A stretch of DNA of 40,607 bases from a virus: positions 1-40,607 of the IMG/VR virus record IMGVR_UViG_3300022912_000020; one strand, written 5' to 3'. Shown one piece after another: positions 1-40,607 of the stretch. Numbering within the stretch: the first letter of the stretch is position 1; every line of letters starts with the position of its first letter. Both the position numbers and the translations under genes were made by a program. The notes under the pieces are model-generated. The model saw only the letters and a program-made list of their open reading frames with translations, was not told the origin of the DNA and did no database searches.

Positions 1-1
1 A

Positions 2-1375
2 TCGTCTTCATATAAGCAAAACATATCTTCATCTATAGCTTTATATGGTAGACCTTCAAGTTATAATGACTCTGTAATATCACCAACATTAGAACTGAAG
101 TTGACTGGTGTTAATGTTTTTGATGGTGAAAAATGGAATATTTGTTGGGGGAGAAACAAATCAGATAATCATGTTACAAAATCAAGTTATTTTTTGATGG
201 CAAATAAAAACAACTTTGGGTCTTTACTAAGTAGTAAGTTCACATCATCATTTTTTAAGGAGGTTGTCGGGGCTTCTGAGACATATAATGTGTTGGAAAA
301 CATTGTTGATGAATATAACAACAGTGGTTCGTTTATAGTAATTGGTAGTCAAAGCTTGGATGCTGGATCGTCATCTGACTATGGGTTCTTAAATAACACA
401 ACTGATGTTCCATTAGCAGTTTCAAGGGTTACTGAGTTTTCTGGGCAAGTTTCGCAGATTAGGTTTTGGTCTAAAGCTTTATCACAAGAGGAATTTTCAG
501 AACATACAAAGAATTATAAGTCAGTAGGTATGCAAAATCCTGATAAGTTTAATTTTAGTGCATCTTTTTACAAAGATGTTTTAAGTAGCAATCCTTACAC
601 AGATGACTGGGCTAGATTAAGGTTAGATGTTTCTTGTGATCAGGATGTTGTTAGTTCGAGTGCTGGAGGTATTATTAATTTAGTAGATTATTCTCAAGAT
701 AAGTTTCCTGTTGGTATTAATAATGAAGTAATATGGACTGGCTCTAAAAGTGAAGTTGTGTGGGATAAATCTTATATGTATGGCCAGGGTTTTGAGTTGG
801 CTACACCTGTGATAAAGAATGAGGATTATTTTTATTCTAGTATTTCACCTTATTGGGATGAGCCAGCCAATGGCGATAAGGTAAGCATTAATGAGTCTAG
901 TGTATACGAAGTTGATTTAATGTCAGAGAGAATTGTTGATGATAGATTTTCTGTTGAGTTTTCTGTAGTAAGGGCGTTAAATGATGACATTGTTAATATT
1001 TTTTCGACAATAAAAGACATGACTAATTATGTTGGTAGTTATAATGATATGTTTTCTAGCACTTATTGTAATTTAGAATCATTAAGAATGACTTACTTTA
1101 ATAGACTTAGAGGTAAAATAAATATAAAAGGGTTTTTTGACTTCTTTGTTTGGTTTGATCAAAACATATTTAAATTTGCAAAGCAATTAATTCCAGCAAA
1201 GACTAACTTTCTTGGCAATAATTTTGTTATAGAGAGTCATATGCTGGAGAGAAATAAATATTTTTATAAGAATTTTTATCAATATGTTGGCAAGGACAGT
1301 TTATCTGTTGGAGAAAAAAACATTATTGATAATAATATTGTTCAGTGTAATATTGATGTTGATGTTGTTGATTAA
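2..1375 (+). CDS. LamG/concanavalin-like virion protein, 5' truncated
   Basis: The reading frame is open from the first bases of the window, so the true start lies upstream; the TTG at 101 is merely an internal codon. The visible part reads like the second half of a LamG/concanavalin A-like jelly roll: a strand with FDGEKWNICWGR near the beginning and, around nucleotides 430-520, the typical closing pattern GQVSQIRFWSKALSQEEF. LamG folds in phage virions usually bind glycans or act as structural modules in baseplate or adsorption proteins. A further 280 or so residues follow with no recognisable domain and a more helical C-terminus. A second LamG protein is encoded at 17305-20223. The gene is followed 25 bases later by a giant structural gene, which fits a tail/baseplate block. 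The LamG call is reasonably firm; the precise virion position is inference. Confidence 0.7.
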   Translation, partial: SSSYKQNISSSIALYGRPSSYNDSVISPTLELKLTGVNVFDGEKWNICWGRNKSDNHVTKSSYFLMANKNNFGSLLSSKFTSSFFKEVVGASETYNVLENIVDEYNNSGSFIVIGSQSLDAGSSSDYGFLNNTTDVPLAVSRVTEFSGQVSQIRFWSKALSQEEFSEHTKNYKSVGMQNPDKFNFSASFYKDVLSSNPYTDDWARLRLDVSCDQDVVSSSAGGIINLVDYSQDKFPVGINNEVIWTGSKSEVVWDKSYMYGQGFELATPVIKNEDYFYSSISPYWDEPANGDKVSINESSVYEVDLMSERIVDDRFSVEFSVVRALNDDIVNIFSTIKDMTNYVGSYNDMFSSTYCNLESLRMTYFNRLRGKINIKGFFDFFVWFDQNIFKFAKQLIPAKTNFLGNNFVIESHMLERNKYFYKNFYQYVGKDSLSVGEKNIIDNNIVQCNIDVDVVD

Positions 1376-1400
1376 CAAATTAAATTAGATAGGTAATAAT

Positions 1401-4400
1401 ATGGCTATAAATGTTGCAAGTGGTACAATTATTATAAAGTCTCAAAAGGCTCAAGATGGTATATATTCAGATAAAAGAATGGTGGGAAATAGCGGGTTCT
1501 CAGGACCAGCAATAAATGCGCCAACACAAAAATTTTACCATTCCTCAAAAAACTATTCTGGTTCGTATGGGTTTTTCAATGAAGAGTTCTCAGGTAAACT
1601 ATATAATAAGATTTATGATGATGATTTATATGATGGTTGTGTTTTTCTTGGTCAAGATGATATTGTAGATTCAATTAGTTATGATGCAGATACTTTCAAC
1701 GTTTTTAGAGATGATGATCAATATGGTGTAATAACTAGCTCTAATAAGTATTTTTATAATAGGTTTAGTCTTGAAAATAATTCAATTATAGAGACATACC
1801 CTATAAGATACGATGATTATATAGGTTTCCCATTTTTTGCTAGAGGCACCAAGGGCGAAGGCATGTTAGGTTTGTCTGATGGTGACGATATTGTATATAC
1901 ACATGTAGACTCTAATAGAACTATGGAGGCCAAGGAACGTGGTTTTTATAAGGATGCATATTATTATGGTACAGCGTCTATTAATAAATATGGACATATT
2001 TTTGAGGAATATGTTCCTGGTGGTGAGGCTGAGCTAGTTGGGTTTTTTAACGATGGATATAAAAATTATATATATACATCATCAACAATATACCCAATTA
2101 TAGGTAATGCCATGATGCAAGAAAGTTCTTCTTTGGGTACTAGAACTTTCAATAAAACTAGGGCACAAAAAATATTATTATCAAAAACTTCGTCATCTCC
2201 ATTTAATAGTGTGAAAATGTATACTGTGGGGAATGACTATAATTTAATTGGTTTAGATGAGTTAGAAATATTGCATCAGAAGTATAATTGGCACTTTGTT
2301 TCATCTAAAAGTAGGGATCGTGGAGATTGTAATATTATTTCTAATGATGCCGGAAAACAAGAATGGACATATAGAAATTCCCCATTTGATTCTATGCAAA
2401 GAATTGAGTCTGATTATAATTTATTACCACCAATAAGGAGAAAGTATTCTTACGATATAAGAGACTATGATAATGTTAATAACTATATTGACACTAGTGT
2501 TTATGGGTCTACTGGATATAAGACTAAGCATTGTGGGTATAAAAAGTCTGCTGCTGATCGTGTTGTTTGGGATGTTGGTGTTGACTCCTTAACTACTACA
2601 GATAATCAGCAATTAATATCTACAGCTATAAATGAAGTGGTCGGTGATGAGTTGTGTGAGAGGAATATATATAAGTTCTTTGAGTCGTTGAAGACAATTA
2701 AGTTTTTGGTGTCTTCTTCATTGACACCATCCATTGTTAATGAGGTTAGGGTTGGTTGTTCACCACTTCAGCCAGTTAGACCATATGAAATGGTAAAGTT
2801 TCCATCATGTTCATTTGCTTTTGGTGATTATAGTAGAGTACCTATTGGCCCATATGATATGCATAATATTGAGCCTAATGTTGGTAATGAAATATTTGAG
2901 CCTAATAGGACACAATTGCCAAGGATGTTTGTTCCAGAACATTATATAACTGGCACATTAGGTGGTGCTACTAAGGACAACGATAATACGACATATAATA
3001 GTGCCTGGGCTGCTGCCCCGGAAGGCGGGAAGGTAATATCTCATTGGCAACCACATAACGTTTCATTTACTGCTGGTTCTAGCAATATCAGAGCAACATC
3101 ATCATTTCTCAATGCTCCAGGTGCATATAATGATAACCTTATTAGTGGTGATGCTCTTTTTCCATCTATTAAGAGCATGAGTGAGATAAATGATTATTGG
3201 TTTAGAAATAATCAAAAATATTCTGTTGTACATAAACAGACTTATAACCCAATTAGTGGTTCTGGGCTTGCATTAACATCTTCGTTGGACAATGTTTATG
3301 TGGGACATAAAACTCCAAGTGATGCTGGTAAGATCAATGTTGGTGCGTTATCTGCATATACATTTACTATGTCTATAGACTTTTATAGCTGTAGCAGTGG
3401 TGTTGTAGCTGCATCTAAGTCTTTTGGTCCATATTATAGTCAGCCAGAATTTATATACAATGCGGCTGGTAGGTTAGCCAATGTAGATTTGCCCGATGGT
3501 TATTTTGGTCAGGTTCCTACGGGCTTAGATCAAAACAGTAATTATATTTGGTCTTTTGGACATTCATCTAGTTATGATGTAGATTCTTATGGTTACTATA
3601 GGCGAATTTCTTCAGTTGTGTATGACAATTTTTCTGAATTTAATTTATCAACAGCTTCAATTAAAGTAGAAGCTATCTTATTAACATCTAGTAGCGATAT
3701 AGTTAGAGATGTTAGTTTATTGGATTATAACACATCATCAGTAAGGTTTGATTTTGATGATGTGTTTTCTGATAATAATTTCTTAAAGAATAGCCTAGAT
3801 AGGCGAACAAACAATATAGGTTATAAAAACTTATATAATAACTTGGTCGATAAGTCAAATTTTGATAATAGCCCTTCACCATTTAGAACATCGTTGCTTA
3901 ATTATTCTGTAGCTACTAGAGGGACAATTGAAATATTTGTGCTTGGGATTACGGCTAGCGTTGATGGTCCTGCTATTAACAATGCTTTTGTGTATGATAC
4001 AGTTAGGGGTAGGACTAGTGGGCTTTCTGATAATTTTGGAAATACAGATAATTTTCCAAATGCGGCTATTGTTCCTGGCATCAGGCCATACAGGGAAGAC
4101 AAGAATTTATTTGATTCTAAAGACGATTTGTTGACCATGGGATCGGTTCGGTGGCAGAACTCTAGTATGAGACATTTTATGGGAGGGTCAACATGGGAGT
4201 TTGATCCTGGTGATGATATTGAGTCGTATGCTAAGACTAAATATGAGTATGATCCGGCTAATGATGCTTTGTGTGAAATTAGTGATGATAATACTAATAA
4301 TAGAAATTTCTTTGGTGTTGGTTTAGAGGGTTTTTATGGGTTTAAGAATTATATAGTTAACGAAGGCGTGTTGCATAATAGTAATTTTTACGATACTATA

Positions 4401-6191
4401 CTGGATTTATCTTCAAATGATTATCCTACATGGAATGATGATGAGTTTACAATATATCAATATACTAAATTTTATGGGCTTACAGATGCGGAAATAGATC
4501 AATTGGTTGATGTCGCAAATGCTAATAATGAGGATTTCTTTAGTGTTATTACTCATGATATTAGCGATTATTATAACTTAACTTTTTATAAAAGAATACC
4601 GCCAGATGAATATTCTAATATGTTTTATAGTGTATATTTACAATATCCAAAATCTTATGTTACTGCGTCATCTGTCATAAATGCAGTAACTTATTCGTTT
4701 GATAGAAGTGGCCCTGAAGACTCTAGTTTGTTTAACAGGTTTTCTCTAGATGGTATTAATGATTTTAATAGTAAGCCAGTTAATTTGTTGTTGATGAGTG
4801 AAAGTAGGGATGCTGCTAGCGAATTGTTGACTGATGACAAAAATTGTATTTATTTTAGAAATGAGAAGTCTAACTTTGTTTTTGTACAAGATAGCGGCTC
4901 AGTATCGTCAGCCTTAGAAGATAATGCGTCATGCGTTATGCCTCAGTCAACTTATGCAAACTTGTTGACCAATTCGTTTGGTGATATATCTGTTAGATCT
5001 AGCTTGACTGACAAAAGATTGTATAATGCTAACACTATGTCTATGACACCTTTAGATAGTGATCCAATAGGAACTGGCGTTGGTAGGGATTGGAATATTA
5101 ATAATAGAGCACCGTGGCTTATTAATAAAGCTCAAATAGGATATCAGTTAACTTCTAGTGTTGTGTCCGAATATGGCGTTGAGAATAAAATAGTGGAATC
5201 TGGTGAGCCTAATTATGATGCAGCTATAGGCACTAAAGGGTATTTTAAAACTAAATATCATGATAATATTTCTAGCGGTGTTACTGGCAGCATAACTAGG
5301 CGAGTTATTGAAAACTCTTTTGCTGATTTGTCGTTAGCTAAGCAGTTTGATTGGGTGGCAGAAAGCCCAATGGTTGCTAGTCAAATTAATACATGGGCTG
5401 GATCAGCAAGAATTATAGCTACTGCTTCTAGTAATTTAAATTATGTTACTAGCTCTAATGGGCATGTATATCCATCTAGAGGCGCAGGCGATGTTTTTGT
5501 AAAAACTGATGCCTTTGTTAACATTCCTGTGATTAATGCTTCGTTTGCAAAAGCAATTATTGACAATGGTGCTTATACGCCAGGGCTTAATGGTGATGTT
5601 AGTTCTACAAAAGGACAGCATTTAAGTGCAAGCTTACTTTACGATAAAACGGGCAGCTTTGTTGTTGGTTATAAAAATTCTGATCAATTGTTCGGCAATG
5701 TTTTCTTAAGAAAGTTTAAGTTAAAACAATATGAGAAAACTTCTAATGGTTATGGTGACGAGGATTATATTAGAAAGGTAAATCAAAAGTTTTATCATGA
5801 TTTGGGTAATACATATTTAAGTGATGATTATAGTTGTCCTGATTATCCGTCATCTATTGATGCACCATACATGTTAAATAGTGCTAGTGGTGATTTTAAT
5901 TATGTTTTGTATGATTATAGTAATGTACTTATTGATAGCAAACGTGCTGGCAACAATGTTTTTGAATTGGCTAATGATGTTCATAATATTTCGTCTAGTC
6001 TTTATTATCAAAATAGGGAGAGGATTGTATTTTATCCATTTAGCTATGGTCAATTTAGACATATTTTAGAGCCAAGGATTACTACTAAAACTTGGCAAAA
6101 TGACAAAGAGTACATTGTGTATGTACAAACAGGCAATATTAGTTTTGAGCAGACAGCAAGTTCTCCTTATTTTGACATAATCGACAAATAA
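1401..6191 (+). CDS. Giant virion protein (1596 aa), probable tail/baseplate or adsorption component
   Basis: This is the largest gene in the window. It starts at ATG 1401, with only a weak AGG-type SD about 10 bases upstream. The protein has no signal peptide, membrane segment or catalytic motif that I recognise. It is rich in Ser, Asn, Asp, Tyr and Gly with many short beta-prone stretches, as in phage tail, baseplate or adsorption proteins. Near the N-terminus are collagen-like short turns (GFSGPAINAP), and the C-terminal third contains many SSS/TASS turns. Its neighbours are the LamG-type gene upstream and a run of large unknown genes downstream, all on the same strand, so a structural role is inferred from context and composition. 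I do not recognise a family and cannot exclude an internal enzymatic domain. Confidence 0.6.
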   Translation: MAINVASGTIIIKSQKAQDGIYSDKRMVGNSGFSGPAINAPTQKFYHSSKNYSGSYGFFNEEFSGKLYNKIYDDDLYDGCVFLGQDDIVDSISYDADTFNVFRDDDQYGVITSSNKYFYNRFSLENNSIIETYPIRYDDYIGFPFFARGTKGEGMLGLSDGDDIVYTHVDSNRTMEAKERGFYKDAYYYGTASINKYGHIFEEYVPGGEAELVGFFNDGYKNYIYTSSTIYPIIGNAMMQESSSLGTRTFNKTRAQKILLSKTSSSPFNSVKMYTVGNDYNLIGLDELEILHQKYNWHFVSSKSRDRGDCNIISNDAGKQEWTYRNSPFDSMQRIESDYNLLPPIRRKYSYDIRDYDNVNNYIDTSVYGSTGYKTKHCGYKKSAADRVVWDVGVDSLTTTDNQQLISTAINEVVGDELCERNIYKFFESLKTIKFLVSSSLTPSIVNEVRVGCSPLQPVRPYEMVKFPSCSFAFGDYSRVPIGPYDMHNIEPNVGNEIFEPNRTQLPRMFVPEHYITGTLGGATKDNDNTTYNSAWAAAPEGGKVISHWQPHNVSFTAGSSNIRATSSFLNAPGAYNDNLISGDALFPSIKSMSEINDYWFRNNQKYSVVHKQTYNPISGSGLALTSSLDNVYVGHKTPSDAGKINVGALSAYTFTMSIDFYSCSSGVVAASKSFGPYYSQPEFIYNAAGRLANVDLPDGYFGQVPTGLDQNSNYIWSFGHSSSYDVDSYGYYRRISSVVYDNFSEFNLSTASIKVEAILLTSSSDIVRDVSLLDYNTSSVRFDFDDVFSDNNFLKNSLDRRTNNIGYKNLYNNLVDKSNFDNSPSPFRTSLLNYSVATRGTIEIFVLGITASVDGPAINNAFVYDTVRGRTSGLSDNFGNTDNFPNAAIVPGIRPYREDKNLFDSKDDLLTMGSVRWQNSSMRHFMGGSTWEFDPGDDIESYAKTKYEYDPANDALCEISDDNTNNRNFFGVGLEGFYGFKNYIVNEGVLHNSNFYDTILDLSSNDYPTWNDDEFTIYQYTKFYGLTDAEIDQLVDVANANNEDFFSVITHDISDYYNLTFYKRIPPDEYSNMFYSVYLQYPKSYVTASSVINAVTYSFDRSGPEDSSLFNRFSLDGINDFNSKPVNLLLMSESRDAASELLTDDKNCIYFRNEKSNFVFVQDSGSVSSALEDNASCVMPQSTYANLLTNSFGDISVRSSLTDKRLYNANTMSMTPLDSDPIGTGVGRDWNINNRAPWLINKAQIGYQLTSSVVSEYGVENKIVESGEPNYDAAIGTKGYFKTKYHDNISSGVTGSITRRVIENSFADLSLAKQFDWVAESPMVASQINTWAGSARIIATASSNLNYVTSSNGHVYPSRGAGDVFVKTDAFVNIPVINASFAKAIIDNGAYTPGLNGDVSSTKGQHLSASLLYDKTGSFVVGYKNSDQLFGNVFLRKFKLKQYEKTSNGYGDEDYIRKVNQKFYHDLGNTYLSDDYSCPDYPSSIDAPYMLNSASGDFNYVLYDYSNVLIDSKRAGNNVFELANDVHNISSSLYYQNRERIVFYPFSYGQFRHILEPRITTKTWQNDKEYIVYVQTGNISFEQTASSPYFDIIDK

Positions 6192-6225
6192 GAAAAAAAA
6201 GTAAGGGCTTTTAATATTTATTAAC

Positions 6226-7257
6226 ATGACTGGAATTTTAAATAAAAAAGAGAGAGTTTTAGATTACAATACTACTTGTAATGATTCTAAGAACAAAAGC
6301 GAGGCACTGAAGATTGCTTTCGGCGTGGATAACAATGAAGTTTGCGTTGGGGTTTCAGATAAGTTTGCATTTTATTATAAAGAGTTGTTTGATAATGTTC
6401 CTGTTTTTGAATCATTAGGAATGGCTTCAGAGATTATTGATGGAGGTGGTAAATTTGTTGATTGGGATGGTGATTTCGGCTTTGTAATGTTAAACAGTTC
6501 CTCTGTTGACAATGCTATTAAGAAGGGTTTTGATTTTTACAATGTTAATTCATCTAGTTTATCAAGTTGTATTGATGATAGCTTTGTTGTTTCTAGTGTG
6601 TATAACAAACTAAAGGGTCATTTTAATTTACTGACTGAACAGTTAAAGGATAGAAATAAAAGCTTAGTTTTGTCATCAGATTTATTAGAGTTTAATTTTG
6701 ATGATGCTGTTTTTGACATTGGTAAGAATGTTGATTATGATTCTTTGAGCGATAAAGCTTCTATTAACTATATTATGGCGTCAGACTTATATTCTTTTAA
6801 TGGCGTGTTTAACAACTATGCTTTTTTACCTCCCTTGGGCATTGATTATTCTGATTCTGGTTATAGTAGTTTTGAAGACAAAAAGAGTGAGCAAAGTTTT
6901 TATAATATTTTTGACAATAATACACCAAAGGTTGTTAATTTTGAGAACACCAGTGAGAACAATAATTGTATTATAAGTTTCTTTAGGAATAAACAAGCTT
7001 CTGATTCTGATATCTCTACAGTTTCTAATATTGATAAACTGGATTTTGTTAATGTTGGTAATGGTGTTTATGTTGTTGGTAAATTTATTGTAGATGCAGA
7101 CATAGATAGTGTTTCTAAAGAAAGTAATTATAATGATTATGTTGGGCTTTTAGACTATTATTATAATGGTAATGATGTTTACATTGACTCTCCAGGCTTT
7201 GATGCCCCAGGCGCATTGATTAAGTTTATTAAGTATTTTATTGTGGAATTTTTTTAA
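6226..7257 (+). CDS. Uncharacterised phage protein (343 aa) of the tail block
   Basis: The start is ATG 6226. A possible SD (AAGGG near 6203) lies rather far upstream, so initiation may rely on local AT-richness. The product is acidic, rich in Asp, Asn, Ser and Phe, and ends in the hydrophobic stretch KYFIVEFF. I see no recognised domain. The stop codon directly abuts the ATG of the next gene (TAAATG), which implies translational coupling to the 900-residue fibronectin-III-like protein. By position it probably belongs to the baseplate or tail assembly, but that is inference from neighbours only. Confidence 0.55.
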   Translation: MTGILNKKERVLDYNTTCNDSKNKSEALKIAFGVDNNEVCVGVSDKFAFYYKELFDNVPVFESLGMASEIIDGGGKFVDWDGDFGFVMLNSSSVDNAIKKGFDFYNVNSSSLSSCIDDSFVVSSVYNKLKGHFNLLTEQLKDRNKSLVLSSDLLEFNFDDAVFDIGKNVDYDSLSDKASINYIMASDLYSFNGVFNNYAFLPPLGIDYSDSGYSSFEDKKSEQSFYNIFDNNTPKVVNFENTSENNNCIISFFRNKQASDSDISTVSNIDKLDFVNVGNGVYVVGKFIVDADIDSVSKESNYNDYVGLLDYYYNGNDVYIDSPGFDAPGALIKFIKYFIVEFF

Positions 7258-9960
7258 ATGGCTAAAAATAAAAATAGAAAATTTTTAAATAGTAATAATT
7301 CTGGACTTTATAAAAATAAAGGTATTGATAATAAAAATATTTTTAATTATATAGATGTTAAAAGTAAGGTTGAGCCTATTGATTTAGCAATAGAGTTGAA
7401 TGAGCAAGAAAGCAATGGTGAGCAAAATGTATTCAATGTCTTTGTTTCTTTGCCTGAGAGCTATGTTATGGATTATATAAATGGCATCTCAGAGCTATTC
7501 TTTGGGTTGTTTGATGATAATAATGATTCTCTTTATGATAAATTATATAAGTTTGTTTATAAGGATAAGTTTGGTTTCAAAGACTTAGATTCTTATAGAG
7601 CACATGTTAACACAATTTCTAAAAACTTTACTGTTGTTAATAACTTGTTAAATGTTTTAAAATATAACAATAATATTTCTTCTAACTTTGGCTCTATTGG
7701 TTTATATGGCTTAGTTAATAATGAGTTTTTGTCTAACAATATTAATGTTTACGAGCATGAAGCTGGCAGACTTAGTAATAAAGCGCAATCGCCAAAGGAT
7801 AGGGTAGCTAACAATATTACTAATGTTGATTTGTCTAATAGATATATTAAGAACAATGTTGATAAGTTGAGGGTAATTAAAAGTGATGTTAACATTGCTG
7901 CTTCTAATAAAAAGTTTTTGCCAATTTTAAATTATTCTGATTATAATAATGTTTTGTTAGATAAAAACAGATCTAACACATCAAATGAAAACGTTTCAAT
8001 TAATGATAATTATTTGCGTGTAGATAGTTATGCCGATGACTTAAAGCTTAGAAGTAATTCTGTTTATCTTGGCGATAGATTCTTTAAGAGTTTTAATGAG
8101 GCATATTTTCACATGTTACTTAATGGCAAGTCTATATCTAATATTTTTAGTAATGATGTTGTTTGTGATGTTTATGATCTTCTTGTTGGTAATTTAGATA
8201 AAAAAGCCTTAAGATCGGTTAGCAATGTTAACAAAAACGGCAATTATGTTTTTAATGATTATGATTCTAATAAATACGGTATTGATTTTGGTGAATATAG
8301 GGTTGCATCATCGAACACGTTTGGTAAAAATAGGTATGTTGCTGGTAAAAATAATAGTATTAAATTTGTTGTGCCTAAAGACATAAGTATTAGTAACATT
8401 GGCAACAATATAAAAGTTTTTGGTGATAATAAAGATGATAGATCGAGCGTGCCTAATAATGTAGTGAACCTATCAGATTTAGGTGTTCCACCTAAGCCAG
8501 TAAGTCATGCTAGTAGTGTTGTTACTAGCTTTGGTAATTTAAGTATAAATATTTCAATAGATGGTGTAAAGTGTGACTTTATTAAGATCTATAAAAGAAG
8601 ATTAGGCTTTAATAATAAAAAGATGAAAACAAAAATGGATTTTGTTAGTAATGTTAGTGTTGAAAAGGATTTGAGCAAATCTAAGTTTGTTAATTTTGTT
8701 GATAAGAAATACAATTATAGCGGTGATATATTTGAATATAGGTTTATTACTGTTTTAAATGGCGTTGAGTCATATGATTTTTATGATATGGTTGCAAAAA
8801 CATCTAATGGTGACTTTGGTTCTAAATATAAGAGGGGGTTGGTGCAGAGTAAGCCAAATATATTTGTCAAGGAGAACGGTAATAAAATAAATGTTGATAT
8901 TGAAGGCATAGCTGGTGAATTTGAGTTTGCAAATCTATTAAGACGTAACGTATCTAGGTTCGAAAATAAATTTAATGAATGCGGTAGTGCGAAAAACATA
9001 TCAAAGAGTGGGAAGGTAAGTTTTGTTGACAACAATTTAACTGAATATAATATATATGAATATTCGGTTAAGGTTTTTGATAGGTTCCATAATGCCTTTG
9101 AGGATAGTGGTAATTTTTCAACTATACAATATAGAAGAAATGTTAGGACTGATCAAGATGGTAAAATATATGATGTAAGGGCTGATGTTAAAGTGGGCAA
9201 TAAAAATGATATTAAAATTAATGTTGACACAAAGATTGATGACTCAGCATTTGATGACGAGGGCGTGGCTGCTATATTAATTGACTCCTTAAAGAATAAA
9301 CAAAAGTCAGACGAAGTTGTTGTTAAATCGTTCGCAGAAGAGTTGGAGCGTGCAGATATAAAGGAGTCATTATCTAAAAAATTACCAGCATATAAAGTAG
9401 AGTTGGTTAATAAGGATAATGGTGAAGTTTTTAACTCTAATTTTGTTATGGGAAATAAAATTGATTTTTCCAGGATTAAGAAATTAGGGAATATCAATGT
9501 TGACAATACTAATTATAAGGTAAGGGTGAGTACATCTGTTGTCAATTTAAATGAATTTATTGATACTGATGAGAGAAAGAAAAAATATATGATAGATAGA
9601 AGTGAGATACCGAATATTGATAATATTGCATTGAATGTTTTAGATGAAAATGTTGTTAATGAGTTAGACATAGAGTTGCCTGCAAAAAGGATTATAAAGC
9701 TTAAATATGGCTCATTGTTGATAAGAAAGATTGCCTATCTATATGAAATTTCATTAGAAAGCGTTATTGATGATGATAATGTTGATTTTTATGTTTTAGA
9801 GCAAAGAGAGTCTGGAACTAGTATGCCATGGCAGTACGTTGGAAAAAGTATAGATGAAAAGTTTGTTATAGATGTTGGCATTAATAACATAAATAGGAAA
9901 TTTGAATATAGAATGAGGCCATTTATGCTTGATAATAACTTTGGTTCAATTATTAAATAA
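7258..9960 (+). CDS. Large virion protein with fibronectin-III-like repeats (900 aa)
   Basis: It starts immediately at the stop of the preceding gene (TAAATG), with no separate SD of note. The first 400 or so residues are Asn/Lys/Asp-rich and unrecognised. From about residue 409 (GVPPKPVS) there is a fibronectin-III-like segment: beta strands, then FIKIYKRR in the place where such domains carry a Y-x-R or Y-K-R strand. A second similar segment lies at about residues 530-640 (NIYEYSVKVFDRFHNAFEDSG). Another Ig/FnIII-like region seems to lie near the C-terminus (QYVGKSIDEKFVIDVG). Such domains in phage tails are usually surface modules that contact the host or other proteins. The gene at 13338-15218 carries a clearer related domain. 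The FnIII assignment is by pattern only and should be treated as moderate. Confidence 0.55.
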   Translation: MAKNKNRKFLNSNNSGLYKNKGIDNKNIFNYIDVKSKVEPIDLAIELNEQESNGEQNVFNVFVSLPESYVMDYINGISELFFGLFDDNNDSLYDKLYKFVYKDKFGFKDLDSYRAHVNTISKNFTVVNNLLNVLKYNNNISSNFGSIGLYGLVNNEFLSNNINVYEHEAGRLSNKAQSPKDRVANNITNVDLSNRYIKNNVDKLRVIKSDVNIAASNKKFLPILNYSDYNNVLLDKNRSNTSNENVSINDNYLRVDSYADDLKLRSNSVYLGDRFFKSFNEAYFHMLLNGKSISNIFSNDVVCDVYDLLVGNLDKKALRSVSNVNKNGNYVFNDYDSNKYGIDFGEYRVASSNTFGKNRYVAGKNNSIKFVVPKDISISNIGNNIKVFGDNKDDRSSVPNNVVNLSDLGVPPKPVSHASSVVTSFGNLSINISIDGVKCDFIKIYKRRLGFNNKKMKTKMDFVSNVSVEKDLSKSKFVNFVDKKYNYSGDIFEYRFITVLNGVESYDFYDMVAKTSNGDFGSKYKRGLVQSKPNIFVKENGNKINVDIEGIAGEFEFANLLRRNVSRFENKFNECGSAKNISKSGKVSFVDNNLTEYNIYEYSVKVFDRFHNAFEDSGNFSTIQYRRNVRTDQDGKIYDVRADVKVGNKNDIKINVDTKIDDSAFDDEGVAAILIDSLKNKQKSDEVVVKSFAEELERADIKESLSKKLPAYKVELVNKDNGEVFNSNFVMGNKIDFSRIKKLGNINVDNTNYKVRVSTSVVNLNEFIDTDERKKKYMIDRSEIPNIDNIALNVLDENVVNELDIELPAKRIIKLKYGSLLIRKIAYLYEISLESVIDDDNVDFYVLEQRESGTSMPWQYVGKSIDEKFVIDVGINNINRKFEYRMRPFMLDNNFGSIIK

Positions 9961-9969
9961 GGAATTGTT

Positions 9970-12900
9970 ATGGGTAAAAAAGATGTTGAATATTTAATTG
10001 ACAAGTACTATGCTAGCCATTTTGATCCGCTATCAAAACTAAAGGGTAAAGATGGTGGATATGTAGAGGTGGATTTATCTTCTGATAAAGATGTGCTTGA
10101 TAGTGAGATTAATATATTTAATGATACTTTCGTGGATGGAAAGGTATACCAAGACAAAACTCTTCAGCCAGTTATGTTGGGGGCATTTAATTATTTGTCA
10201 GTAAACAATCCGTTTTATAAAAAAACATTTGATTTAATGTGGTTATATAGGTTTTTTGAAAGTGATAAAATGGTTAAGATTTTAGATAAGTTGAATTTGC
10301 AAGCCTCTAATTTTGATATATCTAACTATATTAATGATAGTTACTTAAACAATTTGAGACAATCAATTTATAATAATAATGCAACACATGAGTTGTTTAG
10401 TAGTGATGAAAGTTGGGGAGCGTTGTTTCAGCTACTAAAAAGAATATATTATGAAGATTTAGTAAGTATAACTAATGTAGTTAATAAAAATTACAATTTA
10501 AAAGATTTGTTTCTTTTGGATAAAAACTTATTTAATATCTTAACATCTGTTGACACTAATGAGTTAAAGCAGTATCAGGAGATATATGATTTATATAATG
10601 ATACTGGAAAGTTTGATTTAAGTATTTTTGGTAGTTTGGCTGGAGATCCTATAAAAAATAACTTTGAGCGTGCGTTCGAGAAATCTATTGATATTTTATA
10701 TGGCAAGAGATTGTATAATAAGCCTATTAAACATACTAGTGAGTTAGATATATTTGATTATGAAGATAGGTTATATAAATTAGATGATGATGTTATTGAT
10801 ATATCTAGGTTTCTAACTAATAGAAATGTTATTTTTGATGAGGGGGTGAGGTTTGATAATAATGATTTAAAAATGAGAGAATATCTTAATCAAATTGTAT
10901 TTTTATTGGTAACTGAAGTTTTCTTTTCAGATAATGAAGAGTCTTTGGGTTCTGATGTTGATTCTGTTGAAAATTCTTTGCAAAAATTGCTTGGTAGTTT
11001 TGTTAATGTTGCTGGAAATGATGTGCGAGAATTCGTATTATTACTTATGGGGTTTAAAGATTCGAAAACAAAAAGTGATTTACTTAATTTTTCTAATAAA
11101 ATTACATCTTATTTAGGAAATAAAAAGTTTGTTGGTGAGTTTAATAAATTGCAATCATATGTTGTTAAGTTAGTTAATAAATTTTTGACAGCAAAGAGTG
11201 GTTTTTATTCTGACGAGACTTCAAGTAGCAATAATTTTGCGCTTAAGGATCTTTTTGATGTTAATGATCTTATTGACGCTAAGACATTAGATGGCTTTAT
11301 TAAGTTTGGGGATAACACTGAGCAAACATCAAACTACATATATTCAACATTACAAAACAACACTCCTCCGGCTCAATGGAACGATAATGGCCCTATGCTT
11401 TTAGAGAAGTTTGCTGATAAAGATTTAAACTTTTCTGTTATGTCTATGATGTCATATTATAATAATAATGTTTTTTTGAAAAAAATGTTTTTATATTCAA
11501 CTTATAAATATTTGAAAAACAAGGACGATTTTGAAAAAATATCAGGCTTTAGTGATTTAGGTGAATATGTTGAAAGTGAAAAAAGTTTTGTAAGTTTGTT
11601 TGATGTTGATATGAAGTTTAATACAAATGATGGAAAGTTTGAATATACTAATTATGGTGAAGGTTCATATGCACATACAAAGTTTTTTGGTTATTATTTA
11701 CATCATGTGTCTAAACCAGACTATACACATCAACTTAACAGGGTGCATTGGGTAAAAGATGGCTTAAGTTTTTGTAACGAAATTTCTGACTGTGGTGTTT
11801 TTGAGAACATATTAAATTATTGTTATAACATGTTTAATGACATAAAATCCTCTAGTTCTTACTCTACTAAATATAGAAATATTAGTTTCTTTAATTTAGC
11901 TTTTATGTGCTATGATTTGTTTTCAAATATATATAAATTATATTGGCCATATTATGTCAGACAAGCTTCTGGAAATAGGCTTTTATATGAGATAAGAGAT
12001 TCCGCCATGGATTATAATAAGCCATCACAACTTCCTAATGTTGATAATATCACCAAAGTACTTCCAGATGACCCGGACGGTGAATATATTTTAGAGCCTC
12101 AAGAGCCATTCATTTCTTATATTAATAATAGCCCTTATGATGATGTTATGATTAACAAAATTAAAGGTAGCATTAATAACAATAATTATGGTTTGTATGA
12201 TAACAATTTAATGAAGTTTTTTCCAGCAGATTTTATTGGCAATAAGTTTGCTGATGATCATTATTTTATTGTTGATAATTTGGCTAAATATTTGTCTGTT
12301 GTAAAAAATGAGTTTATTATATATCTTGATAGTTTGTTAGGGCTTGATACTAAAATTTTGGAGTTGGTTGAAGGTATTAATGAAAATTTTGAGTTAGCTT
12401 CTAATTATTTAGATAAGAGCGAGATAAACATAGATAAAAATTTATATAATGAGCTTGTGTTTCCATATAGTAGTGCTCCTATCCAATATGATAGTACACA
12501 ATTTTTTAGGCTTAACAATGTTGCAGTTACTGACAAAAAAGAATATAAGTTAATTAAGAGTAAGGTAGGGGATTTTAATAATGGTAAAATATTGGCAGTT
12601 GGTATACCAAATGGCCTTGTTGAATCATTAAATAATAACTTGTCTTCTAAGATAAAGATTAATGTGTTTAAAAAGAACTTTAATAAAAGTGGTGATGAAA
12701 GTGTTGATAATGTTGGATCATATTTGTTTGATTTGAAATATAGGTATATTAATGAATATGAGGATGTGGTTGGCTTTGATGATGGTGGTAGTCATAGTGT
12801 TAGTGAGCTTGATGATAATTTAGAGGAGGTTAACGAGCAACTATCCTGTGCGCTTAAAAAATATGTAGAAGTTATGTATTCGGCTAATTTTGACGAGGAT

Positions 12901-13317
12901 ATATTTTCTAAGACTGATAATATTGCTAAGATAGATAATATTAGTGATTTAAATAGGTTTTTTAATAATGAGGTTGTTGATGAAATATTTGATAGTTTAG
13001 ATTTTGAATTAGACGAAAACCAAAATTATATAGGTAAGAATGACATTGATAATATAAATAGGAATATGCTTAAGAAGGTTCTTTATTGTATATCAGGTAT
13101 GCCTAAGAATGTTTTTAGCAAGCTGTTGTCTGAAAAATATTTTAGGAAGGTATATTTCATTCATGTGCCTGATAATGTTAACTTGCAAGAGTCTGTTAAT
13201 TTAGACCAGTTTTTTGTTGAAATTGAAAAAGAAAAGCATGGTAAGGATGTTGGCAAGTTTAAAGATATAAAGAGTGGGATCGATCTTAAGACAAAGTTTG
13301 TTGATATTGATTTGTAA
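9970..13317 (+). CDS. Giant uncharacterised tail-block protein (1115 aa)
   Basis: ATG 9970 is preceded at a proper distance by AAGGA (9958-9962). The 1115-residue product has no motif I can name. Much of it looks alpha-helical, with repeated Leu/Ile/Phe heptad-like stretches mixed with Asn/Asp-rich loops, unlike the beta-rich neighbour upstream. A compact more aromatic segment (around residues 455-520, including PPAQWNDNGPMLLEKF) is the least biased part. The C-terminus is charged. Position between two FnIII-type genes and the absence of enzyme motifs suggest a baseplate or tail-hub structural role. That is inference; I found no alternative with better support. Confidence 0.55.
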   Translation: MGKKDVEYLIDKYYASHFDPLSKLKGKDGGYVEVDLSSDKDVLDSEINIFNDTFVDGKVYQDKTLQPVMLGAFNYLSVNNPFYKKTFDLMWLYRFFESDKMVKILDKLNLQASNFDISNYINDSYLNNLRQSIYNNNATHELFSSDESWGALFQLLKRIYYEDLVSITNVVNKNYNLKDLFLLDKNLFNILTSVDTNELKQYQEIYDLYNDTGKFDLSIFGSLAGDPIKNNFERAFEKSIDILYGKRLYNKPIKHTSELDIFDYEDRLYKLDDDVIDISRFLTNRNVIFDEGVRFDNNDLKMREYLNQIVFLLVTEVFFSDNEESLGSDVDSVENSLQKLLGSFVNVAGNDVREFVLLLMGFKDSKTKSDLLNFSNKITSYLGNKKFVGEFNKLQSYVVKLVNKFLTAKSGFYSDETSSSNNFALKDLFDVNDLIDAKTLDGFIKFGDNTEQTSNYIYSTLQNNTPPAQWNDNGPMLLEKFADKDLNFSVMSMMSYYNNNVFLKKMFLYSTYKYLKNKDDFEKISGFSDLGEYVESEKSFVSLFDVDMKFNTNDGKFEYTNYGEGSYAHTKFFGYYLHHVSKPDYTHQLNRVHWVKDGLSFCNEISDCGVFENILNYCYNMFNDIKSSSSYSTKYRNISFFNLAFMCYDLFSNIYKLYWPYYVRQASGNRLLYEIRDSAMDYNKPSQLPNVDNITKVLPDDPDGEYILEPQEPFISYINNSPYDDVMINKIKGSINNNNYGLYDNNLMKFFPADFIGNKFADDHYFIVDNLAKYLSVVKNEFIIYLDSLLGLDTKILELVEGINENFELASNYLDKSEINIDKNLYNELVFPYSSAPIQYDSTQFFRLNNVAVTDKKEYKLIKSKVGDFNNGKILAVGIPNGLVESLNNNLSSKIKINVFKKNFNKSGDESVDNVGSYLFDLKYRYINEYEDVVGFDDGGSHSVSELDDNLEEVNEQLSCALKKYVEVMYSANFDEDIFSKTDNIAKIDNISDLNRFFNNEVVDEIFDSLDFELDENQNYIGKNDIDNINRNMLKKVLYCISGMPKNVFSKLLSEKYFRKVYFIHVPDNVNLQESVNLDQFFVEIEKEKHGKDVGKFKDIKSGIDLKTKFVDIDL

Positions 13318-13337
13318 TTATGATATGGGATTTTTAA

Positions 13338-15218
13338 ATGAGTGATATAAAGAAAGTTGTTGATGATTTGGTGAATGATTTATTAAATCAGGAAGAAGAA
13401 TATTCTGATGTGTCAGTATCATTAGTTAGTAATCCAATTACTTCGATAGGTGTTGTTCCTGTTTTTGTTAATGAGTATAATTTTATATATAATTTTTATG
13501 ATAAATTTGAGCGTGACAATGATGATTCTAGAGTTTTTAAGAAAGTTTGGAATGATGAATTAAAGAAGTTTGTTTTGAGCGAGGATCAATTTGAAATTTC
13601 TAGATACAACAATATAAAGTTTGTTTCTAAGCCTAGTGTTTATTTTGACAAATTTAAGAATGTCACTACAGTATTAGAAAAGAATAATTTTGACATTAGT
13701 TCTACACCAATAGGTGATATTAATAATATATCTGTTGGTGATTATTATATTAAGTCTAGGTTTCAAAATAATACTGACTTTAAATTTGTTTATGAATATG
13801 ATGATAATGTTAAATCAGGTGATATATTTTCTTATCTGGATGATATGGTTGGTTTAAGTGATTTAAATCTCGACATTTCTTTTAAGTATGATTTTAATAG
13901 CGATATAAACAATTTATTCTTTTCTGGGTATGGTGGTAATATTGTTATAAGTGATTTTATTAGATATATATGTTTTAAAAATGAATTATTGTGTGATAGT
14001 GGTAATAATGCAAGATTTTATGAGTTTTTTACTACATTTTTAAAGAAGTTTAATGATGTTACATATGCAATTGCGTCTAAAAATATAAACACATCAGGAC
14101 TTTCAGGTGAACTGGCCGACAAGGTAAAATATGATAAGTATCGATTTGATATGTCATCTTTACCAGCCTCAATAGAAACTGTCGGTAATGTTGATTTTGT
14201 AAACTCTAATGTGTCTGTTGATAGTTATGGTGAGGTTATAGTTTATTATGTTGGAAATATGATTAGGCGTAAGTTTAAAGATCAAGATGTTAATGATAAT
14301 AACAAGGGTGAGTTAATAGATGTTATTTTTGGTGATGTTGATAATAATGTTATTAGTCATAAGCAAACTTATGATGACATTTATATAAAATATGGTTTTA
14401 ATTATGAATATTCTGTAAGTCCGTTATTAGAGATGCATCAAGAAACAATATCAGATAATGATGGTACGTTAAAAATTATTAAAAATTACATAGAAGGCCC
14501 AATTAGCAATAGAATTAATATTGTTACAGAAGAGAAACAAGCCCCTATGTCTCCAAAAGATGTTAGTGTTATTTTTAAAAATGAAAATGATTTGACCTTA
14601 CTTTGGTCCTTGCCTTATAATCCACAAAAGGATATTAAGAAGTTTAATATATATAAAAGGTCTAACGTTAATGAACCATTTTCATTGTTGAGGCAATATG
14701 ATTTTAGGGATTGGAAGGGTGTTTATGGGGTTGTTGATGAAGGTTTTGAAAAGTATGGCACTAAAGATGGGGTTAGAGTACCAAATAATTTTGAGCAAAT
14801 GAAAGATGCTAAATTTGACTTTAGTGTTCAGTATGGCATTGGGGATATATATGCAATTACTTGTGTAGATGCTCATGAGATAGAGTCAAATTATTCAGAA
14901 CAATTACAAGTTATTTCTGACACAAATATTTATGGAATTAAGAATAACATTAAACAAGTTTGCAAGGCTGGTGCTCCATTGGCATATCCTAACTGGTTTA
15001 TGCCAATATTTGACAAGGTTAATAATTTTATTGATGTTTCTGGTGTTAAGGGGGCAAACATTTATTTAACTCCAGATGTCAAAAATGTAGATGGTACTAA
15101 TGAGGGACTTAGGGTACATAACTTTGATAATAATGAATATATATTAAATATTGTTAATACAGATATAATGGAAGAGAAAAATTTGAAGATAAGGGTAAAA
15201 AAAACGGAAAATAACTAA
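13338..15218 (+). CDS. Virion protein with C-terminal fibronectin-III-like domain (626 aa)
   Basis: ATG 13338 follows the previous stop by 20 bases, with GGGA as a modest SD. The N-terminal 400 residues are unrecognised and Asp/Asn-rich. At about residues 400-525 a fibronectin-III-like domain is readable: APMSPKDVSVIFKNENDLTLLW forms the opening strands, followed by KFNIYKRS, and then IYAITCVDAHEIESNYSE as the closing strands. This succession (Pro-rich entry, Trp in strand B, Tyr-Lys-Arg in strand C, ITCVDA near the end) is typical of FnIII modules of phage tails. The neighbours on both sides are structural. The likely role is a baseplate or tail surface component; the domain is moderately sure and the place in the virion is inferred. 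Confidence 0.6.
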   Translation: MSDIKKVVDDLVNDLLNQEEEYSDVSVSLVSNPITSIGVVPVFVNEYNFIYNFYDKFERDNDDSRVFKKVWNDELKKFVLSEDQFEISRYNNIKFVSKPSVYFDKFKNVTTVLEKNNFDISSTPIGDINNISVGDYYIKSRFQNNTDFKFVYEYDDNVKSGDIFSYLDDMVGLSDLNLDISFKYDFNSDINNLFFSGYGGNIVISDFIRYICFKNELLCDSGNNARFYEFFTTFLKKFNDVTYAIASKNINTSGLSGELADKVKYDKYRFDMSSLPASIETVGNVDFVNSNVSVDSYGEVIVYYVGNMIRRKFKDQDVNDNNKGELIDVIFGDVDNNVISHKQTYDDIYIKYGFNYEYSVSPLLEMHQETISDNDGTLKIIKNYIEGPISNRINIVTEEKQAPMSPKDVSVIFKNENDLTLLWSLPYNPQKDIKKFNIYKRSNVNEPFSLLRQYDFRDWKGVYGVVDEGFEKYGTKDGVRVPNNFEQMKDAKFDFSVQYGIGDIYAITCVDAHEIESNYSEQLQVISDTNIYGIKNNIKQVCKAGAPLAYPNWFMPIFDKVNNFIDVSGVKGANIYLTPDVKNVDGTNEGLRVHNFDNNEYILNIVNTDIMEEKNLKIRVKKTENN

Positions 15219-15271
15219 GATTTATAATAATTATAATAATGGAACACTTTGTTTGCTTGGAGGATTAAGAT

Positions 15272-15994
15272 ATGGGTCATTTAGATTCAACAACGGTTAA
15301 TATTTATGTTGATGCAGTTTTAACGGATTTGGGTAGAAAATACTTAGCTAGGAACGATGGTTCGTTTGAGATAACTAAATTTGCATTGTCTGATGATGAG
15401 ATTGATTATACTTTAATAAAAAAGCATGGTCTTATTGCCGGGAAAGCTAAGATTGAAAATAATACACCAATTTTAGAGGCAATCACTAATGAAACTGTAG
15501 CACAAAAATATAAATTGGTTTCACTGACTAATGCTAGATTAACAAAAGTTCCCAATTTAACATTGGCATCTACTATTGATGGTGCTGGGTCACACACATC
15601 AGATCAAGTTAATTTGAGCCTTGGAACTTCAGGGCAAGAAAGGGCTTCGTTGACTTTACAGCAACAGTTAACTAACCTAGCCTTCGATTCTGAAATGCAG
15701 GATTATAGTTTTGAGGTAGAGGCAGATAATGAGCTTATCGAGGTTATGAATGACACGCCAGTTACTATTAATGCTGTAAATAAAAAGGCTAAATATTTCT
15801 TACCTAGAACTTCTGGAGATTCAGCGAATGGCTCATCTATAAGGCTAGATGTTAAAGCTAAGTCTATTAGCAATTTAACCTTTCAAAAGAGGGGCACGAC
15901 ACAGAATAAGAATGTTATTGTTACATATGTTAAGGTTCGTGGGGTTAATACTGGCGCTGAAAAGAGTATTAGAGTAGAGATAAGTAAAACTTAA
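15272..15994 (+). CDS. Probable virion protein (240 aa), conserved-looking tail/neck component
   Basis: ATG 15272 lies behind a strong GGAGG SD (about 15260). The opening, VDAVLTDLGRKYLARNDGSFEITKFALSDDEIDYTL, resembles N-termini I recall from uncharacterised structural proteins of large aquatic phages, in which an LTxxGRxxLxxNDGSF motif is conserved. The rest alternates beta-prone segments, with an Ig-like C-terminal part (NVIVTYVKVRGVNTGAEKSIRVEI). No enzymatic motif is visible. It pairs with the next gene, which also has a strong SD, suggesting both are made in quantity. The exact virion location is unknown to me; tail, baseplate or adsorption apparatus are all possible. Confidence 0.6.
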   Translation: MGHLDSTTVNIYVDAVLTDLGRKYLARNDGSFEITKFALSDDEIDYTLIKKHGLIAGKAKIENNTPILEAITNETVAQKYKLVSLTNARLTKVPNLTLASTIDGAGSHTSDQVNLSLGTSGQERASLTLQQQLTNLAFDSEMQDYSFEVEADNELIEVMNDTPVTINAVNKKAKYFLPRTSGDSANGSSIRLDVKAKSISNLTFQKRGTTQNKNVIVTYVKVRGVNTGAEKSIRVEISKT

Positions 15995-16030
15995 TAATAT
16001 TGTTTATTTTTTTCTGGAGGTGTATATAAT

Positions 16031-17275
16031 ATGGCAACGTTTAAAACTTTTAACCCTGAAGATATTAAGACTAGCAGGTCTTCATTAAATCAGTTGATCG
16101 ATATCGCTGGTGAGGATGTTTCTGGCTCTGCGGTAAATACCAGAAGGAAATATGTACATTGGGCATCATCTAGTTATGATGCTAAATCTGCTGATTCATG
16201 GAATAACTTATATTCAGTCACTAGTTCATTGTGGCAAACATGTTATGACAATGATTATACATTAGCTACATCAAACCCGATTCTTGATGTTTCTGTTGGG
16301 TTACATGTTGATTCAACAATTGTAACAGATCTTAACCCAACTTTAGATGATGATGGGCTTTATATATTTAAATCTACTACAGCACAAATGAGAGAAAAAC
16401 TGTATATGTATCAGCAATATGCACAAGTTCTTTTAGGGGATAAAGATGCACAATTTGTGTCACCATTAAATTCAGACACGGAAACTGATATTATCAATGA
16501 GGCTTTATTTATTAATGTTAAAAGGTTGTTTTCCCGTGATGGCATGAAGAGGGAAACAGTTTATTTTAGAACAGCGTATAGTGCATCTCATGATTCAGTA
16601 GATACACCAGAGTATAATAATATGTTTAGAACGGGTTCTTTGTTTAGAACATACTCAGACGTGGATTCTAATGACAATAAGTTGGTTACATATGGCGGAA
16701 ATGTTGCAAACATTTATCAGTCAAATGATACTGATAATTCAGTTGGTCTTGTATTTATTGATCAGGGCATATTAATGTTTGATCTTAAAAAGACGTTCCA
16801 AGCTGATCAGCCGATTACTGGGACGTTAGCTATGCAGAATGCATCCAGCAATACGTCAGAATTTACTGGTTCGTTCGTTAACGGTACGATGTCTGAAGAG
16901 ACTTTGATTGGTCAGAATTATTTCCTAGCATCTGGTACGATTGACAATATATTGGATCATGTTTTATCGTCAAGGGTTGCTAACTCTACTGATGCACAGC
17001 TAAGCTTTCAGAATAAAACTAACTTAAACAGTACGTTGTTTTTCTGTAAGATTGACGCATCAGAGTTTAACTATTCCTCAAACCCAACTTTTATTGATAG
17101 TGAACAAAACATTGTCGTTATTGAAGATGATGATAATGATAAAAGTTTTGTGTATACTACTGGTATTGGTCTTTATAATGCCAATAATGAACTTATGGCT
17201 GTAGCTAAATTGAGTCGTCCTGTGTTGCTTAATGATGAGAGAGCGTTAACTATTAGAGTTAGAACAGATTGGTAA
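16031..17275 (+). CDS. Probable virion protein (414 aa), abundant structural component
   Basis: ATG 16031 is preceded by GGAGGTG (about 16017), one of the best SD sequences in the window, which fits high expression. The N-terminus (MATFKTFNPEDIKTSRSSLNQLIDI) and the internal stretch INVKRLFSRDGMKRETVYFRTAY resemble a family I recall only as uncharacterised structural proteins in large aquatic phages. The protein is beta-rich with a high Ser/Thr/Asn content and no enzyme motif. It sits directly before a LamG-containing gene, so the pair probably belongs to one virion substructure. It does not show the hallmarks of a T4-type tail sheath or tail tube that I would recognise, so I leave the role open. 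Confidence 0.6.
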   Translation: MATFKTFNPEDIKTSRSSLNQLIDIAGEDVSGSAVNTRRKYVHWASSSYDAKSADSWNNLYSVTSSLWQTCYDNDYTLATSNPILDVSVGLHVDSTIVTDLNPTLDDDGLYIFKSTTAQMREKLYMYQQYAQVLLGDKDAQFVSPLNSDTETDIINEALFINVKRLFSRDGMKRETVYFRTAYSASHDSVDTPEYNNMFRTGSLFRTYSDVDSNDNKLVTYGGNVANIYQSNDTDNSVGLVFIDQGILMFDLKKTFQADQPITGTLAMQNASSNTSEFTGSFVNGTMSEETLIGQNYFLASGTIDNILDHVLSSRVANSTDAQLSFQNKTNLNSTLFFCKIDASEFNYSSNPTFIDSEQNIVVIEDDDNDKSFVYTTGIGLYNANNELMAVAKLSRPVLLNDERALTIRVRTDW

Positions 17276-17304
17276 TTAATATTTAATTTTTATGATGAGA
17301 AAAT

Positions 17305-20223
17305 ATGACTCAATTTTTAAAGTTAGACAAAAGTAATTTTAGAAATCTATCAATTAGAACATATCCAGAAATTTCATTTGTGTCATCAACGTTAGGAATT
17401 ACGGGAACTAAGTATTTATATCCGTATACATCTAGTGCTGAATATGTTCAGGTTGTTGATAATGAAGTTTCTAAATATCCTAGTGGTAACTGGTGGGGCA
17501 AAGATTCAGATTCTGCTGGCAAGTTGTCTACTTGGTTTAGTGGCTCTACTGATATTAATCCTTCAAAAATAGGTCAAGCAGAAGCCCTTCAGGGTAATTC
17601 TATACATAATATTGACTTAATGGACTCTGATGAAAAGTATTTTATTGCTAAGCCAAATAAAAGCTTTAATATAACTAGAGAGACACCAGTTTTGAGTTGT
17701 GAAAATGAAAATGTTTTAAATGATGGCGATGTATATACTTGGAAAAATGATAGCAATAATGGTTATAGAGTTTGGGAAATTGATAGTAACATAGCTTTAT
17801 ATTCTAGTGATAAATGGTACGAAAATCTTTCTTTTGGTCTTGATACCGACGTTACTGATTTTTATAATGCGGTTGGTAGCTATCCTTTTGACGATGGTTA
17901 TGTTTCAAATAACTCTAGTTTTGTTGTGGGTGAAGAAAAATCAATTTATAGCAATAAATTGTTACATAAGTTGTGTAATTCTAACAACCAGAAGTTTGAT
18001 ATGGTGTATAATAGTTTAATGCCATATTATATTGTTGAAATGCCTACTGCTGAAAATAGTTTTACAAATTATAGCTGTTTTAACTTCTTCACTTCTAGCG
18101 CAGTCCAAAGTGATACAGCATTTGTGTATAAGTCTCCACAATCAATAGCTAACAATGGTTCTGTTGAGAGTAAAGAGCTTGACTTTGGTGTTTCTAGTTC
18201 ATTTTGTATTGAATTCTGGCTTAAGCCTACAGGCCCTCAGACAGATGCTGGGACAATATTGCATTATAGCGGTAATTATGCCTTATCGTTAATAACAGCC
18301 TCTAGCGACTCATATCAATATGATGGTGATAATAGATATAAACTAATGTTACAGTTAAGCTCATCTACTAACACTGCTCCATCTTTAGCTGTTGTTGATT
18401 TTGATCAATCGGAAAACTTAGTTTTTACTTCATCTAATTATTTAAAAGAGAAGCATTGGCATCATGTTGCGGTTAGGTGGGATAAAAATAAAAATAATGT
18501 TGGATCATTGGCTAGGGGTGATTTTATTATAGATGGTAACATTGATACTAATTTTTATATTTCTAAAGATGTCTTGTCTGACGAAGCTAACAATGATGAA
18601 TTTTGTGGTCTTAGGTCTTGGTTGTTTAGTAGGTATGATAGTAGTAATGTTGAGTTAAACGATCCGTTGCAGTTGGTGTTAGGCAATTATTTCGAAGGTA
18701 ACATAATTGGTAGTTTTGGTGGGTTTAATAATGCGTTTTTTAACACATATGCTTCTAATGACGAAGGCTTGTCTGGTATGACAGATGTGTTGTCTAAAGA
18801 TCCACAAAACATTATATTTAATTATCCGCTTAATGCTGAGTTGCATGAGGTCAGGGTGTGGAAAGACTGGCGTTCTATTGAAAATATAAGGAACATGTCT
18901 AGTTGTGGGCTGAGCAATGATATAGTGTCAAATGCGTCAGCTAGTGGCCTTAAGTTTTATTTGCCATTATTGTTTGTTGAGCAAGTCTCACAGCAAGATA
19001 AATATAAATACACAACTAATTTATATCAAGAGGATATTACGGGGGACGTAACGTTTGATAATGTGGATACTGAAATTCATCCGTATCCAATTAATGTTCC
19101 TTTGGCTATGGGTGTAAATGCTTTTGAGGTTAATGTTCAAAACTTTGCTAGGGACTTTGCAAGAATACAAAAAAACTCTAATAAGTCAGGTATGCCTAGA
19201 TTGTATAATTTAACTGCCTCTGCTACTGAGTTAAGTGATCAGGAGTTGGTACAGCCTGCTAATGACTTATTAGAGTCTCCAAAAATGTTAAAAAGAAATT
19301 TAACTGTTTTACCTTGTGATAATGGAAAGTTTGTTCCTAACTGGAACTTGTGTTCTTTGTTAACAGCTAGTCAGAGTGATGATAGCAATATAACATATCC
19401 GTTTTCTACCAATTATAACGATATGTATATTAAGAATTATCCTATCCCAACATTTGCCAACCCTAAACCCAACTCTCCAGATGTTGATTATTCATCTATT
19501 AATTTGGATAAGTTTTACATTGCCAGATCTAATAAGCTAGTTTATGACAATAAATATTTTAACTTCATCGATGAGTTGGATTCATTTGCTTCTCCAAAAT
19601 ATCCTAACAATACGTCATTATATATTGTTAATGATGGCCTTGGTTCTAGACCACTGTATTATATTGGAGAGGTACTTAGCAGTTCTAGGTCACAAAACTG
19701 TTGTTTGTTTGATATGTCTAATATTTTTTATGGGAATCAAACAAAGAGGGGTTCTATGTTATTAATTGACTCTAACATTACGGGATCGGAGTCTGTTTTT
19801 AATATTACATTGAAAGATGATGGGTATGGTTCCTTATATCGTGCTGATGCTAAGACTGAACATGCAACATTTAACAATGTTGGTAATGTTTTTTATAATG
19901 AAGGTGTTATGTTGGTTAAATCTCCATTGTTGTATAACTTTGGTAAAGACAAGTTTGACATACAATTTAGTGGTACAGTTGACATTAACACAAGAACTGT
20001 TGAGTTTGAAGTGCCAGCAGAGTTTGCGAACTCATCATCAAACAAAAGGTTTGTTGAGTTTGTCTCTGATTCTCCTGAGAAAAGTGAGTATAATACTATA
20101 ATTTCTAACTTTAACTTTTATGATAAGTATTATAATATAGTAGGTAGGTGTAACTTAGCGCAACCTATTGCGAAGGAGCGGGATAAGGATCGATTCTTCT
20201 TTAGATTCAAGATAGATTATTAA
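17305..20223 (+). CDS. LamG/concanavalin-like domain virion protein (972 aa)
   Basis: ATG 17305 has only a weak GATGAG-type SD. A LamG/concanavalin A-like lectin domain is clear at about residues 285-535: FCIEFWLKPTGPQTDAGTIL is the opening strand, HWHHVAVRWDKNKN the central strand with the conserved His-Val-Ala, and ELHEVRVWKDWRSIENIRNM the closing strand. Flanking regions are Ser/Asn/Tyr-rich and unrecognised. In phages such domains commonly bind surface glycans or serve as structural modules of adsorption proteins. It is the last gene of the tail block; the RuvC-like gene follows five bases later. The second LamG gene in the window is the truncated one at the left edge. The domain call is firm; the receptor-binding role is inference. 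Confidence 0.75.
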   Translation: MTQFLKLDKSNFRNLSIRTYPEISFVSSTLGITGTKYLYPYTSSAEYVQVVDNEVSKYPSGNWWGKDSDSAGKLSTWFSGSTDINPSKIGQAEALQGNSIHNIDLMDSDEKYFIAKPNKSFNITRETPVLSCENENVLNDGDVYTWKNDSNNGYRVWEIDSNIALYSSDKWYENLSFGLDTDVTDFYNAVGSYPFDDGYVSNNSSFVVGEEKSIYSNKLLHKLCNSNNQKFDMVYNSLMPYYIVEMPTAENSFTNYSCFNFFTSSAVQSDTAFVYKSPQSIANNGSVESKELDFGVSSSFCIEFWLKPTGPQTDAGTILHYSGNYALSLITASSDSYQYDGDNRYKLMLQLSSSTNTAPSLAVVDFDQSENLVFTSSNYLKEKHWHHVAVRWDKNKNNVGSLARGDFIIDGNIDTNFYISKDVLSDEANNDEFCGLRSWLFSRYDSSNVELNDPLQLVLGNYFEGNIIGSFGGFNNAFFNTYASNDEGLSGMTDVLSKDPQNIIFNYPLNAELHEVRVWKDWRSIENIRNMSSCGLSNDIVSNASASGLKFYLPLLFVEQVSQQDKYKYTTNLYQEDITGDVTFDNVDTEIHPYPINVPLAMGVNAFEVNVQNFARDFARIQKNSNKSGMPRLYNLTASATELSDQELVQPANDLLESPKMLKRNLTVLPCDNGKFVPNWNLCSLLTASQSDDSNITYPFSTNYNDMYIKNYPIPTFANPKPNSPDVDYSSINLDKFYIARSNKLVYDNKYFNFIDELDSFASPKYPNNTSLYIVNDGLGSRPLYYIGEVLSSSRSQNCCLFDMSNIFYGNQTKRGSMLLIDSNITGSESVFNITLKDDGYGSLYRADAKTEHATFNNVGNVFYNEGVMLVKSPLLYNFGKDKFDIQFSGTVDINTRTVEFEVPAEFANSSSNKRFVEFVSDSPEKSEYNTIISNFNFYDKYYNIVGRCNLAQPIAKERDKDRFFFRFKIDY

Positions 20224-20228
20224 AAGTT

Positions 20229-20771
20229 TTGAACAATAAAAAATATGCTTTAGGGTTAGATATATCAACTTCTAATATTGGATTTTGCCTTATTAATAAG
20301 TCTAATTTGGATCTGGTTGATATAGGTGTTTTAAACCTTAAGAAAATTAATGATATATTTGAAAAAGTTGACTTCTTTAAGAGTTGGTTGCTTGGGTACA
20401 AATATATTAATAATACAGACATTATTGTTATTGAGGCCCCATTAAAAAGGTTTGCTCCTGGCAAAAGCAATGCTAATACTTTGTTCAATTTATATTCTTT
20501 TAATATGTTATTGCAATATGTTTGCAAAAAGGAGTTTTTAGATATTGAGCAAATTGTTTATAATGTAATGAGTGCTAGAAAGGGTTGTAGTATTATCGTA
20601 CCCAAAGGTTTGAAGTATAAGGAGCGGAAGCACTTTATTTTTGAAAAGGTTAATGATATAATTAACTATGATGATTGGACATATAGCAAATTTAACAATC
20701 TAAAAGATGAAAATTATGATATGGCTGATGCATTTGTAATTGTTTATGGTTATTTAAAAAGAAGCGGTTAA
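20229..20771 (+). CDS. RuvC-like Holliday junction resolvase / RNase H-fold nuclease
   Basis: The product (180 aa) has the RuvC-type catalytic pattern. D11 lies in YALGLDISTSNIGF on the first strand, E69 in IIVIEAP, and D164 with D167 in YDMADAFVI near the C-terminus. These would coordinate two metal ions and cut branched DNA. Length matches the family. In T4 this function (resolving replication and recombination junctions before packaging) is carried out by the unrelated gp49, so this may be the functional replacement; that is inference. The start is TTG 20229, five bases after the previous stop and without a visible SD. A later start would remove the catalytic D11, so TTG with translational coupling is the best reading. 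Primase and SbcD-SbcC genes follow directly. Confidence 0.82.
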   Translation: MNNKKYALGLDISTSNIGFCLINKSNLDLVDIGVLNLKKINDIFEKVDFFKSWLLGYKYINNTDIIVIEAPLKRFAPGKSNANTLFNLYSFNMLLQYVCKKEFLDIEQIVYNVMSARKGCSIIVPKGLKYKERKHFIFEKVNDIINYDDWTYSKFNNLKDENYDMADAFVIVYGYLKRSG

Positions 20772-20776
20772 AATAC

Positions 20777-21820
20777 ATGGTAAATAATGATGATTTCCTT
20801 ACTTTAAAACAAGTAAAAATATTAGAAGAGTTTTTAGGTAATTGCGAAAAAGAGCGTAATGAACTAGAACTAATGTTTTATTGTCCTTTTCACAACAAGA
20901 ATGAGCAATCAAACCCCAATCAGAAGAAGTTGGCGATACATATAAGTGGTGTTTGGCATTGCTGGCATTGTGGCAAAAGGGGTAAAAATGTTAATTATAT
21001 ATTAAAAAGGTTTGCTAGTGATAGACAAACATTAGAATTTAAGTCTGAGAAGAATAGTTTTGTTATAAGTGGTGATGGCACGTCAGATAGGGATAGCAAT
21101 ATAGATTACAAGAAGGCTTTATATGATAGGGTTAGTTTTCTTTATTGTAAGGGGTCGTGTAAAAACAATGATATTGGTGAAAAATTAAGACCCCCGGATG
21201 GATTTAAGTTGTTGATGTATAAAAGTTCTGATCCAAATGTAAATAGTGCAAAAAAATATTTATATAAACGTGGTATTACTAGAGATGATATTATCTTTTA
21301 TAAGATTGGTTTCTGTGTTTCAGGTAGATATAAAAATAGGGTGGTATTTCCATCATTTAATGTAGATGGTGATATAAATTATTTTGTTGGGAGGAAAATA
21401 TGGGATGAATTACCTGGAAATAAATACTTAAACAGTAAGGCAAGTAAGAATATTGTTTATAATGAGCTTTATGTTGATTATAATAAGCCAATAGTTATTA
21501 CTGAAGGTATAATTGATTCAATAAAGTGTGGCAAAAACTCTATTCCTATTCTTGGGTCTTCAATATCTAAAAACAGTGTTCTCTTTGAGAAGATAGTTAA
21601 AAGTAAGCCAATGGTATTGTTAGCTTTAGATAGGGACGCTTTGAAGAAAAGTTTTGATATAGCAGATAATTTAATTAGTCATGATGTTGATGTTAGGGTT
21701 GTATTTTTTAGTGGGACAAAATATAATGATTTTGGCGAAATGTCCAAAGAAGAAGCATTATATTATCTTAAAAGTAATAATAAAAAGTATAATTCAATGA
21801 TGAAAATTCTATTCAGATAA
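20777..21820 (+). CDS. DnaG-type DNA primase (T4 gp61-like)
   Basis: The 347-residue product has a CHC2 zinc ribbon at the N-terminus (C36, H39, C62, C65 in CPFH and CWHC), which contacts template DNA. The RNA polymerase/Toprim core has E243 in VITEGIIDS and D285-R-D287 in LLALDRDA, the metal-binding residues of the Toprim fold. The stretch KKYLYKRGITRDDIIFYKIGF before it is the usual lead-in of DnaG catalytic cores. The protein is short and lacks a helicase-binding C-terminal extension of bacterial DnaG size, as in T4 gp61. It synthesises primers for lagging-strand replication. ATG 20777 follows the resolvase stop by five bases with no strong SD. No helicase gene lies in this window. Confidence 0.88.
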   Translation: MVNNDDFLTLKQVKILEEFLGNCEKERNELELMFYCPFHNKNEQSNPNQKKLAIHISGVWHCWHCGKRGKNVNYILKRFASDRQTLEFKSEKNSFVISGDGTSDRDSNIDYKKALYDRVSFLYCKGSCKNNDIGEKLRPPDGFKLLMYKSSDPNVNSAKKYLYKRGITRDDIIFYKIGFCVSGRYKNRVVFPSFNVDGDINYFVGRKIWDELPGNKYLNSKASKNIVYNELYVDYNKPIVITEGIIDSIKCGKNSIPILGSSISKNSVLFEKIVKSKPMVLLALDRDALKKSFDIADNLISHDVDVRVVFFSGTKYNDFGEMSKEEALYYLKSNNKKYNSMMKILFR

Positions 21821-21832
21821 AAATGAGGTTAA

Positions 21833-24800
21833 ATGATTAAGATAGCACATATATCTGACTTACATGTTAGAAATTATAAGTTTTATAATGAGTTTGATAA
21901 AACAATAAATAATTTAATTGTCGAATTAGAAAAAGTTAAACCTGATTTAATTGTTTTTACTGGCGATTGTTTTCACACAAAAATACAAATATCTGGTGAG
22001 GCAATTTTATTAGCGCAAAAGTTTTTTTCTGGTTTAACTAAAATAGCGCCCGTCAAAGTGATATTAGGCAATCATGATATTAATGTTAATAATTCCAATA
22101 GAATATCTCCAGTTATACCAGTTTGTAATGTGATGGAAAATTTAGAGTTGTATTATGGTTCTGGATTATATAATTGTGAGGTTGCTGGGAAAAATGTATG
22201 TTTTGCCGTTTATTCCATTGTTGATAATAATGATGTTGGCATAAAAAATATAAAAAATAACAAACAAATAAAAAAGTCTGATATTTCTATTGGCCTTGCA
22301 CATATATGTGTTCGTGGTTCTGATAATGAGACTGGTTTTTTGTTTACTAGTGAGCATGATCTTTCTATGTTTAATGGGCTTGACTTTGTTATGTTGGGCG
22401 ACATTCATAAACATCAGTTTTTAGATGAAGATAAGCGATGTGCATATGCTGGCAGTTTGTTGCAGAATAACTTTGGTGAGAGTTTAGATAGCGGGTTTTT
22501 ATTGTGGAAAATTGACGATAGGGATAGTTTTGATACGGAGTTTGTTGTTGTTGATTCACCATTAAAGTTTTACACTATCAATGTTGATAAAGAGTGTAAG
22601 ATTCCATCGTGGTTTAACCCTAAACCAAACTCTAGGATTAGAATAGCTATTGATGATAATGTAAATTTTGCTAAATTAGCCAAGTTCAAGTCTAAGATTA
22701 TTAGTAAATTTAAGCCAAAAGATATTAGAGAGATTCATAGCTCATCTATGAGCTTTAATAGTGATGATTTTGAAAGCCTAAAGGTAATATCAGACAATAT
22801 TAGAAATAGAGATGTCCAGTCATCGTTAATAAGGAATTATTTTAAGAACAAGGATATTAAAAAGAGTGTTATAGATAGTGTTGTTAAGTTAAACTTAGAT
22901 TTAGATGATAACTTGTCTAGTGATGGTTTGGTCAGAAATGTTGTTTGGGATTTTGATCGTTTAAGGTTTGGAAATTATTTTAATTATGGTAGAAGAAATA
23001 TAATAAATTTTTCAAAACTAGACAATAAAATAAATTTAATCTCTGGCCAAAATGCAATTGGTAAGTCAGCAGCAATTGATACCATTTGTCATATCATGCA
23101 TAATACAACTAATAGGCTGGTTACAAAAAATATTGAATATATTAACTCTAGGGCTAAAAAGTGTTTTGGTGAGTTGATATTGAAGGTTGGTGGAAATAAG
23201 TATAAAATTGTTAGGACTGTTCAAAAAATCAAAAATAGTAGTGGTGTTATACAGTCTAAAACTGATTTAGATTTTTTTAGAATTGATAGTGAGGGTAATG
23301 ATATATGTTTAAATGGTGAGCAAAGGTTTGATACTGAGAAGAATATTAGATCTATGTTTGGTTCTGTAGATGATCTTTTTCTTTCATCAGTGGCATCTCA
23401 GGGTGATATCATGTCGTTTATTAACAAGGGCGCTACTTTAAGAAAAGAGATTATTATGAAGTTTTTGGATCTATATTTTTTTGAAGAAAGATATGATTTA
23501 GTTAATGACAATTTTAGAAGTGTTAAATCTAAGTTGAAACAATATGATGACATTGACTTTGATGAAGAGATAGAAGGTTGTAAATCTAGGTTGGGTGAGT
23601 TTGAAAAAGAGTTAAAAAAGAATAATAACATATATGTTAAAGAGTTAAAATGTCTTAATGATATAGATAAAAAGGTTAGTGCTCTTCATTCAAAGGTAGT
23701 TGACGTAGATTTGATTGATATTAAAGATGTTAATATAAAGCTGGGGAAGGCTGATGATAAGATTAATGGCATGGTTGATGAGATTTTTAATGTTGAAAAT
23801 AGCCTTCTTAGTGTTAATGAAAAATTAGACATTAGTGCTAAAATTTTGAGTGAATATAATTTTGAGGAAATGAAAACAAAGAAGTCAAATTATGATTCGT
23901 TACTTAATGATGTTGATAATTTTGAAGGTGAAAAGGGGTATAAAAAAGATTTTCTATGTGATATTGAAAACAGGGTAAAGATTCTTAGTAAAATTCCTTG
24001 TGGTGATTTAAGTGATTTTAAGGATGTGTTCTCCAAGTGTCCTTTAATTTTAGATGCTGTTGCTTCTAGGGATAAGCTTGAGGGTGTGAGGTTAGAGTTA
24101 GAGGAGCTTGGTGAAAATATTAATGAATGTAGTGTCGAGATTTTTGAAATAGAAGAGAGTGGTTTTGTTGGTAATTATAATAAAATAGAAAAAATAATTT
24201 CAAATGAACACAAGTTGAATAAGAGTAAGTCAGAAATATTAAATGACTTAAGTAATAAAAAATCTATTGTTTCCAAGTTAAAAGAGTCTAGGTTGGAGTT
24301 GTTAAAAAAGGTTGAAGTTTATAATAATGATAAGAATCAAATAGAGTTAAATAAGGAATTAAATGAACAAATAAGAGTTTTGATGGCAGAAAGGCCAAAT
24401 AAAGCAAAGGTGATTAAAAAAGCTAATGAAAACATTGCAGATCTTAACAAAAGCGTTGGATCTGTTGTTACGACATTAAATGAGTGGAAAATAAAAAGAC
24501 TTGATTATGATAATTGCTTAAAAAAGTATAATGTATATAGCTTGTTATCAGATTGTTTAGGTAAGAATGGTATTCCAAAACAAATAATTTCAAAAAACTT
24601 GCCAATTATTAACAACACAATTAACTTGTTGTTGTCAGATGTAGTTTCTTTTAAAATATTATTAGATTATGACAGTAACAGTAATATATTTATTAATCTT
24701 GTATATCCAGATACTGATCCCCGTCCTGTTCAAATTGCCTCTGGAATGGAAAAAACTATTTCATCAATTGCAATTAGAGCAGGGTTATGTTTGGTTTCAA

Positions 24801-25012
24801 GTATTCCAAGATCATCTTCATTTATAATTGATGAGGGGTTTAGTGCTCTTGATGGCAATAAGGTTGAAAGTATGTCTGATATGTTAGTAAAGCTTAAACA
24901 ATATTTCAAGAACATTATTATTGTTACGCATATTGATTCTTTGAAAGACGTTGCTGACAATATTATAGATATTGATTTAGATCAAAATCATAATGCAAAA
25001 ATTGTGATTTGA
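21833..25012 (+). CDS. Fused SbcD-SbcC (gp47-gp46 / Mre11-Rad50-like) nuclease-ATPase
   Basis: One 1059-residue chain contains both halves of the recombination nuclease complex. Residues 1-380 are an Mre11/SbcD metallophosphoesterase: D9 and H11 (HISDLH), D45 (TGDCFH), N80-H81-D82 (GNHD), then MLGDIHKHQF and YAGSLLQ. From about residue 385 a Rad50/SbcC ABC ATPase follows: Walker A GQNAIGKS at 405-412, two long coiled-coil arms, the signature SGMEK at about 970, and Walker B FIIDEG with D1000 and E1001, then SALD and a THIDS switch histidine. It processes DNA ends for recombination-dependent replication and degrades DNA. In T4 the two are separate genes. No canonical CxxC zinc hook is visible; only C723 and C736 lie near the coiled-coil apex. 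ATG 21833 has a weak AGG-type SD. Confidence 0.9.
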   Translation: MIKIAHISDLHVRNYKFYNEFDKTINNLIVELEKVKPDLIVFTGDCFHTKIQISGEAILLAQKFFSGLTKIAPVKVILGNHDINVNNSNRISPVIPVCNVMENLELYYGSGLYNCEVAGKNVCFAVYSIVDNNDVGIKNIKNNKQIKKSDISIGLAHICVRGSDNETGFLFTSEHDLSMFNGLDFVMLGDIHKHQFLDEDKRCAYAGSLLQNNFGESLDSGFLLWKIDDRDSFDTEFVVVDSPLKFYTINVDKECKIPSWFNPKPNSRIRIAIDDNVNFAKLAKFKSKIISKFKPKDIREIHSSSMSFNSDDFESLKVISDNIRNRDVQSSLIRNYFKNKDIKKSVIDSVVKLNLDLDDNLSSDGLVRNVVWDFDRLRFGNYFNYGRRNIINFSKLDNKINLISGQNAIGKSAAIDTICHIMHNTTNRLVTKNIEYINSRAKKCFGELILKVGGNKYKIVRTVQKIKNSSGVIQSKTDLDFFRIDSEGNDICLNGEQRFDTEKNIRSMFGSVDDLFLSSVASQGDIMSFINKGATLRKEIIMKFLDLYFFEERYDLVNDNFRSVKSKLKQYDDIDFDEEIEGCKSRLGEFEKELKKNNNIYVKELKCLNDIDKKVSALHSKVVDVDLIDIKDVNIKLGKADDKINGMVDEIFNVENSLLSVNEKLDISAKILSEYNFEEMKTKKSNYDSLLNDVDNFEGEKGYKKDFLCDIENRVKILSKIPCGDLSDFKDVFSKCPLILDAVASRDKLEGVRLELEELGENINECSVEIFEIEESGFVGNYNKIEKIISNEHKLNKSKSEILNDLSNKKSIVSKLKESRLELLKKVEVYNNDKNQIELNKELNEQIRVLMAERPNKAKVIKKANENIADLNKSVGSVVTTLNEWKIKRLDYDNCLKKYNVYSLLSDCLGKNGIPKQIISKNLPIINNTINLLLSDVVSFKILLDYDSNSNIFINLVYPDTDPRPVQIASGMEKTISSIAIRAGLCLVSSIPRSSSFIIDEGFSALDGNKVESMSDMLVKLKQYFKNIIIVTHIDSLKDVADNIIDIDLDQNHNAKIVI

Positions 25013-25027
25013 AAACTGGGGGTTTAT

Positions 25028-25366
25028 ATGTCTGATTGTTTACATGATGGGTTTATTGAAGACTTGGGTAACGGTAAGGTTCGTGTTTGGAAAGACAATG
25101 GTAATGGGGGCGGTTTTTGGTCAACTATGTCAAAGATGAGGTTAGATAAAGATTTTGTAGAAAACAAGGTTCCGTCACGTTGCCCAGTTTGTCACAGGCC
25201 AATGATTATTGATGTAGATAAAGGTTATTATTTTAGGCACAAGTGTTGTTTTAGTTGTTATATTTATTTTGTAGAAGGCAGAGAAGATGATTGGGATAAA
25301 GATAATTTAAAACAAATGACTGATGAAGAAGTGATTGTTTATGACAAGTGGCGTGATAAAAAATAA
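25028..25366 (+). CDS. Small zinc-ribbon protein (112 aa), unknown function
   Basis: ATG 25028 sits behind a G-rich SD (GGGGG, about 25018-25022) and 15 bases after the SbcD-SbcC stop. Two cysteine pairs suggest a treble-clef or ribbon zinc site: C52-x2-C55 (RCPVCHRPM) and C74-x2-C77 (HKCCFSCYIYF), separated by 18 residues. The rest is highly charged and ends in a Lys/Asp-rich tail. Such small zinc proteins in phage replication clusters may bind DNA, RNA or host polymerase, but nothing here decides between these. The zinc-binding reading is an inference from cysteine spacing. Confidence 0.7.
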   Translation: MSDCLHDGFIEDLGNGKVRVWKDNGNGGGFWSTMSKMRLDKDFVENKVPSRCPVCHRPMIIDVDKGYYFRHKCCFSCYIYFVEGREDDWDKDNLKQMTDEEVIVYDKWRDKK

Positions 25367-25420
25367 TTAATAATTTTAGTGGTTTACGTTTTTTAATTTT
25401 AGTTATTGAGAGGTTTTGTT

Positions 25421-26371
25421 TTGACAAATAATGATAATAATGTTATGAAAGAAAATATTGGGTATATATATGAAAGTAAAGTTTTTGAAAGTATTGCTTC
25501 TTGTGGTATTGGTGGTGTAATATCTAATAATGCAAAAAGTTCTACAGGTGCGGATCTTGATTTTAAGATAAATGATGTTTGTTACAATCTGGAAGTTAAA
25601 AACTCTATTAGCGATTATATGGGTTCTGGTATTTTGAGTGGTAATTTATATGACTTACAATTATCTGAATCATTAAGAAAGATGGATGGTAATATTTCTA
25701 AATATATTGTTGGTAAAATTAATGAGAAAAGAGGGTTGTTTGTTAAAGTTTTTGATGATATTGTCTCTATGAAGTATGATATTGGGGTGGATGACGGTGA
25801 CTTTATTGGCAAGAGTGCTGTAGACAAGTTTGTAAGGTTTGGTTATAATAAGTTTCCTGTTGTTACAACAAGTAATGCTTGGAATTATTGTGGCAACAAA
25901 GGTACAAACTCTAGAAGACAAGCTGATATGTATGGTAAAAATAATTCTATAGTACTTGATAGTAGGTTTGTTGTTGACTTGTATAATAATAAAAATGTTT
26001 TTTATATTCAGATAGGTGGTCATGGATTATATTATTTGGGTAAAGATCCAGCAAGTCTTAATGAGGTAGGTGTGAATAGTTTTGATGTTCCGAAGGTTAA
26101 TATTGAGGTTAGGATGGGAGCTTATGGTAGAAAAAGCGGGATGTCAAAAAAAATGGTGAATAGTAGCATTAAAAATAATAACTTTTTGAGTGACAAGGAA
26201 AGGGCGTGGTTGTTAAATAAGTTGGAAGAAGATCCTAAATACTTTAGATCCGCTGCGCTTAGGGTATCAGCAAGGGTAGACAACAAGTTAAGTATAGAAA
26301 AATCTGCTTATAGCCTAGACTCAAAAGATAGTGTTAGTTGTTTTTTGGAAAATATTCAAAAGTGCTCTTGA
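25421..26371 (+). CDS. PD-(D/E)XK-like nuclease, putative (316 aa)
   Basis: I place the start at TTG 25421 because GAGAGG (25408-25413) stands seven bases upstream; the in-frame TTG at 25406 and ATG at 25445 have no such signal. The N-terminal 60 residues show the PD-(D/E)XK nuclease layout: a helix carrying E23 (YESKVFESIA), then GADLDF with D45/D47, then YNLEVKNS with E58-V-K60. These would bind metal and cut DNA. The remaining 250 residues are unrecognised; one segment reads VFYIQIGGHGLYYLG. No paired methyltransferase is visible, so a restriction enzyme is less likely than a phage DNA-processing or host-DNA-degrading nuclease. Its TGA stop overlaps the -35 box of the hsp20 promoter. The fold is inferred from a short motif, so confidence is moderate. 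Confidence 0.6.
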   Translation: MTNNDNNVMKENIGYIYESKVFESIASCGIGGVISNNAKSSTGADLDFKINDVCYNLEVKNSISDYMGSGILSGNLYDLQLSESLRKMDGNISKYIVGKINEKRGLFVKVFDDIVSMKYDIGVDDGDFIGKSAVDKFVRFGYNKFPVVTTSNAWNYCGNKGTNSRRQADMYGKNNSIVLDSRFVVDLYNNKNVFYIQIGGHGLYYLGKDPASLNEVGVNSFDVPKVNIEVRMGAYGRKSGMSKKMVNSSIKNNNFLSDKERAWLLNKLEEDPKYFRSAALRVSARVDNKLSIEKSAYSLDSKDSVSCFLENIQKCS

Positions 26372-26397
26372 CAAAACATAGCTATCTATTATATTAT
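26368..26397 (+). promoter_or_regulatory. Sigma-70-like promoter for hsp20
   Basis: A perfect TTGACA -35 box at 26368-26373 overlaps the TGA stop of the nuclease gene. It is followed by TATTAT at 26392-26397 with 18-base spacing (or TATATT at 26390 with 16). Transcription would begin about 40 bases before the hsp20 start codon. It is the best promoter-like site I found and suggests that host RNA polymerase holoenzyme reads hsp20, and perhaps the terminase and portal genes behind it. Confidence 0.6.
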
Positions 26398-26446
26398 GAT
26401 TATAATTTTTGAAGCAAATAATTTAAATTTAGTAGGAGGTTTTGAA

Positions 26447-26935
26447 ATGAGAAACAGAATGAGAAAAATGGATGGAACTGGCCCTAATATGTGTGGTCGT
26501 GGCCGTAAGTTTGGTGATGCCTTTGGTGTAACTTGGCCTGAAATGCAATCAAGCCTATTTAAATTTTTTGATGATGATGGTAATGTTAGTCTTAATGATC
26601 AGTGTCAAAGTTATAAGTATTATGTGGATGATCATGGACTTAATGTCGATGTCCCAATTCCAGGTGTTGAAAAGGAGTGGGTTAAGTTAAGTACAGAGGC
26701 TGATTGTAATGGGGATAATGTTTTGATCTTTAAAGTTGACATTGGCGATAAGAATCCAGAAGAGTTTAAGGGTTTTGCTCCAGATCTTAAGGTTAATAAA
26801 GTTTGGATTATTGACAACATGTATGATTGTTCAAAGGTTTCTGCTGAAGTTGTCAATGGTGTTCTTAAGGTTTTCATCCCAAAAGATAAAAAGCTGGTTG
26901 CTGCTATGGAGCCAAAAGAAATTACAATCAAATAA
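26447..26935 (+). CDS. Hsp20 / alpha-crystallin family small heat shock protein
   Basis: The start is ATG 26447 because a perfect AGGAGG (26434-26439) lies seven bases upstream; an earlier in-frame ATG at 26396 falls within the promoter. The 162-residue product has a disordered basic N-terminus (MRNRMRKMDGTG) and an alpha-crystallin domain. The domain opens at DDHGLNVDVPIPGVEKEWVKL and closes with the family signature A-x-V-x-N-G-V-L-K-V-F-I-P (SAEVVNGVLKVFIPK). A short C-terminal tail (EPKEITIK) resembles the I-x-I oligomerisation motif. It is an ATP-independent holdase. T4-like cyanophages often encode Hsp20, thought to help capsid protein folding or host stress survival; that role here is inference. 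It sits directly before the terminase. Confidence 0.85.
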   Translation: MRNRMRKMDGTGPNMCGRGRKFGDAFGVTWPEMQSSLFKFFDDDGNVSLNDQCQSYKYYVDDHGLNVDVPIPGVEKEWVKLSTEADCNGDNVLIFKVDIGDKNPEEFKGFAPDLKVNKVWIIDNMYDCSKVSAEVVNGVLKVFIPKDKKLVAAMEPKEITIK

Positions 26936-27049
26936 TCCTTCGCCTAAAAACAAAAAAAATAAAAAAAACTAGTAAATAAAAGTTTCTAATTACTAATTAT
27001 ATTTAATAGTTGTTAAAACTCAGCAATATAATTTGTTTGGGAACTCTTT

Positions 27050-28669
27050 ATGGCTAAAAAAAGTAAATTACAAATAACTCAGGAAATAATAAGATCTGGA
27101 AAGGATGTTAATTATTTCTTAAGAAAATATGGTAAAATTCAACATATTACAAGGGGTATAATTCCTTTTGCCCTATTCGACTATCAGGAACAATTAAATA
27201 AAGACTTAATAAAGCATAGGCATAACATTGTGCTTAAGGCTAGGCAACTTGGTATCTCTACTGACGTGGCTGGCTTTATTCTGTGGTTTACTCTTTTTCA
27301 CAAAGATAAAAACGTGCTTATTGTTGCAAACAAACAGGGATCAGCCAGGAACATGCTTAAAAAGGTTCGCATCATGTATAATTTGTTACCAAATTGGCTA
27401 AAAATGTCAGAGATGGTAACAGATAATAAAAATCAGATAGAGTTTTCAAATCGGTCTGCAATTAAGGTGGAGGCAACAACTGGGAATAGTGGTGTGTCTG
27501 AATCATTATCATTGTTAGTAATTGATGAAGCAGCAGTGATTCAAGATTTTGGTGAATTGTGGGCATCAATTGAACCCACTATTTCAACTGGTGGTAGGTG
27601 TGTTATTGTTAGTACTCCGAGGGGTGTTGGTTCAACTTACCATAGATTGTGGAAAGAGGCCGAGGTTGGTAAAAATAGGTTTTTCCCGACAAAATTAATG
27701 TGGGACGTACACCCAGAAAGAGATCAAGCTTGGTTTGATGAAGAAACTAAAAACATGATAGATCAAAAAAGAGCTAGAGAGTACCTATGTTCATTTGAGC
27801 AATCTGGAGATACATATTTTGGGGGATCAGATATAAAATTTGTTGGAGATAACATTTTTAACAAGTTCACCTCAGCATCATTTGAAGATAATTTATGGTA
27901 TTTTATAGAGCCAAAACAAGACATTCAGTATTTGTTGTCTGCTGATGTTGCTAGGGGTGATGGAAATGATAATTCTGCATTTCATGTTATTGATATGGCT
28001 AGTAGGGAACAAGTTGCGGAATATGTTGGTAGAATACCTACGGACAGATATGCTGAATTAATTAATAGGACAGCAAAAATATATAATAATGCGATAGTTG
28101 CAATTGAGAACAATAGTTATGGTTGGGCTGTTCTTAGTAAGCTAAAAGATTTAGAATATAAAAATATTTATTATTCTCATAAGTCGAAAACAAAGGGTGG
28201 TGTTGGAATGTTTGCCTATGAGGGTAGAAAAGATTATGTAATGGGCATACCAACATCAGCAGGATCTAGGCCATTATATGTTTCTAAGTTAGAAGAAATG
28301 GTAAGAAATAAGCAAATTAGAATATATAGTGAAAGAACGTTAGACGAAATGAAGTCGTTTGTGTGGAATAATGGAAGGCCTGAAGCACAAAAAGGTTGTA
28401 ATGATGATACTATTCTTGCAATGTCTATAGCAGCTTGGTTGTTAGATGTTATTTTTGCTGGAATGTTAAATCAAGAAGAACTAGATAAAGTTTTTGTTAG
28501 TTGTATTTCAATGACTAGTTCTGACTTTGAGTCAATTAAAGAGCTTTCAGGGATATCAAATTCGTTAAATATGGCAGAAAGTGCATTGTTTTTTGGGAAT
28601 GTAGACATTAGTAATAGTAAGAAAAGGTTGATAAAAAAAGAACTAGGTAATTTAAATTGGCTTTATTAA
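27050..28669 (+). CDS. Terminase large subunit (T4 gp17-like)
   Basis: The 539-residue product has both domains of the packaging motor. The ATPase carries a Walker A variant KARQLGIST (residues 63-71), Walker B LLVIDEAA (D159, E160) and the coupling motif STPRGVGS. The RNase H-fold nuclease has D299 (SADVARGDGND), E353 (VAIENNSYG) and D453 (GCNDDTILAMS). Length is a little under T4 gp17 (610 aa). It docks on the portal, cuts concatemeric DNA and pumps it into the prohead with ATP. ATG 27050 has a weak GGGA SD. The 114 bases upstream are very AT-rich, with A-tracts, and hold a lone TATAAT at 27027 but no good -35. No small terminase gene is recognisable nearby. Confidence 0.93.
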   Translation: MAKKSKLQITQEIIRSGKDVNYFLRKYGKIQHITRGIIPFALFDYQEQLNKDLIKHRHNIVLKARQLGISTDVAGFILWFTLFHKDKNVLIVANKQGSARNMLKKVRIMYNLLPNWLKMSEMVTDNKNQIEFSNRSAIKVEATTGNSGVSESLSLLVIDEAAVIQDFGELWASIEPTISTGGRCVIVSTPRGVGSTYHRLWKEAEVGKNRFFPTKLMWDVHPERDQAWFDEETKNMIDQKRAREYLCSFEQSGDTYFGGSDIKFVGDNIFNKFTSASFEDNLWYFIEPKQDIQYLLSADVARGDGNDNSAFHVIDMASREQVAEYVGRIPTDRYAELINRTAKIYNNAIVAIENNSYGWAVLSKLKDLEYKNIYYSHKSKTKGGVGMFAYEGRKDYVMGIPTSAGSRPLYVSKLEEMVRNKQIRIYSERTLDEMKSFVWNNGRPEAQKGCNDDTILAMSIAAWLLDVIFAGMLNQEELDKVFVSCISMTSSDFESIKELSGISNSLNMAESALFFGNVDISNSKKRLIKKELGNLNWLY

Positions 28670-28671
28670 GT

Positions 28672-28700
28672 TTTAAAAGATAGTTAAGTTATGATAAAAT
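28672..28700 (+). promoter_or_regulatory. Possible promoter upstream of portal
   Basis: In the 65-base gap before the portal gene, TTTAAA (28672-28677) is followed 17 bases later by TAAAAT (28695-28700) with an extended -10 TG at 28692. The match is imperfect and AT-rich DNA gives such matches by chance, so this is only a candidate. A good AGAGG SD for the portal lies about 12 bases before its ATG. Confidence 0.25.
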
Positions 28701-28734
28701 AATAAATAATATAATAATGTTTTAGAGGTTAAAT

Positions 28735-30783
28735 ATGGCAGATAACGAAAAAAATAAAAAAGATTCTAGAGTCAAGAGAGCGGTTAATCTTTTTACAAGG
28801 CTTAATAAGATGTTTAGGGATGGCCCAATTATTAAAACAGCCTTATCAGGTGAAATAGATACTGGCTTCTCAAAAGCGTCAATGGCTCATATGATGAACA
28901 GTTCTATTTATAATAGTTCTACAATGTTTAATACGGCTTATGATAGAATGGCAAGGTATTCGGATTTCGCAGAAATGGATTCAGATCCAATTATTTCAGC
29001 AGCATTAAATTTATATTCTGATGAAAGTGTTACTTATGACGAAAATGGCAGTGTTATGAAGATTTTGACGGATAATGATCGAATTAAAGATCTTCTTGAA
29101 ACATTGTTTTTTGACACTCTTAATGTTGAATTTAATATGTGGGGTTGGACAAGAAGCTTATGTAAGTGGGGAGATTGTTTCTTGCTTAACCAAGTTGATC
29201 CTGATTATGGGATTGTCGGGATTCTACCAATTCCAGTTCAAGATGTCGAGAGAGAAGAGGGGTTTGATCTTAAAAATCCAATGGCTGTTAGATATCGATG
29301 GGCAACACAAAATAAAGTTTTACAAAATTGGCAAATTAGCCACTTCAGGTTGAATGGTAACGATACGTTTGCTCCATATGGAATGTCCGTTTTAGATGGT
29401 GCTAGAAGGATTTTTAGACAATTAACCTTGTTGGAAGATAGCGTTATGGTGTACAGAATCGTTAGGAGTCCTGAACGACGTGTATTCAAAATAGATGTCG
29501 GAAATATTGCACCTGATGAAGTTCCAATGTATATTGAAAACATTAAAACACAATTAAAGCGAGATCATGTTGTTGATTCATCTAATGGTCAAATTGATTT
29601 AAGGTATTCTGCTTTAAGTACAGAACAAGATTATTATGTTCCTGTTCGTGGTGACAAATCTACAGAGATTGAGACATTGGCTGGTGGAAGCTATACTGGA
29701 GATGTTGAAGACATTGAATATTTTAGGGCGAAACTATTTTCAGCTTTGCAAGTGCCAAAAACGTATCTTGGCTTTGATGATACAATGGGCAAGTCAACGT
29801 TGTCTGCTGAAGATGTTAGGTTCAGTAGGTCTATTCAAAGAATTCAGAGGGTAATAGTTTCTGAATTAACAAAAATAGCAATAATTCATTTATATGCTCA
29901 TGGTTTTGAGGGAGAAGATTTAATTGATTTTGAATTAAAGTTGACAAACCCATCAAATATTGCTGAACAACAAAAGTTAGAACTTTGGAGAACAAGGTTT
30001 GAGATTGCTGGTATGGTTCCTGAACATCACATAGATCGAAAATCCTTGCAAAAGAGAATTTATAAGTTATCTAGTAAGGAAATTGAAAAGATTAATGAAG
30101 GTCTTAAGGAAGATATTTTACTGAATGCAGAGTTAAATGAGTTGTCTAATGGTGTTGAGGATGTCGGCGGTGGTGATGACTTTATGGGCGGTGGGTTTGG
30201 CGGCGGTGGTGGTGGTTTTGACGAAGAGGATTTCGGTGATGAAGATGTTGGTGAGCCTGTAGAAGAGTTGTTTGGTGCTGACGAAGGTGGGATGGCTGCT
30301 GCTGGTGCTGGTGATGTTGGTGGCGGAACGGAGCCTGCGGAGGTCGGCGGGGGAGGCTTGTTTGCCTCTAAGAATATTGTAGGCGGTGATTTGTTGGTTG
30401 AGATTGAAGATGATGAAGAGAGTGACGAAACAGAAAAAGATGAACGGACTTCTGCTGATCGTGGTGAAGAGTATAGGTTGAAACATAACCGTAATCGTCG
30501 TGAACATCACGGCCCAGAAAGTTTAGCATCGTCTGATCTTAATAACATTGCTGATTTAAACACAAGCATATATTCAAAACGTAGTAGAAAGAACTTGTTG
30601 GAACCTGATATGTCTGTTGAATCAGAGGAAGTAGTTGGTTCTGTTTTTGATGAGGAATATGTAAAAAGAAGTGATTTTGAGGTCAAGCGATTAATTAATT
30701 CTCTGAAAGATGACACTTCTTTTAATAGTAGAGTAAAACAATTGAACGAAGATGAAAATAACAATAAATTGGAGGAAGAATAG
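28735..30783 (+). CDS. Portal protein (T4 gp20-like) with Gly/acidic C-terminal extension
   Basis: The 682-residue product shows the gp20-type core: DSDPIISAALNLYSDESV near the N-terminus, then VYRIVRSPERRVFKIDVGNI, YSALSTEQDYYVPVRGDKST and FRAKLFSALQVPKTYLGFDD. These belong to the clip, stem and wing parts of the dodecameric ring at the head vertex through which DNA enters and leaves. After about residue 465 comes a long tail: a Gly/Asp/Glu-rich stretch (nucleotides about 30160-30360, locally much richer in G than the rest of the window), a patch with basic residues (YRLKHNRNRREHH), and a charged C-terminus. T4 gp20 is 524 residues, so the extension accounts for the excess. ATG 28735 has AGAGG upstream. 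Terminase precedes it and the head cluster follows. Confidence 0.92.
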   Translation: MADNEKNKKDSRVKRAVNLFTRLNKMFRDGPIIKTALSGEIDTGFSKASMAHMMNSSIYNSSTMFNTAYDRMARYSDFAEMDSDPIISAALNLYSDESVTYDENGSVMKILTDNDRIKDLLETLFFDTLNVEFNMWGWTRSLCKWGDCFLLNQVDPDYGIVGILPIPVQDVEREEGFDLKNPMAVRYRWATQNKVLQNWQISHFRLNGNDTFAPYGMSVLDGARRIFRQLTLLEDSVMVYRIVRSPERRVFKIDVGNIAPDEVPMYIENIKTQLKRDHVVDSSNGQIDLRYSALSTEQDYYVPVRGDKSTEIETLAGGSYTGDVEDIEYFRAKLFSALQVPKTYLGFDDTMGKSTLSAEDVRFSRSIQRIQRVIVSELTKIAIIHLYAHGFEGEDLIDFELKLTNPSNIAEQQKLELWRTRFEIAGMVPEHHIDRKSLQKRIYKLSSKEIEKINEGLKEDILLNAELNELSNGVEDVGGGDDFMGGGFGGGGGGFDEEDFGDEDVGEPVEELFGADEGGMAAAGAGDVGGGTEPAEVGGGGLFASKNIVGGDLLVEIEDDEESDETEKDERTSADRGEEYRLKHNRNRREHHGPESLASSDLNNIADLNTSIYSKRSRKNLLEPDMSVESEEVVGSVFDEEYVKRSDFEVKRLINSLKDDTSFNSRVKQLNEDENNNKLEEE

Positions 30784-30785
30784 AA

Positions 30786-31634
30786 ATGGAAAAATCTATT
30801 TCTCATAATAAAAAACGAAACGTTGCACTTATTTGTGAATTTTTTATTAGGTATGTTTCTAAATGCTTAATAGACGAAGATTTCCATGAGGCTGAGAGGG
30901 CTGTAGAAGTTTTCGATAGAAACTTTCATGATGACTCATTAATCAAGCAAGAGTTAAGAATTGTTTCTGCTATAACTGACACAAACATAAAGACAAAAGA
31001 AGCTGCATATAGAATCCTCTCAGAAATTAAAGGGGCAGTATCTAAAGTTAATTTTAAAAGGGTAGAAAAAGAAAAGAGCAAGTTAATTAAAGAGATTAAT
31101 TATAGCTTTGGTCCATCTTTTTACAATGAGCGGGTTGACAATTATGATAAATTTGCCTCTATTCATAATTTATTAAATGAATATAGGGGAAATGGAAGTA
31201 TTAATAATAAAGCGCATATTGTTAAGTTTGAAGAAGATGTTGTTGAATATCTTTTAAAGGAAGACAAGGTTGCAAGTAAGTTTGAGGTCAGCAACAAAGA
31301 TGTCTATAATAATGTTGTTATTTCTGTTATGAAGAAAAAGTTTTTTGAAAAATATAATAACAAGTTAAATGATGTTCAAATTAGATTGTTGGCTGCAAAG
31401 ACTGGTATATTAAATGATTCTATTGAGAATGTTGTTGTTGAATCAAAAATAGAAATAAGGAAGGCTTTAAATGTTTTGAAGGAAAGCAATGATATTCTTG
31501 AAAGTGATATAACAATGAAGGCTATTAACGAGGTAGAGGGTTATTTTGATAATAATGACATGAAGATTGGCAGTGAACAATGTGTTAAATGCTGGCTTAA
31601 TGCAGCAGAATTTATTAACGAAGCAAATAAATAA
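30786..31634 (+). CDS. Uncharacterised helical head-cluster protein (282 aa)
   Basis: ATG 30786 lies two bases after the portal stop, with GGAGGAAG inside the portal's last codons as SD, so the two are probably co-expressed. The protein is almost wholly alpha-helical and charged, with many Lys, Glu, Asn and Asp and repeated amphipathic stretches. An early hydrophobic helix contains LICEFFIRYV. It lacks the early (L/I)-x-E site of its downstream neighbours; the nearest is CLIDE at about residue 28. Scaffold, core or neck assembly roles are possible from position between portal and protease. I do not recognise a family. Confidence 0.6.
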   Translation: MEKSISHNKKRNVALICEFFIRYVSKCLIDEDFHEAERAVEVFDRNFHDDSLIKQELRIVSAITDTNIKTKEAAYRILSEIKGAVSKVNFKRVEKEKSKLIKEINYSFGPSFYNERVDNYDKFASIHNLLNEYRGNGSINNKAHIVKFEEDVVEYLLKEDKVASKFEVSNKDVYNNVVISVMKKKFFEKYNNKLNDVQIRLLAAKTGILNDSIENVVVESKIEIRKALNVLKESNDILESDITMKAINEVEGYFDNNDMKIGSEQCVKCWLNAAEFINEANK

Positions 31635-31648
31635 GAGGAATATATAAG

Positions 31649-31969
31649 ATGAATAAGAAAGAAAAGAAATTTTTAAGAAAATTGTTTGAAAGTGCAATTG
31701 AACAAAAAAATGAAATTCTAAATGAAGAGAAGGTTGTTATTAATAATAAATTGTTGGCTTCTGTTGGCATTATTAAGAGGGATATAAATAAAAAGGAAAG
31801 GGCTTTAATTGAAAATAAAGAGCTTAACCTGTATGAAGTCATGTTTATTACTGAAGATAACAAGGAAAAGATTTTAGTAGTGCTAGCTGAATCAGTTGAC
31901 GACGTAGAGGGTAAAATAATGCAAGAGAATTCTAGTTGTGAAATCCTTGCTATTGAACAGGTGGGTTAA
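31649..31969 (+). CDS. Small head-cluster protein with capsid-targeting-like N-terminus (106 aa)
   Basis: ATG 31649 has AGAGGA as SD. The N-terminal 30 residues form a basic then acidic helix with two candidate (L/I)-x-E protease sites, LFE at residues 12-14 and LNE at 24-26. The second half, YEVMFITEDNKEKILVVLAESVDDVEGKI, looks like a small alpha/beta domain. Position and N-terminus suggest a packaged or core protein processed by the prohead protease at 36731-37369. This is inference; no family is recognised. Confidence 0.55.
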   Translation: MNKKEKKFLRKLFESAIEQKNEILNEEKVVINNKLLASVGIIKRDINKKERALIENKELNLYEVMFITEDNKEKILVVLAESVDDVEGKIMQENSSCEILAIEQVG

Positions 31970-31973
31970 TATT

Positions 31974-32609
31974 ATGAGTAATAATGATCTGAATTTATCA
32001 ATAAAGAGTTATTTTGAACATATCTTAAATGAACAAGTTGTTTTTGATAGCACACCAAACTTTGAAGAAATTACAGCAAGGTTGTCAAAGCAAACATTAG
32101 CCTCAAACGCTCAGTTGAGAGATTTGTTGGACGGTGTTTTGTTTGCAAAAAGGGAGGCTTTGGCAAAGGCCATTGAGATTATAGAAGAGAAGGTTGACAA
32201 TAGACGAATTCAGGTTTGTGGTATAAAGACAGATGAAGAAACTGATGTTAACAATCCTGTTGTTTATTTTTCTGTAGAGCTTATAGACACTGGAGAGGTT
32301 TTTGCTGGCTTTAATTTACATGTTGATTATGATGATTATATGGTGAAGGTCAATTATGATAAAGCTGGACAAAAAAATAGATTAAAGAATATATCATCAA
32401 TCTATGCTAAGGATGTTATTGATAAATTAGGCTCGTTAGAAAGTAATGAATTGTTGGAGATAGACTTAGTTGTTAAAAGGGTCAAGAAGAGGGACAACTA
32501 TATTAATTCTTATTATAAAAAAGTTGATAAATTGTTGTCAGATATGAGTTATTTTGAAATTGCTTTGGTTAAATATATATTGCAGAATGGATATAAAGGA
32601 ATCAAATAA
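31974..32609 (+). CDS. Head-cluster protein with capsid-targeting-like N-terminus (211 aa)
   Basis: I choose ATG 31974, four bases after the previous stop and behind AGGTGG; an in-frame GTG at 31938 would overlap the previous gene and has no SD. The N-terminal helix ends in HILNE (L18-N19-E20), a candidate prohead protease site. The remainder is mixed alpha/beta with the charged stretch AKAIEIIEEKVDNRRIQV and a strand-rich middle (VVYFSVELIDTGEVFAGFNL). The function is unknown. The TAA stop shares bases with the ATG of the next gene region (TAAATG), so translation is probably coupled. Confidence 0.58.
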   Translation: MSNNDLNLSIKSYFEHILNEQVVFDSTPNFEEITARLSKQTLASNAQLRDLLDGVLFAKREALAKAIEIIEEKVDNRRIQVCGIKTDEETDVNNPVVYFSVELIDTGEVFAGFNLHVDYDDYMVKVNYDKAGQKNRLKNISSIYAKDVIDKLGSLESNELLEIDLVVKRVKKRDNYINSYYKKVDKLLSDMSYFEIALVKYILQNGYKGIK

Positions 32610-34448
32610 ATGAGTATTTTGTTAGAAAATATTGATATGCTTCTTGTTGAGTCAAGGGTTAGTGATGCAAAAGAAAAGTTCCCAGAACATAAAGAGAAGG
32701 TAGATTATTTTGCAGAATATTTACCTGGAAATAATAAATATTTGATGTGGGCAATGAGAGAGTGGGTTAAAGATCCAGGCCAAAGTTTATATATTGTTGA
32801 TGCTATTAAAAGATTTAATGATAATGTTCAAAGGTTAACAAATAAAGATATTAACTCTTATAAGTCTTTGGTCGAATTAAGAACAATGTTGAATAATCTA
32901 GATAAAACTAGTAAAGAAAAAAAAGAAGAGTTAAAAATAAGGATGACTGAAAATGCACATATAATTTATAACGATAAAAATTATATGGTTGTGCGACCAT
33001 TAAGTGAAGATGCTAGTTGTTATTATGGAAGGGGAACGCAATGGTGCATATCATATACAAAAAGCGAAAATTATTGGAATCAATATACTTCTAAAGGGAA
33101 GGCGTTTATTTTTGTTTTTAGGAAGAGAGTTATGGGTAATAAGGAGGAAGATGATTTAGGTTATGGTGGCAAGGTAGCTTTAGTGTTTGATGCCAATGCC
33201 GATCTTGAAACTGCTTTTGATGTCTTAGATAGAGAGATAATAGGTCATAGTTTGGGTGGCATATTGTTTGATTTGTTTGATGAAGATGAAGAAATTGTTG
33301 ATATAGTTGAGGATGGCATCAATCAAAGTTTTGACAAGGAATCTCCTGGTAAGGCTATAGAGGAACATTTACAGCAGTTAGTTAATGCCTTTGAACAAGA
33401 TAGTAATGGTTATGTTATGCTGGATTATGATGAATATGATGCTGGGAGGTATGATTTCAGGGGGTATGGTTCCTTTCAGGTTAAGTTACAAAAGGGAGAC
33501 AGATTTAATGAAAGTGGTGCTGGTGAAATTGATGGTACAATTAGTGGTATTTTAAATAACAATTATATTTATACAAGTGATTATATTGAGGTTGATGAGG
33601 AAGGAGACTTTATAAGTGTTAGGTTCGATTTTAATATGGAACAAGATGATGATTATGAGGAGTTTGCTGAACGTATGAAAGAAACTGATGATAGCATAAA
33701 AGATATTGTTGAAAATGGGATAGTTTATGATGCATTGGTTGATGAAGGATATATTATTAGCAAAGATGTTAATCAAGAAAGGTTGATTAGGGGTTTATTT
33801 GGAAAGTCTAAAAAGTTAAAGAATATAGAATATAATGGTGAAGATTCTTTATATAAATATTTTATGGGTTTGGAATTTAAGTTTGATTTAGAGGAGTTGG
33901 CAAGAAAAAAGGGTATAGGTAATTTTAATGCAGATGAGTTTGTTAGTAGTCAGCTAGGTGTGTTTTTAAGTAGTGTATTTAAAAACGTTTTACATGATAG
34001 TGTTATGGGTATGTTGATTAATTTTTCTAAAAAAACATCTTCTAAAGAAAGACAACTTTTTAAGGATAAGATGGGTGAGTTAGAGATTAATTCTTATTTA
34101 GATCCTGCTTCAATAGATAAAAGCGATTTAGATATTACTACTAATGTAAAGAAGACTATGTATAGCGCCAATTGGAATGCAGAATATATTATTAAAAATA
34201 AGGGTATATATGAAAATGTTTTTATTGAATTAAAAAGAAAGTCACAAAGAGACATAAATAAGGTTTATGGGTATTTAAATGGTATTGTTGGGTTGGATCA
34301 AAATATAAATATATTGTATGATGATTTATATAAAAAGTTATTAACTTTTATTGATGTGGCTATGTCTAATTATGTTAAAAAAGAGAATTATGAATTTAAT
34401 AGAGAGTATAAGAAAAATCTAATTAACTCTAAAATTATTGGGAGATAA
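32610..34448 (+). CDS. Large head-cluster protein with SCYYG/WC module (612 aa)
   Basis: It begins at the TAAATG junction with AAGGA upstream. The N-terminus (MSILLENIDMLLVESR) is an amphipathic helix with L12-V13-E14 as a candidate protease site. Residues 39-200 form a module shared with the product of 35604-36677: GNNKYLMW at 40-47, then a helical linker, then DASCYYGRGTQWCISY at 134-149 (C137, C146), then beta strands through KVALVFD. After that an acidic region and a 250-residue unrecognised C-terminus follow. I recall similar YG-x-x-T-x-W-C segments in other large phages without a known function. It is probably packaged in the head, possibly delivered with the DNA; that is inference. The conserved Cys, Trp and Tyr could mark a catalytic or metal site, which I cannot prove. 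Confidence 0.65.
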   Translation: MSILLENIDMLLVESRVSDAKEKFPEHKEKVDYFAEYLPGNNKYLMWAMREWVKDPGQSLYIVDAIKRFNDNVQRLTNKDINSYKSLVELRTMLNNLDKTSKEKKEELKIRMTENAHIIYNDKNYMVVRPLSEDASCYYGRGTQWCISYTKSENYWNQYTSKGKAFIFVFRKRVMGNKEEDDLGYGGKVALVFDANADLETAFDVLDREIIGHSLGGILFDLFDEDEEIVDIVEDGINQSFDKESPGKAIEEHLQQLVNAFEQDSNGYVMLDYDEYDAGRYDFRGYGSFQVKLQKGDRFNESGAGEIDGTISGILNNNYIYTSDYIEVDEEGDFISVRFDFNMEQDDDYEEFAERMKETDDSIKDIVENGIVYDALVDEGYIISKDVNQERLIRGLFGKSKKLKNIEYNGEDSLYKYFMGLEFKFDLEELARKKGIGNFNADEFVSSQLGVFLSSVFKNVLHDSVMGMLINFSKKTSSKERQLFKDKMGELEINSYLDPASIDKSDLDITTNVKKTMYSANWNAEYIIKNKGIYENVFIELKRKSQRDINKVYGYLNGIVGLDQNINILYDDLYKKLLTFIDVAMSNYVKKENYEFNREYKKNLINSKIIGR

Positions 34449-34454
34449 AAATAA

Positions 34455-34781
34455 ATGAAAGTAAAGCTAACAAAAGGTGAACTTAAAGATATTTTAAAGG
34501 AAGAGGTTAAGTATAATGCAAATTTAGGTTTGGATGCATTTAAAAACAGTCCTGATTTTAAGAGTGTTATTGAGGATGTGATTATTGCGATGAAAGGTTT
34601 TTCAAACACAACCCCAGTTGGGTTCTTTGAGTTGGTTAAACAAAGATATGAAATTGATCTTTATAAGACTTTTAGTGAATTTAATGATAATTTAAAAGAT
34701 ACATATAATAATCTTTATGGTGATGTGTTTAAAAGGGAAAAAATTAAACAATCAATTGAAGATAACAAGGTAGGGGAATAA
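34455..34781 (+). CDS. Small head-cluster protein with capsid-targeting-like N-terminus (108 aa)
   Basis: ATG 34455 has GGGAG upstream. The N-terminus MKVKLTKGELKDILKEE closely follows a pattern I recall from large aquatic phages (M-K-x-x-x-T-K-x-x-L-x-x-I-x-x-E-E), with the candidate cleavage L14-K15-E16. The remaining 90 residues are helical and charged with no recognised domain. Stop to next ATG is six bases. The likely fate is targeting to the prohead interior and trimming by the protease; that is inference. Confidence 0.58.
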   Translation: MKVKLTKGELKDILKEEVKYNANLGLDAFKNSPDFKSVIEDVIIAMKGFSNTTPVGFFELVKQRYEIDLYKTFSEFNDNLKDTYNNLYGDVFKREKIKQSIEDNKVGE

Positions 34782-34787
34782 ATAAAA

Positions 34788-35159
34788 ATGAAAATTAATG
34801 TAAGTGAATTTGCAAATTTTTTAAAAGAAGAGTTAAATAAAGCTAAAAAAAGTGGCAAACTTGATCAGGCATTGAAAGTTGTTAATGAGTTTAAAGAAAA
34901 GTTATATCCTGGCTTTGGTCCTGAAATTGAAATTGAGTTCGATAATTTTCCAGTTTCTTTTTATGTTGTTGAGAAGATTGGAAGGACTGATTCACCTAGC
35001 TTGGGGGATATTGTATATGAGTCTAACATTGTGCAATTAATGAGGGCTGCAAAGGGTGGACTAGATCCAGAACATATTCATGGTATATATTTAAGCAAAG
35101 ATGATGCCCTGAAGAGGGCTAAACAATTAATTTCTGGAGGAAATGAAGATGATGTTTAA
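34788..35159 (+). CDS. Small head-cluster protein with capsid-targeting-like N-terminus (123 aa)
   Basis: ATG 34788 follows GGGGA. The opening helix MKINVSEFANFLKEELNK holds a candidate protease site L12-K13-E14. A second part, GPEIEIEFDNFPVSFYVVEKIG, is strand-rich and shows some resemblance to IGIQIKFDNDGFVLYYIVADV in the next product, so the two small proteins may be distant paralogues. The C-terminus, DPEHIHGIYLSKDDALKRAKQLI, is helical. The gene overlaps the next by 11 bases. Function unknown. Confidence 0.58.
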   Translation: MKINVSEFANFLKEELNKAKKSGKLDQALKVVNEFKEKLYPGFGPEIEIEFDNFPVSFYVVEKIGRTDSPSLGDIVYESNIVQLMRAAKGGLDPEHIHGIYLSKDDALKRAKQLISGGNEDDV

Positions 35160-35517
35160 TAAAGATGTTGGTATGATTGATTATCAACAATCAGCAATTA
35201 AAACAATTATAGACAGTCTGGAAAGTATGAACCCAAACATAGGCATCCAAATAAAGTTTGATAATGATGGGTTTGTTTTATATTATATTGTTGCTGATGT
35301 AATTGATTATAAGGGTTCTCCAAAATATAAACAATGTTTTGAACAAGGTTATGAGATTTTGGATGATACTGAAAAAATTCTCAAGAAAAAATATAAAGAG
35401 TCGGTTGGTGAAACTTTAAAAATTAAGCAAGAAAGTGAGTCAGAATCGTTTGAGGCGCTTTCTCCTGCTCTTAGTAGGTACTACATTAGAATTTTTAGAA
35501 AATACATTGTGAGCTAA
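35149..35517 (+). CDS. Small head-cluster protein (122 aa)
   Basis: Three in-frame ATG codons lie at 35143, 35149 and 35152. TCTGGAGG ends at 35140, so ATG 35149 (eight-base spacer) or 35152 fits best. The gene overlaps the previous one by 11 bases. Unlike its neighbours it has no clear early (L/I)-x-E site. Its middle (IGIQIKFDNDGFVLYYIVADV) resembles a segment of the preceding product, which hints at a duplication. The C-terminus is Ser/Glu-rich then basic (RYYIRIFRKYIVS). Function unknown. Confidence 0.55.
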   Translation: MMFNKDVGMIDYQQSAIKTIIDSLESMNPNIGIQIKFDNDGFVLYYIVADVIDYKGSPKYKQCFEQGYEILDDTEKILKKKYKESVGETLKIKQESESESFEALSPALSRYYIRIFRKYIVS

Positions 35518-35551
35518 ATTTGATTTTTTTGGTATTGATATGGAGGCTTAT

Positions 35552-35587
35552 ATGTGTAATAAAAAAAGGTCAATTTTAAACTTGTGA
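35552..35587 (+). CDS. Possible 11-codon mini-gene or leader peptide
   Basis: In the 86-base gap between two head genes, GGAGG (35542-35546) stands five bases before ATG 35552. The frame reads MCNKKRSILNL and ends at TGA 35585-35587, 16 bases before the GTG start of the next gene. The SD is as good as those of real genes. It could be a leader that couples translation, a decayed gene remnant, or chance. Confidence 0.25.
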   Translation: MCNKKRSILNL

Positions 35588-35603
35588 TAAGAGGTGCTTC
35601 TTT

Positions 35604-36677
35604 GTGAACTTATTAGAAAAATATATTAGATTATTGTTGGCTGAGGGAAGGTTGGAGGATGTTCGGAATAAATATTTTAACAACAAAGATCTTGTTAACA
35701 ATTTATCTAGTCAAGATCCGTCAGGTAACAATAAATATCTTTTATGGATGACTCGACAAGTTGTTTATGGTGGGGAAAATGAGGCGAGTGTTATTGACTT
35801 GGTTAATAAATTTCATAAAAACACTCAAAGGCTGAAGGGTGATAAGAAGGACTTATATAAATATAATAGTTTGAGCGATCTTGGAAGTGAATTAAGCAAA
35901 GTTTCAGACTCTTCAAAGCGTCAACAAAAAAAAGCTGTAAAGAAACAGGGTGCAGACATTGTATTTGAGAATGATGAAGTTGTGGTATTAATTCCGAAGA
36001 CTCATAAAGCCAGTTGTTATTATGGAAGCAATACGAAGTGGTGTACGGCATGGAAGAACAACTCAAGTCATTTTGAAAAATATTTAGGAGAAGTAACATT
36101 ATATTACATATTGCCAAAAGATGGTGGGGAGAAGGTTGCAGTTGCGGTTGGTGAGGGTGATAGCAAAGAGGTGTTTGATTCTAAGGATAATGAGAAGAAT
36201 TTAAGTTGGCTGAAAGGCAAGTTGCAACAATATAACATTCCAAGTTCGATATTTAAGTATGTTCCATTTACGGGGATGATAAGAAAGGATGATGGGACAA
36301 TATTGTGGTATCTAAATGGACTTCTTCATCGAACTGATGGTCCTGCAATTGAAACTCCTGGTGGATTGAGATCGTGGTATCTAAACGGAGAGCGCCATCG
36401 AGAAGATGGTCCTGCAATTGAGTGGGCTGATGGAACAAAAGAATGGTGGTTGAATGGAAAGCTTCATCGAAAAGATGGTCCTGCTATTGAAGACTCTGAT
36501 GAATCAAAAAAATGGTATTTAAATGGAAAGCTTCATCGAACTGATGGCCCTGCTATTGAGTGGTTTAGTGGAATAAAAGAATGGTATCTAAAGGATAAAA
36601 GACATTCAGAAAGTAGGTACTGGCAAGAAGTGGGGTTAGATAAGAAAGAAGAGTATTATAAGGGATTAAAAAAATAA
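35604..36677 (+). CDS. Head-cluster protein with SCYYG/WC module and MORN/YwqK-like repeats (357 aa)
   Basis: The start is GTG 35604, with AAGAGGTG upstream; the N-terminus MNLLEKYIRLLLAEGR carries L12-A13-E14, a candidate protease site. Residues 40-195 are collinear with the product of 32610-34448: GNNKYLLW at 41-48 and KASCYYGSNTKWCTAW at 135-150 (C138, C147). From residue 235 four 23-residue repeats follow, of the type W-Y-L-N-G-x-x-H-R-x-D-G-P-A-I-E, then a degenerate fifth. These resemble the MORN-variant repeats of the YwqK antitoxin-like family, also seen in some phages, giant viruses and intracellular bacteria, where they probably form beta-hairpins for protein contacts. It may be a head-packaged effector with its own recognition domain; that is inference. 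No toxin domain is recognised with certainty. Confidence 0.68.
   Translation: MNLLEKYIRLLLAEGRLEDVRNKYFNNKDLVNNLSSQDPSGNNKYLLWMTRQVVYGGENEASVIDLVNKFHKNTQRLKGDKKDLYKYNSLSDLGSELSKVSDSSKRQQKKAVKKQGADIVFENDEVVVLIPKTHKASCYYGSNTKWCTAWKNNSSHFEKYLGEVTLYYILPKDGGEKVAVAVGEGDSKEVFDSKDNEKNLSWLKGKLQQYNIPSSIFKYVPFTGMIRKDDGTILWYLNGLLHRTDGPAIETPGGLRSWYLNGERHREDGPAIEWADGTKEWWLNGKLHRKDGPAIEDSDESKKWYLNGKLHRTDGPAIEWFSGIKEWYLKDKRHSESRYWQEVGLDKKEEYYKGLKK
36306..36581 (+). repeat. Four tandem 69-bp coding repeats (23-residue WYLNG/HR.DGPAIE units)
   Basis: Beginning at the TGG at 36306, four in-frame units of 69 bases run to 36581, with a fifth, decayed unit after it. Blocks such as cttcatcgaa and gatggtcctgc recur almost unchanged between units, so the copies are fairly young or homogenised by recombination, and copy number may vary between related phages. 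Confidence 0.85.
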
Positions 36678-36730
36678 AAAGTAAATTTAATAAAATTGAA
36701 TATAATTATAATTAGCTGAGGAATTTAAGT

Positions 36731-37369
36731 ATGTCAAAAAAACTATTAATAGATGATTTCTTTATTGATGTTAAAAACAACACTGGCCTTATAAAAGAGT
36801 CTATAGAGAATGGGAGAGACTTTATATTGACTGGTGTTATACAGCGGGCAGATTCTGTAAACGCTAACGGTAGAATATATCCTAGACATATTTTAGAGGT
36901 TGAGGTTGATAATTACAAAAAGATTATTGCAGAAAATAGAGCTTGGGGAGAGGCAGATCACCCAGATGATTCGACAGTATCATTAAAGTCAACTGCTTTA
37001 AGGATGTTAGATATTTGGTGGGATGGAAATGAAGTTTGGGGTAAAATAAAAATATTGCCAACAAGAGTTGGAAAAGATATTATGGTTATTGTTGAGGATA
37101 GTGGTGTTATTGGGATTTCATCCAGGGGCGTTGGTGAGACAAAAAGACAGAATGATAATGAAGTTGTAACTAGTTATACATTAGTTGCTTTTGATCTTGT
37201 ATGTGAGCCATCAACAAACAATGCAATAATGAAACATAATAATGCTGTTGAGTTGAAAAGAGAACAAGTGGAAAATATCTTAAATAAAACTTTAAACAAG
37301 TCAGATAGAGTATATAGAATTTGTAATAGAATATTAAATAGATGTGATACTTATAGTTGTGAATTATAA
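36731..37369 (+). CDS. Prohead core protease (T4 gp21-like, serine peptidase)
   Basis: The 212-residue product matches gp21-type prohead proteases. The core opens with GVIQRADSVNANGRIYPRHIL; the catalytic His is H77 in WGEADHPDD and the catalytic Ser is S130 or S131 in VIGISSRGVGE. A later strand reads VAFDLVCEPSTNNAIM, as in the family. It assembles in the prohead core, activates, and trims capsid, scaffold and internal proteins after (L/I)-x-E. Its own N-terminus holds GLIKES (I21-K22-E23), a plausible self-cleavage site. Length equals T4 gp21 (212). ATG 36731 has GAGGA upstream. In T4 scaffold and major capsid genes follow gp21; here small acidic and fibre-like genes follow instead. Confidence 0.9.
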   Translation: MSKKLLIDDFFIDVKNNTGLIKESIENGRDFILTGVIQRADSVNANGRIYPRHILEVEVDNYKKIIAENRAWGEADHPDDSTVSLKSTALRMLDIWWDGNEVWGKIKILPTRVGKDIMVIVEDSGVIGISSRGVGETKRQNDNEVVTSYTLVAFDLVCEPSTNNAIMKHNNAVELKREQVENILNKTLNKSDRVYRICNRILNRCDTYSCEL

Positions 37370-37381
37370 GGAGTTAAATAG

Positions 37382-37615
37382 GTGAACTTATTAGAAAAAT
37401 ATATAGAGAATATAATTAAAGAAGAATTTAAGTTTTACAGGTTTGATCCTAAGTCTATGCAGATAACAGGCATGTCAACTAGTGGTGATATTGGTTGGTA
37501 TGATGATATTGATGATATGTTGGCAGGCGGATATGGCGATGCAGGGGGTGATTACGGAGATGATGGTGGTGGTGACGATGATGGTGGTGATGATGGAGGA
37601 GATGGAGGAGAATAA
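37382..37615 (+). CDS. Small protein with targeting-like N-terminus and Asp/Gly-rich tail (77 aa)
   Basis: The start is GTG 37382 behind AAGGAG. The first 23 bases are identical to those of the gene at 35604, giving the same MNLLEKYI helix, with I12-K13-E14 as a candidate protease site. The last 35 residues are almost only Asp and Gly (GGGDDDGGDDGGDGG), recalling the acidic stretch in the portal extension. A small very acidic protein near gp21 is reminiscent of T4 gp67, the prohead core protein, but there is no recognisable sequence match and the comparison is inference. Cleavage would free a strongly acidic peptide. Confidence 0.6.
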   Translation: MNLLEKYIENIIKEEFKFYRFDPKSMQITGMSTSGDIGWYDDIDDMLAGGYGDAGGDYGDDGGGDDDGGDDGGDGGE

Positions 37616-37617
37616 TT

Positions 37618-37941
37618 ATGGGTGACATTAAATTTGAAAGACGATTGATAAAGGAGTTTTTTGATAAGCTGGATAGAGATAGGTTTTTACCACCAACAGA
37701 AGATGAGGAAAAACATCCTTATTTAAGTGTTAATGAGGTAGAGGAATTGGGAAGTTTATTGTCAGATATTAGTTCTGCGTTTATAAAGTTAGAAAAAATA
37801 GGCATTACAATTGGTAGTGATTTGTTGCATATTTTTAATCCACAAGAAGTTGATTCTTTTTTGAAAGAATTAGATGGGTTTTTTGACGAGTTAACAATAA
37901 TTAAAGATGACATTGAAAATAAATTGTCAGGGAGAGAATAA
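37618..37941 (+). CDS. Small acidic head-cluster protein (107 aa)
   Basis: ATG 37618 has a GGAGGAG SD and lies two bases after the preceding stop. The opening MGDIKFERRLIKEFFDKL contains I11-K12-E13, the same early (L/I)-x-E layout as in neighbouring genes. The rest is acidic and helical (VEELGSLLSDISSAFIKLEKIG, then EVDSFLKELDGFFDELTIIKDDIENKL), suited to coiled-coil packing, as in scaffold or core proteins. No family recognised. Confidence 0.58.
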   Translation: MGDIKFERRLIKEFFDKLDRDRFLPPTEDEEKHPYLSVNEVEELGSLLSDISSAFIKLEKIGITIGSDLLHIFNPQEVDSFLKELDGFFDELTIIKDDIENKLSGRE

Positions 37942-37943
37942 AA

Positions 37944-38345
37944 ATGGGACTTGGAACACCTTACTTTGGTCCGAATAATGTTGATGTATATAGAATGGCA
38001 AAAGACCCTTGGGTAACTTCTTCAATTGCGACCGCAAACGCCAACAGGATTACATTTGATAGCAAGGTTACTGGCCAAATTATGCTTCACAACACAGGAA
38101 GCTCAGATACAATCAGAATGGGGTTTACAGAAAATGGCGTAAATGGTAACAATTATGTGGAGTTAGGACCGAATGATTCATTAACGTTAGATGTTAGAAT
38201 CTCAGAGTTATGGCTTAAGGCTCTTGGTGGCAGTGCTCCATATCAGCTATTTGCAGGGTTGACAGTGGTAAAAAGTCAAAATTTTTGGACTATCACTGGC
38301 TCAACAAATAATACAAAGGAAACTGGTTGGGGTGGCGTTGGTTAA
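37944..38345 (+). CDS. Probable beta-rich virion decoration or fibre-base protein (133 aa)
   Basis: ATG 37944 follows GGGAG and is two bases after the preceding stop. The product is beta-rich: VTGQIMLHNTGSSDTIRMGFTENGVNG, then YVELGPNDSLTLDVRISELWLKALGG, then YQLFAGLTVV. The pattern of Gly-turns and strands is that of small jelly-roll or Ig-like decoration domains; the GPNDSLTLDVRISELWLKA segment looks like those seen in phage capsid or fibre-attached proteins. It opens the block of fibre-like genes. Function is inferred from fold impression and context only. Confidence 0.55.
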   Translation: MGLGTPYFGPNNVDVYRMAKDPWVTSSIATANANRITFDSKVTGQIMLHNTGSSDTIRMGFTENGVNGNNYVELGPNDSLTLDVRISELWLKALGGSAPYQLFAGLTVVKSQNFWTITGSTNNTKETGWGGVG

Positions 38346-38372
38346 TATTTCTTTTCAATTTCAAATATTTTT

Positions 38373-38402
38373 TTGTCATTAATTAATCTTTAAAACTATA
38401 TA
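38373..38402 (+). promoter_or_regulatory. Possible promoter before fibre gene
   Basis: In the 99-base gap, TTGTCA (38373-38378) is followed after 18 bases by TATATA (38397-38402). The start codon of the next gene lies about 40 bases further, behind AGGAG. A T-rich run with a weak A/T inverted repeat (38344-38370) just upstream might be a poor terminator. AT-rich DNA makes chance matches common. Confidence 0.3.
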
Positions 38403-38444
38403 TATTAGAGAAGCAAATTATTTTGTTGTAGGAGAATTATACAC

Positions 38445-39368
38445 ATGGGATTTGGCGATAGCTTTCATGAAGGACAATTAGAAGTTCCCGTTTCTACTGG
38501 CAACTCTGGATTTAAAGATGGTGATATATGGTATAGATCAGACTTAGAGCAGCTTAAAACTAAAGTAAGCGGAAGTGTTTATACGTTAAGTGTTGGTGAA
38601 GATGATAGTGGAGATCCTGTTGTTATTTGGAACAATGGTGGAAATAAAATAAATACGACATCTTCGGTTGCAATAGCAGGCAACGAAGGAGATAGTTATT
38701 ACGCAGATTCAGCCGGATCTGATCTGTTGTTGTTTGTTTCTGGTGCAATTGGTGGAAAAACTAGGGGCGAAGGTGTTGCTTTATTTGGTGGTGATACGGT
38801 TCATTCTGGAACAATATATGGTAGATATCCTGTTGCAAATGGTACAGAGTGGGTTGCAAATGTAGTTGGGCCTAATGGGGTACAAATTGACTCTGGTGTT
38901 AGTGGTCACAGGGTTATTGTTGGTAGTAATATGAATCCAATGGGACCACCGGCTTCTGATGCATACCTTTCAGTTTCTGGTTCTGTTGGAGGCAAGGCAA
39001 GTGGTGAGGGTGTGGCATTATTTGGCGGGGATACTGTTGTTTCTGGTACAATATATAATGCTTATGGAAGTCAATATACAGCAGGAATTTTAGATGTAAA
39101 GACTAAAACCTCTGATTATACGTTGCAAATTAATGATCAAGCGGTGTTTTTTGATGTTGGGTCAGGTGCGGCAACAGCGAGTTTGCCAAATGTTGGTGAT
39201 TGTGAAGGTAAGGTTTATCATATTAAAAAGTTAGATGGTAGTCCAAATAGTCTATTAATTGAATCATCTATAGGTGAGAATATTGATGGTTCTGCTGGCC
39301 AAACAATAGTTACACAATTTAATTCTATAATGTTGGCTCATAGTGGGTCAGATTGGCTGATATTGTAA
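38445..39368 (+). CDS. Fibre-like virion protein with duplicated SGT motif and beta C-terminal domain (307 aa)
   Basis: ATG 38445 is preceded by AGGAG. The N-terminus (GNSGFKDGDIWYRSDLEQLKTKVSGS) is the common phage-fibre opening in which G-D-I-W-Y and a Lys-rich strand anchor the chain. Two copies of a unit ending GEGVALFGGDTV.SGTIY lie at residues about 93-125 and 172-204. The C-terminal 100 residues (DVKTKTSDYTLQINDQAVFFDVG ... GSDWLIL) are a beta domain frequently found at the end of phage fibre or capsid-fibre proteins. The VSGT strand pattern also occurs in the repeat protein at 40267. It likely forms an adsorption or head fibre. Placement next to head genes rather than tail genes makes a head fibre plausible; this is inference. 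Confidence 0.68.
   Translation: MGFGDSFHEGQLEVPVSTGNSGFKDGDIWYRSDLEQLKTKVSGSVYTLSVGEDDSGDPVVIWNNGGNKINTTSSVAIAGNEGDSYYADSAGSDLLLFVSGAIGGKTRGEGVALFGGDTVHSGTIYGRYPVANGTEWVANVVGPNGVQIDSGVSGHRVIVGSNMNPMGPPASDAYLSVSGSVGGKASGEGVALFGGDTVVSGTIYNAYGSQYTAGILDVKTKTSDYTLQINDQAVFFDVGSGAATASLPNVGDCEGKVYHIKKLDGSPNSLLIESSIGENIDGSAGQTIVTQFNSIMLAHSGSDWLIL
38721..39057 (+). repeat. Two-copy internal duplication of about 100 bp
   Basis: The segments 38721-38820 and 38958-39057 encode near-identical units (DLLLFVSGAIGGK... and DAYLSVSGSVGGK..., both closing GGDTV.SGTIY). The DNA has diverged at many third positions, so the duplication is old compared with the perfect repeats at the right edge. Confidence 0.75.
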
Positions 39369-39382
39369 GGGGATAATTTATT

Positions 39383-39937
39383 ATGTCGTATTTTAATTCA
39401 GTTAGTTTAGTAAGTGGTTCCACTGTTGCACATATTGATAGTGAGGTTAAGTTTTTATGTGTGGATAGTCCACTTCATTGCAAGGTTCATTGTGGCGATT
39501 TTTATGTAGCAACTGATATTGATGGTGATGTGGATTCTGGCTCTCCCAAGTTGTGGTTGCTTCAATGTCCTGCCGCAGTCGAGGTTCATGCTAGGATAGG
39601 AGTTAGTGCTAGTGATGAAATAGTTGTTAAGTTTTATGAAAACCCTATAGTGTCTAGTAGTGGTTCAAATGCACTGGTCAGGAATTATAATAGAGAATCT
39701 ACAAACACTGGTTCTACTGGGCTGTTCATGAGTAACCCAACAGTTTCTAGTAATGGGGACATTTTGTTTGTAGAGTTGGTGGGTTCGTCTGCTAAAAAAA
39801 GTAATGTTGGAGGCTCATCGAATAATTTTGCAGAATGGGTGGGAAAGCCAGATACAGCATATTTGGTCGAAGTTGCCGCTACTAATGATAATACGAAGGC
39901 TAGTATACAAATTTCATTTTATTTAATTGACGAGTAG
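39383..39937 (+). CDS. Probable head-fibre/decoration virion protein (184 aa)
   Basis: ATG 39383 follows GGGGA by a short gap. The protein is strand-rich, with the recognisable segment LVRNYNRESTNTGSTGLFMSNPTVSSNGDIL. This resembles the FNRNR-S-x-N-T-x-x-T motif I recall from capsid-associated beta proteins of several podovirus- and myovirus-type phages. The closing strand YLVEVAATNDNTKASIQISFYLID fits the same fold. It belongs to the fibre-like block. A role in head decoration is inference from this motif; I do not know the exact family name. Confidence 0.6.
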   Translation: MSYFNSVSLVSGSTVAHIDSEVKFLCVDSPLHCKVHCGDFYVATDIDGDVDSGSPKLWLLQCPAAVEVHARIGVSASDEIVVKFYENPIVSSSGSNALVRNYNRESTNTGSTGLFMSNPTVSSNGDILFVELVGSSAKKSNVGGSSNNFAEWVGKPDTAYLVEVAATNDNTKASIQISFYLIDE

Positions 39938-39945
39938 TTTTAATT

Positions 39946-40260
39946 ATGGCTTATAAATATGATAAACAAAGGCAAAAAATGATATATCCATTTGTTGGAT
40001 ATAGCAAAAAACCTATTTTAAGTGAGGAGCTTGATGTGACAATAGATAAAGGAAGTATAAGTTTTACAAGTAGTGACTCTGAATCTGAAACATTCACAGA
40101 AGCTTTTACAAGTGTGCCAAAGGTAACACCAGTTCCCGTTGGTTCCGATGACACTGTTAATGTTAATTTGTATATCACTAGTGTTTCAACATCGGGATTT
40201 ACTGTTGAGGCTAGTGCTCCATTTACTGGAACCGTTGATTGGATTGCTGTTGGAGATTAA
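39946..40260 (+). CDS. Small H-type-lectin-like virion protein (104 aa)
   Basis: ATG 39946 lies eight bases after the preceding stop with no strong SD. Residues 30-104 follow the H-type lectin pattern: a strand carrying FTEAFTSVPKVTPVPVGSDD, a middle strand VNLYITSVSTSGFTVEASA, and the closing TGTVDWIAVGD with W and G conserved. Such folds trimerise and in phages cap fibres or bind carbohydrate. The basic N-terminus (MAYKYDKQRQKMIYPF) would anchor it to a partner. The match is by pattern, so lectin activity is inference. Confidence 0.58.
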   Translation: MAYKYDKQRQKMIYPFVGYSKKPILSEELDVTIDKGSISFTSSDSESETFTEAFTSVPKVTPVPVGSDDTVNVNLYITSVSTSGFTVEASAPFTGTVDWIAVGD

Positions 40261-40266
40261 TTAAGT

Positions 40267-40607
40267 ATGTCTACATTTAAAACAACTGATATATACGTTA
40301 GTAATAATGCCCATATTTCGGGAACATTATATACAGATAGTGTTGAGTTTGAACAGCTAGTTGTTTCGAGTTCAGTATATTTTCCTAACAACCTGTATGT
40401 TTCTGGAACTTCTGAGTTAAAAGATCTAGATGTAGATACAATGTATGTGTCAAATAATGCTTATTTTTCTGGAACTTCTGAGTTAAAAGATCTAGATGTA
40501 GATACAATGTATGTGTCAAATAATGCTTATTTTTCTGGAACTTCTGAGTTAAAAGATCTAGATGTAGATACAATGTATGTGTCAAATAATGCTTATTTTT
40601 CTGGAAC
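40267..40607 (+). CDS. Repeat-containing fibre-like protein, 3' truncated by window edge
   Basis: ATG 40267 starts six bases after the preceding stop (AAG the only weak SD). The frame stays open to the window end. After MSTFKTTDIYVSNNAHISGTLY and a short linker, a 22-residue unit (SGTSELKDLDVDTMYVSNNAYF) repeats perfectly. Each unit pairs two short strands separated by turns, as in beta-helical fibre shafts, and the first degenerate units upstream (NNAHISGTLY, NNLYVSGT) show the same N-N-x-x-x-S-G-T pattern. It is probably a fibre shaft subunit with a variable number of repeats. The missing C-terminus would likely hold the trimerisation or receptor domain. Confidence 0.65.
   Translation, partial: MSTFKTTDIYVSNNAHISGTLYTDSVEFEQLVVSSSVYFPNNLYVSGTSELKDLDVDTMYVSNNAYFSGTSELKDLDVDTMYVSNNAYFSGTSELKDLDVDTMYVSNNAYFSG
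40402..40607 (+). repeat. Perfect 66-bp tandem repeats, three full copies plus start of a fourth
   Basis: Copies begin at 40402, 40468 and 40534, and an eight-base start of a fourth is seen at 40600. They are identical base for base and keep the reading frame (22 codons each). The window ends inside the array, so the true copy number is unknown. Confidence 0.95.

Follow-up and report, generated by a model that had tools for sequence, protein, structure and literature searches.

Short interchangeable N-terminal leaders on unrelated head-module proteins of a T4-like environmental phage and its uncultured relatives: probable capsid-targeting propeptides

RESULTS AND DISCUSSION

Head-module genes and their leaders

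The DNA in this report is a stretch of 40,607 nucleotides (the window) that covers positions 1 to 40,607 of the IMG/VR virus record IMGVR_UViG_3300022912_000020. Features of its head module are listed in Table 1, and genes are referred to by their start positions. Eight genes between 31649 and 37941 encode proteins with a short leader that ends in (L/I)-x-E. The initial annotation had listed these eight open reading frames and their sites, and the coordinates and the sites all proved exact: LFE14 (31649), LNE20 (31974), LVE14 (32610), LKE16 (34455), LKE14 (34788), LAE14 (35604), IKE14 (37382), and IKE13 (37618), together with IKE23 in the protease. Two genes in the same stretch, 35149 and the protease gene 36731, have no site at residues 11 to 20, and 30786, upstream of the cluster, has none near its start.

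Table 1. Features of the window head module, with the leaders of the eight genes
Feature	Position	Strand	Remarks
Large terminase, 539 aa, start of head module	27050..28669	+	Assigned by position only: it precedes the portal, as it does in relatives and in the cultured phages Mel-JY01 and immuto
T4-type portal, 682 aa	28735..30783	+	Assigned by size and place; sibling contig G024 has a 100% match
Gene after portal, 282 aa, no leader	30786..31634	+	Place conserved in relatives; start HNKKRN.A..E
Leader of gene 31649-31969, MNKKEKKFLRKLFE, E14	31649..31690	+	Weaker fit: -3 hydrophobic absent
Leader of gene 31974-32609, MSNNDLNLSIKSYFEHILNE, E20	31974..32033	+	
Leader of gene 32610-34448, MSILLENIDMLLVE, E14	32610..32651	+	Body: CYYG-WC family, 612 aa
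Leader of gene 34455-34781, MKVKLTKGELKDILKE, E16	34455..34502	+	K-class-like leader
Leader of gene 34788-35159, MKINVSEFANFLKE, E14	34788..34829	+	
Leader of gene 35604-36677, GTG start, MNLLEKYIRLLLAE, E14	35604..35645	+	
Cargo of 35604: CYYG-WC domain, then HRxDGPA repeats	35646..36677	+	
Prohead core protease, family S77, presumed cutter	36731..37369	+	PF03420, E = 2.7e-24; PHROG 207, E = 5.8e-44
Leader of gene 37382-37615, GTG start, MNLLEKYIENIIKE, E14	37382..37423	+	Body: 77 aa, very acidic, gp67-like
Leader of gene 37618-37941, MGDIKFERRLIKE, E13	37618..37656	+	Weaker fit: -6 hydrophobic absent

Searches of Pfam and PHROGs gave no confident match for 31649, 31974, 34455, 34788, or 37618 (the best for 34455 was PHROG 7919, at only 0.0012), and their bodies have no confident homologue beyond their own species. 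The 31974 leader includes FEHILNEQ, identical to the start of a protein of Pseudomonas phage PA5oct that is encoded in the scaffold position. A major capsid gene was not found in the contigs of the window's phage.

Distribution of the motif

The leaders measure 13 to 20 residues to the Glu in all eight cases and meet the T4-type criterion of a short leader (10 to 19 aa) with an (L/I)-x-E end. An [LI]xE ending at residues 12 to 16 is present in 7 of the 10 genes in 31649-37941, compared to 1 of 23 elsewhere in the window (Fisher's test, 2e-4; binomial with the internal rate of the same proteins as background, 2e-7), and Glu falls exactly at residue 14 in 5 of the 10 cluster genes and 0 of the 23 others. 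Alignment on the Glu shows a shared pattern, hydrophobic at both -6 and -3 with L/I at -2, and we defined a refined, Glu-anchored motif, [LIVMFYW]..[LIVMFYW][LI].E by residue 22. Six of 10 cluster genes carry it (31974, 32610, 34455, 34788, 35604, and 37382), compared to 0 of 23 other window genes (Fisher's test, 1.9e-4; internal-rate binomial, 1e-9); the register fails in two of the eight leaders, those of 31649 and 37618 (Table 1). These rows are partly non-independent: 35604 is a paralogue of 32610 and has its leader, MNLLEKYI, in common with 37382. Since the motif was picked after the leaders had been seen, its P value in the window weighs less than its replication in other contigs and in T4.

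In the sibling contig G027 the motif occurs in 12 of 19 late-region genes and in 7 of 115 others (4e-8), and in relatives it is found in 30 of 60 genes between portal and protease, compared to 17 of 154 elsewhere (4e-9). Chance might be invoked, since an N-terminal helix with many L, I, K, and E residues will often contain L-x-E, the [LI]xE background is about 1% per position, and the pattern was picked out post hoc. Nonetheless, the enrichment in the window is replicated in both of these samples, and the site is conserved where it could be examined (see below), so that we regard chance as very improbable for the set as a whole, while it is still possible for 31649 and 37618 taken singly.

Correspondence with the T4 rules

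The internal proteins IPI to IPIII of T4 carry a short N-terminal capsid-targeting sequence, MKTYQEFIAE (PMC9026906, PMC3012670, PMC12373910). Mutants of IPIII indicate that targeting depends on residues 4 and 7 and processing on residues 8 and 10, and Asp at position 10 blocks processing while targeting is kept (PMC9026906). Residues 4, 7, 8, and 10 are -6, -3, -2, and 0 in a register common to IPIII and the window leaders. When scanned over T4, the refined motif finds IPII, IPIII, gp24, and gp68, and its sole match in gp23 is E65, the known cut site. In relatives, the major capsid protein has (L/I/V)-x-E directly ahead of the conserved mature start. Two further T4-type criteria are met in the window: a leader common to otherwise unrelated sequences (35604 and 37382) and an S77 prohead protease in the same genome.

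Leader classes and their exchange in relatives

Two other classes of leader were observed in relatives. The K-class leader, MKITKxQLKQIIKEE (MKIT..QL..IIKEE), sits on 129 unrelated body families and the W-class leader, MKLLxENWRKYLxE (MK...E.W..(F/Y)L.E), on at least 74; among the matches listed, four cargo families carry either a K or a W leader. A kinase cargo that bears different leaders is 59% identical overall. The bodies so tagged include kinase, NUDIX, M23, YkuD, 2H phosphodiesterase, GNAT, and protein kinase domains, and several enzyme domains begin straight after the leader, at residues 21 to 28. Because the same leader is found on unrelated bodies and the same body is found with different leaders, we interpret the leaders as a targeting module.

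Paralogues that retain only their first 15 residues could also share a leader, as 32610 and 35604 are paralogous and so are several MNLLEKYI proteins of G027. Common ancestry of this sort is contradicted by one cargo having two different leaders and by the absence of detectable similarity among the body clusters of either class, and we consider it scarcely tenable. We give no more weight to an element acting in DNA or translation (a start region, ribosome loading, or a recombination hot spot) that incidentally encodes a helix. The tag does start at the start codon, often in gene-dense runs, but its conservation lies in the protein: synonymous differences occur at 31% of unchanged residues, the listed copies in one genome vary in codons, and the flanking DNA is unlike (within a locus, likeness is 0.85 over the 45-nt tag versus 0.32 upstream and 0.34 downstream).

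A T4 portal is present in 17 of 18 tag-bearing contigs, and PF07230 is matched by the portals of other tag-bearing phages in a profile search; in some 280-kb contigs the tags are distant from the portal. S77 is encoded in 11 of 12 tag-bearing contigs of ≥100 kb and is not enriched in tag-bearing fragments of 50 to 100 kb relative to random contigs. Its co-occurrence is weak evidence because it is also found in 5 of 18 random contigs of 34 to 92 kb. Eight tagged fragments lack S77 and gp23 and, being fragments, are uninformative either way.

MNLLEKYI, the window's own leader class, has a narrow distribution: it is confined to four contigs, all of the window's lineage. Among cultured phages, Flavobacterium phage immuto bears leaders of this general kind (MADNFNLRSFLTEN and MENFDLKKFLVEN); a tblastn search of cultured phages with a 22-aa K leader gave one weak match only, the query being too short to say much. 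The HRxDGPA repeats recur without a leader in non-late genes of G027, and only scattered single matches were obtained when W-tagged cargo was scanned with PADLOC.

Conservation and structure of the CYYG-WC family

The CYYG-WC family (32610 and 35604) is the sole window family in which conservation of the site could be tested. The initial annotation had proposed that the Glu should be kept as the surrounding leader sequence changes, and this was borne out where homologues exist. A hydrophobic-x-E leader end at residues 5 to 22 is present in 51 of 53 non-redundant homologues, and in a 44-sequence alignment, slightly favored by that leader filter, E14 is one of nine invariant columns and L12 is >90% conserved.

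The CYYG-WC models have confident helices and strands, with low pTM (0.42 and 0.48). Neither the CYYG-WC domain nor the 35604 cargo gave a significant fold match in the PDB; viral structural relatives of the 35604 cargo include a PA5oct structural protein. A related domain occurs, as a distant homologue, in a PA5oct protein annotated as detected in virions by mass spectrometry: EST35_0205, a structural protein by ESI-MS/MS, has a CYYG-WC-type domain and the start MKLFEVFTLYE, with about 29% identity over 140 aa and an N terminus outside the refined register. PA5oct resembles the window phage in encoding a T4-type protease. In one 50-kb region of PA5oct the motif is present in 3 of 24 MS-detected proteins versus 1 of 32 others, an enrichment that is not significant.

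As modelled by AlphaFold, 35604 has its (L/I)-x-E site in the middle of a continuous helix, residues 3 to 23, that runs into the domain, and cutting would therefore require local unfolding. The helices might accordingly dock proteins to a platform for head, portal, or tail assembly and never be cut, with L-x-E merely a helix pattern, and some tagged genes of G027 adjoin tail-sheath genes. We think this unlikely, though less remote than the alternatives above: the invariant E of the CYYG-WC leader, with L/I two residues before, is exactly the published gp21 rule, which the capsid protein sites of relatives also obey. A second L-x-E, at residues 20 to 24, is present in 67 of the 129 K-tagged families, like the redundant sites in phiKZ propeptides (PMC9026906).

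Comparison with known head-packaging systems

The leaders are like those of T4 IPI to IPIII in being short, in standing on unrelated proteins, in their (L/I)-x-E end with hydrophobic residues at -6, -3, and -2, and in having S77 in the same genome. They differ in sequence (MNLLEKYI, K, and W rather than the T4 leader) and in having far more carriers, many of them enzymes; moreover, packaging has not been shown here. T4 uses such leaders on about four proteins. In T4, gp67 and gp68 are prohead core proteins, and 37382 is like gp67 in size, acidity, and place beside the protease only; no sequence homology was shown, and 37382 sits after the protease rather than before it. T4 Alt, a packaged and injected ADP-ribosyltransferase with a 7-residue propeptide (PMC9026906), likewise combines a large enzyme cargo with a short N-terminal propeptide and is a precedent for the 612-aa cargo, although no Alt homologue is present among the window genes. 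In the giant phages phiKZ and SPN3US, ejection proteins lose propeptides by cleavage after Glu, the phiKZ motif being S/A-x-E (PMC9026906); such processing affects many of their head proteins, which travel in the head and are ejected, but their protease has diverged and the site here is L/I-x-E.

The proposal that the cluster is a set of head-packaged proteins is supported, with the qualification that some members look like core rather than ejected cargo, namely 37382 and 31974, the latter by its PA5oct-like start. That its content is several times larger than a simple core is a fair description if the sibling contig belongs to the same phage; that contig has about a dozen further leader genes, compared to IPI to IPIII, Alt, and gp67/68 in T4.

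Proposed function

We conclude that the leaders are probably propeptides for capsid targeting like those of the T4 internal proteins, cut by S77 and carried both by core proteins and by packaged cargo. Docking, cleavage, packaging, injection, and cargo function are all inferred, and this clade has no proteomics. As the prohead is assembled, the helix would dock onto its core through the hydrophobic side that holds positions -6 and -3, counted from the Glu, and the S77 protease encoded next door would cut after (L/I)-x-E, so that the mature protein is set free within the head. Those proteins that belong to the core (probably 37382 and perhaps 31974) would be mostly degraded, whereas cargo (probably 32610, 34455, 34788, and 35604) would remain with the DNA and pass into the host along with it. 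In related phages, leaders of this type are attached to scores of unrelated proteins, among them likely enzymes of host takeover and counter-defence. This T4-like environmental phage and many uncultured relatives thus place a short interchangeable helix with a likely protease cut site on many unrelated proteins, most likely for loading into the head and delivery to the bacterium.

With less assurance, but still on balance, we favor a broader proposal: uncultured T4-like phages, with contigs up to about 290 kb, have a general head-loading code of several interchangeable leader classes, with L/I-x-E cut by S77. A single phage would carry these leaders on as many as tens of proteins that are delivered alongside its genome, among them polynucleotide kinases, 2H phosphodiesterases, NUDIX, protein kinase, GNAT, M23, and L,D-transpeptidase proteins. 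The kind of system is known from T-even phages; the leader classes, the enzyme cargo, and the scale appear to be undescribed. No paper on these leaders was found in PMC full text, a source whose coverage mostly excludes subscription papers and preprints.

Injected internal proteins are a first line of phage counter-defence, and each of IPI to IPIII of T4 blocks a different type IV restriction enzyme (PMC12373910). Such proteins cannot be found by homology because they have only the leader in common. If the leaders are indeed a packaging signal, a short motif would pick out, from many unknown phage genes, those at work in the earliest minutes of infection, and numerous orphan genes would become testable candidates. 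Injected host-takeover and anti-defence proteins would then be flagged in metagenomes by their leader, and the set of known phage-head loading signals, so far derived mainly from T4, would be widened.

The head module and its leaders

The 40.6-kb window is an entire IMG/VR record, with a T4-type head module in which the protease is followed by two small genes and then by fibre-like genes. The initial annotation had noticed eight proteins here with an (L/I)-x-E near the N terminus, inferred to be packaged in the head; all eight quoted sites were correct when checked against the window proteins. An [LI]xE ending at residues 12-16 is present in 7 of the 10 genes in 31649-37941, compared to 1 of the 23 other window genes. 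The tandem repeat at the contig end may be why the assembly stopped there.

Features of the window, and related genes in other phages
Feature	Location	Remarks
Hsp20/alpha-crystallin-like gene	window 26447-26935	immediately upstream of terminase; PF00011, 1.2e-4
Terminase	window, starts 27050	T4-type head module
Portal	window, starts 28735	T4-type head module
Post-portal gene	window 30786-31634	place after portal conserved across relatives and two cultured phages; no confident Pfam or PHROG match
Genes between post-portal gene and protease	window 31649-36677
S77 protease	window 36731-37369	PF03420, 2.7e-24; PHROG 207, 5.8e-44
Tandem repeat	window 40396-40607	near-perfect, 66 bp, 3.2 copies, 99%, inside fibre-like gene
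P-loop kinase	L370 vs L018	K/W swap; 59% identity overall
2H-phosphodiesterase-like protein	L315 vs L022	K/W swap
Two unknown cargo families	L309 vs L016; L342 vs L085	K/W swaps
Ribosomal protein S21	L010:10952-11164	within head module; PF01165, 3.5e-15
Ribosomal protein S21	L004 5170; L015 11511; L017 11039; Mel-JY01 (L221) 13155	Mel-JY01 annotation agrees
MKI(K/R)IIKKxxLNE(A/E) starts	L017 7952; L018 6395 and 7651; L022 6628	proteins of 381-413 aa

When aligned on the Glu, the window leaders have hydrophobic residues at -6 and -3 and L or I at -2; Y4, F7, I8, and E10 of T4 IPIII (MKTYQEFIAE) occupy -6, -3, -2, and 0 of this register, and mutants of IPIII tie residues 4 and 7 to targeting and 8 and 10 to processing (PMC9026906). 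The refined motif, [LIVMFYW]..[LIVMFYW][LI].E by residue 22, marks 6/10 cluster genes and 0/23 other window genes; 31649 and 37618 fit the leader set least well. In T4, our control, the motif picks out 16 of the 267 gene calls, including IPII, IPIII, gp24, gp68, and gp2, and its single occurrence in gp23 is the known cut site, E65. Since it misses T4 IPI and Alt, the motif alone is neither complete nor specific.

The capsid protein of the window phage was not found in its contigs, and so we infer its cleavage rule from relatives, in which L/I/V-x-E precedes the mature start of the capsid protein. S77 is present in 11 of 12 leader-bearing contigs of at least 100 kb and in 5 of 18 random contigs of 34-92 kb; only in the size class of 100 kb and more does it clearly co-occur with leaders.

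IMG/VR contains at least 244 relatives of the CYYG..T.WC domain found in 32610 and 35604. Conservation of the Glu among homologues held for this family: 51 of 53 non-redundant sequences have a hydrophobic-x-E leader end at residue 5-22, and in an alignment of 44 sequences E14 is invariant and L12 exceeds 90%. Some homologues carry an entire W leader in front (L230), and the AlphaFold model of 35604 places the site inside a continuous helix. For PA5oct EST35_0205, a distant homologue, the annotation gives detection in virions by ESI-MS/MS, and a viral structure library search ties the domain to the PA5oct structural protein.

Leaders in the window lineage and in relatives

The leader MNLLEKYIRLLL(V/A/I)E was found in only four contigs: G024 (conspecific with the window), G025 (L003), G026, and G027. 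G026 matches the end of G027 at 100% identity and shares its source sample with L003, and the tetranucleotide correlation between G027 and the window is 0.979; G027 therefore probably represents a further part of the window phage, although this is not proven. Its refined-motif genes number 12/19 in a 20-kb late region versus 7/115 elsewhere. HRxDGPA-repeat proteins outside that region lack the leader, so the identical repeat type occurs with and without it; L059 has the repeat behind a K leader. On G027 (L167-L171, reverse complement, ~24-91 kb), small proteins that start with K(Y)K.GD.VWV are greatly expanded, as are leaderless HRxDGPA-repeat proteins.

The protease search gave 21 loci of relatives. 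In many with a protease 39-46% identical, near-identical MKIT(N/K)xQLKQIIKEEL starts are found on non-homologous small genes lying between terminase, portal, and protease. Across thirteen loci, the refined motif marks 30/60 genes between portal and protease versus 17/154 elsewhere; two loci (L004 and L020) have no such genes. A degenerate DNA scan found the K leader in at least 120 stretches. Among the matches listed, it begins at least 169 unique proteins (166 bodies, at least 129 clusters, median length 105 aa), the W leader MKLLxENWRKYLxE begins at least 107 (at least 74 clusters), and at least 19 loci have both. Pattern searches favor conserved forms, so these counts are lower bounds for the forms searched and uninformative on others.

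Other starts were also observed. MKI(K/R)IIKKxxLNE(A/E), on larger proteins, is a possible third class. In the 440-kb Salicola phage SCTP-2 (L163; genes 33, 34, 36, 37, and 40), neighboring proteins that do not resemble each other start MKVKHITQYLFES, MKIRHLYEN, MKVKHILFEN, or VKITELFES, and these starts may form another leader family. In the cultured Flavobacterium phage immuto (L222:4966-6266), two adjacent genes upstream of terminase encode different proteins with a common FLxENKLTxN(A/S)xxLKE leader; one of them is annotated as cob(I)alamin adenosyltransferase. In several relatives, the S21 gene lies with a gp67-like gene on one side and fibre/scaffold genes on the other.

Cargo and comparison with T4

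In four cargo families, among the matches listed, one phage has the K leader and a second phage the W leader. Several enzyme domains start at residues 21-28, directly behind the leader; tagged domains include kinase, zeta-toxin-like kinase, NUDIX, M23 peptidase, L,D-transpeptidase, GNAT, protein kinase, and 2H phosphodiesterase. Within loci, similarity is 0.85 for the 45-nt tag, compared to 0.32 for the 40 nt upstream and 0.34 for the 60 nt downstream. Because the flanks are dissimilar and 31% of tag codons at unchanged residues differ, selection acts on the leader peptide.

Leaders were also seen on polynucleotide-kinase-like and 2H-phosphodiesterase-like proteins (L016 ~8849, L018 ~9277, and L022 ~8780), the two tagged genes lying side by side in L022. 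These suggest RNA-repair enzymes in the head, their packaging being inferred.

In T-even internal proteins the leader is the sole common part (PMC3012670, PMC12373910), and at least 10 such proteins sharing it have been reported (PMC12373910). Leader sharing is thus already known there; for the K, W, and MNLLEKYI leaders we found no paper in the open-access literature, and by that measure they appear new. There is no proteomics for such phages, and packaging and cleavage are inferred; the leaders of the window phage and its relatives have the sequence features tested and would work like the T4 internal-protein system.
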